DNA of 64,000 nucleotides, taken from contig BCHU01000006.1 in the NCBI GenBank assembly GCA_001599715.1, positions 912,765-976,764 on the forward strand, in the 5' to 3' direction. Shown here piece after piece: positions 1 to 64,000 of this stretch. This DNA comes from Phaeotremella fagi. Taxonomy: Eukaryota; Basidiomycota; Tremellomycetes; Tremellales; Phaeotremellaceae. The notes beneath the pieces are model-generated. The model was not told the origin of the DNA, did not search any database, and worked only from the letters and a program-made list of their open reading frames with translations. Numbering within the stretch: position 1 is the first letter of the stretch; the number at the start of each line of letters is the position of its first letter. The translations under genes were made by a program, and so were the position numbers.

Positions 1-3000
1 ATATTGGTGATAAAGAGGAATTGGCGAATTTACAGGTGAGTTCAAAGGGAGATAGAATGATTGACTCAGCTGAATCATTACTCTGTAGTCAAACCTCATC
101 ATTCAATTGGATAAACTCACTTATCTCCAACTGCTATTGACTCTAGCCTCTTGTGCTGATCAAACGGATTTTAATCAATTCAACGTCCTAGTCCTCGACA
201 TCTTGTATTTGATATTTCGATCGACAAAACCCAAGGACCTAAAATCCAATCAGGACAGAGTAAGTTTCTTCCTGACTGGGCTTACATCTGCTTGATTTCT
301 AACAATCAACTCTCATTAGGCTCCTATAGAAAATTTGACGAAGTTATTGGACAATGAGAAAAGGCAGAAAGCAAAACAATATCAAAATGGATCAACGAGG
401 CATTCAAGATTTGGAACAACGATATCTGTTGTTGGTGTAGGTCGAATATATTGGTATGAGAAATCTCTACTAACGTGACCCAGGGCGATCATAAGATCAT
501 TCTACACAAGCAGAACGCTATAAAGGTCAACGCAGGTCAAGTACTTGATGAACTCAAAAAGAAAGTACGAGTTAAATTGCGGAAAGTCGTAAGTCACTCC
601 GCTGACCAGAGGAACATGGAAACTGACGATGGATTTCTAGGATGACATCGCGGTGGCAGCTAATCTAAGTCCACAATGTATCTCCGTCCTGAAAACATTT
701 GCATATAGCTTTATCGGAGCATGTTTTAACAGTATGTCTCTTCCCAATCTTCTAGAATGTAACTGAAGCCCTGCAAGCATTCTTCGCTTCCATACTGAAA
801 GACATTCGAATGGAAAGAACGAAAATTCGACCAACGGATAACGTTCGAACTTTTTACCTATCAACATTTTTTATAGAATATCTGTTAATACTACGACGTC
901 AAATGGCTCCGAAACCTGGTCCAGACGGTGTAAAAGAAACTTATCCATTTGATTTATCTCTGGGATTGGTCGAGGAGATGGCTGAAGTCGAAAGTGTCAA
1001 GTGGGTCGTTATGAGGATGAGAGTGACCATGGATGACAGGGTATGTTTTGTGACGCCCAGAAGAGGATGCGTGCTGACCACCCTAGCCCCCTGCATGGAC
1101 TGAACTCCAAGCTTGTTTGAATTGTTTCACTCAAATCGTGAGTGGTTCTCAACGGGTTGAGCTGACAATAATAGCTTTTGCTTATTGATGCTATGTCTAC
1201 TTCTGACGAGCCGGACGATGTTGAAGTGGCAGAGATCCTTCAAAATCAACTTTACTATAACGGTGATATTTTGGATTCTTCACTTCAAGTGATCACCCAA
1301 TATAAAGATCAATCTATTGGGTTAGTTTCCACTTCGCAAAACTTCACTATACAACCGCTTATGACTCTCTAGATACCTGGATTCAGTCGTTCATTTCGCA
1401 TACGTACTTTTGAGGATGTTAGAAAAGTATTCGAAACAGAAATCGTTCATGTTCGTCCGAAAAAGAAGAGCTGCAAGAAACAAACGAAAACAATTACCAC
1501 AGGATATCAACGGTCTGCCAGAAGATATCCATGGTCAGGATGGAGAAGTTGAGAATGTCCCAGATAGAGATGCGCCCAGTTATGCTGAACACGCTTTCAC
1601 CTTCACTAGTTTTGAAAAGGTATGTTTTTCGTTATCTACGTCTTGAGGTTATTCTTACGTGATCGTCTTGTAGCGTTTCGCCCAAGAACAAGTCACAAAT
1701 ACTCTTCTGAGCTATTTGTCACGTTTCAATGATTTTGATGAACCAGATCAAATGAAGAGGGTGGTAGGATTGATGCATCGTCAAGTTATCAAAAATAAAG
1801 CAGAAGGTTTATATTTCAGAGTAAGGGACTTTTCAATTCACATTAGAATCAGCTGATGCAGGTTTCAAATTCTACAGGTCTCCAGTCTTAATTTGTTCAA
1901 AAAGATCCTCGACGATCAACTGTCGTTACCTAAATCCGACACCTCGAAAGATCTTCTTCAACTACTGAACTACATTATCAAGAAGTTCTTCAAGAAAGTT
2001 GCTGAAGATCCTTTCTTGATCGTTGAAGCCTTGACGCCGAAGACTGGTAGTCGATGGAAAGAGTTGTCGTCATATCAATCTGAAGATGAAGACAGTGATG
2101 GAATGGGTGGACAACGATCGAGAATCAAAGAGAAGGTGAGTAATCGGCGGTGCTTCAGTTTCGTATTTCTGTTGATCATTTGATAGATGGCAAAAGGACC
2201 TGCTGAACTCGAATTCTTGAAAAATAAGAAATTATCATGGAGTCAACAAATGGGTGTGGTCATTGCTTTACTTGTAGAGGCGGGACACGAAGATTGGATC
2301 GAAAATGTCATTGACGTAAGTTCAATGATTTGACGGAATGCTGACAAGAAAAGAATTTGGAGGTGGCGTTTGCAGCTAGAACTGAAATTGTGTTGTCTGT
2401 CGATGGACAACGGAATCTTGAGAGTGATGATGAAGATGAAGTTAGGAACTTTGGAGGTCCATCTACAGAAGCTATTGAAAAATTCGTCCAACATGGTATG
2501 GCATTGTATTTAAATTGACAGAATACCTTCGACTGACATCATTTGGTAGATCTCGATTCATCTAATGCTGGATTCAAGAACGCTATAATCTCAGATTCAC
2601 ATTTACGACTTATGCTTAAACTTCTCTCATTCGATTTGACGGATAACGATAACCGTAGGTCCATCTCTGACTCTGAACACGATTGCATATTGACCTAACT
2701 TCTAGTGAACGAAACGAAATGGTTCATCCCTCCATCAATCCTCCCATCGGCGTTACAAACCTCGATAGGAGCACTTAAACAATACCTAAACAACCCAATA
2801 GACATCAACGGCCAGAACCCCCAAACCCTCCTGCGAAAAAAGCGACCCAAAAGACAAAGACTGCTAGAATACGATTCCGAAGGAAACGAGATTGAACCAG
2901 AGAAGGTGCAACGGAAAAGGAAGACTATCGAGACTCAGATTTTCAAGTCGGCGGCGTTCATTGAGGATAGTGATGATGATGAAGAGGCTGATCGAGCTTT

Positions 3001-3370
3001 CTTTGAGAGAGAGGCAGCGTTGAGGAGGGAGAATCAGGAGTTGGCGGAGAGGAGTGGGAATATCATGTTGAGTAAGGGGACTAAAAAAAGGAAGAGGACG
3101 GGAAAGGGGAAGGGAGGTGAAGGCGAGGAGGGTGAGAAGGGGGATGAGGTAGATGGTGACGACGACGACGATGATGATCACATTGGAGTTACGCAGATCA
3201 GCGTTTTATCTCAAGGTGATGGTGATTCGCAGGAGGAGTCGGGTATGTCACAACTTGCTCCAGGGTTTCATGATCACGATATGACCGGGAATGAGAGCGA
3301 GAGTGATGAAGAGGAGGAGATTATACCCAGGAGACCTCGTCGAATTATTGATCCTGACGATGAGGACTGA
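1..3370 (+). CDS. TOF1: Tof1/Swi1/Timeless-family replication fork protection protein, 5' truncated by window
   Basis: Partial: coding sequence is already open at base 1 and ends at the TGA at 3368-3370. About a dozen exons separated by short introns. The N-terminal part seen (around 100-600) resembles the TIMELESS domain (helical stretch starting DKLTYLQLLLTLASCADQTD). The last exon (from about 2705) has WFIPPSILP, then a basic, nuclear-localisation-like stretch (RKKRPKRQRL) and a long acidic/lysine-rich disordered tail ending PRRPRRIIDPDDED, typical of fungal Tof1. The family works in the nucleus with Csm3 at stalled replication forks. An Asp run at about 3160-3180 is encoded by GAC/GAT repeats. 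The true start lies upstream of this window. Assignment is by family resemblance only; confident for Timeless/Tof1. Confidence 0.85.
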
Positions 3371-3605
3371 GGTGGACTGAGGTGGACATGGGAGGGATCT
3401 GAGAAGTAGATTTTGTAGATTATTTGTATTTCCAAATGGCAATTTTTTGTTCAATGTAACATTTTGAGAACAAAGCATAAATGCAATCAAATGCAGAATC
3501 GACTCAATACATACTTGCTACAAGATCTAACCACACTAACACGTAACGCACATCAACACATCACCAGAACAAGTCCGAATACGAACTCCAAAAGTCTCAC
3601 CTCAC

Positions 3606-4429
3606 CTAGTGATGATCAACCCCACCACCAAATCTACCAAACAACATCTCCCCAACCCCAGCCCCAACAACCACACTGACAATCCACCAAATCTGGAAAC
3701 TCATAACAACCAACATCAAAAGATAATGAACTGCAAATTGCAAACTAGTCAATAAACCTCTTGGAACGTCGACCCTGAAATTGAACGGTTTAGAGAATCT
3801 TTTGGTTCGGTTGGGATGAAGATTCTTTTGGATTGAGAGGGGGAGATGGGATGTTGATTCGGAGTTGGGTTGGGGTTGGGATTGAGATTTCTCATCGATT
3901 GAAGTGGTGTAGGGTGTTGGTGAGTCTGATGGTGTTGTGGGTTGATCGATCGATTCGTAATTTGGGTTGAGTTTTAGATTCGTCTTGACAACACCGTTGG
4001 ACACGGGTTTACTGAATCCGGTTTGACTAGGAAACGACAACACATGTCAGTAAGGAGTGAGAGACCGTCGGCTTGGATTGGTAAACCCACTCATCTCTCC
4101 AGCCTATATCGCAAGCTCTCCTGAATGCCGATAGATACCTATCGAAAATCGCTAACAGGAAGACGCCAAAACAGACACCAACGGTTGCACCAGCAGAAGT
4201 TGGCATCCAAGATTCGAACCACAACACTGCAGTGGGGATTGGTGTCAATCTATGGCTTCTATACAAGGAGTCTCAAAAAGAAAGAGAGACTCACTGTCAG
4301 TTCCTATCGAACCGTGGAAGTACATTTTCATCATTACCGATCCACCGTCTGTAGACGACACTTTTGGGGGGTCAGTTTTCAGGAAGAGAAATAAGTAGAG
4401 GTTAGCTTACTATCTGTCATACCTGACAT
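3606..4429 (-). CDS. CTR-family copper transporter (Ctr2-like, small)
   Basis: Spliced model of four exons: 4429-4411, 4348-4295, 4226-4091 and 4026-3606, giving 209 residues in a continuous frame. The N-terminus MSGMTDN and MMKMYFHGSIG is short and methionine-poor compared with plasma-membrane Ctr1 proteins. It is followed by TM1 (TSAGATVGVCFGVFLLAIF). A long hydrophilic Ser/Pro/Asn loop precedes TM2, which has the MxxxM copper signature (MLVVM), and TM3 has the GxxxG packing motif (GAGVG) before the typical end EMLFGRF. These are the defining Ctr features; the family forms trimeric Cu(I) pores in plasma or vacuolar membrane. The poor Met ectodomain suggests a vacuolar Ctr2 role, which is inference. 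The sequence just upstream has a GTAGGT...ACACAG pair that could be a 5' UTR intron. Confidence 0.88.
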
Positions 4430-5263
4430 ATCAGTCACTAAGAGATACTGTGTCAGCGATGTTTCTTTTATTTCAAGTGTGAACCTACTTTTGTCGAATG
4501 ATAAATTGATTTTTTTTTTCTTTTGGTAAGCAGAAGTTGAGTATTTAGTGCACTTGTTGAATTGTAAGACGCTACCAGTTCGACTGAATAGCTATAACTT
4601 AAACTATTTATATACTTGTATAATGTGAAAATCTAATCCAATCTACCATCCACTCTATTTTATATCCCTTTTACATCTATGCTTCTGACACCACCTTCGT
4701 TACAAGACTACGACAATAAAGCTTACGTAAACAAGAGGCATTTAACTCTTATTGAGCCCTTTAATTACTGCATTTCATCGTCGATACTGTATCTTCCTGC
4801 TCGTACTGTATAATGAACATCATTACCTACAGTAACAGCAATGATCACTTGGTGGCTATGATGGGAATCAATTGGAAACACCAAGTCCCCGTATCTGAAT
4901 TCATATTGTCGTGAATTTACCGTCTCAATTCGATATTTCGACGCTCCTATTTCTCGAGAACCTAAGGGCTTCTAGCGTTTGAAGGGGAAGGCAATCTTTA
5001 GTAAATGATGAGAATAGCGAATTTATTCACAATTTATCGAGACTTCCTTTGTTGAGAATGACGTACCGTACGAGTAAGTATACTCTGCACACCTTTGTTC
5101 TAGCTCCACCTGTCATTGGTCTAATATTTGCCAAAAAAGTCTTCCACCCTTTTTAAGAAGGCATCAAGACAAATATATATACAGTTACTCTGCTGTTGTC
5201 CATTCTATCACTAACAACCAACTTCCTATTTGAGAATTAAACTAAGCATAAAACAGTCAAATC
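4430..5263. other. Divergent intergenic region between copper transporter and small Cys-containing gene
   Basis: 834 bases with no supportable gene. It should hold both promoters. A TATA-like run (atatatata, about 5173-5181) lies some 90 bases before the start codon of the + strand gene. A T-rich tract at 4508-4523 sits upstream of the copper transporter. I looked for a GCTC-core copper-response element and do not claim one. Confidence 0.5.
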
Positions 5264-5738
5264 ATGGCCACAGTAAGTCACCTCCTTGTACTTAGAAATA
5301 CCAGACTTGACTGAATAACATTATATCCAATAGAATTCCAGCACCAACCATATTCTCGACTACACGTTAACAGGAGATGATTCTTATGACTCAGTAATAA
5401 TGTGTTCAACAATTCTTCAAGCCGGTGTTTGCTACTGCGTCCCTAAGTGGAGCAGTAAAGGTTGGTGTGGTAGACGTGTTTCGTCAAAGAAAAACGAACA
5501 GCTGTTCTACGACTCCTCCGATACGGAGATTCTCTGTTGGGGTAAGTATATCGGAAATCCTGAGGTATACACCAAGATCGAAGACGAAGATCTGGAGAAT
5601 TGGGTCAAAACCGAAAAGGCTACTTTGAAACAAGTCTCAACTCTCAATTGTGGCTCTAATCGCAACGAGCAACCATCTTTCCTTCTTAAAAAGCTCAAAG
5701 ACAATACCGAGAAGGCTCAGTTGAAAGTGGAAGAGTAG
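5264..5738 (+). CDS. Small hypothetical protein, cysteine-containing, 9-nt first exon
   Basis: Exon 1 is only ATGGCCACA (5264-5272); exon 2 is 5334-5738; total 137 residues. The join MAT|NSSTNHILDYTL keeps frame and the intron has GTAAGT and a CTGAC branch region. The middle holds a cluster of Cys residues (CSTILQAGVCYCVPKWSSKG, then GWCGRR) followed by a charged, helical C-terminus (LLKKLKDNTEKAQLKVEE). There is no signal peptide or membrane segment, so an intracellular metal-binding or redox role is possible, but I do not recognise the family. A TATA-like run lies about 90 bases upstream. Confidence 0.6.
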
Positions 5739-5985
5739 ACCGGGGAATGTATTAGGATGTAAAGAATTAGTTCTCTGAGTTTGAAGTAGTAGTTTATTTG
5801 ATGAATATCTGATGGAAGGTGCCTTCTTGTCCACTTCTTCTTGACATCATTTTCCCGACTACTAGCATCGCACTGGGTAATCAATAGGGGTATTCCAGCG
5901 CTTGACAACATATCACATTATTGAGATACTCTTCTCCAGAAAACTCGGACAAATACCATGCATAGCAACTGTGCAGTAAAGTGCC

Positions 5986-7995
5986 TCAAATGTTCTCTTT
6001 CAGGGCCAAATTAAGCTGATCACGCTGTTTGCAGCTTTCTAATTAAGACATCAGCTAAAAGCAACGACCCCAAACTTACCAAAACTGAAACACTTTGCCA
6101 GCTCATCCAGTTCTTTCTCCGTCTTACCCTCAAAGAACGTAGCGTATTCAACAGCCATTTCACCCTACAACCCAGATCAGCTATTAAACATCATCGATAG
6201 ATACAGATACAGATAAAACTCACGCCCATCAGGATGTTACGCAACATACGGAAGATATGTCGTTTCGCTTTCCAGATTGGAGGATATTTCGTCTCGAGTG
6301 AAGGTGTGTTATCCATGAACCATTTCTCGATCGTGGAGAAAAGATCTTTTACTGGCTTCTCGTTGGCACCCCAAGCATCAACCACGACGGCCTGGAAATT
6401 GGTGAGTAAGAACTTTTACACTCAAACTCACTTTTTTCTTCGCAAGATATGGTTTCAACAATTTCATATACGGCGACTCTGGATCGACATACACCAATCC
6501 TTGATAACCGATATCTGACATCAGCGTTATCATTGAAATTAACCCCCACCTTTATATGTCCAAATGGTCCAACTTGCGTTATTCTTTTCGAAAATCCCCA
6601 ACTGTAGTTTCAATACCTGGTAACGACGTGCGTTGACGGCTTCCCAGTCCTCCCCGTCGTCAGAGTTGTTATACACAGGTCCCCATTCACCGATCCAAAC
6701 AGGAGCCTAAAGTCAGTCAGGAACCTACGAACCACGTACATTGTTGTCAATCGCAAAAGAGGCTTTTCGAAGGAACCCTTTCTCATGATATTCAATCTGC
6801 TCTGGAGTACCCTGTAACAGAGTCAGCTGAGGAAATGACCCAAACCCACCTCATAAGGTGCTGGTGCCGCTGGGAAACCGTATCTATTATCAGAAAATAT
6901 TCATATGTTTGGACTTACATGGAATAGTCGTGACAAGCGTACGACGTGTTTGGGAAGACTTTCGTGAACCGAGAAAAGTCGCCGCCGTAGGTGCTGATGA
7001 TTATAAGATGACAGAAACATCATTTCAACTCACTTTCCACTACTTTGTCAGCCTACGACTAAACATCGGACTTACTCTAAAAACAATATGTGATGAGGAT
7101 CAATCACACGGATAGCCTTCTCCAAACGATCGTAAAAGTCGAGTAATCTGTAATGTAAAGGATCGGCTGGCTCATTGATAGGATTATACCCTGCGACCCA
7201 GGTATTGTCTTTATAGTGCTTGGAATCAGCTCCAATCTAAGTTTCTTCCTACCTCAACAATTTTTTCCCAAACGAAAACAGCTCGATCTTGGAAGTCCAT
7301 GTGGTCCCAGACTACTATTAGCGATGAACACCTTAAACACCTACATGTAGCCTTGTGAAGACCGGAATCGCAATGCCAAGCTTGGTTTTGACCTGAGGGT
7401 CAGTCTTCGTTGTGACAGTCACAAACCTCCAGGTAAAGCGTGAAGATCAATGATGGTGTAAATTCCGTGTTTGGCGCACTACAGATTAACACGAGACCCA
7501 TAAACGTGTCCTCACCAAGTCTACAACTCGGTCAAGATGCTTGAAACCTTCAGGTTTGAGGACTTTGGGATGCATATCATCCTCGAAATGACGATAGTTG
7601 ATCTACAATCAGCTTCTCATCTTCCAACAACACCCACAGGTAACCGTAAACAGTTCATACCCAAGTCTTTCAAGAAAATTGCGTCTTTTTCAGTAAAGAA
7701 GTATTCCAAGAACTGAAAGTCTTCAGTCTACGATATGTACTTAGATCCTGTTGTGCCACTTACCTTGTCAAAGAAATAATCGTACTTCTCCTTTCCCAGG
7801 ACGTTCAGCATCGCTTCTCGCATTTCATGTTCATGTCCAGCGTAACCGGTAATGAAATTCTCCATGTTCACTGAAGTTTCAGTTGGGGTTGTTGGGAAAT
7901 CACTCACTCCATCCTCCCAACGCTGTTCCCTTCAATAGCACCGGCTTACCATTGAGAACAATGTCTCTTCCATCAACTTTAAGATAATTGGCCAT
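5986..7995 (-). CDS. Glycoside hydrolase family 5 protein (glucan 1,3-beta-glucosidase-like)
   Basis: Starts ATG at 7995 (MANYLKVDGRDIVLNGKP) and, with many small introns, ends at TGA 5986-5988 (last exon ending LALKENI). The order fits GH5: an N-terminal strand (GRDIVLNGKPVLLKGTALGG), helix-rich barrel elements (KEKYDYFFDKFLEYFFTEKD), HGIYTIIDLHALPGGQN, then GYNPINEPADPLHYR holding the acid/base Glu (NEP), and APVWIGEWGPVYNN holding the nucleophile Glu. Both catalytic glutamates are present. There is no N-terminal signal peptide, so the enzyme is probably cytosolic or non-classically exported, and a role on intracellular glucosides or glycolipids is possible. The substrate is not decided by sequence alone. 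Confidence 0.85.
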
Positions 7996-8486
7996 CGTGA
8001 ATGAAAAAAAATGTTACTAACTCGACGTCAAAGTGGTTTCAGCTGACCAAAATCCTGACTATTATCATATCTTAACGGTGGAATTGAAGATTGGATCTAT
8101 ATCTTCGGAAAAACTGGATAAATCGCGGTCGAAAAAGAAGAGACAATTGTTAGATCACATGGCTTTTCGGATAAGAAATGACAGCATGCCGAGTGAAGAT
8201 CTCCAAGTTTTGAGATCATGTTTATCCGACAAATCACCATAAACCTTCCAAACTGTCCGTAAATACTGCGCATTGGAAAATAAGAAGCTTCTAAAACACC
8301 CGTTGATTATGCGGATTGGAAATGCAATTATAGTTTCTGTATGCATCCGGGGTATCAGAGGGAAGACGTTAAGGGGCACCTCTGGGCCACAACGGGGGGG
8401 AAATAGGTATATATACTTTGCATGGGAAAAAACGAGTTCTCCATTCAAATACTCCACCACTTTGAAAAACTTGTACACTCTCAACA
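7996..8486. promoter_or_regulatory. Bidirectional promoter, GH5 (-) and sugar transporter (+)
   Basis: A 491-base head-to-head gap. A TATA-like octamer TATATATA at 8408-8415 lies about 75 bases before the transporter start codon. Longer open frames in this gap (8033-8242 + and 8155-8550 -) have no family resemblance and one crosses the transporter start, so I treat them as chance. Divergent arrangement of a glycosidase and a sugar transporter suggests shared control by carbon source; this is inference. Confidence 0.55.
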
Positions 8487-10457
8487 ATGTCCGTACACAA
8501 AGACGAGATAGAATACATTCCCAATATCGCGGATCAAGAAGAGGGTCCAACCAAAGATCTAGCTGGAGCCATCGCTACTGGTCAAGTTCATAACTTGTCT
8601 TCTGACGATCGAGCTGCTGCTCTCAGATATGCTCAGAGGATTGACCCTGGACCTAAAGCTTTCAGTTGGCAGTCATTGGTTTTCGTATGGATCGGTTTGA
8701 CTGCTTGTATGTGTGGAGGAGATAATGGTGAGTCTTTTAAAAATGTGAACAAAACTGATTGTCAGGTTTCGATGGTAAGCTAGTGTCATTGTTATCGTCT
8801 TGTGTATAGACGTTAATTTCGTTCCCAATAGGTACCGTAATGTCAGCAGTCAACAGTATGCCCCAATGGTACAATTACTTCGGCCTAGGTCAAGCTAGTG
8901 CAGGAACTGGAGTAGTCTTCGGAATGTACACAGTCGGAAACGTTTCAGCTTTCTTCCTCCTCGCTTATCTCCCCGATAAAATCGGTAGACGGTGGTCAAT
9001 GTTCATTGGAAATTCGCTCCTAGTGTAGGTGATCTAACGAAGTCTGTATCTGATTAAATTAGTACTGGCTGTCTCCTCACTACATTCTCAACTGAGCTCC
9101 CACAGTAAGTTGTCACTGTCGACATGACCTAATAATCCAGATTCCTCGGTGGTCGTTTCTTGACTGGACTTGGATGTACAACCGCAGTAACCTCTGCGAT
9201 CTCTTATCTTGCCGAAATCACCAGTCCAGGTAATCGTGGATTCTGGTTGGGAATGATGTATTCCTTCTACTATGGTAAGTCAACGATCACCAACTCCCTA
9301 GCTGACGTCAGTCGGACAAATCACTGCTTCTGGAGTCTCAATCCCCTTCGGTCTAAGAACAGACTTATGGAGTTGGAGAGCCCCAATCCTTCTTCAAGCA
9401 GGTCCAGCAGCCCTCAATCTATGTTTCGTTCTCCTCATCCCCGAATCCCCCAGATGGCTCTATTCCAGAGGACACCGTGAACAGGCAGTTCGAATTCTCG
9501 CTAATCTCCACTCTCGAGAACGAGACATTCATTCACCGTTGATTCAACTTGAAATCCAGGAGATCGAAGCCGCTATCGATTTGCAAGGTTCGGATAAACG
9601 TTGGTGGGATTTCAAGACTCTCTTCAAGACCAAGGCTAGTAGATACAGATTCGGACTTACGATGATCTGCAGTTCTTGGTCTCAATTATCTGGTAACGGT
9701 CTTATCACTTGTGAGTCTGAAAATTTGCCAAAGTACCCGAAATCCAAACTGACCGTTACAAGACTTCTTGCCAACGCTTTTGAGACTCGCCGGTATCGTG
9801 GATCCAAACCAACAACGTATCCTCAATCTCGTCAACAGTGTAACATCATTCATCGGAGCCCTAATCGGAACCAACTTGGTCGATCGAGTCGGTCGAAGAA
9901 AACTCATGCTCTTCGCCACCATTTGGTGTATGTGTGGAATGGGTATAGTCGCTGGTTTATTGAGTGACGCCGGACCTCAGAGTACCATGCGTGCAAACGC
10001 TGGTATCTGCTTCATCTTCTTGTTCATGGTTGGTTTCTCTCTTGGTTGGACACCACTTCAAGGAACCTATCCATCCGAAATCCTACCTTTCGAGAACAGA
10101 GCTAAAGGTTTGGCACTTCAACGTGAAGTCACTTCATCAGTTTCATTGATCAACACCTTCGGATTACCTTCAGCTCTCTCCACCATCGGTTGGAAAAGTG
10201 AGTCCTTTTTCTTTCGAATTCGAAACCGAAACACTGACGTCACTTCAGCTTATCTAATCTTCATGTGTTGGGATGTAGTGGGCGTGATCGTCGTCTACCT
10301 GTTCGTAGTGGAAACTAAACAACTTTCATTGGAAGAAGTTGATAGTATCTTTGAGGCTGAAAATCCAAAAGAACGAAGTTTCGAGTTAGCCCGAGAAGCT
10401 AGACTTCGTGCTAAGAAAGAAAGAGAGGCTCGACAAATGGAAACTGAAGGATTTTAA
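8487..10457 (+). CDS. MFS sugar transporter (sugar porter / lactose permease-like)
   Basis: Begins ATG 8487 (MSVHKDEIEYIPNIADQEEG) and ends at TAA before 10458, with about seven short introns. Twelve-helix sugar-porter layout: cytosolic N-terminus, first helix around residue 65, PDKIGRRWS (loop 2-3 signature), GRFLTGLGCTTAVTSAISYL, the PESPRW element at the end of helix 6, a central loop, SSWSQLSGNGLITYFLPTLL on helix 7, DRVGRRKLM (loop 8-9 signature), TYPSEILPFENRAKG, and ETKQLSLEEVD at the end of helix 12. The N-terminal RIDPGPKAFSW is typical of fungal lactose permease-type porters. Plasma membrane proton/sugar symport is expected. The substrate is unknown; a neighbouring divergent GH5 gene suggests glucoside-derived sugars. 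Confidence 0.9.
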
Positions 10458-10793
10458 ACTATCGGAATGGATTTTGTAGGCGACTGTTTGCGATGTACTG
10501 TACGTTTCGGATAAGAAGGCAATGTTTGTGACCCCAGTCTTGCCTATTTCAGATGACCAGCCAAGACTCAAAACTTATTTCTACCTTCCGGTATAGTCAG
10601 TAACAGTCTCCGATATTGCTCATAGTAAGAGAAGGAGAATCCCAGACCATAATCCATGGTGTTGAGCAGAGGAAAGAACGAAACCAATATCAGTCGAAGA
10701 AGAAAAAGACTTCAATGCATAAAATCAAATGTCAATTCAAACCCACTCTCACGAAATTAGTAAAATGTATGTATAGTAATAAGTTAACGGCTC
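10458..10793. other. Convergent intergenic spacer
   Basis: 336 bases between two 3' ends. A 110-codon open frame (10616-10948 +) has no ATG-led family match and runs into the malic enzyme end, so it is taken as chance. Nothing else seen. Confidence 0.5.
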
Positions 10794-13628
<2,835 letters not shown>

Positions 13629-14471
13629 AGCAAGTTAACGTCCACAGATGTGAAAAATTGGCAGAGAAAATGAATGAATATTTCCATAAAATCTCGTAGT
13701 GATGGGGCAAGTTGAACCCGAAATAACAGGCAAGCGAGTAGGAATTAGATCCCGCTTGGATCGCCTCTCTCGATGACCGCGTAGCATAATGGAATTAACT
13801 CAACTTACCTATGAAAAACCAACTTATAGCTAGTCGATGAATCTGTCTAGTCTGATATTTAGTAAGGATACGAATGTTGTTGATGCAAAGTAAACTGTTC
13901 TCCCCAAAATTTAGCAACAATCGATTCGGAAAAGGTAGGAAAAGTAAAAATTGATTATCGTCTAAAATTCGAAAATAAATCATCTTGCTATTCGAAAAAA
14001 ACCACAGTAGGCGTCGGCTTGAGCCGCGCCCTTGGTGGACCCTGTTGCTCAGCTTAATTCATGCTTAAAATCAGTCAATCGACATGCTGGTATCTTGTTT
14101 TAATTCCCGTTCGAAGTAACCCAGTTGATATTTACTGTACAAGTACTTGACAAGTAGTTGTTGCTGGGCTGAGTCTGAATTGAGACCTTGTAAAAAACAC
14201 TTCCTTCTCTGCACCACATTGCAACTAACTGATACTAGGAAGGACGTGCTGATCTACGTGACATCATACCATGCGGTACAGTACCATTCATGTCGTTGTG
14301 GATGACCTAGTCACTCCAAATGTTGATTATCGAAATGGGAACCAGCAATTCCAGATACTCGCTACGTCACAATCCGAAGGCACACTTTCATTTCATACTC
14401 AAATACTAACTAGTTCTGACCTCTTTCTCCACCCTATCACTCCATTGCAAAAGTGTCTAATCTTCAACACC
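13629..14471. promoter_or_regulatory. Divergent promoter region, malic enzyme (-) and membrane protein (+)
   Basis: 843 bases without a supported gene. An ATG-started frame at 14271 runs in phase towards the downstream gene's start region but its sequence is polar and lacks similarity; the signal peptide begins at 14472, so that ATG is preferred. No sharp motif identified. Confidence 0.45.
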
Positions 14472-16219
14472 ATGTTCGACATCAAATACCTATCCTTGTT
14501 CGTCCTGCTGACTTCATCCTTCTTCTATCCAGTACAAGCATTCTCATTCAACATCTCAACACCGAATCAATGCGATCAGGTTACTATCAATTGGTGAGTC
14601 TCATACCAATCCTTCCTGATTATGACTGACGATGTACAGGGATGGTGGAACTGGACCATTCAATTTGATAATCGTTCCAGTAAGTCCAATGTAGCAATCC
14701 AAAGTTTCAATACTGAGATGAAAATAGACTATCACAGTTGACAACGGAAGAATTCTTAACTTCACCCTCCCATCAAATATCACTGGACCACCTTACAGTT
14801 ACACATTCCAACTCAGCGCTCCGAGTGGACTAAAATTCATCGCTTCAATGTGGGATTCGACGGGTTGGGGAGCAGGTGGAACAACATCAGAGCTGAGTGA
14901 GTCTTCCGCAGGTTCCAAAATTTCCTTTCTACTGATTCATTTCCAGCTGTTGGTTCTGGTACAGATAGTTCATGTTTACAACCGTAAGCCCCAAGCACGA
15001 AAGTAAACTAAAAGATCAGTGCTATATATTATGATTTCTACTTCTCCACCAATCCAACTTCATCACCCTCCCAATGCAATTCCCTGTCGGTCGAATGGCA
15101 AAACAACGTTACGCTCCCAGTTAACCTGTATGGAATGATACCTTCCGGAACATCGTTCCAAATACCCATTCAACAATCCACTTCGGATATAACTTACGAT
15201 TGGACGGTTGATATTGCATCGGGTACCAAATTCCTACTTATCATGTCAGATTCTGGTCCACATGTTACGGGTGGAAGTACACCTCTGATGACTGTAGGTA
15301 ATGGGGATACGTCTTGTATGAGTTCCAGTAGTCCATCCACTGCGAACACTACTACGTCAGGATCACCAAGTACTTCATCTTCGGTAAACGGTGTAGGAGG
15401 TAGTTCATCAGGTGGTAAATCTAACACCAACAATTCAACCCCATCAACGGCAAACATAGGTGCGATAGTAGGCGGTACAGTAGGTGGATTCGCCTTCATC
15501 GTCTTTCTCTGCATACTACTATTCTGCTGTTTGAGAAGAAACACAAATCGACCATTGGTAAAATCATATGGTATGGGTAGTGATAAAAGACGTTCAAACG
15601 GACAAGACATCATTAGACAAAATCAAGATTCGGATGAAGAACTGGGTGTTGGTGTAGGTGGTGGTAGACGTTGGTCACGACATGATAATTTGGATGATGA
15701 TCGATATCAACCTACACCATTCAGGTATCCTTCACCACCGATCGCAGGGGGCTTACCACCACCTTCGTCTTTCCCTACCCATCTTCAACCCAGGAAAGGG
15801 GGAGATGAACATGTTAGACCGAGTGTCGAGAGTGGTCGGACTATTGATACTGGAAAAACAGCTATTGATGGAGGTCACAGCCAATCTCAATCTTCTGATC
15901 ATGTGGTTTCAAATGATGGGACAGTTGGTCATCAACCGTTGGAAGGTAGACGACAAAGTATACAGAAACACCCTGAAGAGACACAGCAAGTTCAACAGAT
16001 CATCACTACCAACGATAATTCAGGCCGACCATTTGATCAACGACCGACATTCGTTCAACATGAAGACTCAGGTCAGATCGTGTATGTATCCTCAAACTCC
16101 CAGTTGTTATTCATCAAATAGGAAAAGATGGAATCAAGCTGATGAAACTGTTTAGTGATTTACCACCACGATATGATCAACTTCGAACTCGAAACCCAGA
16201 ATCCGATGAGACTGCCTAA
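14472..16219 (+). CDS. Secreted/single-pass membrane protein with Ser/Thr-rich stalk and long cytosolic tail
   Basis: ATG 14472 opens a clear signal peptide (MFDIKYLSLFVLLTSSFFYP, cleavage near VQA|FSF). Two similar ectodomain segments follow: NQCDQVTINWDGGTGPFNL and QCNSLSVEWQNNVTLPVNL, each a Cys plus a beta-strand Trp pattern seen in many basidiomycete surface proteins. A Ser/Thr/Gly-rich stretch precedes one transmembrane helix (IGAIVGGTVGGFAFIVFLC, then CCLRRN stop-transfer). The cytosolic tail is polar. The last intron (donor at about 16089, acceptor at 16155) joins GQIV to DLPPRYDQL and a TAA at 16217-16219; without splicing the frame stops at 16121. Function unknown; probably a cell-surface protein. 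Confidence 0.75.
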
Positions 16220-16675
16220 GGTCTGTCATGAGGTGACGGTGAAAGCGAGTTAGAGATGATATCAAGGGCGAATCAGGAGGATGATATGAATCATATTGTT
16301 ACGTTTTCTTCTAATGTACTGTAGCTGTAGTGAATAATGTCGTACTGTAATGTATAAGAGCTCAGCGGCGAAGTAAGTGCCACATTGTTTTTTTCTCAAC
16401 TGATAAAGCATGACGTCGCAAGTAAGAAGCACAACTGTATCAAATCCTTTCATTGATACTGAAGCATTACTGAGAAAATATCTCCCGATATCGAATTATT
16501 TTAAAAATCATCAAAGGGAATAAACTGCTGTAAGTCAAATGAATTGTAATGAAAAAATCGAAGAATCCTCTAGTCTTCCCTTCGAAGGCAGGAAATAAGT
16601 CATTATAACCCCCTCTCTTTTTTGTAATTGCCACCCATTCTTTCTTCCTCCTTCAAATATCTTTACCAATCAAAG
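16220..16675. other. Intergenic region, 3' end then promoter of hypothetical gene
   Basis: 456 bases with no gene seen. Pyrimidine-rich tract ccccctctcttttttg at about 16610-16625 just before the next gene is typical of basidiomycete core promoters. Confidence 0.4.
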
Positions 16676-17605
16676 ATGAGCAATCAAAGCACCACAGATA
16701 CTCAAACCGCACCACCCGAAGACGACTTCAACGTGGTCATTTCAGAGGCTAAAGCCAACAGTTGGGTTGAGTATTTCGATACTCACCCCGATACTATTGC
16801 CACCCTCATCAAAACCAATTCAGCTTGGAGAGAAGATTTAGGTATTGGTCATACTTCCGAAAACTCAAAAGAGATCTCTGATGCTATCCTCGCTGATTTC
16901 GAATCCACTGTCCTCGAAGATCCCCGACACAAAGAAGGTACAAGAATCCCTAAAGACGAATTTTTTGGTTTCACTCTCCGTATCATCGACGATGTTGTCA
17001 AGAAAAGGTCAACCACCAATCAAACCGAATCACTTCAACCTCCTCATTCGCTCATCGCCGGTTTGGGGAAAGCATATTATAAACATTATAATTACTATGT
17101 TGATAAGGATCTCAAAGTTGAGTATAGAGAGGAAGGATTAAAGGAGCTGCCCACGAAAGTTTCGGGTTCTCTAGAGTCTTTGTCAGATTCTGTTACAAAG
17201 ACAATCGAAGTAATTCAAAGTAAGCCCAACGAGCTCCACTCTAACTACGGAAGAATTGAAATCTGTGCTTCTCTAATCGCCCATCGACTCGTGGAAGATC
17301 TCGTAAAAAAGGAGGCCTTCGAAAAGGAGTTTCAAACAGAAATAGTCAATGCGTTAACCAAGAAATTACTTGTTCGCGAATTTACATTGGAATCCTGGGG
17401 CAAAGAATCAGCCTACCATAAGAACGAATCATTGGCTACGGCAGACTACGAATTTTTGCAAACTAAGAACAGCGGTCATGGGTGGTACTTTGGTAAAAGA
17501 GATCATACACGAAAGAAAGCTACATACAGAAATGGTAAAATTCTTCTCAAGGAGAGTTGGGTCTGTCCGGCTTATCGAACTTCATCCGAATACCTCGAGG
17601 AATGA
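16676..17605 (+). CDS. Hypothetical protein, intronless, 309 aa
   Basis: Start chosen at ATG 16676 (MSNQSTTDTQTAPPEDDF); the open frame extends further upstream only through a non-ATG codon. Acidic N-terminus, then a mainly helical protein (EYFDTHPDTIATLIKTNSAW, LGKAYYKHYNYYVDKDL) with no signal peptide or membrane helix. The C-terminus has an aromatic stretch (GHGWYFGKRDHTRKKATYRN) and WVCPAYR. It has no introns, unlike almost every neighbour, which can mark lineage-specific or recently gained genes. I do not recognise a family. Confidence 0.65.
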   Translation: MSNQSTTDTQTAPPEDDFNVVISEAKANSWVEYFDTHPDTIATLIKTNSAWREDLGIGHTSENSKEISDAILADFESTVLEDPRHKEGTRIPKDEFFGFTLRIIDDVVKKRSTTNQTESLQPPHSLIAGLGKAYYKHYNYYVDKDLKVEYREEGLKELPTKVSGSLESLSDSVTKTIEVIQSKPNELHSNYGRIEICASLIAHRLVEDLVKKEAFEKEFQTEIVNALTKKLLVREFTLESWGKESAYHKNESLATADYEFLQTKNSGHGWYFGKRDHTRKKATYRNGKILLKESWVCPAYRTSSEYLEE

Positions 17606-18328
17606 TTCTTATATTGTTTAGCTATTCTATTCAAACTCTTCAATTTGTTATTATTTGTATGATTCTGGATTTCTCATATGTCAATATGTTTTAGTGTTCT
17701 GAAAACGTATTAGTGATGCTACCTTTTTACCTCAATGAAAACCGTTCGTGCCACAAACATGGTTGGGCCATTTCGAGAGGTGTTTGATGCACATTCTGTT
17801 TTCAGCAAAGATTCAACTGAAGAGCTTGTTAGGATGCATGAGGTTTCTGAACGACAACATATTAGCGTTTATCGAGAAGGCGATTGGGCGGAGATCGTTG
17901 ATGTCGAAGGAGAAATTTTACATTTGAACCCAACCAGGGACAAGAGATGTTTGGGGTTGACTTAGTGAAAACTTTAGTCCGATTGAGAGAGATGATGATA
18001 CACTGATTCGAGGGTATGCTCGTGGGTCTATAAAGAACGATCTTAGCCAGAGTTGTCCGAGGTATGGGACTATTGCCGACAATGAATGTCCGTAAATTAC
18101 AGAAATTACGTAGTCAAAATCATGACTGAAAGGACAGACATGAAACTCTTAGAGCTCATCGGTTTATATTCCTGTTTCGGCGAAGGCATCCTTTATCAGG
18201 AAGGCTTCATCTGCTCCACATTCACACATATCATGTCTGTCAAGTTCCAGATTTCTCTTTTCTTTTCTAAAATTAAAAATGTTGCCACCCTCGCAAATCA
18301 GTAAACTATCCAGCACATCGTGTCAGAA
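17606..18328. other. Intergenic stretch with a weak open frame
   Basis: 723 bases. Contains one ATG-started 76-codon frame (17735-17965, listed separately with low confidence). Otherwise no gene seen. The last 60 bases are T-rich before the glycosyltransferase start. Confidence 0.35.
17735..17965 (+). CDS. Possible small protein of 76 aa (weak)
   Basis: An ATG-started frame with reasonable composition (MKTVRATNMVGPFREVF, ending TRDKRCLGLT) between two better-supported genes. No family resemblance, no introns required. It could be a real small gene, an exon of a missed gene, or chance. Given only because the sequence is not low-complexity. Confidence 0.2.
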   Translation: MKTVRATNMVGPFREVFDAHSVFSKDSTEELVRMHEVSERQHISVYREGDWAEIVDVEGEILHLNPTRDKRCLGLT

Positions 18329-19688
18329 ATGTCATTCAACAAATCAAACAAACCACTAGTAGTCATCGTCACAGTCCCATTCATGGGTCATTCAAACATC
18401 TTGTTTGATTTCGCCCGTGCTTTGCAACCAAATTACGAAGTTCAAATGATAGTTGTTGGGTGGTCGGATACTTGTTTGGAAGGCTTCAAGGCTCATCCAG
18501 ATGTTCCTTACACTTTCTTACAAACTCCAGAGAAGATTTCGGATAGTGATCCAATAGCGTTCAGTTTACAGCGTTCATCGAAGACTGTTTCGATTCTTGA
18601 AAGGTAAACTGAATCTACTTTGAAGTGATATATGGTTTTTGAGACTGACATTTACCTACAGGTTTCTCGTAGATCAGATACAAAGACCTATTGATACGTT
18701 GGTTTACGATTTCTTCGCAATAGAAGCTGCAGTCGTCGCTCATCAACTCCGGCTACCTGCGATATGTTCAATTTCAGCTATGCCAAACACTCCAGATAAC
18801 TACGAAAACGCCGTACGAGATTTACAACAACGTCTACGACCCTATATGAATCATCCGATCGTCAAGTTATACCAGAATGAACTCGTTCCCGTTTCAGACA
18901 GTTTTGCTATCCCTGGTGATTGTCAACTGATGTGGGTTTCACCAAGTTTCGTAGGTGGCAAACTTCCAGGACTTCCCAGCCCTGTTTATCCAGTTCCACC
19001 GCTACCAAATTTCATCCAAATGAATGAAGATTCCTCTACTTCAAACGCATCAACTGTCTTCATCAGCTTCGGCACCGTCGTTACAGGTAATTTGATTCAA
19101 CAACAACCTCAACTCAAGACACAGCTTATGGGTCTCTATCGGGGTATCTGCCACTTCATCCTCAAAGAGACAGATCATAACATTTTGCTTTCAGCTGTTG
19201 GTTTGATGTCAGATTTAATCAATTCTCTGGCCGACTTGGTATCCGAACATCCAGATAGACTCAAGATTCAAGATTTCGTAAATCAACGAAAAGTGCTCTC
19301 GGAAAAGACCACCAAGTTTTTCATCACTCATGGGGGAGCCAACAGTCTGAACGAAGCTTTGACATACAACTGTCCGGTACTCGTATTCAGTTTTTTCGGG
19401 GATCAACATGTCGTTGCTAGACAAGTAGAAGTAGTGGGTATTGGCCTTGGCGTACCTCCAATGGATCCATCGGCTTCTCCAACTACACACGCGGTCGATA
19501 TCTCAGAATCCAGGCAAGCAAAGTTCAACTCCTGTCTCAGAAGTATGATGAAAACAGGTGTGATTGATCAGTTCAGAGCAAAAATCAAAGAAATTCAAGA
19601 ATCAGACTTACAAAAACGTCTCCCAAACAACGTACTCCCAAAGATATCAATCTTGAAGTGGAATAAGATTGGTTCAAGAAGAATTTGA
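18329..19688 (+). CDS. UDP-glycosyltransferase, GT1 family
   Basis: ATG 18329 (MSFNKSNKPLVVIVTVPFMG); one intron at about 18604-18660 between SILER and FLVDQIQRPID; stop TGA 19686-19688. About 435 residues. The N-terminal half has the GT-B acceptor side, with GHSNILFDFARAL after strand 1 where family members carry a catalytic His (PFMGHSNI). The C-terminal half has STVFISFGTVV and the sugar-nucleotide signature THGGANSLNEALTYNCPVLV followed by GDQ. Predicted to glycosylate a small lipophilic acceptor (sterol, sphingoid or xenobiotic); the acceptor is not predictable. The classic WxPQ before the signature is replaced by FVNQRKVL. Confidence 0.85.
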
Positions 19689-20057
19689 ATTACAGGTGAA
19701 TGCGGACGAACATAATTTCCTCCCTGATGTTCTACATGATGAATTTGTACGAGTTTTAGAAACCATCTCAGCCGAATGATTTACCTTGGTCCCTAATTCG
19801 ATGTTTATACTGTATCTGTATCCTTATAGAGTTGGGTTGAGTATCGGTACTTTTCATAATGAATTCATGCAGAAGAGTTTGGTCTGAAAGTGGCGCGCCA
19901 CTTTGCTTTTCCAGTCTGTGAGTTGAAAGGACGTGAAACAAAGGTTTGCCTGTAAACGAAGACTCTCTTTGAGTCCCCGCTAGCTTACAAATGTTTCTCA
20001 ACCACTTCATCCACTCGCAATAAAAATAAAGCCAATAAATATACTTCGACATTTCAA
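19689..20057. other. Intergenic region
   Basis: 369 bases; no gene supported. An opposite-strand frame (19768-20082) overlaps the next start codon and has no recognisable content. Inverted short repeat AGTGGCGCGCCACT at 19888-19901 is a perfect palindrome but its role is unknown. Confidence 0.4.
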
Positions 20058-20687
20058 ATGAATCACAGGTTCCAAGAGTCAACTGAGGCTACCGATACCC
20101 CTCCCATCGGCCACCAACAACGATTCACCCTAGTAGGAACTCGAACGCATCATGGTACCTCCCAAGAATTCCCTTTTCAATTTAAATACATTCTTTCAGA
20201 AGTTGATGATTCAGAAATAGCGTCTCTTGCTTTGGAATTAGCGAACCATCCTCACCTATTGATTAAAAGGAAGAAAAATTCTCAACCGACGCTCGAAGAA
20301 AGCGAAATTGTATCGAGCTCAAGCGACGATGAACTACCGCTGAGCATCACTTTTGTCAGTGAAGATAGTTCATTAGAAGGAGGAAGAGAATCATACGAAG
20401 ATGCAGAGTGGTATAAGAAATTCAAAGAAGACGATGCGAAGGCTTTCGAGATTTATCAGCAGAAATGTGGGGAGGCGTATGATAGGCAGCAGAACTTGAA
20501 GTCTGCTTGGGACGATCAGACCACGACTCAACGTCAGCGTTCTGTTCAAGAGGTTGATAAGGTTGCTGCTGAAGCTCGTGTGGAATTTTTCAGGTCGATG
20601 GCGGAAAGTCTTAGAGAGTATGAGGAACATTTGAACGAGGAGTGGGAGTTTTCTGTTACGGGGACGTTTAAATGGTACAAGAAGTAG
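20058..20687 (+). CDS. Hypothetical protein, 209 aa, charged and helical, intronless
   Basis: ATG 20058 to TAG 20685-20687 with no introns. N-terminal FTLVGTRTHHGTSQEFPFQF and KYILSEVDDSEIASLALELA could form a small folded part; the rest is acidic and rich in Ser, then a long helix (YQQKCGEAYDRQQNLKSAW ... ESLREYEEHLNEEWEF) that may form a coiled coil. No signal peptide or membrane helix. Family not recognised. Confidence 0.6.
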   Translation: MNHRFQESTEATDTPPIGHQQRFTLVGTRTHHGTSQEFPFQFKYILSEVDDSEIASLALELANHPHLLIKRKKNSQPTLEESEIVSSSSDDELPLSITFVSEDSSLEGGRESYEDAEWYKKFKEDDAKAFEIYQQKCGEAYDRQQNLKSAWDDQTTTQRQRSVQEVDKVAAEARVEFFRSMAESLREYEEHLNEEWEFSVTGTFKWYKK

Positions 20688-20746
20688 ATACTGTATGTAT
20701 GGTCAATGCAATCAGGGAATTCATGTTTCATGTTTTAACGCTAGAA

Positions 20747-21962
20747 TCACATCTTAACCTCATACCCAACTTTCTCTTTTAACGTCTTGACACTCAAATC
20801 CCAAAGTTTTTGAGCCAAAACATCGTCTTTAGCTTGATCACTCTCAGTATCGACCTAAACCAAATTCAGCATCAGTTCAATTCATCAAACAAGATTGAAA
20901 TCGCTCACCTTCCCATCAGCCTCAGTGAAATATCTACCTTGAACTTCATCTCTTCTTCCAACCACATTAGGTCCCGTACCAGCCCATAAAGCCGATTCAG
21001 AACCTTGTTCCTTGGACATGAATAACACTTTGGACGCTCCCTCTAGAGCTTTACCCAGAAGTCCGTATGCTTCGGTAGCTCCTTTTTGTTGTTCGGTCGC
21101 TACTGCACCTGGATGGGTTGCTATGGCTAAGATTGGATTCGGGGAGGTGAGGGATGGAAGATGGTGTTTGGCTAGTTGTCGAATGAAATAGATCCTGGGT
21201 TCCATGAGTTCTTTTATGCTTGTATTAATCGAAAAGTAAGGATTCGACTTACAGTAACAACTTTGATCTGTTGTATAAGATCGAGGCATCCCTCTCGACA
21301 CTGAATTCCTCGATGCTTTCGCATTTAACATCACTGGGAGCACCTCGATGAAGTTCAGAACTTTCACAGACGATTCTCGTAGAGAATTTATCATCTTCAC
21401 TACTGCCATCTTTATTCTTCAATTTCGAAGTTTCGATCATTTTAGGTAGGAGGATATCAGTGATCGTCATCCCTGCCAAATGGTTGATCGCAAAATGATT
21501 ACCTAAACCATCTTTAGTCAAACCAAACGGTGCAACTCCGACACCAGCTATGAGGAAGAGTAGGTCGATTCTGGGTAAGGATTCGACGAGATTCTGAGAT
21601 AAGTCGATCACTGATTTTAAAGATCCGAGATCGATTTCATGGAATTTTATTAGATTGGGAGCGGAGGAGTTGAATTCTGTGATGTGTTTGATGGCTTCTT
21701 CTGCATGTTCTTTGGTAGCTGAAAGGATATGAACTGGGAGTTGCGAGTCAGATTTCAATGTGCAATGGTTGAGTTCGATGAATTTCTTTTACTCACCCTC
21801 GCAACCTTTCTGGACTAGTGCTGAAACTAAGGCTTCTCCTATACCCCTACTTCCACCTGTTACTACTGCTACTTTACCAGTTAGATCGGGCATATCTTGT
21901 ACCCTGTATCTGTTTGATAGTAGACCAGCTGGTTTAGGTAGATCCCCTAGAATAGATGTCAT
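20747..21962 (-). CDS. Short-chain dehydrogenase/reductase (SDR), retinol-dehydrogenase-like
   Basis: ATG at 21962 (MTSILGDLPKPAGLLSNRYR), three introns visible, stop TGA 20747-20749 after VGYEVKM. NAD(P) motif TGGSRGIG in strand 1/helix 1; acidic/Leu region DLGSLKSVIDLSQ; LLFLIAGVGVAP in place of the usual NNAG; catalytic Ser region (RIVCESSELHRG) and YxxxK as YNRSK. The C-terminal part SNPILAIATHPGAVATE matches the HPG substrate-side motif of the retinol dehydrogenase/WW-oxidoreductase-like SDRs. Catalyses an NAD(P)-dependent alcohol/carbonyl conversion; substrate unknown. Confidence 0.85.
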
Positions 21963-22747
21963 GGTTGAGTATCGATGGTTCGATGTTCTTGTCGTTGGAA
22001 TGCGGTTCGAGTGTAAGTGGTTATCTGGTTTAAATACTATTCGAGAACTACTAAACAAATCTTGGAGTCAGCTTGGATGATCACATCTGTGTAGAACGAA
22101 CGATGACTGACCTTGGAAGAAGAGTCTTATGGAGGATCGGAGATCTGGAAATATTAGCTGAAAGACAGGTTAGACGTTTCACTGTGGTCATATGAAAACG
22201 AGAAGAAGAGAAGTAGAATTGATTGAGATGCATCGAATATCATATAAGCTTGTGAATGCACTTCTCATAAGCATGATGCTCTCATGACGATGAATGTGAA
22301 TGAAGATCGAAAGACAGTTACAACGTATCGAAGATCGTAGGAGTGGCATTGAGATGAAAGTGCCACTTTTAAAATGTGATCGGCGATACAGTTCGGTACC
22401 ACTAGACTAACGCGCTTACTTCTTCCAAGTGAGCCAGCTAAGCTAGATTAAATTCATTCATCACAATCACTCATCTATTCCTTTACTTTCATCATCTCTC
22501 ATAGAGAAAGATCATCATCCATAGTCAACCTTATCGTCCTGAAGACAGACATCTCTCAACTGTATCAGGCCAGGGAGCAACGAACCAGTCTCTGGGAAAC
22601 TACACTAGTCTAAGACAGTTAGACATCTGAACCAATCCAAACCTATAACATCCACTTTCATCTTCTTCATCCTCATCTCCATTCGTCAAACTGTCTCGTG
22701 TTACAGCACCTGCAATCACCCGTGATAGAGAGGAAGATCTATCGGAT
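21963..22747. promoter_or_regulatory. Divergent promoter, SDR (-) and CK2 alpha (+)
   Basis: 785 bases with no supported gene. CT-rich and TC-rich tracts between 22450 and 22560 probably mark the CK2 transcription start region and 5' UTR. An AAGTGCCACTTTT inverted motif sits at about 22360. Confidence 0.45.
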
Positions 22748-24418
22748 ATGACGGGAGGTAGAAGTGTTGTAAGTTGTCTATCTTGTATTTTCTTTTCAGA
22801 TGGATATGAAACCATCCTTTGTCATGGATTTGATCTATTTCTTTTTGTTCCCATTCACCTATATTACTTGTTCAAAGCTGACGATCATCTTCTTCTTTAG
22901 GCCCGTGTCTATCCTAATGTGAATGAGAAGTTGGGTAGAGCTTGGTGGGATTATGGTAAGTAATTCGAGTGTCATTGACGGTTGTCACCGAATTTGCTGA
23001 CTTGGATTAGATAACCTGGTAGTTCAATGGGGTGTACAAGACAATTACGAAATCGTACGCAAAGTTGGAAGAGGGAAATATTCAGAGGTAAGTTTGGGAC
23101 TATACCACTCGCAACCTATCGCAGTAGATAGCTCTTGAAAACATGATACTGACTTCAACCCTAGGTCTTTGAGTCCATTCATCTCCCAACAAATCAAAAA
23201 TGTATCGTCAAAGTTCTCAAACCAGTAAAGAAGAAGAAGATCAAGAGAGAGATAAAGATTTTACAAAATTTAGCTGGTGGTCCCAATGTTATTGGATTGC
23301 TAGATGTTGTCCGGGACAGTCAGGTAGGTCGTTGGAACCATAGTGTTTACTTGGCGTTAGGAGGATAGGTGAGACTGACCTCTTTTAGTCTAAAACACCC
23401 TCAATCGTATCAGAATATGTCAACGTAAGCTCACCTTCAGTTACACAAATGCGAGACTGTGCTAAATCCACTCACAGAACACCGAATTCAAAACCCTCTA
23501 TCCAAAATTCACCGACTTCGACGTCAGATTCTATATATTCGAACTCCTCAAAGCACTTGATTTCTGTCATTCAAAAGGAATCATGCATCGTGATGTTAAA
23601 CCTCACAACGTCATGATCGATCATGAAAAGAGACAACTTCGACTTATCGATTGGGGATTGGCAGAATTCTATCATCCAGGAACAGAATATAATGTTCGTG
23701 TCGCATCGAGATATTTCAAGGGTCCAGAGTTGTTGGTAGATTTCCAGGAATACGATTATAGTCTTGACATGTGGAGTTTGGGTTGTATGTTTGCCAGTAT
23801 GGTGAGTGCCTTGGTGTTCCGGTGTTTGATTCTTGAGACTGACGTTTTTTTGCTATCATAGATTTTCCGTAAAGAACCGTACGTCCATTCACAATACGAC
23901 ATGAAAATGTGGTTGGCTTCGGCTTACTGATTTTGACGCTAGATTCTTCCACGGACACGATAACGGAGATCAATTAGTAAAAATCACTAAAGTTCTTGGA
24001 ACCGATGAATTATTCTCATAGTTGGTTCAGCTTTCCTGATTATAGAAACGTTTGCTAACCCTTTGAATAGTCTTGAACGATATGAAATCGACCTGGACTC
24101 TCAGTTTGACGATATCCTCGGTAGATACCCACGGAAACCATGGTCGAGATTCATTACCTCTGGTAAATCTTCTCTAATCCTTAAAATGCTGGAATTTAAC
24201 TAACCGATCTATAGAAAATCAACGATACATCTCCAACGAGGCCATTGACTTTTTGGATAAGTTATTGAGATACGATCATCAAGAGCGTTTAACGGCCATG
24301 GAATCACAGGATCATCCTTACTTTAGTAAGCTTCTTTTTGTCCTGATCAGGAACATCAAAGCTGACCACCATTCTAGCACCAGTCAAAGAAGCGGCTAGC
24401 AAAGCTTCAAAGGCATGA
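22748..24418 (+). CDS. CKA1: Casein kinase II catalytic subunit alpha
   Basis: ATG 22748 with a 21-nt first exon (MTGGRSV) followed by GTAAGT. Spliced protein reads [20 protein letters not shown], the glycine-rich loop [11 protein letters not shown], the Lys-rich [15 protein letters not shown] type segment (here [14 protein letters not shown]), catalytic [14 protein letters not shown] instead of DFG (typical of CK2), [42 protein letters not shown] and [18 protein letters not shown]. It ends with [17 protein letters not shown] and TGA 24416-24418. One intron uses donor GTTGGT, and the splice gives [14 protein letters not shown]. Constitutive Ser/Thr kinase that works as a tetramer with beta subunits. 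Confidence 0.95.
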
Positions 24419-25135
24419 GATAGACCAGATAATTCAACTGAACGTAAATGACGAATCCGAATTATCAATTTAGCTATATATAGAAAGAGAATCAATGATC
24501 TGTTAGAAACGAGTAACAGTTTTTTCATTTTCGAAATTTTCAAGATCAGATGGTGTGGTATGTTGAGTAGATTGGATTTTGAGGGGGGTTATTTATATTT
24601 TTCGTTCTTATCTTCTTCTCTTTTTTTCTGTTTATTCTAGTCATTTCTCGGGTTATTCGAACAACTCTTCTCTGTAGATTATACCCTTTTGCATCATGTG
24701 TCAGTCATAGTTATGGGTTGGATGTTGAGGTTTGTGTCGCTCAATGAAGAAGCATGAGGGATGAGACCAGATGGTGTGAGACCATTAAACCAAAGCTGTG
24801 CCTCTCGTAAACGCCACGGTACGGTCCAAGTTGATGGTACGAAATGCTGGACAACAACAACAAGACAACAAATCATATCAACTGCGAACACTATCAAACC
24901 ATACAACTGCGAGTAGAAGCACCATCATCATCATGCTCTGCAATTAAGTTATAATTACATCTCACTCCACAAAAAAAGGAAAAGGGAAAACACCGGAGGA
25001 GGCTTCGAAAGCAGTTGAAACCGAAGCAGGGGAGGATCTATCAACAAAAATCTCTTTCCGCAGCGGAACACAACTAATAAATAAAACGTATCTTATCTTC
25101 TTAAGCAATCACTTCGCCACCGATATTACTCCAAC
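24419..25135. other. Intergenic region, CK2 3' end and promoter of F-BAR/RhoGAP gene
   Basis: 717 bases; no gene supported. Two T-rich blocks (24600-24640). Opposite-strand frames (24304-24543, 24694-24906) have no similarity and are taken as chance. Confidence 0.45.
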
Positions 25136-28100
25136 ATGGCCTACGCTTATCCAGCGACAGCGACTGTTGATCTCAATCCACATCAACAATCTGGTTCCGG
25201 GGGTAGTAGTACACCAGGTAATCTAGAGAGAAGTAGTTCAGGATTCACTTTTGATAATAAGAGGAAAATCTCTGATCCTATGTTTGACGTTTTGAAGGAG
25301 TTCAAGGTATGTTTTTGGTTTTTCATCAATCTGATTCGTTTGAATTTGAAGGACTGACTTTTGCAGTATAAAATCGATGAAGGTTAGTCACTGCTCATGA
25401 GATTTTTTTACTGTTTCTGATGTTGGATAGATGAACATTATATAACTTTCTTTCAAGAGCGGTAAGTCAAGCTCTACTATTTTAAAGCTGGATTTGGAGA
25501 CTGATGAATATCCATTTAGTATACGAGTCGAAGAGCAGTATGTAGATAATCTGAATAGATTGTATGATAGAGCTGTAGCGATGGATTCACTACATGATGA
25601 GTAAGGTTGACTTGATCATCTCTCTTCAAAGTGTTTAATTAAACGACTAAATAATAGCGTCCCACGTCGTGGACCTCGATCAACATCCCGAAGAGCTTGG
25701 CAAGAGGTCAGAGATTATACACAGAGAGAAGTAGAAGCTCGTCAAGCTATGATTGGAGCTCTTAAAGAAGACGTCGTTAATTCCTTGGTTAGCGTTAGAG
25801 TGGGTTTTGGAGGGGTTGATTTCGACTGGTTGAACCTTGCTGATTGATGATGAATTAGGATACTCAAAGTAGGATCAGACAACGTATTCGTGAAGATTTG
25901 AAACATTCTGCTGAGGTGAGTTTTGGTTTTTACCGTCTTGATCGAATGTATGGATACTCAACCCCTTCTTCAGAGATACGAGGAATATTCTGGGACTAGA
26001 TTACCTAAATTGAAAAGAAATTATTTCCAGAAGACTCAGATCGTTGAGGTAAGCTATGTTGTGTGCTAGTCGTCCCCTCAAGCTGACACCCTTTCCAGGA
26101 TATCAAACGTCAAGAACACGCTGTAGCTATGCAAGCGAAACTACTCTCAACATCTACGCCAACTTCCCCGTCCCAAGAAAACCCAGGTGGTGGTAACAGT
26201 TACCCACTATCTTCGCCTGGGACCAACGTCTCCCCTTTACCCAATCAACCAGGTCTCGCTGATACACCTCAATTCTCCCCTCCAACCCAAGCCCAATCCC
26301 AACAACCAGTCCAAACCCAACCTCAGCCCCAACCATCAATCTCATTCTCCTCTCCACCATCAAACAAAATTTCTTTGGTGACCGGTAGAAACAGAGCTGG
26401 TTCAGGTTCAGGTTCATACATCGACAGTAAATCTAAAGAGGTTTTGAACGATGTCGCTAGTCAGTACAAGAAAGGTTTGAACGCTTTCCGAAGTCGATTG
26501 GGGGGTGATAAGGATAAAACCAGTGACGAGGGGTTTTCTAACGCTGCTAGTGGGAATGAGAATGATATTATTGTTGGGGTTGGTGGATTGAATCGACGGG
26601 GGACTGGGGGTAGAGATAAATCTATGGGTTCGGCTATGAAAGGTGTTAGAGCTAAACGGGAAGCTGAGGATGCTGGTGAGATTACAACACTTTTCTTACC
26701 AGAGTATTGTTTCGGCTAAAAAGATTAATCACTTTTCAGATAAAGCTTATCGATACGGTGTCTTCCATCTCGAATCTCTAAGAATTCGTCGTGATAAATT
26801 GCAAGCCTCTGCAGTAACTGTACGTCGACGTCTCGTCTCCGACAAACAGTCTGTAACTGATCATTTGAAACAGAGTTTGGAACAATTCTATGAAGAATTG
26901 AATACAACTTTGAGAACCACTTTTGAAAGATATGTCGATGCGGTTCATGGGACTGCTGCTACCGTTGCTCAATTGACGGAGGTACCCAGAGAAGCTATCG
27001 AGAGTGTTAATCTTGAAAGGGATCGTGAGTCATTTCACAATTTATGCAAGTAAATATTGATCACGATCCCAGTCACAATGTTTAGAAGTAGATTACCTGC
27101 TTTGAATTCATCACAAACAGCTCCAGTGTTATATGAGAATTTCTACGTAGGTCTCATCCATATCTTCAAGTCTAATTAGTACTAAAATATTGGTGATAGG
27201 TCGGACATTGTCGATCTTTGATCTTTGGAGTTAGTTTGACGGATTATGATTTCGCAAGAGGTGAAGGTGGAGATCATGATCGACCGCCTGCTATTGTCGA
27301 AAAATGTATCGCGGCTATTGATCAACGAGGTGTGTTGGATGTTTTTCTGTCTTCGAAAGGTTTGATTTCTGATTTTTGTGATGCAGGGTTGGATGCTGAA
27401 GGGATTTATCGAATTAGTGGAAGACACGCTGGCGTTCAGGAGGTACGTTATTTACTCGATTCAACCAATTGTAATTCGTTGTTGACTTCTCAACAGACCG
27501 TTCAGAAGATTGAAGTCGACGAGGAGAAATTCTCTTTCGATGAGAAAGATGATGTCTTTAGTATCTCCAACATATTGAAACAATGTGAGTGATCTGGATG
27601 CAGCTTGTATCACAATATCTAACTTTGAAAAGATCTACGTCAATTACCGGATCCAGTTTTCCCATTACCTCATGCGGAGAGAGTCAAACATACAGAGAAC
27701 AGGGGTACGTCTAGTATCTCTCGAGAAAAGACAGAGGATGGTGAATTGATGTTTCTGTGACAGAGACCCATATCCATTCGAATTTCTCAGCTCTACGTGC
27801 AAGATTACGACGACTGGCTCCAATCCATCAAACTACTTTCCAAGCTATCATCGAACATCTGGGTCGAGTTCATGCAAACTCCAGCGTTAATAAAATGGAT
27901 GCTAAGGTATGTTCGGTCTATTGCGGTTATGGATGATCAGCTGATTAGGGTTGATAGAATCTTGCTGTTGTTTTTAGTATGTGTTTCCTTGCATTTGAGA
28001 CGAGGACGAATGTTGATCGTTAGTAGATAACGCCCTTTTCGGTCCTGATCAATTGCCCTCTGATGGAAATGTGTTGATGATGCATTTGGAAAAGGTCTGC

Positions 28101-29499
28101 CATTGTTGGCTTCGTATACAGGGCTCAGCTGACAGAGATTAGGATACTGTGTTAGAAGATTTGATCAATTTCTCTGATTTAGTCAGTTTACGATCCTAGG
28201 ACGTTTGTAGGAACAAGACTGACATTAAATCATAGTTGTTCGGTAACGATTCACCACCACTGGCACCTAACATCTTACCGCCTGGATCGGCACTATCAAG
28301 ATCAGGGGTGATGACTTATCATCCTGTTGATGATGGTGCCCAACCTGGTAGTTCACGTACGAAGATCAAAATTCTTGATCCCCAACCTGAGAGTTCGGGT
28401 TCAATATCTAAAGAATCATCTGGTGGTGTTACACCTGTCATTTCTTCAAATGTTGGTGAACCAGGTTCCGATTCTGTTACGGAGGGATTCACGCCTAACG
28501 ATAAACTGTCGTTACTCTTTGATGAGAGTTTGATACCTGCTTCTTTCGTTGACGGTGTTGGAGAAGATTATCATGTGAGTGAATTCCGCACGACACAATT
28601 GACTGACATCAACCCAGGTTCGTCCCTTGTCATCAACCGATTTCCTTCGTTCCCAATTCGGTCTCCTCTCAACCCTAACAACAGCTCCAGCTTTAGCACC
28701 CTCAATCTATCTCAACTTATTCAACAACCTAAAGAAAGAGAACTACTACATCCTAGTTATCATCAACAAGAAAACCGATCAACTCATAGCTTCAGGTACA
28801 CTGTTCATCGAGAAGAAGTTCATCCATTCAGCAGGCCTGGCGGGACATATTGAAGATATCGTTGTTGGGGCTGAAACTCAGGGGAAAGGATTTGGTGCGT
28901 TGTTGGTTAAAGGTTTGAGGGAGTTGGGCAGGGAGTTGGGCTGTTATAAAGTTATTTTGGATTGTCGGGAGGAAAAGATCGGTTCGTGTTTTTGCTTTTT
29001 TATTGGAGATTGGGCTGGTTCACTGATATTGATTTGGTTCAGGATTTTATGAAAAATGCGGGTAGGTTGATGATATCTTCCTTTTCTTTTGAGTGGTTAT
29101 TGACAATCCTTGCTTAGGTTTACATTACGAGGTCGTCAAATGGTAAACCAGCTCTTTTGTTACTCAAGAATAACCAAACTAACAATTTAGGCTTATTACG
29201 TCCCAGAACCTCCAATATTCACCAAGGGAATGACACCGCCAACCCTTCCCCCACGTAAACAATCCACATCGACCAGTCCGAAGACTGGAGATACAGAAAT
29301 TGTGGAGGACAGCTCCAGATCGAAAGAGATGGAAGAGGAGATCGAACCTTCTGATCCGGGATCACCAAAGACTTTCGCGAGCGCTTCGTCAGGTAGTGGA
29401 TTCACTTATTCTTATCCTGTCGAGGGGGGGATTTCAGGTGGGAGTGGGACGCCTTTACCGACGGTGAAGAATGTTGATTATGTGGATTTGAACGATTAG
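25136..29499 (+). CDS. F-BAR / RhoGAP protein fused in frame to glucosamine-6-phosphate N-acetyltransferase
   Basis: Hand splicing gives about 23 exons and one frame of some 1058 residues. Residues about 45-180 and 385-480 form an FCH/F-BAR helical module (SDPMFDVLKEFKYKIDEDEH; IRQRIREDLKHSAERYEEYS), split by a Pro/Gln/Ser-rich insert. Residues about 510-715 are a RhoGAP domain: FGVSLTDYDF, LDAEGIYRISGRH with the arginine finger, NILKQYLRQLPDPVFPLP, KMDAKNLAVVFNNALFG. After a linker, residues about 800-960 are a complete GNA1: LLFDESLIPASFVDGVG, YHVRPLSSTDFL, FIEKKFIHSAGLAGHIEDIV, acetyl-CoA loop TQGKGFGALLV, GCYKVILDCRE, GFYEKCGFTLRG. A tail with TPPTLPPRKQ, an SH3-ligand-type motif, ends at 29499. 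Intron 28182-28235 decides the fusion: retained, it stops the frame at 28197-28199. An in-frame ATG at 28311 could start a separate GNA1. Confidence 0.8.
28182..28235 (+). promoter_or_regulatory. Intron that decides RhoGAP-only versus RhoGAP-GNA1 product
   Basis: Donor GTCAGT (28182) and acceptor CATAG (28235) with a CTGACAT branch site about 20 bases before the acceptor. Removal keeps frame (NFSDL|LFGND). Retention gives six more codons boundary to a TAG at 28197-28199, truncating the protein just after the RhoGAP domain. The donor is weaker than the usual GTRAGT. Confidence 0.5.
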
Positions 29500-29599
29500 T
29501 ATACGTTTGTTTGCTTTATTTGCTTTGTAGATGGTAACGAGTAACGATACATTTCGAATTTTGGCATATTCGTACAAAGACTATAATTCCAACGTCCAC

Positions 29600-29982
29600 T
29601 TATATCTCCCCATCAAGCTTCTTCTCACCGAATTCAACTTCGTCGGGATTCCTAAAGACTTTACCAGCTATGATTTTTGCGTATCCATTGACCTAAAGCT
29701 CTACGTCGGCATTTTTGACATCAACAGCCGAGAAGAAGAGTTACTGACCTGCTCTTTGAAAGGTATTTTCTCAGTTTCACCGACGACTTCACCTGTACCT
29801 GGGGCTGTTGCTGCTGTTCACGGTTGTCAGTTGGGTGTGGGAGGGGGAGTGGCAAGTGGGGATGACATACCCTGCTGTGAATCTGCTGTTGCTGTTCCTC
29901 CATTACCTATTTGGGGGTTTACATCTGCTATTCTAGATGGTTCCATTGGTTGTTGGTTGGCTGTGGTGGTTGTTGAGGACAT
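29600..29982 (-). CDS. Small CsbD-like stress-type protein
   Basis: ATG 29982 (MSSTTTTANQQPMEPSRIAD), introns spliced after ADSQQ and after IPFKEQ, stop TAA 29600-29602; about 80 residues. The C-terminal half reads PFKEQVNGYAKIIAGKVFRN then PDEVEFGEKKLDG, the pattern of small basidiomycete proteins with CsbD-like repeats, hydrophilic and helical and often stress-induced. Intron 2 is GTCAGT...CTTTAG. The protein is convergent with the RhoGAP-GNA1 gene. Family call is by pattern only. Confidence 0.6.
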
Positions 29983-30447
29983 TGTTGGTTGAATGAAGGA
30001 GCGAGTGGGAGGTGGAATGGGAATATATAGGCAATAACAACCATTACGTCATAGACGAAGCATATTATTTATTTACTCCCCCCTTGAAGCACTCGCCACA
30101 TATCGGTGATACGGTGATAGAGTTCTTGAACCCGTTGCGCTATCTGCTGTACGCTGTGATATCTAATCATCCCATACACCTATACTCAACTTCATTGTTC
30201 TTATTCATTCATACATTCACTATCAAATAGATTCAAAGGTTGACAAGAATAGCATGTAAGTTAATATCACCTCGATAGGGAAGATTGTATCCTATGATAC
30301 ACCCACATCCCCCACGCAGTAACAACGCTGACAGAATCATCTTCTATTCCCCTTGCCACCACGTCACTTTTATATTCTATAACATTCCACTTAACATTCT
30401 TCCAACTATTGTCACTTCATCATCAACAGAGATCAATCAATACGAGA
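29983..30447. promoter_or_regulatory. Bidirectional promoter, CsbD-like (-) and Ubc4-like (+)
   Basis: 465 bases with no gene supported. AGGAGCGAGTGG near 30000 and CCCCCCTTGAA near 30075 (CCCCT resembles a stress response element core, STRE) lie between the two starts; both neighbours are plausible stress genes. STRE is CCCCT, so the match is exact but short. Confidence 0.4.
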
Positions 30448-31332
<885 letters not shown>

Positions 31333-31675
31333 GATATTCATTCACTTATTCACTTCCATTCCTACCTCCCTTCCCTTCACTCCCACATCCCTTCCTCTTT
31401 ATTTATGCTTTCATGTTGAATTCTTTACGTTTGATCATCTGTCAACTCCCCATTTTATTTTCATTCACAGACGTTACCCTCGTAGAAACTAGTTCGATGT
31501 CGCTGTGAACTTGTTTTTCTTATTTGGGTTTAATGGGTGATGGTGATTGATTGGGTCGTTGATAGGTTTCCGCTCTGAGGTCATGCAGTCATTATGGCAT
31601 TCATTCATCCTTTCATTGATTAACTTGACAAACTCTTTAACAAACATTTACGACAAGATTCACTACACTGAAAAC
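31333..31675. other. Convergent spacer before the three-copy array
   Basis: 343 bases between the Ubc4 3' end and the pseudogene's 3' end. A + frame at 31547-31828 is antisense to the pseudogene and is treated as a shadow. Confidence 0.4.
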
Positions 31676-32065
31676 TTATGCAACAACACCACAGTCCTCG
31701 AATGTCCCTTGAAGTCCTTCGAAGTCACACTCGCACCCACCAAAACTCACAATAGAACCCTTGAAATCCTTCATATCGAAACACTTAAACAAACCATAAC
31801 TGAGAATCGTAGCCCCTTTCGGACCTGATAAACGAGAGATCTCAATCAAACTACCCTTCTTTCCAAATTCAAGTCGCTCTAATACACATAAACCAGCGTT
31901 GAATTTGGTACTAGCCATGAAACTAGCTGTTTAGACCATGACTTCGGAGTTGAACTCGTTTGTTGTTTCTATACGGCTGTTGTCATTAACTTTTAATATC
32001 TGGGTGAGGGTGAAGCGATCGTCTGGATCATTTAACCCAAGGGAAGAAATTGTTTGTTCATTCAT
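31676..32065 (-). pseudogene. Third copy of the tandem unknown family, broken by an in-frame stop
   Basis: Reads from ATG 32065 (MNEQTISSLGLNDPDDRFTL) in one frame with no gap against the intact copy at 32254-32646, but carries TAA at 31931-31933 where the intact paralogue has the Lys of VVVKTAV. After the stop the same frame continues cleanly (TASFMASTKFNAGL, ISRLSGPKGATILSYG, DMKDFKGSIVSFGG) to its own stop at 31676. One nonsense change therefore splits an otherwise intact gene; no frameshift seen. A truncated 45-residue product or a downstream restart at ATG 31918 is possible. Sequencing error cannot be excluded. Confidence 0.7.
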
Positions 32066-32253
32066 TGAATAGATATGTGACTGGTGGCGATTTGCAGATT
32101 GTTGAAAAGAAGGGGAAAGGAGGATAATTTATCTTTGCAACACCTCGTTTTTTAATGTACAGCAACGGTTCAAGCCTTCCTCAAGAAGGCGAATAGCGCT
32201 AGAAGACTCATGATCATTCATTTCTCACTACACTGAACTACTGTACCCCTGCA

Positions 32254-32646
32254 CTACAGCTTGTCCTCAACTGAGGGGGCTCGGTATGGAATACTATAGT
32301 CTACGAATTCCCCTTCAAACCCTTCGAGATTACAATCAGCCTTACCCCCATTAACGAATTTACCCTTGAAACAACTCATATCCAAACATTTGACAGAACC
32401 GTGACTATAAATTGTAGCCTCTTTCGGACCTGATAGATGAGAGATCTTGTAATTAGTACCTCTTCGCTGAAATTCGTGCTCAACGAATAAATCACCGTTG
32501 AATGTGGTGTCAGCGGTTAAAACAGCGGTCTTGACAACGACGTCGAGGTTGAATTCGTTTGTTGTGCGTATGAAACTTTTGTCTTTAATTGAGAGTGTGA
32601 AACAATCATCTGGATCGTTCCATAAATAAGTTTTTACTTCACTCAT
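32254..32646 (-). CDS. Tandem unknown family, copy 2 (intact), about 130 aa
   Basis: Start chosen at ATG 32646 (MSEVKTYLWNDPDDCFTLSI), the position matching the other two copies; an upstream in-frame ATG-less extension exists but is not conserved. Intronless, no signal peptide or membrane helix. Shared blocks: NDPDDCFTL, TTFNGDLFVE, ISHLSGPKEATIYSHGSVKC, LDMSCFKGKF, NLEGFEGEFVD. The repeated beta-strand rhythm suggests a small beta-rich fold. The regularly placed Cys residues (KCLDM, ADCNLEG) may be important. Family not recognised. Confidence 0.7.
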   Translation of the reverse strand: MSEVKTYLWNDPDDCFTLSIKDKSFIRTTNEFNLDVVVKTAVLTADTTFNGDLFVEHEFQRRGTNYKISHLSGPKEATIYSHGSVKCLDMSCFKGKFVNGGKADCNLEGFEGEFVDYSIPYRAPSVEDKL

Positions 32647-32913
32647 TGAATATAGTGTGTATCTTGTGGTGAGGTGGCGAATAGAAAATTGGGGAAAAGA
32701 AGGGGAAAAGAAAATTCGTCCAAAAAAACGTCGTTTCTTAAGCCTACCATGTCGAGTCTTCCTCAAGAAGGCAAACAGCTAGAAGCGCTAGAAGACATAT
32801 CGTCATTCATTTCTTATTACAGTAAACTACTGTACTACTACACTACAGATCTTCCTAAAAGTGGCACGAACATTCCCCATCCTCGAACTTCCTCAATACC
32901 TTCATGATCCTTC

Positions 32914-33345
32914 TCAGAGCGGGACGATTTCCCCTTTGTAGATTTCCTTCGAATCCGAGATTCGCGAATGATCCACGAACCTCCCTTCAAACCCTTCGAG
33001 ATTCAACTCACAATCTTCACGATAAGTAATGAATGTACCCTTGAACTCGGTCATATCCAAACACCTAACAGGACTGAAAGTGATTACAGTAGCCTCTGTC
33101 GGACCTGCTAACTTTGAAATGTGAATTCTACACTTATCCCCGACTTCAAGGTACTTTGATACACTTAAGCCAGCGTTGAAATCGGTATTAGACCAGAACC
33201 TACCTGTTCCGACGAAGACGGGGGTGTGGAACATGTTCTTTTTGGATATTTGACTGTTGTCGATAGTTGATCGTGGGGTGACGGTGACGGTATTGAGATC
33301 TGTTGAATCATCGACACTGAGGGTAGAAGCTTTTGGTTCACTCAT
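32914..33345 (-). CDS. Tandem unknown family, copy 1 (intact), 143 aa
   Basis: ATG 33345 (MSEPKASTLSVDDSTDLNTV) to stop at 32914. Intronless. Same layout as copy 2 with a slightly longer N-terminus: DFNAGLSVSKYLEVGD, ISKLAGPTEATVITF, RCLDMTEFKGTFI, LNLEGFEGRFVD. Between copies the blocks around SGPKxAT, LDMxxFKG and EGFEGxFVD are best kept. Function unknown; cytosolic small protein expected. Promoter and 5' sequence are shared with the other two copies. Confidence 0.7.
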   Translation of the reverse strand: MSEPKASTLSVDDSTDLNTVTVTPRSTIDNSQISKKNMFHTPVFVGTGRFWSNTDFNAGLSVSKYLEVGDKCRIHISKLAGPTEATVITFSPVRCLDMTEFKGTFITYREDCELNLEGFEGRFVDHSRISDSKEIYKGEIVPL

Positions 33346-34207
33346 TGAATGTATATATGTGTGTGGTAAGGTAGTGGTTGGAGTCGAATAGAAAAACTAG
33401 ATCTTGGGAAAAGACGGGGGAAAAGAGATTTGTCCTAGAGAAACGTCGTTGCTCAAAACGTAACAGGTCGAGTTTTCCTCAAAGGAGACGAAACAGCGCT
33501 GGAAGACATGTCGTCATTTCTCTTTCACCCTTTTCGAATATAAAACAAGAGTCATCTTTATCCCGATGAAAGGTTTACATTCCATTGATAATTTAAGACA
33601 AAGAAAACGATTGACCGAAAATATCCAGTTGAAAGGATCGAGGAATTGCATGACAAGACGAAACCCAGATTTCGGGTTTTACCTTCCTTACAATAATTGT
33701 ATAGTATCTGCGGTGGTGCAGTAACTATGGTATTCTAGCTGCAAATGCTTTTGTATTGTACTGGAACCACTACCTCGAACAACATGAACTTGAGTGGAGA
33801 TTTTTCCAATTGAAAAGGTCTGAGTTCAAATTGGCAGTCATTTCCGTTTGATTTTCCAATTTTCTTTGATCATAGATCCTAGTTTAGAAGACTAACGGGG
33901 GGGGATCTATGACACTGGACACGATAAAAAGGTAAGAAAAGATACATTTTTCATTGTCATTGCACTGAAATGCGAGAAATATATATGTTTATACAGCGGG
34001 GCGGAAGACTGACCTGTGAAAAAGTCATTCGAAGTGTTTTCGAAATATTAAACAAATTGAATAATGAAGATACAGCGTGTACTGTATTATCTCGAAATTA
34101 TGTAAAATCTGGGAAAGCGAAAAGAAAAAGAAAATCCTGACCATCGTATCGCGTTTATATTGAATTCTGAATATACATCGACGATCCTATAGTCGTTATC
34201 ATCAACC
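33346..34207. other. Intergenic region, array promoter then tetraspan 3' end
   Basis: 862 bases. The first 190 bases are the shared promoter of array copy 1. The rest (33540-34200) shows no gene; small open frames overlap the tetraspan gene in other frames. A GGGGGGGGG-type run at about 33897-33905 stands out. Confidence 0.4.
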
Positions 34208-35134
34208 TTAAGCTGGTCGAACGGGTTCAGAGATGGATGGAGGGGAAACGTCTGAATCAGATCTGTGTCCAGTATGTTGAATAGGGATACCACTTTGAGG
34301 ACGTGAACCAATGTCATTGGGATAACCCTGTTGACCTTGATAAGTAGGTGAAAAAGCTTCATGCGGATATCCTTGACCTTGTGGTGGTTGATAAGGTTGT
34401 TGTTGCATTTGTGGATAAAACGGTTGTTGTTGTTGATAATAACCCCCACCACCAGCGGCCATCAATTGACCTGAAGCTTTTGCAGCGTAATAATTCTTGT
34501 AATGATCGATTTTACCTGCTACCAATAATCCAGCTGGGATTTTGAACGCTTGTCTGGTAGTCAATCCAGTTGATGAAGTTGTGTTAGTTGAATTTGCTGA
34601 ATAACCGTTTCGTCCTGTCATCCTAGCTATATGAATGATCATTCCCATCCATGCTATAGTGATAGCTAACGCGAACCATGACATGACGGTTATACCAATT
34701 CTTGAACCGCATAACTGAGAATTATTGACGTTGGTGTAACTGTATGTATAACGACCCGTTGCAGAATTATAAGTCGGTGTCAAAACTCTGATCGTGCATG
34801 ACGTAAAGACTGAGGAGATAGTCGCGATAACAGCAGTGACTAGATTGACTAGAGATTGAAAAGCTAGATACCCGACTTCACCTCTGGTAATGGTGAAAGA
34901 CGATTTTGAACCTAGGAGTGATAAGATGAAGGCGGCTGGGATGTAGATTAGGATTGAGAGGAGATTGATGCAATTGAGGATTAGGATTATTAGACCTCCG
35001 CCTAGGAAGATGTTGACTAGGAAAATGGCTATGGCTAGCCAGAAATGGAGTGACTGGGGTTGGAGTCAGGTATTGAGATTTGGACTTGGACTTACTATGA
35101 AGGTATATCTTAATGCTGAAGCTATTAGTGCCAT
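34208..35134 (-). CDS. Tetraspan (MARVEL-like) membrane protein with Q/P/Y-rich cytosolic tail
   Basis: ATG 35134 (MALIASALRYTFI), one intron (GTAAGT...CCCCAG), then four hydrophobic segments: SLHFWLAIAIFLVNIFLGGG, NCINLLSILIYIPAAFIL, QSLVNLVTAVIATISSVF and ITVMSWFALAITIAWMGMII. Stop at 34208-34210 after SEPVRPA. Between TM3 and TM4 lies a short polar loop (SCTIRVLTPTYNSATGRYT). The tail after residue about 190 is rich in Gln, Pro, Tyr and Gly (YYQQQQPFYPQMQQQPYQPP) and could be disordered or self-associating. Four-TM layout resembles fungal MARVEL-domain proteins linked to membrane domains; assignment is moderate. Confidence 0.65.
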
Positions 35135-36195
35135 GGTGATGAGGGGATATTCAAGTAGACGTTGATGTGGATGTTCAAGTCGTTGTTAAAAGAGTGACTA
35201 GAAGTGAGTAAAGCAGAGTGGAGTTAAATAAGTACAAGTAAGTAAAAGTACAGATGATCACCACATTGCCAAGACACTGCATTCTTCTCTTCGCTGCACC
35301 GAAAATCTCAAACCTCAAACCTACAAGTTCAAACACAACAACACGACGGTCCGTGCCAAGTCCGTTATACCCCTAAAAAAGACGCTAGTGCTAAATTGAG
35401 ATGAACTCAAGGCGGTGCGAGAGTAGGGAACAAGCGGATGAGATGCCGAAACGGAATCTAACATCCAAGAAAGCAAACGTTTAAAGATGATCCTTTCTAT
35501 TTCATTATTACATTCATCTTAGTTACTCTTCGAGTGGATCATGTTCAACCTACTTCCAAAATGCCAAGACTTGCCATGATGACATTCGCCACACACAGAT
35601 CTCAGATCCAGAACAAGGGGTCAAAGGACTGTTCCTGGAATCAACTTTGTTGATGCCACAATTCGCCATCCAATTATGAGAATAAAACATTTTTCACTTG
35701 CTCTGAGAAGTAGGATTGAGAGTCTGAGTAAATGGTGATTTTTGTTTTTATCTAGTCATCCGCATTCGACACGACTAGATCCGCAGTAAGACTATCCCAG
35801 CTTGAAGCTGAGGTCTTGGTTAATTGGAGTTTGAGTTGAGCACGTTACCGATGATTACATATTGCCACGCGACTTTTACCCTTTAACTCATTCCCTCCCT
35901 TAAAAATAACTTACTCTTAGCCAGTGCTTACTAGCCCAGGCTTAGTTATGGTTATGATATTATAGGACCGTGATTGAGAGATAGACTTACATTTCTTCCT
36001 TCTTATTCACATTTCTCATAAGTATCATATATATCTTGTATCTCAACAACAGCGAGTGACGACTTGACCACACACAATCTCCAGGTAACTGGTAACATAG
36101 GAAAAAGGAAAAGGAAAACATCGACCATTCGGCCGTAAAAACAATTTCCTGGAAACGTTAATCAAATCACCACTCCATTCTTTTTCTCATTCAAA
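35135..36195. promoter_or_regulatory. Divergent promoter region, tetraspan (-) and TVP38 (+)
   Basis: 1061 bases with no gene supported, unusually long for this window. A pyrimidine stretch and CCTTCTTATTC at 35995-36010 precede the TVP38 5' UTR. No conserved element identified. Confidence 0.4.
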
Positions 36196-37734
36196 ATGTC
36201 ATATCTAGTCTCACCAGCTCAACAATCAAGAAGCTCATTCACCTCTTCCAGAGCACCTTCACCCAATCCAAACTCAACCGGTGTAAACGGTACATCATCC
36301 AACACCGCCTTACAAACTCATCATAGACCAGTGTTCGTTCACGCGAATACGTCTAATCATGTGAATTTGAATATCAACGTTAGTAGTCCACTTCACGACG
36401 AGACGAACGTCAATCATCTTCATCATCAAACTGCTTCGTCCTCGTCGTCTTCTTCACCCAGTTCATCACCTCCTTCAAATTCCGAAGCGTATCTTGAATA
36501 CCCAGTTAAAACGGAAATCTCTTATCAGCATTTGGAGAGTAACAATCATAGTAATCACAATCATCACCATAACCAGTCTCAACCATTTTCTCACTCCACT
36601 CATCCTAATAGGACTGGAATCTATCAACAGAGAAGGACGCCGTCGGCGTTGAATGATATCATGGCAGTCACGCGATCGACTTCACAGCGATGGAGGGAAA
36701 AGATGTTTGCGAAAGAGGGTGGTTTCGGGAGAGCTTTGATCGCTGGTTGGGTGGTTACGACTTTAGGTTTTTTGATAGCGATAGGTTTATGGCGTGGTGA
36801 ATTGTTTACGGGTATGTAGTAATCACCACTTTATTGAAGTATAGTATTGCTGACGATTCATCACAGCACTGGACGAATTATCGAAATCATTATTTGAACT
36901 CGGTGCCGTTGGTCAATTGATTTTTGGACTTTTGATTTTCACAACCACGATACCACCTTTACCTCTTTATTCAACTTTGATCGTGTTATCTGGATACACT
37001 TTTGGGGTTTGGCAAGGTTTCTTAGTTTCTTATCTTGCAAGTTTGATTGGTGCCATTGTGGTCTTCATCGTTTCTCGTGGTTTACTACGCGACGTGATAA
37101 CAAGATGGTAAGTAGATGACTCCAAATCCTATATCGAATCTACCCAAATACTAATCCCAAAACCTCTAGTCTCGCATCCTCACCCACCTCAATAACCCTA
37201 CTCCAAATCATCCCCCACAACCCGCATCTCCTGCTATTAATCAGAATAGCTCCTTACCCTTACAACCTCCTAAACGTCATCCTAGCTTCCTCGCCCGCTT
37301 TAACTCTAAGAACCTACACCTCCTGCACAGCAATCTCACTCTGTAAACTAGTCCTCCACACCTGGATAGGAGCAGGTATCCACGATCTCTCCAAACAATA
37401 TTCCAATCAACCCCATCAATCCGATGACGATACCGACGCCGATTCCAAATGGCGTCCACCACATTCACCATCTCAACCCCACATCCCGTCCCGTCCACAC
37501 AGTCATCCACATTATTACCATCAGACACCAGACGAGATCCATCGGCAGAACGTTAAAGCTTATACTACCTGGGGTGGGATCTTGCTTTGCGTGATTTTGT
37601 TCTTTTATTTGACGCATAAGGCTAAGAAGGCTTTGGCTGAGGCTCAGTTTGAACAAGAGGCTAGGGAGGCTAGGGGGGAGGGTGAAGATAGGGTTGGTCT
37701 TTTGGAGAGGGGGAGTGATGATGAGGAGGCTTAG
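36196..37734 (+). CDS. TVP38: Tvp38/SNARE-associated Golgi (VTT domain) membrane protein
   Basis: ATG 36196; a long first exon codes for a polar N-terminus of about 190 residues, rich in Ser, Asn and His (NNHSNHNHHHNQSQ), then TM1 (AGWVVTTLGFLIAIGLWRG). The VTT core follows: LGAVGQLIFGLLIFTTTIPP, PLPLYSTLIVLSGYTFGVWQ, YLASLIGAIVVFIVSRG, RIAPYPYNLLNVILASS, then a C-terminal helix AYTTWGGILLCVILFFYLTH and an acidic end. TAG 37732-37734. The GYTFGxxxG and RxAPxPxxxxN elements identify the family. Expected in Golgi/ER with vesicle or lipid-scramblase-type roles. N-terminal extension is longer than in yeast Tvp38. Confidence 0.9.
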
Positions 37735-38501
37735 AATCGGGACTTTTAGGTTGTGGTCGATGGATGGGTTTTATTCTGTGTTTTTGGTCGGGTTGGGACT
37801 TTATACATGCTTCCCTCGGTCTAGATTATTATTCTATTTTTCGTTGACATTTTTACTTGACTTTATAGTGTGGATATTATACGTTGTACAATTGAATCAG
37901 ATATAAAAAGATGTACTTGTACATGTATACGGATGCTTAGTGATACAGCAAAATGTCAGTACGCAGGGCAGGGTAAATCTATTTATTCGATTATGTACGA
38001 GTATATCGAGGGTATAAATCCTAATTTTGACGAAAAACTAAAGTTCGCAAAGCCCCAGTGGAAAGTACTGTTAATGTCACGAGGAACGGAAAGTTTCTGG
38101 TATAACATTAATCATGTGTACATCACTGCATATCTGATTTGAAAACTATATGCATCTCAACGACCAGAGATGCTAGAGATTTGAAACCGCTACGATTCCA
38201 CTCAATCGAAATTTGAACCTCATTTGTGGTCGACACTAAACGGTCTAGAGAGGGTCTGTGATCCATTTCTGACGTTTCTCGAAAGAACCTGCAAATCTGT
38301 ATATATACATGGACAAGGCAGCATCAACATCTCTCATTTTAACCATTTTTCTTCCACTTGTACTTTGTATCATGCTTGATTCGCCACACCGCTTGGATCC
38401 CAACGTTTCAGATGTACAAGTACAGTATTAATACAACTTTTTGCCCCATCATCATCTTCATCAACTACTTAGTTGATGGACTGTCTACAAATCTTTCAAA
38501 A
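37735..38501. other. Intergenic region before F-box-like cluster
   Basis: 767 bases. A TATA-like run TATATATA lies at 38300-38307, about 200 bases before the first F-box-like start codon. Small frames (37649-37906, 37870-38142) are overlapping or of odd composition and not called. Confidence 0.4.
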
Positions 38502-39800
38502 ATGGTATGTCTCGACACAAAAATAGCTTCTTCACGAGCAACAAACTGACGAGAACAACGTCAATCACAGACTTCCATTGATGAACCAATCTTTCCAATC
38601 GAGATCATCAAAATGATCGCAAAAGAGTTACACGATCAACACTCGTTTTCAACACTCAGTAACCTAAGTTCATGTTCAACTGAAAATTATGAAACCATCA
38701 CACCAGTCCTATATCACACATTCAAACTGAACAACAGATCATCAAGTCTCTTTCGAGTTTTTGATGATGAAGCGTGGTTTCAACGGTTTTTACAATATCA
38801 ACTTAGTGCAAAGGATGATCAAGAATCCAACATCAACAGACGAAACTATCCTTTCCAATATATCAAAAAACTCGTTGCTGAAGATGCTTTATTCGATAGT
38901 TATTTTGGACTAAGCCAGTTCCTCGAAGTCAGTAAAATCACCTTAATCAAGGTTTTTCCGAATCTGATCAAAGTTGTCATTCTCGATTCAGCGTTTATGT
39001 ACAGAAAGGTGTCACATAGAGTAGGTTCAGATCTGTACACTTTATGGGAGGTATCACAACGACCCATAACCGATCATTTTTTGGATGTCATCGAGTTTAG
39101 CTCTTCGATTCAACATCTGTGTATTCGAATACCGAGCCTGTCATATTCTCGATACGACGGACCGATCTTCGCACTCGAGAAATGGGTTAAACGTCTAACT
39201 TCCATTAATCTTTCTATTCACGGACATCTTGAATCGCCCATCACATCCTGCACAGCTTCAACAATTTCGATCTCGTTTTCTGAGGAACCTCTCTCTAAAA
39301 AGTTGGAATGTATTCGTGAATGTCTTGGTCGTGATTATTTTGGTCCACGGGATTTCCGCAATGAATGGCAACCCCTTAAAAAAGTACTGTTTGATATTGG
39401 AAATTTATTTATTCATTCTCTGTCAAATCATTGGGAAGAACATCTTACCGTAAAACCTAGTATGATACCCGATATCAGAGCTTACATTCCATACTGGTTC
39501 GCTGGAAGCTTCGATGACACAAAACGAGCCGGAAGATATCGACATCCAACAGACGAAAAGTTTTCGGAACAATCCAATCTAATGGAGGAATTCGTTAAAT
39601 CCAACTTGAAGACGAGATTGGGTTGGGAATCTGCGAATTTCTATGTCTCATTATCAGATGAGAGGAAAGAGGAAATCGTTCAGAAGGTTAAACTTATTTT
39701 CCCTGGTGATCCGGATTACAAATTACCTTGTGACGCTTGCGGTTGTGAGATGTTCGATGAAAATCTCATGGAATCTGAACAGATTCGAGCGGATGAATAG
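38502..39800 (+). CDS. F-box-like hypothetical protein, copy 1
   Basis: Proposed first exon is just ATG (38502-38504) then intron GTATGT...CACAG (38505-38570) and exon 2 to TAG 39798-39800: MTSIDEPIFPIEIIKMIAKE continuing LHDQHSFSTLSNLSSCSTEN. An internal ATG at 38613 is the alternative. The first 50 residues have an F-box-like hydrophobic pattern. Then EDALFDSYFG, YIPYWFAGSFDDT with RHPTDEKF and a C-terminal CDxCGxEMFD (PCDACGCEMFDENLM) follow. Both paralogues have it, so the Cys pair may bind a metal. Probable substrate receptor for an SCF-type ligase; F-box assignment is weak. Confidence 0.6.
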
Positions 39801-40030
39801 TGCGATAGTATACTGTATATCGTACTACGTACCAGTCTCAAAATACAATGAACTTATGCAAGCATTTACCAGTATTTGTATTTTGTCCTTGAGAAACGAG
39901 AGCCACGCCACGGCTATGACTTTAGCGCGTGATAAAGCATCCATCCCATCTGCCTGTTCTTCCGCATTCTTCTACTCATATCATAACAACAATACAAAAG
40001 GGTAATCCAACATCAAGTCATCTTCTGACA

Positions 40031-41322
40031 ATGGTAAGTAATACGCTGTAATGACTCATACAAATTCAACAACCACAATGAAAGTTGACAAAACCTTCTC
40101 CAAACAGGCATTACCAGATCGACCAATTTTTCCACTTGATATAATCAAAGTTTTGTCACAACAACTTCGCGACCAGAACTATCTATACACCTTAAGTAAC
40201 CTTGGATCATGTTCTAGAGATACCTATCAGATCTGTTCATCAGTTTTATACGAGACGTTCGTACATGAACGAAAAACTTTGAAATTCTTTCGACTTTTCG
40301 ATGACCCAATTTGGCTTGAGCGGTTCGAAAGATATCATTCTCGATATCCGGATAACGACGTTGGAGAAAGAGTTTATCCTTTTCAATACATGAAGAAATT
40401 GGTTATTACAGGTGCTTTACTCAATCGACATAAAGGTTTAGAAGCGTTCGTTTCCTACAACATGACCTCTGGGACGAATCCGATAGTTTTCCCCAATTTG
40501 ACCAAAGTTGTTTTCAAGGAATCGGCAGTTGATCTCGATCGCCATGGAGACGATTCGCCAGTCGTTTGTGACCTTGTTGAAATCCTCCAACTCAGTACAT
40601 CGATTCGAGACATATGTGTACGTTTACCAAGCTCACCCACACCTTGGCCACATCCGGAACCACTCATACTGTTGGACAAGTGGTTCAAGAGATTGCCACT
40701 GGACACTTGTTGTCTGCACGGCGATTGGCTTTTACCGATTCAACCTCGTGGTACGACATGTAAACTATCGCTTTCATTTGAAGAGGAACCTTGTTCCAAA
40801 ACTTTAGATGTATTGCGTGATTATAATTCAAATCTGGATGATAGAACTTACGATCAAATCGATATTCAATGGGATTTTCGAAATAATGGTTGGGATATTG
40901 GAGGATCGATAAATGAGACTATTGCAGAGTTCTTTATCGATACTCTACCATTTCACTGGAACCTTCCTCAAGAAGAATCCAAACTCCCAATACCGGATTA
41001 CCTCATTTACGTCCCGTATTGGTTCGCGGGAGATTTCATCGATACACCACATAGAGGGATTTATCAGCACCCAACTGAAGAAGCTTTCAATGTCAAGAAA
41101 GTTCAAATGAAACGAGATGTGCGGTCGACTCTTGAAGATAATTTGAAACATCGTGCTCGAAGCGATGAAGTTGAAATTACGGATGAATGGATTGGGGAAC
41201 TTGTGAAAAAGGTTAAACTCATCTTTCCGGATGACTCGGATTACACCACGCCCTGTGACACTTGTGGTGGTGAGATGTTTGATAGGAAGATGATGACGTC
41301 GATACAGAGACCAGCGACTTGA
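40031..41322 (+). CDS. F-box-like hypothetical protein, copy 2
   Basis: First exon proposed as ATG 40031-40033, intron GTAAGT...CAAACAG (40034-40107), exon 2 from 40108 (ALPDRPIFPLDIIKVLSQQL) to TGA 41320-41322. Reading on from ATG 40051 would also stay open, so the start is uncertain by up to 19 codons. Collinear with copy 1: FxxFDDxxW, YPFQYMKKLV, IPDYLIYVPYWFAGDFIDT, HPTEEAF, VKLIFPDDSDY, PCDTCGGEMFDRKMM. The N-terminal 45 residues show an F-box-like pattern. Intron position after the start codon is shared with copy 1. Confidence 0.65.
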
Positions 41323-41546
41323 AGGGGATATTGTTCACATATTGTAGGAGTACGAGGTGTCATGGGGAGACAGCGGGAAGAAATCTATTGGTGATGGTTG
41401 AACATTACATAATCCACTTATGTAGTCGGCAGAACGATCAATCTGATGAAGCATGGACCATCAATGTTTTCATCAATCTCCCCAGCACTTATTGCAGTCG
41501 AATACCACTGGGATCTATCAACCTCTGCTTCTATGAATTCTCCCAA

Positions 41547-42585
41547 TCAAATCATGTCCAGTCGAGGAAGTTGTAGGTGAACTATTGTATTTCTATTGGA
41601 CGAAGACAATGATCTTGGTAAGCGTTGTTCTTCGAAGATAGTTCTCGACATACCTTGATAATGATCGGTCAATAATCGTAAAAACTCTTCGGCCATGTTA
41701 ACTTGTTGAGTTTTATCGTTGTGGACCTCCTCTGCAAAAGCTGTGGCCCTGGAGTAAGCCAGAATCCATTCGTGGGGGATTTGTTTATATCTGTCCAAAC
41801 CCAAACAATGTAAATCGAGACATCCTTTTCCAACGACATTGAATTTCAAATCGGTTCCTTCAATTGTTTTCTCTTCCTCTTCCTCCTCTTCCTCCTCTTC
41901 CTCCTCTTCCTCCTCTTCCTCCTCCTCCTCCTCCTCGTCCTCCTCTTTCTCTTCCTCCTCCTCCTCGTCGTCCTCTTCATCATCGCACCAGATATATTCG
42001 GTTCCGTTCAATAAAATAAGATAGCCTGTGTAAAATTGATGAAATTTCGCCGCAATCACAAAAATAATATTTCTATGGGCGTCGAGGTTGATGTACCAAG
42101 TTAACCTTGTACAAAGAGATTGAATGATACCTGGACAATCGTATTTTTTGGCGAAATCAAGACCTTTTCCAAGCAATCCTAACCCACCGCCAGTTGGAAG
42201 CTTTTCGAAGGGTCTACCGTAGATGACATCAAGAAAATATCGAACGACGCGAGTTGTCTCGATCGTCTTGTCGGTGAGTTCAATATTATTTGAGTTGGAG
42301 GAAGTTGCCATCATATCTCGAAAAACGATACTATATTAAGATCAGTCAGTAGTGGCTTTTGGAAGAAGCTTCCACAATAGCATTTAATTACCTGGCAGAC
42401 CATAAATGCTGGCTATGAACTTTGAAAGCAATTCCACTGCTTGAAACAATAACGACATCCCCCTCGTCTTGATAACCCTTAGCGAAGACTAATGGTTTAT
42501 CCTCCTTCGATTTTTTGCCGGGTATAGTGTCAACGACAGCTTTTTGTGACGTTTTTGTTGTACGTTCCTTGACTGCTTTTGGCAT
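41547..42585 (-). CDS. BTB/POZ-like protein with polyglutamate tract, copy 1 of 3
   Basis: ATG 42585 (MPKAVKERTTKTSQKAVVDT); intron joins FKVHSQHLWSASIVFRDMMA, the BTB core (GDVVIVSSSGIAFKVHSQHL). Then TTRVVRYFLDVIYG, LDFAKKYDCPGIIQSL and a run of about 37 Glu/Asp residues coded by (TCCTCTTCC)n. This is followed by LKFNVVGKGCLDLHCLGLD, RYKQIPHEWILAYSRATAF and AEEFLRLLTDHY, shared with copy 3. Stop 41547-41549. The 3' end may contain an intron (donor about 41645), which would remove a short stretch. Probable cullin-3 adaptor-like protein, inference. Confidence 0.7.
41871..41982. repeat. Glu/Asp-coding microsatellite inside BTB copy 1
   Basis: About 110 bases of (TCCTCCTCT)/(TCC) repeats on the + strand, read as GAG/GAA/GAC on the coding minus strand. 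In frame with the gene. Replication slippage should make this length variable between strains. Confidence 0.85.
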
Positions 42586-42957
42586 AATTATATAACGATT
42601 ATTGTTGTTAATCAAAGTGATGATCAGACGTTCAGAAATCTAAAGGATGGTGGTTGAAAGAATGTTTCAATTTTCGTTTGTGTGGCACTTTCATCAATGC
42701 CTCTTTTCGCCTTCTTGTACTGACTGTACTTCACTCATGCTCGTTCTCTGGAGCGCGGACTCTCTTCTCAAAGGAATGTCATAAAAGCTGAATCAGGACT
42801 TAGTATGGACAGTAAATGAAGATTGTCCAGTACGATGATTGTTTTCAACCAAACGCATTTCATTGACTACATTGTACAAGTATATACTCGTCTCAAAGAG
42901 GTCAAATGATGAATATGGATGTGGTTAGGCTTAACCTACAACTAAACAACCTTCGTC

Positions 42958-44100
42958 TCAACTATCAAAGTTCTCTAGGGAACTTTCTAATCTCTATGTA
43001 TAAAAAATCAATATGTGAGCAAGGAATGACCTCGCATAAGTAGACAGTGAAGTTGTGACCTACCATCTTTTCGTCAAACTCGTTGACAAGTCTCAAAAAC
43101 TCTTCCGCTATTTTTTGACGACCACCTCGATTTTTCATCCCACCATTCTCAACATTAATTCCTCCGGTTTCATAAAAGAATTTGAACTTTTCTTTGGCTG
43201 TGTTGAACGCGACTGCCCATGATGCTGGACAGGCTTTATGAAAGGAGAATGGCAAGCCTTGGAAGTCGAGGTAATGCCATACTATTCCACTTCCATCCTT
43301 GATAGCTTGATTAACGTTCGTGATGAGCTTTGTTTCTACTCGATATGTAAAACCTCTACTCACTCTCATTGGAAAAGGTTCCAAGCATAAGATACCCTAT
43401 TATTTTTTGTCTATGTTTTGCAGCTAAGGTCAGAGCTGATCTCTCCAAATCCACTCCACTACCAATAAATGTCATCAACCTTGATAGTACAACACTAAGT
43501 ACTTGAGGACATTCATACGCCTTTGCGAGATATGCGACGTCCTCAATTTCTTCAAATCCCTCCTTTGATTTTGTTGGGAAAGTGTCCACGTGTTTCCCAG
43601 TAAGAATGGAAAGAAAGGTGCCGTAATACTTTGACGGTTTCTTTTTGACAAGCTTAAGAGGTCGTTCGGTGACTGAAGGGGAAGTTTCGATCAGTCTCCT
43701 GAAATGATTGCTGCAAACAGATCAGCGGCCAAGAACTAACAGGGTGATTTACGATTTTTTCCGAGAGAAAAGTTTCATTTCTACATGGATAGTTTGACAT
43801 ATGAGAAACTTACCTGGCAGATAGAAGATGATATTTATGGATCTTGTATGCCGTCCCATCACTACTGCTCAAAGTGAAATCACCGTCAGTGAAACGAGGG
43901 TCAACGTTACGAGATGCCGCTGTTACAGCACAATTGGCTTGTGGTGTCGCCGTTTCTGTGAATATGGCTGGTACTGATCTCGTTTCTGTGAAAATGGCTG
44001 GTAATGATCTCGCCGTTTCTGTGAATATGGTTGGGACTGAAATAACAGCGGTTGGTGTTTGAGGTTCCATCTTGGTTGTTACTAGATGAGCAGTAGCCAT
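42958..44100 (-). CDS. BTB/POZ-like protein, copy 2 of 3, with N-terminal tandem repeat
   Basis: ATG 44100 (MATAHLVTTKMEPQTPTAVI); a downstream in-frame GTG-led extension is not used. The N-terminus has three SVPTIFTET/SLPAIFTET/SVPAIFTET repeats, then the BTB strand DGDFTLSSSDGTAYKIHKYH, LLSA, an exon with RRLIETSPSVTERPLK, KKPSKYYGTFLSILTGKHVD, and EDVAYLAKAYECPQVLSVVL. The C-terminal part has LAAKHRQKIIGYLML and AEEFLRLVNEFDEKM; a final intron (GTAGGT...ACATAG) leads to TGA 42958-42960. Copies 1 and 3 share AEEFLRLLTD. Function as for copy 1. Confidence 0.6.
43951..44046. repeat. Three-copy 30-33 bp minisatellite in BTB copy 2
   Basis: Units 43951-43980, 43981-44013 and 44014-44046 each read CGTTTCTGTGAA then ATGGCTGG or a one-base variant. 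On the coding strand each gives I/PxIFTET. The unit length is a multiple of three in two of three cases and the array keeps frame. Confidence 0.8.
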
Positions 44101-44283
44101 TTCACTTGTAAATGAGGAAGAATGGTTGTCAAGTTGTCTGTCCACTTTTCATTTGTGGCACGAATCGAATTGTTTCAGATTACGGCTGTGGCACAAAGAA
44201 TTGTGCGAATTAAATACATTCATGACATGAAGGCTAACTAGAGATACCAAACGAGGTGTGCTACTGGTATCCCTTCAAAATAT

Positions 44284-45154
44284 TTAGGCTGGAAAACCAT
44301 GGTAGGTAAAGAAATAGTCAGTATGAAGAACAGATACATTGAGGGGAGTGTACAACTCACTCGCGTGATAGTCGGTCAGAAGACGCAAGAACTCTTCTGC
44401 CAATACCTCAGCTTTTGAGTGTACATTTTCTACTGAGTCAGAATACTGTTTGGCTCTAGAAAAAGCAAGGTGAACTTCGGGAGGTATTTTTGCGTAGGTC
44501 TCGATGTCCAAAGAATGAAGGTTCGTTCGATTGCCACTACAGATCCTGAGAGATTGTTTTCTTCCCTCCTCAATCATTGGTGGATAATTGTCGAGAGAAC
44601 CTTTCAACAGCGCTTGATATGCTGTATGAATCTGACGATTTTGAGAAGCGACAATGAAAATATCTTGAATCACGCTTTCCACTATCAAAAACAAAGGTAA
44701 CCTATCGAATAAACATTGAATAACGCAGGGGCAGTCATATCTTTTGGCGAATGCCAGACACCCTTTCAGGTGATCATAATCGTCTTGGGTTGGTGTTGTC
44801 ACACAATTTTTACCATTGATAATGTCCAAGAAATAGTGGATATTTTCGGCGGTTTCGATTTTGTTTTTGGTAAACTCTATCTCGATAGTTTCCTTCTTGC
44901 CTCTTGGACATTTTTCAATTGAATCTTTTAGCATGTGTAGTAAGACATAACTTTGCGGGGAGTCAGTTCGGTTTACAAAATCAAAAACTAAGCTTTAAAA
45001 AGGCAATTCACCTATGAGCTTTCAACTGATACTCGTATACTTTGAATCCAATACCGTCACTAGAAATGAGAAGAACGTCTCCTTCAAAATTGTAGTCAGG
45101 ATGGAGTTCTGGTTTTCGTTTGGAGGTGAAGGTTACACTTGGTTCAGCAGACAT
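44284..45154 (-). CDS. BTB/POZ-like protein, copy 3 of 3
   Basis: ATG 45154 (MSAEPSVTFTSKRKPELHPD); one intron (GTGAAT...CAAAG) joins the BTB strand pair DVLLISSDGIGFKVYEYQLK to YVLLHMLKDSIEK. Then ETAENIHYFLDIINGK, LAFAKRYDCPCVIQCLFDRL, YAKIPPEVHLAFSRAKQYSD and AEVLAEEFLRLLTDYHA. A final intron (GTGAGT...TTCCAG) is followed at once by TAA 44284-44286. The protein is about 250 residues, has no repeat insert and is the cleanest of the three copies. N-terminal BTB-like, C-terminal conserved helical block AEEFLRLLTD unknown. Confidence 0.65.
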
Positions 45155-45295
45155 TGCGAGAATCTGATTTGGTTTAGTTATGTTATGGGACTTCGAGATT
45201 CTCTAGCAAGATGGAATTTCTTTTGGATATGTTCGAGAAAGGAATGACACAATCTTTCTGAGTGATTGGTGATCTCCTCAGTCTAAAATGGCTGT

Positions 45296-45625
45296 TCAAC
45301 CTCGTGTCTTCCAACGTCCGTGCACCGAGCGTGTCAAGTCAATTTCCGGATGCAATCCCCATCCTGCGGTCACATCTACAGTATATGTACAGTAATCATT
45401 GTTAGAGAAGTAATATAGTGAACATGACTTTACAATAGTCTGTTCGGACTGTGCTGGACGAACATATGAAAGTACACCTTTGTACCCCAATGCCACTCGA
45501 CCCATTTCGTTGAACATACCAAAATGAGGATCAACCAGTATCCTCTCCTCATCGACTTTGACAGGTTCTGGGGAAGAACGATCCTTGATGAGTAGGGTCT
45601 GGTCTGCAGTAAGGTTTTTCGACAT
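45296..45625 (-). CDS. Small hypothetical protein, 109 aa
   Basis: ATG 45625 (MSKNLTADQTLLIKDRSSPE) to stop at 45296, no introns required. Middle part FNEMGRVALGYKGVLSYVRP and C-terminal WGLHPEIDLTRSVHGRWKT. A GT..AG pair inside (45434-45374) exists, but using it gives an immediate stop, so the unspliced model is kept. No recognised domain. Confidence 0.4.
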   Translation of the reverse strand: MSKNLTADQTLLIKDRSSPEPVKVDEERILVDPHFGMFNEMGRVALGYKGVLSYVRPAQSEQTIVKSCSLYYFSNNDYCTYTVDVTAGWGLHPEIDLTRSVHGRWKTRG

Positions 45626-45850
45626 GTTGGTGATTTCAGTATAATAATGCTTAGCCAGAGTAAATGGAAATAATACAGCTGATAATTGTACCTGACATGT
45701 GATTTAGTTGCTACAAGTTTGAATTTGTCTATCCTGCCCCACATTCATTCAGCCCAAATTGGAACGCGAAGAAAATCAATGTCATACGAGTGCAATGCTC
45801 TTTTCATGCACTTTTGTCTGTGTGGACATGCCATGCATAAGTGAGAAAAT

Positions 45851-47129
45851 CTAGATAGCAGCTTTTGCAATCAAAGCTGGTTTGTTTACAGGAGTCACTG
45901 GTACACCAGTCTCCATGCTACACGTTATGTTAGTTGAGACACGGAGAAAAAAGAGGATACTCACTATTGCTTAACGTTGGCGAAGACAGCTCTTTCACCA
46001 CGTAAGATAGTGCCTTTGGTGAAAGCACCAACGTGGGGTTGGATGGTGACACGAGGAGAGGTGAATAACCAAGATTCACGGCATGGTTCAGTGGTCAAGA
46101 CATCGAGACCTGCACGAGAAACCTTTCCAGATTTGATTGCCCTGATGAGAGCTTCTTCGTCGATGACGGCACCCTTTTTCGACATCAGCTTCTAGTCCTT
46201 TCAAAATTTAACTGACTCACTCTGGCAGTGTTGACAATGAAAACGCCGTCTTTCATTTGTGCAAATTCTTTGTCACTGAGGATACCTCTGGTTTCAGGAG
46301 TAAGAGGACAGTTGACAGAGATGACATCGGAAGTTTTGAGAAGTTCTTCGAAAGAAACATAGGTTGCGTTGCATGAAGCTTCATCTGAGTAACGAAGTCA
46401 GATGGATTCTACCTTGCCATAAAAATTTAACTCACCTTCTGCAGAAAGTTGGGTACGGTTGTGGTAGATGACTTTCATGTCCCAAGGAGCAGTCTTTTTT
46501 GCCATTGATTTTCCAATAGCACCTAATAAGATCAGTGAAAATTCGACTGTTAAGAGAGATAATACTTACCCATACCAAGGAAACCAATAGTGAGACCTTG
46601 AGGATCATCTGTCAAGGTCAAATTTTGCTTCCATCTACCAGCTCTAGCTTCTGCTTCAAATTCAGACAAACCACGGATTGCGGCTAACATGAGCAAAACA
46701 CCCATATCGGCAGTAGCTTCGGTAACAGCGTAAGGAGTGTTTGAAAGGTAACACCCGTTTTCAGCCAACCAAAGATGGTCAACATCATCGTAACCTGCAC
46801 CTCCTTGAGCGAATAGACCACAGAAGCCTGGTTGGGCGAAAAGTGGGCCAAGCATATCACGATGGAAGGGGGAGTAAGCGGCAGTGTTGAAGAGCTTCAC
46901 TGGGGTCAGTGGAACTACTGACACCATCAAGAGAAGGACTTACAACGTAGGCAGCGTCAAATGGACCTTCTTCGTCACATAATCTTTGGACTTCAGCAAT
47001 AACTTGTTTACGTTGATCTGGAACGAAGTAATGGATGTCGTAGTTTTTCTGGAGGTCTTCAAACTCTTTGACAGCGAACTTTGGGTAACCGATACCTAAG
47101 ATCTTGGGACGTTTGGTTTCAATAGTCAT
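45851..47129 (-). CDS. D-2-hydroxyacid dehydrogenase (glyoxylate/hydroxypyruvate reductase type)
   Basis: ATG 47129 (MTIETKRPKILGIGYPKFAV), four or five introns, stop TAG 45851-45853 after VNKPALIAKAAI. The catalytic side is complete: VNTARGAVIDEEAL carries the Arg, and DVLTTEPC has the Glu of the conserved E-P. QPHVGAFT holds the His. The Rossmann part reads TIGFLGMGAIGKSMAKK, and ISVNCPLTPETRGIL is typical. NAD(P)H-dependent reduction of 2-oxo acids such as glyoxylate is expected. It borders a DAL5-type transporter and may belong to the same catabolic cluster. Confidence 0.88.
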
Positions 47130-47544
47130 CTCGTTGAATTAGAGCTTATAACAACAAAAGAAGAGGATGCTGAGGATGCTTGCGATTTCGAAAAGAGTAG
47201 GGGTATGTATGTACTCGACCAAGAGAAAAAAAACAGCAGTAAAGATTAGCTAGATTACCTGACGGCCAGATACGACGGCCAAGTCCGAGTGGCCGATAAC
47301 GAACGATTATGCCATTTGCCAGCTCTAAAAACCTGTTTTGACTTTTTCTTGGAAGTTTCTTGGTGCGATGGGTGGCAGGCGGGTGGCATTTGGCCATCGG
47401 GCCCGAGTCTGGAGAATCTGGACAAAGATTTGCATCGACGAAAAGTCTTAGGTTACCGGAAGAGAAACTCTCTATATACTTGTATCTATCAATTCTAACC
47501 CAAACTCATCGTCTTCCATCTTCACCCCCACAAATGTTTGTTCT

Positions 47545-49534
47545 TCAACGAGATACAACGGGCAGGTTTTCACCTTCTGTGTTGACTTTGATATCAGATG
47601 AGGACATTTCTAAAGCATCATGTCCTGCTTCCTCTTCTCCCCTGTTGTAAAGTCCACGGCGGATGTCGCGTGAATGAAGAGCGTAGATAATGCAGGAAAG
47701 CAGTAAACCGACGATAACGACTAAAGATGTTGCGTCAGGTTTGGTTTCGGTATCCTTAAACAACATGACTTACACGCCAAAGTAGCTGGGAAACCTTTTC
47801 TGAAAGACGGTGATTCCGTTTGAGGGAAGATTAAGATTGGGATCCAAGCAAGGAAAGCGTACGATAGACCATTAGACAAGGAGACCACCAGCGCACGTTC
47901 CAATGGATCGTTTTGACAGATCTCTTGGAACCATGAAAAATAAATGGCTGTGACATATTGAATACCAGTGAGCAGGAAGCCAGCTTCTGTCAAACCCAAA
48001 CTTCCTGGCCAAGCTGCGAGGATTCCGGTGGGGAGTATCGAAAGTAAAGTAGGAACCACGATCCAAACAAAACGTGAACCAGTGTAATCAGAAAGGAAAC
48101 CCCTGGTTGGATGTCAGCGCCAAGTAGAGTATGACTAATTTTACTTACCATAGCATAACACCAACAATTTGAATAACATTGAGAATGGTTGGGATAAGAT
48201 TGAGTTGGGGAACACTGAATTGGCCGGTGGATTCTGTGATGCCAATTAGCATTTCACAATGAAAATTCATAACAGCCACTTACTCAGATAAATGGCCATG
48301 TAGGCTCCACCGGAGCATCCAAGACCGTAGAAAATGTAGTTGAGAGGCATGAGATAGATGTCTGAGATATCATTAGTATCATTCAGTATTTCGATACAAA
48401 TATCTACTCACGCCAGTTTCTTAGCATTTTTTTGAAGGCTACTTTGTTGAATTGACCAGAGACAGTTACTCTACCCACTTTGGCCATTCTGAACTTTGCA
48501 AGCTCAAATTCTGCCTCAGTGAGATACCATCGTTTATGACCGTCCTTGAGATAGTCAGGAAGAAGGAAAAAGACAAGAATACCGCATGGCATGGTGATGA
48601 TTCCACAAACGATACTATTAGACCATCAGCGAATGATTATCCGGGTGAGAATAAACACTTACTAAAGCCATTGCCATCCCTGAAGCCCAGCTCTCCCATT
48701 CAAAGTGGTGTAAACTGCTGCTTGCATGTATCCAGAAAAAGCAGTCCCTCCAGCAGAAGAGAACTATGGGAGGTCAGGAATGGAATGTGTGACGTCGCAT
48801 AACACTCACATGGAATATTGCAACTCGTTTTGCGAGCTCTTTGGGTGTGTACCAGGATGCGAGCAAGTACACTCCAACGGGGAAGAAGGCAGATTCAAAG
48901 ATAGCGACCAAGAAACGAAGAGCGTACATGGTCTCAGTGTTTTTAGCACCGGCTTGAGCAAAACTGAGTACCATTGTCAATAGGATGAATCTGTTCACAA
49001 CCAGATCTTACTCACGTTAAGACGGCCCAACCAATTTCACAAAATGCCAACCAATACGATGGTCTGACCTTCTGGACGATAAGCTGCATATAATGTCAGC
49101 TTCGCTACACTCGTCACTTTATCTAGACTTACAGTTGAAGGGACCTGCATTATCGCATAGCCAGCTGTGTAAAGGGATACAGCGTAGGTATACTGATTTC
49201 CGTACCAACCTAAACTCTCTTGAAGTCCGGATACATAGGCATTGGTCACTATCATTTTACGTTAATATCTCATCAGCTTTCATTTCAAGCACTCACGATT
49301 TGTTTGATCCAAGTACTTGCAGAAATATCCCAAACACAAACAAGGTAACACAGCACAGTCGAGCTTGAAGATAAGTTTTCTTTCCTCTGGAGACTTCAAA
49401 TGGGCGTCATTATCCCAGATGAAACTTTGGAACGCTACCCAAAGGCCAGCATCTGTTCTCTTTTTGGGTAGAGCGACTGTCGCAAGTCCAGGAGGGATAT
49501 CAGTTGGTTTATCTTCCGGATATGGATTCGACAT
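47545..49534 (-). CDS. MFS transporter, DAL5/anion:cation symporter family
   Basis: ATG 49534 (MSNPYPEDKPTDIPPGLATV), many short introns, stop 47545-47547 after GENLPVVSR. N-terminal ERKLIFKLDCAVLPCLCLGY then YLDQTN and NAYVSGLQESLGWYGNQYTY are the classic start of allantoate/pantothenate-type transporters (ACS family). Later segments include ESAFFPVGVYLLASWYTPKE (helix 4) and the C-terminal KDTETKPDATSLVVIVGLLL. Twelve membrane helices expected. Candidate substrates are small anions such as allantoate, pantothenate, tartrate or amino-acid derivatives; sequence alone does not decide. Shares a divergent promoter with the ABM gene. Confidence 0.85.
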
Positions 49535-50308
49535 ATTGTTACGAAAAGATTGATAGAAGGTGTTGGGCGGATCTCCTCTTCACATGTAGACTTTATATAT
49601 ATTTCTGCGAGCGATCTCAATTCGCCTGCGTTGCGGCAATCGCCATTGAACAATGTAATGTGGTGATAAGAGGAAAGCAGATGTTCTTGACACTAATGCC
49701 TAGACCGCTGGGAAAAACAAATTAACGGACCAAATCGGTCAGGGACAAACGATGCAAAATGAGGTGCTGCGCGTAAAATTGAAAATAGCTAGACTGCTGG
49801 TGTCATGCGTGACGTGTGAAAGAGGCTCAGATGGGATGTCGGACCATATGAAGCTGATAATGAATCATTTCATACTAATTCAGAGATAAGATGTCATCTC
49901 TCAACATTCACTAGGTGATGAGAATCAATTTCCGTACTGGCTTGTTACCTATTCTTACCAGTTCTGGTAATTTTGGAGCGGAAAGGTCGGACCAAAGATG
50001 ACCAGATAGCAAAATGACAAGAGATTGCACGCGCAGATTACCAAATATCACCATTCCAGCAAAGAACAACTCATTTCTCCTGTGCAGGATGACCAATCGT
50101 AGTCAATTGTGTTAAGTATCCAACAAGAGCACCCTTGAAAGGTCCGCTGCTCCGCAATCTAAGCAATGTAATCTCTGCCGGGGATGTCTACAAAAGATAA
50201 AGCAACACTATATATATATGTATATGTGAAGCTCATGGATCGTGTTCTTCAACATCTCTCAAAGATATCAAAACAACTACCTTTTGTTGAACGCTACAGT
50301 CATCGAAA
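49535..50308. promoter_or_regulatory. Divergent promoter of DAL5-type transporter (-) and ABM gene (+)
   Basis: 774 bases, no gene. Contains HGATAR-type GATA sites at 49855-49860 (TGATAA), 49884-49889 (AGATAA), 50004-50009 (AGATAG) and 50195-50200 (AGATAA), about twice chance expectation, so weak evidence for nitrogen-type control. A TA-rich run (50209-50220) lies about 90 bases before the ABM start codon and could act as its TATA box. Confidence 0.45.
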
Positions 50309-50886
50309 ATGAGTTTTGTCAAAGTAAGTTTGGGAGGTGTTTTCCGCCACTCTCAATTTCCTTTGACGCTAAAATATGTTTTTACAGTACGTTGCCTTCC
50401 ACGCCAAGCCAGGAAAGAGAGAAGAGTTACTTGACCGTGAGTGTGATCTCTCCTTATCAAAACTCATTCACTTGGACTGACTCATCTCCTGATCAGTCGT
50501 TCTCCAAATCCGTGACGATATCCTCGCAAATGAGGCAGGAACTAAACAGTTCTTCGTCGTTGTCGATCCTCAAGACGGTGAGATCATTACCTGGCAGGAG
50601 GTATGTACCTATCTTAGAAGATTTGATGAACAAAGTAGCTGACGAACTTGCTATAGTATGAGAACGAAGCTGCTCTCGAATGTAAGTGATTTACCCATGG
50701 TATGAGTCTTAGATATTGATGAACGAAAATAGCGAGACACGAGGGAAAGACACACGCCCGTAAGTTCAAACTTCCCTGGCAGCATTTGTAAATATTGATT
50801 GGCTGACCACTCCCCATCCAGTCTGGGTATCCAAGAAGGGAGAACTTGTAGAAAGCTTCGTTTCTAGAAAACTCCCCTTCGCATAA
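50309..50886 (+). CDS. ABM-domain (quinol monooxygenase-like) small protein
   Basis: ATG 50309 with a 15-nt first exon (MSFVK). Six exons give 94 residues: YVAFHAKPGKREELLDLVLQ, GTKQFFVVVDPQDGEIITWQ, EYENEAALESRHEGKTHA, ending SFVSRKLPFA with TAA 50884-50886. This matches the antibiotic biosynthesis monooxygenase fold: HAKPGKREEL opens strand 1/helix 1, EYENEAALESRH is the helix 2 motif. Small dimeric cytosolic proteins that oxidise quinols or bind heme-like or aromatic substrates. The gene has unusually many introns for its size, as is common here. Confidence 0.85.
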
Positions 50887-51419
50887 GCAGGGTCTAGATC
50901 TATGCAGAATGATGTGGCATTTACAGGACACAAATACTGATACCTGAATGGCGCCAACAGCACGCAATCTTGAGTCGTAGAAACCCGTGAACTCGCCCAC
51001 AAATAAGGTTTAGTAGCCGACGCGATGGGAATCATCCAATCAGCATTTAAGATTTAAGAAATTTGATTTTGCCTTTCCATCAAGACTCTCGTTAATCATG
51101 CCAATCAATCTGACACTAGTGGCATAGCACAGACAATGTGTTTCATCAGCTACTAACACCATCTCTAGAGGAGAGAACAACCAGATATGGTGTTTGATCC
51201 TTCATACTATCTCACCCTATCTCAATATCGACCTCTGTTCTGCCTGACAATCTGTACCGGAAGAGACCGACAGGATAACGCAATTATCACGCCCGAAATC
51301 AGAAATCCGAAAGATTATCTTCGCATTCGTCCTATATTGCGAGATTGTTTGATTAGGTGCTGAACGACGTCTAAGTACATCTTACGTTTCTAATCACTTT
51401 TCCCATCATCATCTTCAAA
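50887..51419. other. Intergenic region before racemase-like gene
   Basis: 533 bases. The promoter of the + strand racemase gene is expected here; AGATAA lies on the minus strand near 51314. Opposite-strand frames (50614-51035) are antisense to the ABM gene end and not called. Confidence 0.35.
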
Positions 51420-52307
51420 ATGTCTTCCAGCTCTGACAAGACTCCTAAAATCGGTGTATTGCAATTGAAGACTACTTTCCCCAGACCACCTGGAGATGTA
51501 GGTCATCCAGCAACGTGGGGAGACATTCCTGTCGTCATCAGAGTTGTCGAGGAAGCAGATTCCGTCTCTGTTGTACAAGGTACATGGGGTCCTGAGCTTG
51601 TCGATGCCTTTGTCAGAGAGGGTGAGAAGTTGATGAAAGAGGAAAATTGTGTCGCTTTCGTCACTAGTTGTGGATTCGTAAGGCTCTCTCTTTCATTTCA
51701 ACTTGAAAATAGACTAAATCATTTTGACAGCTTGCGACTATGCACCCACTTCTTGCTAGTCGACTACCGTATATTGGTACATCAGCTTTAATCCAGGTTG
51801 CTTGGTTGCAAAACTCGTTCTACCCAGGTCCTGACTCCAAGGATTCTGTTGGAGTCATCACATTCAAGAAGAGTGCTTTGGTAAGTGTTGAAATTTCTGA
51901 CCTCGAAAACCCGACTAAACCCTTCATAGACTCCCAAACACTTCACAAGTGTCGGTGCTCATGCTGAAACCCCTTACGTTGGACTACCTGAAGATAAAGA
52001 TACCGCAATTTTCCGTGGTGTCCTCGACGAAAGAATTCCTTGTAAGTATCTGGCTTTAGCATTGATGATCAATCTAACGTCAATAACTCTAGACGACTAC
52101 GAAGGCATGGAGAAAGAAATCTTAGCCGCAACAAAAGATCTCTTGACCACCTACCCAAAAATCAAGGCTATCGTTCTGGAATGTACTAACATGCCTCCCT
52201 TCACTCATTCCGTTGAAAAGGCTTCTGGTCTCAAAGTCTGGGATGTCATCACCCTTGGTAAATGGCTCTATGCTGGTGCAACTCCAGTTGACTTTACCCC
52301 AAAATGA
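51420..52307 (+). CDS. Asp/Glu racemase-superfamily protein
   Basis: ATG 51420 (MSSSSDKTPKIGVLQLKTTF), three introns, stop TGA 52305-52307 after PVDFTPK. IGVLQLKTTFPRPPGDVGHP opens the fold; the two catalytic-type cysteines are in FVTSCGFLATMHPLLAS and VLECTNMPPFTHS. Middle: SVGVITFKKSAL and HFTSVGAHAE. Superfamily members racemise or isomerise acidic amino acids, hydantoins or maleate; which one cannot be told here. About 265 residues. Immediately followed by a convergent flavin oxidase, suggesting a shared catabolic substrate. Confidence 0.8.
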
Positions 52308-52460
52308 TTCGGAATAGATAGATAGATCTTATGAATTTAGTGTCCGTCAAATCTCATACAAGCCCGTGAAAAGGCAGTCATTCTCAGAGTAGTGATGCAT
52401 CCACTGTACAATGTGTATACAATACCAAGCATGTACAACCAGATTTTAAAGATGCTAAAC

Positions 52461-54564
52461 CTAAGCCTTGATGGCTACCCCAGCAAATCCTGCTGAAACC
52501 TCTTCGACACCATCAGTAGCGACGACGTCTTTTGCACCCTCAGATCCAATCTTGATAGCCCCTTTTGGTGCCCAGATCCAATCATCTTCTTCAGCCATTT
52601 CCAATGAGGCCAAGTTTCTTCCTGACATTTCACCTTCTTCTAAACCGTTGGCATGTGCTCCTGGAGCTGCGGTACGCCATTTCCACATTTCAGTGAATTG
52701 ATCAGGTTTACGTTCGAGTGAGTTTACAACGTGCTAAAGAGTATCGGTCAGCGTCTTGGCCGATTAAAAGAATCAAAGACTCACTTTACCAAGGACTGGC
52801 AAGAATTTGAATCCATGTCCTGAACCCCCAGAACAGATAAACAGAGATTGGGAGTAGTCGGGGACGTAGTCAATGACGAACTGGAAGATGGTTAGTGAAA
52901 ACACATTAAACATCCGGTCAAACGCACAGAGTTGTCCAAGGAATCAGTGTACCAGCACATTCTGGTATCGGTGATGCCGACACCCTAGAGTGGGTCAGTC
53001 ATACAAGCTTTGAAACTGCTTGGTACCCACTTGGAGTTCGGGGAATAGATCTCCAACAACCTCTTTGATATAATTGATAGCTTTCTTGGGGAGATTGACG
53101 GCTTTATCGACAGTGTATTTGGTTTTGGGAACGGAAATTCGTCTGCTCCAGATCAGAATAGTGTCAAAGGAGACAAGGATCTAACTCACTTTCCAGTCTT
53201 GGGGTGAGTTTGGTAGTTGGTCCATTTACGTCCACGATCTATTACAAGTCAGCACAACATTCGAAAATCGCAATCATCAACTTACAACCGACTTTGATCA
53301 AACCTTCAGGAGTTCTTGGGAAACCATAGAATCCTCCATACTCTGGACTGGTGTGTCCAGTCAACCCATAAGCCCAAGCAGGGAAGTTGTCGGTAGAGAA
53401 TCTGTCCCATAAATCTTGTCTGTCCTTTGGTAAGGTGATTGTGCAAACTGAACCAGCGGTGGTTTCGAGTAAAACTGAAGCTTCTGGAACAACACTTGGA
53501 GTCCAACCACCACCTGAAGTTGTTAGAAGATTCAAGAGTGAAAGTAACAGACAACTTACAGGCAACAACGACTACATCGGCAAAATGCTCTTTACCGTCA
53601 ACGGTCTTGAGTCCTTTAACTTTCTTGGAAGAACCTTCACCTTCGACAATCAATTCGTCAAATTTGCCTACTTCTGGACCCAAAACGAATTTGACTCCAG
53701 CTTTTTCAGCAAGATGTCTAGCCCATGCACATGCCTAGATATTCATCGTTAGCGGTCATTGGACTCCCAACCTCTTTACACACCTTATCAGCATAAGTTA
53801 GACCAGCAGAAGTATCGAAGAATCCATCAAGCTCGCCGTCTTTGAAGTTTTTGAAGGAGTCTCTTTTGATTTGCCAATGAGCACTTGGATCGGCTTCGTC
53901 TTTGGCGATCAATCTTTTTGTGTCTTCTTCATTTTTCTACCAAACCATGTTAGTCTAGGGCAGGCAAAAAATCAAAGCACACAAACTCACAGTGACGTGT
54001 TGATGATCACGTAAACCAGCTTCTTCTAGATAATCAAGACATTCTTGATCATAGGCCGATAGCTTAGGTCCATTTGCGAGTCTCATGAATCCACATGGAA
54101 CAAATAGTTTTGTATCTGGTGTGAGACCTGTAGGCAATTGATCTGCTGGAGTGCTGGCGATAGTTTTGTTCCAGTCCTCCCAGATAGGTCGACCAGAGAA
54201 AGCAAGATCTTGATATTGAGTTTCACTTCCACTACAAGTATGATAAGCTAAAATCAGGTGGAAAAGAAGATGTAGCTACTTACTATGAGCATCGATAGAT
54301 CTTGTTTACATCTGCACTGGCACCGTCACAACTGATAATGGTCAGCGTACGTGAACGCTCTGTACTTACCCTTGAGAAGGGCTGTAAGCGTTATCAGCGT
54401 AGGGCTGATAGTCGAAGACGGTCACATTTTTGTAACCTGTACGGGTAAGCCAACGCCAAATCGATGAGATAAGATCACCTACCATTCTTATTAAGGTGAA
54501 GAGCTGTCGATAGTCCAAAGACTCCAGCACCTACGATAGCGATTTTACTCTCTGTGGTAGTCAT
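52461..54564 (-). CDS. FAD-dependent sarcosine oxidase / fructosyl amino acid oxidase-like enzyme
   Basis: ATG 54564 opens a GxGxxG motif ([20 protein letters not shown]), a serial of short introns, and stop TAG 52461-52463 after GFAGVAIKA; about 510 residues, longer than bacterial monomeric sarcosine oxidase. Identifying pieces: [65 protein letters not shown], where the Cys fits the covalent FAD position of this family, and [12 protein letters not shown]. Oxidises an N-substituted or glycated amino acid to release H2O2 and usually a 2-oxo acid or aldehyde. A long acidic C-terminal tail ([20 protein letters not shown]) is extra. Confidence 0.88.
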
Positions 54565-55026
54565 TTTTTGGGGGGTTCTTAGGAAGAAAGTGTTCTAGAT
54601 TGATTGAAAGGATTTGACAAAGCCTCTTTAAGTGATCACACTCAACATCGGGATGAGACGCTACGGAACTCTGATCCTACTATCACGTTATCAAGATATC
54701 CACGGTTATGGGCGAAAAAAATCGGGTTAAACAAACAAACAATCGGACAATTAAACCTCGAGATAAGGTTGTCGGATTGGTGCGATATCGTCGTGATACG
54801 AAGATTGGATATTGAAAAGGGTAAATCTCGCCCCGTCAGGCGTACCGTCTGAGGACTATGCCAAGAAGGAATTAAAGGTTTATGTAGTGGAGGTCTGGAC
54901 AGCTCCGTCGAGAATAGATAGAGCCAGATAAGAAATGTGTACATAAACTTGTTGAGATCTTTTGTTCGACTATCTCTTTTTCTCCATCCCCTCTTCTCTT
55001 TCTCTACCGTTACATTTTGAATCAAC
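54565..55026. promoter_or_regulatory. Divergent promoter of flavin oxidase (-) and second DAL5-type transporter (+)
   Basis: 462 bases, no supported gene. Contains GTTATCAAG (TGATAA on minus strand, about 54689) and AGATAAGG (about 54762), two GATA-type sites, near chance level. A C/T-rich tract (54985-55010) sits just before the transporter start codon. Confidence 0.45.
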
Positions 55027-56675
55027 ATGGCTGATCTCGAGAAAACTCTCACCCCAGAAGGTGCTAAACCTCATGAAACTCAACATGCTATCACTGAGGT
55101 CGACGACGTCGATCTCTCTGTCTATCAATATACAGAGGAAGAAAGTCGTCGTATCGTTCGTAGATTTGATTGGAGAGTGAGTTTGACTTGGTCAACATCG
55201 AGACTTTTGCATGTAACTAACTTTTACCCTTAGATCCTTCCCCTCATCTGGTGTATGTCACATGTCGTTGATGTCTTTCATGTGCTAATTAATTCCTTAT
55301 AGGGGCCTACATCTTCAACTCTCTTGATAGAAGTAACGTCTCCAACGCTAAATCAGATGGTATGACCAGTGAGTACATTTTCGTCAACGTTGTTTAGAGT
55401 GAAGACTCATCAAAATTTTCAGCCGATTTAAACTTCCCCACCAACGGTTACGCCATCATGCTTTCCGTTTTCTACATTCCATTCTGTACCATGGTCGTAC
55501 CTGGTGTTATGCTTACTCGTAAAGTCGGACCTCACTGGACACTCCCCGGCTACATGATCGGTTGGGGTTCAATGGCCATCATCAACGCTGGTGGTAGTAA
55601 CTTTGCTGGTGTTTTGATCATTCGTCTTCTTTTGGGTGTCTTTGAAGCTGGTTTCGCCGCTTCCCTTATCTTCTACCTTACCACTTTCTACACCAGAGGT
55701 GAATTGGGTAAACGTATCGCCGCCTTCTACTCCTGTAACGCTTTCTCTGGAGCCTTCTCCGGTCTTATCGCCTACGGTGTTTTCCAGATGGATTCAACAC
55801 TTTGGGGTTGGCAAATTTTGTTCATCATCGAGGGAGCGTTCACTGTTGGATTCGCTATTCTCCTTGCTGTCTTCCTACCCAGATCACCAGAACATTTCCC
55901 AGGATTCACAGAAAGAGATATCCAAGTCGCCAAACTTCGTCTTTTGAAAGACGGTTCCACTGCCGTCAACACCGCTTTCGACAAGAAGAAGTTCTTCAAA
56001 CCACTCGGCGATTGGAAATTCTATGTCTTCCTCTCCATCGCTCTCTGCTACGGTATCGCAGCTTCAGTCGCTGGTAACTTCTTGACTCAAATCATTGGTC
56101 GATTCGGTTTCTCAACTGTTAAAACCAATTTGTACACCGTCGCGCCATACGTCTGTGGTACCATTGTTCTTTTGATAACTGCCTATTCATCCGACTACTT
56201 CCGTGAACGTGGTTTCCATCTTGCTTCAGCTTTCGTGTTTGTTATCGTTGGTTGTCTCATGTTGGTCGGTCTCGATATCACCAACATCAACGCTGGATAC
56301 GCCGCCGTTTTCCTCATTACATTCGGTTCGTTCACCCCATCAGTCCTTTTCCACACTTGGCATCAATGTAACGATCCAACTGAAGACGGTCGTGCATTCC
56401 GTGTCGGTGCTTTCACCTTCGGTGCCAACTTGGGTGGTATCGTTTCAGCCAACATTTTCCTCGATAAATTCGCTCCTAAATACGTCGTACCACTCGGAAT
56501 CACTGCTGCTATCGAAGGTGTAGGTTTGATCTTGGTCCTCGGTCTTAGAGCTTGGATGGCCTATGACAACAGAAAGAGAAACAAGGCTCAAGGTGTCAAC
56601 TGGCAATCCAAGGATGTTCCAACTGAAGCCCTCGCTGAGGGTCCTTCCAACCCTCTCTTCCGTCATTTCTACTAG
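55027..56675 (+). CDS. MFS transporter, DAL5/ACS family, second copy
   Basis: ATG 55027 (MADLEKTLTPEGAKPHETQH), three short introns, then one long exon to TAG 56673-56675. ESRRIVRRFDWRILPLIWWA, YIFNSLDRSNVSNAK and DLNFPTNGYAIMLSVFYIPF are the family N-terminal signature. Later GVFEAGFAASLIFYLTTFYT (helix 4), KRIAAFYSCNAFSGAFSGLI, WQILFIIEGAFTVGFAILLA, LPRSPE and TWHQCNDPTEDGRAFRVGAF follow. It is clearly a distant relative of the transporter at 47545-49534, and both flank the enzyme genes. Substrate likely a small organic anion or amino acid derivative. Confidence 0.88.
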
Positions 56676-57323
56676 ACTCTTTGGCGGATGTTTAAGGATG
56701 CGTTTGGTTTGATGTTAGTTCTGGGAGGGGAAGATTGGATGGTTTAAATTTGGTGAATTGGTGAAAATAGATTTTATAGATTCATGCCTTTCGGGGGATT
56801 AGTTGTAACGATGCAGAGTTGAGTTGATCGACTGATACTTGACTACTTCCTTGCAACTCGACGCATTCCTAGTGCCTGATAAAAAGCTCGCAGCAAGCAT
56901 TTTTAGCAAGTCAAAAACGCTTTACCCTTGCGACCGTTCGATGTTTTCCAGTGCCAAAGTGGAAGATACTGTAAGTCTTAACCACGACATCTTACAACCA
57001 TCTAAACTCGTTGTTTACAACCTCTTTCGCCAATTTGAAGCATCCCACTTTAGTGGATACAGCGTCAACACCGAAAGAAAGCTGAAATATGTCGTCTCCA
57101 TGCATGTTTGGGCAAATTCTAACTTTTGCAGTAATGTTTTAGACTCAAATAGACAAGTCTTGAAACTCGTCCCGAGTCGTGTTTAAGACCTTTTCTCTGC
57201 CAATGTGAGCGTGCTTGACTCTATAAGCCACATTGTTCAGATAAACGTTCACATAAGAAGCTCGCTTTGCTGTATGATCTATGGAAGACAAATTTCTAAC
57301 CTACTAACTCGAAACAGAACCAC
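56676..57323. other. Intergenic region between transporter and UMP kinase 3' ends
   Basis: 648 bases. A + frame (56839-57186) is led by TTG and lacks similarity. Nothing else seen. Confidence 0.4.
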
Positions 57324-58428
57324 TCAAACAGTCGTGGAAGGGAGTCGGGCATCCATCGCAGCTCTGACCTTCTGATAAACAACATCGACGGGAGGAGAGG
57401 AGTCGATCTGGAGTGGGTTAAGCTTAATATCATCATAGAGGATAACATGACTGTACTTACCTCTTCGACTTTGTTGTGTTGTCTGTAATAATCAACGACT
57501 GGCATTGAAGTCTCGACGAAAGTGCCTAGAAAATGTCAATCAGAGATATGAATGGCTATAGCGGATTGAAAACCCACGGAAACGCTTGGTGATGCTCTCT
57601 CTGTTATCATCATCTCTTCCAGAAGTTTTTCCACGCTCCAAAAGACGTTCTAGCATGACTTGTTCCGAAGTGTTGATGAAAAGGACGAAAGAAGATGGAC
57701 AGACCTAGTAGAGCACAGAACCCAGCGCGTCAGTCCAGTGTTGTGTAGTGTAGGTAGAACTTACGGCTTCGTCGAATTTATGGGCTTGATCCATTTTTCT
57801 TGGGAAACCGTCAATCAAAAATCTACCCTTGCCGTTCTCCCATGATGCAGCTAGAGGTGAACCGGCGGGGAAAGTGGGTGGTGAATCGAGTGTGTCACGC
57901 ATAGCGTTCTCGAGTAGCTGGTTACTTGGGTCAGCTGCGTTGATAAGATTTTACGGAGGAATTGACTGACCTTGACTGTCACTTCCATTGGAACGATCAG
58001 ACCGTTGGTGATGTAGTCTTTAATCATCGCTCCGTATGTTGAACCAGGTCTTTGTTGTTCTGCACGAAGTAGATCTCCAGCTGTCGATGATGGTCAGTTG
58101 ATACCCGAGTAGTGTCTCAATTGACCACTCTCCACGTACCTGAAAGATGTTTGAATCCATAGTCTGCAACCAATCTTTCACATTGTGTACCCTTTCCTAT
58201 ATCATCATCAGTGATATCCTCTATAGATTTCTGTAGTAATCACTTACCAGCACCTGGTCCACCGAGGACAAAGATCACAGTGACCTTAGAGGAATCGAAT
58301 ACAGGTGTATCACTGAAGAGAGCTGTAGGAGCTGAACTGGATTCAGCGGGAGCTGGAGCTGGAGCTGGAGCCCCTGCTTCTTCCTTCTTGGAGTGGATGT
58401 GTAAGAGATCCTTAAGTTTTTCAACCAT
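57324..58428 (-). CDS. URA6: UMP/CMP kinase (uridylate kinase)
   Basis: ATG 58428 ([20 protein letters not shown]), short introns, stop TGA 57324-57326 after [10 protein letters not shown]-loop [23 protein letters not shown]-binding [15 protein letters not shown] and [14 protein letters not shown], then [20 protein letters not shown] and lid [19 protein letters not shown]. The C-terminal [14 protein letters not shown] is typical. Phosphorylates UMP and CMP. An N-terminal extension of about 45 residues with an Ala-Pro repeat ([18 protein letters not shown]) precedes the kinase core and is not needed for catalysis. Confidence 0.92.
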
Positions 58429-58578
58429 TCTTATAGTTGTTGTACTTGTTGATTGAGACGAAAGTGAGGTGTGAAGGTAGTTACAGTGCAGTCGTTCAGA
58501 CGCGATCCAGGCAGAGGCGCAGGCCGAAAGAAGCAAGACGTGTGGCACGTGGGAGATTTTGACAGTCAAGACACTTGC

Positions 58579-58591
58579 TATATATATATAC
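58579..58591. promoter_or_regulatory. TATA-like run upstream of UMP kinase gene
   Basis: TATATATATATA tract about 150 bases before the UMP/CMP kinase start codon on the minus strand. No other evidence; could be plain AT repeat. Confidence 0.35.
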
Positions 58592-58700
58592 GTTCAATGG
58601 AAATAATTGTTTGCTCTGGACCACAACGATAACGAGCTTGGTTGCTATAGCAGAAATTCATGTCTTGCTACCTCGTCACCCTATAGAAACTCCCAAAATC

Positions 58701-59845
58701 CTATTCATCCCCCTCCTTGCCCCGTGGATCGTTTCCGTTCGAATCGTCCAATGCCCTTTTAGCCATCTGCTTCAATATTTCAGGTCTATCTGCGAACTCC
58801 ACAAGTCTGAGACGTAACGAGTAGCATACTAAGTCCAACCAAGGGTGGTTAGTCACAGATAAAGGGTGGTTATGGAGTAAGTGTCGAAGCTCACCTCTCT
58901 CGATTTTCTCTAATGAGCGGTTAGTCTCCTCTTGCTTCTTCGAGAGTTTATGCAACATGGACGGTGATATGGAATCAAAACCTGTTTCAATGGTCAATCG
59001 TGAATTCGCATATTGACGTAAACAACTTACGAGATTTAACTGTACGAACGAAATCACAAACAGCGAGAGGAATCTCGTGATCGCCCGTACTGAGTGCTGA
59101 TATGATTGTAAGCTATAATCAACGACACAGTTTTAAATGTCATACCGTTTGTAGCGTATCTCATCAATTCTCCTGTAAGATCTGACATACCCAAGACGTA
59201 GTCCTCTGGAGTGACGATAACAAGCTGAAGCATGGATAAGAGAGAAGCCTGGTAAAAGTTGGAGATCTACTCACCGGTTCCTTTGTGATTTCAGCAGACA
59301 GTGTTTGCTGAATTTCATCCAGAGTTATGAGATTTTGATGTTCAAGATAATGCAAGAACGATAGAGCTTCAATATATTCTTCCAATCCTGGCGATCTATG
59401 ACATTTGTCAATCAACAGTGGAAAAGATAGGAGGTATGACCTACACTTGTCTATTAAATTTCCAAAAACTCTCAGCTTCATCTGCATTGCCCGCTCCTTC
59501 CAGATCAGCTCTGATCTGAACGAATAATTTCCATATCTCCCTTTCCTTCACCCTGGCTTCTTTCAAAACTTTTGCCAGAGAGGCTGGAGATGTTGAAGTT
59601 GCTCCACGATGAAGATGGAAGATTAGTTTCTTGGACAACTGTGTGATAGATCTCGAGAGGATGATCAAGCGTTCTCGACGTTCATTCTAAGAGGAGTCGT
59701 CTGAGCAAAGGACAATCGTCAAAACAATTTGGCTTAGGCTTACGTATGAATCTAATTCTGCTCGATATGATTCGAATGTCTGGGCTAGATGTTGCCGTCT
59801 TGAGAGAGCAGAAGATGAAGATTCTGCCATTAAAACCTCAGTCAT
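58701..59845 (-). CDS. Translin-associated protein X (TRAX) / translin family
   Basis: ATG 59845 (MTEVLMAESSSSALSRRQHL), about six exons, stop TAG 58701-58703 after PRGKEGDE. All-helical protein: LIILSRSITQLSKKLIFHLH, KVLKEARVKEREIWKLFVQI, VSPGLEEYIEALSFLHYLEH, DYVLGMSDLTGELMRYATNA (the family signature LTGELMR), then CDFVRTVKSRFDSISPSMLH and ACYSLRLRLVEFADRPEIL. TRAX pairs with translin to form C3PO, an RNase that processes tRNA fragments and small RNA. The TRAX catalytic acidic residues are not all resolved by eye, so translin rather than TRAX remains possible. Confidence 0.8.
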
Positions 59846-60054
59846 TTTGAGAGAGTGAAAGGTAGAGAAAGAACAACAGCAACAGAGGAGAGTTTTGTAA
59901 CTGGAAAATGTGGAGATAGCACAATCTCCGCGATGATGTGAACAACAGTTGTTTGGTGATGGTGTTGATGCTGTGACTTGACTTCATACTATCAATACAT
60001 TCAAGATCACGAACAGATTCATAACATCTCGAACCCCATAGAGTCATCACCAAC

Positions 60055-62940
60055 ATGGCATCTCTTCGTAGACCATCAGCGGCCCCGCAAAGACAGCAAC
60101 CTCCAAATGCAATCCGACCTTCCTTCGCCCAACCGCTCGCCCAACCGCATCCCGCGATGGATCGACGTCGTGATGCCAGACAAAGTAAAGTTGGTGAAAA
60201 GATCAAGAAGAGATTGAGTATGAGGTAAATCCATAATTCACTCTATTCAATGCACAAACAACAAACTGACTGTAAACAGATACGCTGGTCCAGAACCATT
60301 CTTGACAGTCGCTCCACCTCTACCAGGTCAATCAAGGAATTTCCTTTCATCTGATCCTTATCAAAACACTCTCGATGTTCATATGCCAGGGACTACTCAG
60401 GAAGATGACGATATTGAAGAGGAAGAGGTTGGAGAATCCAAATTTGGGTTGTTTGGATCACCGGAATTCGTTCAATCTGGCTTTGGCGGATTTGGGGCTT
60501 CAGCTGGAACAGCTCAGGACGAGAAAATTGGTCGAAGAGGTGCGGCTGATATGACCAAAGATGAGGAATGGGATCTGGATGAATTGAGTAAAGAGGGGGT
60601 TGATATTAATGCTTGTATGTCATTGGTTGCTTGGACCTACCATCGACTGATACCTTTTAGTTATCAAACGAACATTGACAGGTGCGGATGCTGAGGAAAT
60701 CAAGAGGTTCAAGGCAGCTTTGATGCGACACAAGGAATCAAACAAGAAAGATTTACAACGTAGTGTATTCAAGAAGTGAGTTGTCAAGTCTGACTCATGC
60801 TGATATGGATAGCTACGCAGAATTCGTTGTCATCTCCAAAGAAATTTCGTCGCTTGAGAACGACATGCTAGAATTGAAAGACTTATTGAGTGAATGGAAA
60901 GATGTACCTCAACTTCTGGGAATGGAGGATACGTTAGCACCGACTTTGGATAAGAACGGAAACAGTGGGTTGTCGTTGGAAACAATATATTGACATCCAG
61001 TGGAACGTCGGAGGACATTACGAAATTCTCTAGTTGATTTGCAACAATTGTATAAATCTCAATTAACAAATCTATGGTCCACAGTTGAGGGTTCTCAGAA
61101 ATACCTACCTCTTGTCCCAGGTCGACACTTGGTTTTTGAAGCTACCAATTTTATCGAGTTGAACGCGGCTACCTACAAGGCTAAGCAGAATGTCAACATG
61201 TTTTTGTTGAACGATCTGTTGATGATAGCAGGTAAAAGAAGGACTAAAGCGGCTCCTGGTTCTGGGGTTAGTGACGAGAAAGAAAGGGAAAGAGGTAGAC
61301 TGGTTGCAGAACGATGTTGGGTACTAGCAGATCTTGTGGTCGTTGATGTGAAGGACAGTGGAGGTACGTTTTATGGTCTTTATCATAACAATCACTGACC
61401 GCGAATAGATCTCACCAATGCCCTCAAAATCCGACGGGGTAAAGAAGTTTGTGTTTACCGAAGTCCAAAACCTGAAGACAAAAAGGCGTTACTGGCAGCT
61501 TTCCGTCAAGTCTCTCAAGAGCTCGGCGAGAAGAAGAGAAAAGAAAATGAAAAGGAGCAAGAGAGGAGGAAAAGCATGTGGCAAGGTGATGTGAGTGATA
61601 CTCGATCTGATGGACACTGACAATCCAGAATTCCGCAGCTGCATCTGCGCCTCCACCAATGCCAGGTGTTCCTGGTGGTCGACCACTTTCTATGATTGGG
61701 ATGTCGTTGGCCGATTCGAAGGATTTACGTTGGATTGACGAGTTTGGTGATGAAGCTACTATGGCTATCGCTACGAGAGACTGGGAAGAGGCGGTCAAAC
61801 AGATTGAAAAGGGTAGGTTTAAAATGGGAAATCCTTGCTAACATAGCAGGCCAGGATTTACTTCGAACGGTCAAAACCAACCCTTCAGCTCATAACCTCT
61901 TGACTGCTCGATTGGAAGATTTGAAACCAATACTAGTCGCTCAAATCGCTCATGATCTATCTTCACCAGAACTTCGAAAACAGAATACATCCCAACTAGT
62001 CACTTACCTAACTCGTCTTGGTAAATCTGATCTAGCTCAGGAAACTTTCCTCAAAGCTCGACGGGATTTAATGGTCAAACGAGTCCGAGCAATCAGTTTC
62101 GAAGGCGATATTTCCATTTACATCTCCGAACTGGCTATTGTCTGTTTCACCATTATTCGACATACATCTGATTGGTACATGACCGCCTTCAAGGAGAACA
62201 AGATGGCTTCAGGTTTCGTCACTTGGGCTAAAGATCAGATTGAGCATTTCTGCTTAATGTTCAGAAGACAGGTCTATGCTCCGAACGTCAATCCAGACGT
62301 TGTGGACGAGTGTTTACGAGTGGCTGCATCGCATAATCGAAAATTACTACGTGACGTTGGATTGGATTTCACTTTCCTCTTGTCGACCCTTTTACAGCAA
62401 GACCCTTCGAACACTACTCAACCTCATCCTGTCTTCCAGGTGTCGTCAATCGCAGCAACACCAGCTCCTGGATATCATATCGAACCATCCCCATACATCT
62501 CTTACGAACCTGAAACTCCCATCACCAGACCCACGATGGATTACAGCACATCAACGCCAGAACCTGCGTCAGCCTCACGATCAATGGAATATCTCATCCC
62601 ACCAACGATAAGATCAGCCTCCTCATCAGGTCAAATCCCAAGATCAACCGAGCAGCAGGCTCCATCAATGCAGAAGACGACCTCAGGGAATTCGATCCAC
62701 AGTACCAGGTCAGTGGAACCTTCACCTATCCCCAGATCGGTATCGGGGGGTACACAGCCTTTGGTGATTACTCCTAAATCACCTAGGAAACCGAAATTGG
62801 AAATTGATAGTGCGCAAAGTACACCTAGGATGGATTCTGGACCTATGGAGAATCGACCAGCTCCACCGCCCAGGAGTGAGAGACGGGCGAGACCACCTCC
62901 TCCTAGGACTTCGTTGGATGATAAGGAGAGTTTGAGGTGA
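60055..62940 (+). CDS. EXO84: Exocyst complex subunit Exo84
   Basis: ATG 60055 (MASLRRPSAAPQRQQPPNAI), several introns, stop TGA 62938-62940. N-terminal disordered region with Gln/Pro, then LDELSKEGVDINAFIKRTLT and KRFKAALMRHKESNKKDLQR followed by VFKNYAEFVVISKEISSLEN, the conserved coiled-coil start of Exo84. A PH-like middle (YLPLVPGRHLVFEATNFIEL; NVNMFLLNDLLMIAGKRR) and C-terminal helical bundle exons (AGQDLLRTVKTNPSAHNLLT; LARLGKSDLAQETFLKARRD) follow. The extreme C-terminus is Ser/Pro/Arg-rich (APPPRSERRARPPPPR). A vesicle-tethering subunit at the plasma membrane or bud tip. Confidence 0.9.
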
Positions 62941-63320
62941 GGTGGATGGGGAAGTCATTTAGAGCTGTGTTCATTTGATTGTTGGGGTGGGTGTATGGTA
63001 TGTATGAGTGTGACGATCTGTCAGAAACTGCAATGTGTATGTACGTGTTTGCATCATGTTTCCCCCGTCACCTGATCTCCTGAATCGTTTTGTCAATCGT
63101 CCCCTTCCCTGCAATACTAGATTACAGTATGCTGTGCTAATGTGTGTGTATTCCTTGTTTGATTGATTGATTAGTTGACATGTGAAGAACGATTCAGCAA
63201 GCTTCTTCCCCTCAGCTTCTTCCTTCTCGTTGTAGCTTCTTCTTCGCCTCGTTGATTCCACCTTGCTGTGAACACGATGCAGGGAGGTTCATCGTATATA
63301 GCTAAGAAGTTTGAAGGGTA
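62941..63320. other. Intergenic region after Exo84
   Basis: 380 bases; no gene supported. A minus-strand frame here is antisense to the tail of Exo84 and rejected. GT-rich tract at 63005-63060. Confidence 0.35.
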
Positions 63321-63821
63321 ATGTATTTTTTATTCCCATTCAAAAATCCTGAGATCATGTGGGAAATCTCTCTTGGTTACAAACCTTTCGGTCATTGGGA
63401 AATCGTTTTAGAATACCAGCGTGATGAAGAGGACGACTCTTTGGATTGTGACAGCGATTGCGCCTCTTCTTGTGGTGGTGAACATGATTCCGAAAACTTC
63501 GTGAATTATAGTCGACTAGATCGTGCGGTTCCAATACACGACAAACACATATGTCATGTCTACAGCCCCGACATTGGAACGTACGAGTATGGACATCTTA
63601 CCCCGAAATTTCTCAGCCGAAATCTGTATTACGCTCGACTTGGTTCCTGTTACGACAGTCAACTGTCCGATATTCTTGAAATATGCAGTAAGGTCGATTT
63701 ACCTGGAGACGATGAAGGCTGTCAAGACTGGACTTATTCTGCTCTCTATGAGATCCAGAGACAGACCGAGACAGTAACTGGGTACGAACAAGTCTTGAAC
63801 GGAATTTTGGGCCTACCATAG
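63321..63821 (+). CDS. Hypothetical protein, 166 aa, acidic, Cys-containing
   Basis: ATG 63321 (MYFLFPFKNPEIMWEISLGY) to TAG 63819-63821 in one exon. GHWEIVLEYQRDEEDDSLDC then CDSDCASSCGGEHDSE, a Cys/Asp cluster that could bind a metal. The second half reads NYSRLDRAVPIHDKHICHVY, HLTPKFLSRNLYYARLGSCY, DDEGCQDWTYSALYEIQRQT and GYEQVLNGILGLP. No signal peptide clearly present; the hydrophobic start is short. A possible upstream exon start at 63279 was considered but the intron would be too short. Family not recognised. Confidence 0.55.
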   Translation: MYFLFPFKNPEIMWEISLGYKPFGHWEIVLEYQRDEEDDSLDCDSDCASSCGGEHDSENFVNYSRLDRAVPIHDKHICHVYSPDIGTYEYGHLTPKFLSRNLYYARLGSCYDSQLSDILEICSKVDLPGDDEGCQDWTYSALYEIQRQTETVTGYEQVLNGILGLP

Positions 63822-64000
63822 ACGTCTTTGGTTCTTGTAAGTGCAAGCGACTGTGCAATTGACTGACAAGACAAAAGTCATTGATACCTGCACACATCGA
63901 TTGAAACAAAGTGTCTTTTCTTGACCAAATACATCAGGTCTATTCTGTACCAACTCTTCTTCCGATCCAGCATCTCGATTACTCCCTTATCTACGACATT

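Follow-up and report, generated by a model that had tools for sequence, protein, structure and literature searches.

An in-frame F-BAR RhoGAP and glucosamine-6-phosphate N-acetyltransferase fusion predicted in Phaeotremella fagi and other Tremellomycetes

Introduction

In fission yeast, the F-BAR RhoGAP Rga7 binds membrane at the tips and at the septum, to which it recruits glucan synthases, and RGD1 is described as its homologue (PMC12574955, in the portion available). In Aspergillus, glucosamine-6-phosphate N-acetyltransferase (GNA1) is obligately homodimeric, and the S. cerevisiae enzyme is essential, according to the available portion of PMC7324522. Here, we describe a Phaeotremella fagi gene whose predicted product carries both kinds of protein in one chain. 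It lies in a stretch of 64,000 nucleotides (the window; G000:C6:912765-976764, where C6 is contig BCHU01000006.1 of a 22.6 Mb genome in 24 contigs). A literature search found no description of an F-BAR RhoGAP-GNA1 fusion, in agreement with the original prediction, which knew of none.

Gene structure and domain architecture

The gene model was set by alignment to relatives: all its introns are GT-AG and 43-64 nt long, the intron 5 donor falls at 25800, the intron 17 acceptor at 28026, and a 54-nt in-frame intron is placed at 26820-26873. An alternative splice (23 exons, 1056 aa) was rejected, three of its junctions being contradicted by the same alignment; the database listings of relatives with both parts were made with that 1056-aa version and the domain search with the 1041-aa version. 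The single open frame originally predicted was retained, with its length revised from about 1058 to 1041 residues. The main features are as follows.

25136..29499, + strand: F-BAR/RhoGAP/GNA1 fusion gene, 24 exons, 1041 aa, splice set against relatives
25136..27024, + strand: F-BAR region, two helical parts flanking a disordered insert, exons 1-10 (Pfam FCH and orthologue model)
27287..28049, + strand: RhoGAP domain, residues 515-662 (Pfam)
27410..27412, + strand: codon of R537 in EGIYRISG (motif match), which we take to be the RhoGAP arginine finger
28488..29199, + strand: complete GNA1 module, from FTPN/LLFDESLIP to MAYY (residue comparison, structure match and Pfam)
29200..29499, + strand: C-terminal tail with LPPRK (29245-29259), ending YVDLND, with no peroxisomal-type tripeptide

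The domain order is F-BAR (FCH), RhoGAP, disordered linker, complete GNA1 and disordered tail. As had been predicted, F-BAR, RhoGAP and GNA1 were all found in one chain by Pfam search of the 1041-aa protein: FCH (PF00611) at residues 53-129 (E 6e-8; 33.3 bits against a cut-off of 27.8), RhoGAP (PF00620) at 515-662 (E 1e-36) and Acetyltransf_1 at 837-932 (E 3e-12), while GNAT matches in an NCBIfam scan were weak. The motifs named beforehand (GIYRISG, HIEDIV, TQGKGFGALLV, GCYKVILDC, FYEKCGF and TLPPRK) are all present. The AlphaFold model of the orthologue P0014 has helices at 42-203 and 348-421 with disorder in between, and a disordered C-terminal tail. With FCH at the N-terminus and a RhoGAP domain bearing the arginine finger, the protein is a presumptive F-BAR RhoGAP of the Rgd1/Rga7 type, and the Rgd1 RhoGAP structure 5my3 was among its sequence and fold matches.

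The window also holds protein kinase frames upstream of the fusion (23466-24400; Pkinase match, CK2-alpha-like by eye) and a ubiquitin-conjugating enzyme gene downstream (30450-31330; one exon matching UQ_con). FCH and RhoGAP matches also occur together elsewhere on the contig, at C6:1219591-1221708, a place absent from the GNA1 search listing; the genome FCH search does not count F-BAR genes, because the intron-split FCH of the window gene escapes it.

One protein across the junction

The two halves of the protein meet within a single exon.

28236..28574, + strand: junction exon 20, open throughout and containing the RhoGAP end, the linker and the N-terminal motif of GNA1
28236..28370, + strand: conserved linker block (LPPGSALSRSG..PGSSRTKIKI), from alignment, partly common to unfused Naganishia

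The junction exon has no stops in the coding frame, and three and 14 in the remaining frames. Since base composition alone gives a p of about 0.002 for its 113 open codons, the fusion is better supported by its conservation in relatives: a majority consensus built from 32 proteins contains LPPGxALSRSG and then QPGSSRTKIKI, and the linker is followed by FTPDxxLDLLFDP or a variant, as in free GNA1s. The start of the linker is partly recognisable in unfused Naganishia and therefore looks like a former RhoGAP tail. Among free GNA1s, 6 of 29 Tremellomycete copies start with MTPD and several other basidiomycete ones with MPSFTPD; a whole GNA1 frame was thus captured and its start methionine lost.

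That two adjacent genes were merged by gene prediction, or that separate proteins arise from an internal start, we regard as highly improbable. The locus was read from DNA alone, the junction exon holds one in-frame ATG (28311), an AATAAA-like word stands at 28224, and for Vanrija humicola a fused-type GNA1 of 227 aa is annotated on its own, all of which would suit separate products. However, the exon is open and its linker block is kept in relatives, its methionine is absent from those aligned, 12 of the 34 fused proteins have no methionine from RhoGAP to LLFD, the start methionine of the free copies is gone, and one protein is annotated in many species. The sequence evidence thus supports the contention that the locus encodes a single protein; the in-frame fusion, as first predicted, is real and old, with a junction exon both open and conserved.

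Distribution and phylogeny

The search for relatives, which scored those candidates sharing most words with the query, listed 33 database proteins that join RhoGAP and GNA1, 27 from named Tremellomycetes and six metagenomic. The named carriers belong to Kwoniella, Cryptococcus (the C. neoformans protein being P0162, with 33 member sequences), Naematelia, Kockovaella, Tremella, two Tremellales species, Cryptotrichosporon, Vanrija and Cutaneotrichosporon, and fall into the orders Tremellales and Trichosporonales. Papiliotrema, Dioszegia and Apiotrichum, for which a free GNA1 is listed, had no fused protein among the candidates scored, a result uninformative on absence. RhoGAP without GNAT was found in proteins of Naganishia, Suillus, Tulasnella, Lactifluus, Rhizopogon and Microbotryum, Naganishia and agarics having the F-BAR RhoGAP alone, and in metagenomic P0169, P0171 and P0172; P0171 and P0172 break off where the RhoGAP ends and may be partial.

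The RhoGAP tree separates the fused proteins, together with the C. gattii group, from six unfused proteins with support 100, and the GNA1 tree separates the fused domains from the free ones with support 99; grouping fused GNA1 with the Tremellomycete free copies was not rejected (AU p 0.39). A complete duplicated GNA1 would have been joined once to the C-terminal tail of an F-BAR RhoGAP, in the ancestor of Tremellales and Trichosporonales. The annotated C. gattii and C. tetragattii orthologues (P0164-P0167), which group with C. neoformans in the RhoGAP tree (support 100), end at NLDPIF, exactly at the GNA1 start. This ending may reflect a later GNA1 loss or an annotation limit; since the annotated proteins stop where GNA1 begins, the module can be dispensable.

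The free GNA1 gene

An intact free GNA1 gene of six exons and 178 residues was found at C6:335375-336173, about 600 kb from the fusion on the same contig, its product sharing 45% identity with the window's fused domain. The original prediction saw no second GNA1 in the window, which may hold, but the genome has this one beyond it, and the accompanying hint that the fusion could be the cell's sole GNA1 is not supported. A complete GNA1 elsewhere together with an inactivated fused copy had been foreseen as the pattern that would speak against the fusion; the other gene exists, whereas the fused copy is conserved and has no obvious inactivating change.

Three of the five free-GNA1 introns have counterparts in the fused copy at the same position and in the same phase (chance p about 2e-6), and the fused copy therefore arose by DNA duplication and not as a retrocopy.

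28575..28617, + strand: intron before (V)RPL, phase 0, common to the free GNA1 gene
28982..29042, + strand: intron before FYEKC, phase 1, common to the free GNA1 gene
29062..29117, + strand: intron in CG|F, phase 2, common to the free GNA1 gene

Fused and free genes are 37 to 59 tags apart in eight species with comparable locus tags, have an identical listed contig size in six further species, and lie on different contigs in two species of Cutaneotrichosporon and in two assemblies that are more fragmented (K. heveanensis and Uapishka_1). This pattern hints at duplication within one chromosome.

A C-terminus of the form [SAC][KRH][LM] is a type-1 peroxisomal signal. The free GNA1 of P. fagi itself ends SKL, and the strict pattern is present in 26 of the 28 complete Tremellomycete free GNA1s (this copy and P0042-P0072, 32 in all, minus one fragment and three metagenomic copies of 278-298 aa, of which one has two GNAT domains), the remaining two ending PRL. 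Among the other listed free GNA1s, 13 of 88 have the strict pattern (Mucoromycota among them) and 46 of 88 have PRL; the difference in strict endings (26/28 versus 13/88) gives a Fisher's p of 4e-14 with relatedness ignored. At internal positions the pattern occurred 27 times in 21423, and a peroxisomal-type ending was found in none of the 34 fused proteins. From these counts, the free GNA1 seems to be peroxisome-directed, most strongly in the fusion-bearing group; the ending is not strictly tied to the fusion, as the free copies of some other fungi fit too.

The C. neoformans gene CNAG_05695 ('Gnat1') is named solely as glucosamine 6-phosphate N-acetyltransferase in the available portion of PMC5595294, where its deletion is viable and hexosamine metabolism is concluded to be unlikely to explain glucosamine-induced filamentation. 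In the portion of PMC6687208 available, the gene is placed in the GO class regulation of cellular process. Such a class would suit a RhoGAP but not a plain GNA1, and the C. gattii orthologues without GNAT are still named glucosamine 6-phosphate N-acetyltransferase; CNAG_05695 is therefore probably a fused gene, the probable orthologue of the one described here, in which case a free GNA1 should remain in the deletion mutant.

Conservation and residues of the fused GNA1 domain

In sequence and fold the fused domain is that of a GNA1, with a match to 2vez at E 5e-31. Comparison of 118 free GNA1s gave 36 internal positions with at least 97% conservation, here called near-invariant; the window's fused domain keeps 35 of them, among which are the Cys, the Tyr and both acidic residues of HIED. 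None of the 34 fused proteins has the residue of a 37th conserved column, which is the C-terminal Leu of the free copies.

28852..28857, + strand: Glu-Asp of HIEDI (E882, D883), the Glu aligning with Glu-129 of AfGna1 (PMC7324522, portion available)
28975..28977, + strand: K923, Asn in 117 of 118 free GNA1s (residue comparison)

Lys, Arg or Met replaces this near-invariant Asn in all 34 fused proteins. Several other departures come from P0016 and P0173, which are broken gene models near FYEKCGF, and Kockovaella imperatae P0163 has LGC for LDC in the active-site strand. Equation of the Asn at 923 with the general GNAT asparagine of PMC5225019 was rejected, the latter, in the portion of that source available, standing seven residues before the Tyr and the former four. 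The Asn is not in every GNA1, because the C. elegans enzyme, whose structure is known with a CoA adduct, has Leu at the corresponding position. At eight positions, fused and free copies have hardly any residue overlap, and a changed substrate or regulation is therefore possible from sequence comparison.

These replacements bring in the main rival to a second GNA1 at the membrane, namely a sensor role, in which the fused GNA1 would be a regulatory module whose binding of acetyl-CoA or GlcN-6-P, or whose dimerisation, controls the F-BAR/RhoGAP part, with catalysis weak or absent. Consistent with it are the uniform loss of the Asn and the other fused-specific positions, the existence of a free GNA1 and the viability of C. 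neoformans lacking the probable orthologue; the retention of 35 of 36 near-invariant positions, including the Cys, the Tyr and the two HIED acids, and the Leu of C. elegans GNA1 argue against it, and we judge it rather unlikely.

Mean between-species identity over 21 matched pairs (one being C. neoformans with C. deneoformans) was 66.7% for the fused domain versus 69.9% for the free one, the most divergent fused domains being the window's own (60.2%) and that of Kockovaella (59.0%). A captured, functionless GNA1 that is slowly being lost as a neutral passenger would account for the C. gattii and C. tetragattii proteins that end at the GNA1 start, but in many genera the conservation of the fused domain comes close to that of the free enzyme, which makes this quite improbable.

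Proposed function

We are evenly divided in our belief that a single fused F-BAR RhoGAP-GNA1 places the fused copy at the wall-building membrane while the free copy is partly peroxisomal. The F-BAR dimer would carry a GNA1 dimer to the plasma membrane at the bud, tip or septum, where the fused GNA1 would acetylate glucosamine-6-phosphate toward UDP-GlcNAc and chitin/chitosan, and the RhoGAP part would meanwhile tune the Rho GTPases that control the wall. The free GNA1 would act at least partly in peroxisomes, enough of it reaching substrate for viability without the fused copy. Tethering of precursor synthesis to the polarity site is plausible, given the place of Rga7 at tips and septum in fission yeast, although local supply brings no obvious gain because GlcNAc-6-P is diffusible, and the activity or substrate of the fused GNA1 may have changed, given the Asn replaced in 34 of 34 and the eight near-disjoint positions. 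A more specific form, held tentatively and with some doubt, is that Tremellomycetes have the GNA1 step of their hexosamine synthesis split between two places: the free enzyme would be peroxisomal, and the fused one would serve the cytosolic side of the plasma membrane, where it would supply wall synthesis, and perhaps report on it, at the site at which Rho activity is set.

A core sugar-metabolism enzyme and a Rho/membrane regulator are thus kept in one chain across a group that includes C. neoformans, which opens a direct test of the placement of precursor synthesis at the wall-building site. Fusion-bearing fungi have two GNA1 genes; reasoning on GNA1 as a drug target must count the second, and the published inference on filamentation from gnat1 deletion must take it into account.

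Comparison with known systems

Rgd1 of S. cerevisiae and Rga7 of S. pombe share with the fusion the order of F-BAR then RhoGAP, but, in the portions of the literature available, no acetyltransferase is described for them. As in GNA1/GNPNAT1, the fusion carries a whole domain with the N-terminal LFD motif and the catalytic motifs; the solved GNA1s, however, are small free enzymes, whereas the fused one is tethered and is without the near-invariant Asn, and it is also without the peroxisomal-type C-terminus of its free paralogue. Among other multidomain entries, P0046 has two tandem GNAT domains (P0053, P0056 and P0073 being of similar length), and in P0033 of Wallemia ichthyophaga GNA1 is predicted in one chain with subtilase and Mo25-like domains, probably through a merged gene model. 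Metagenomic proteins of about 620-640 aa (P0029-P0032 and P0034-P0041; P0029 checked by Pfam) combine GNA1 with phosphoacetylglucosamine mutase and so join two successive pathway enzymes, whereas the fusion in the window joins an enzyme to a signalling protein.
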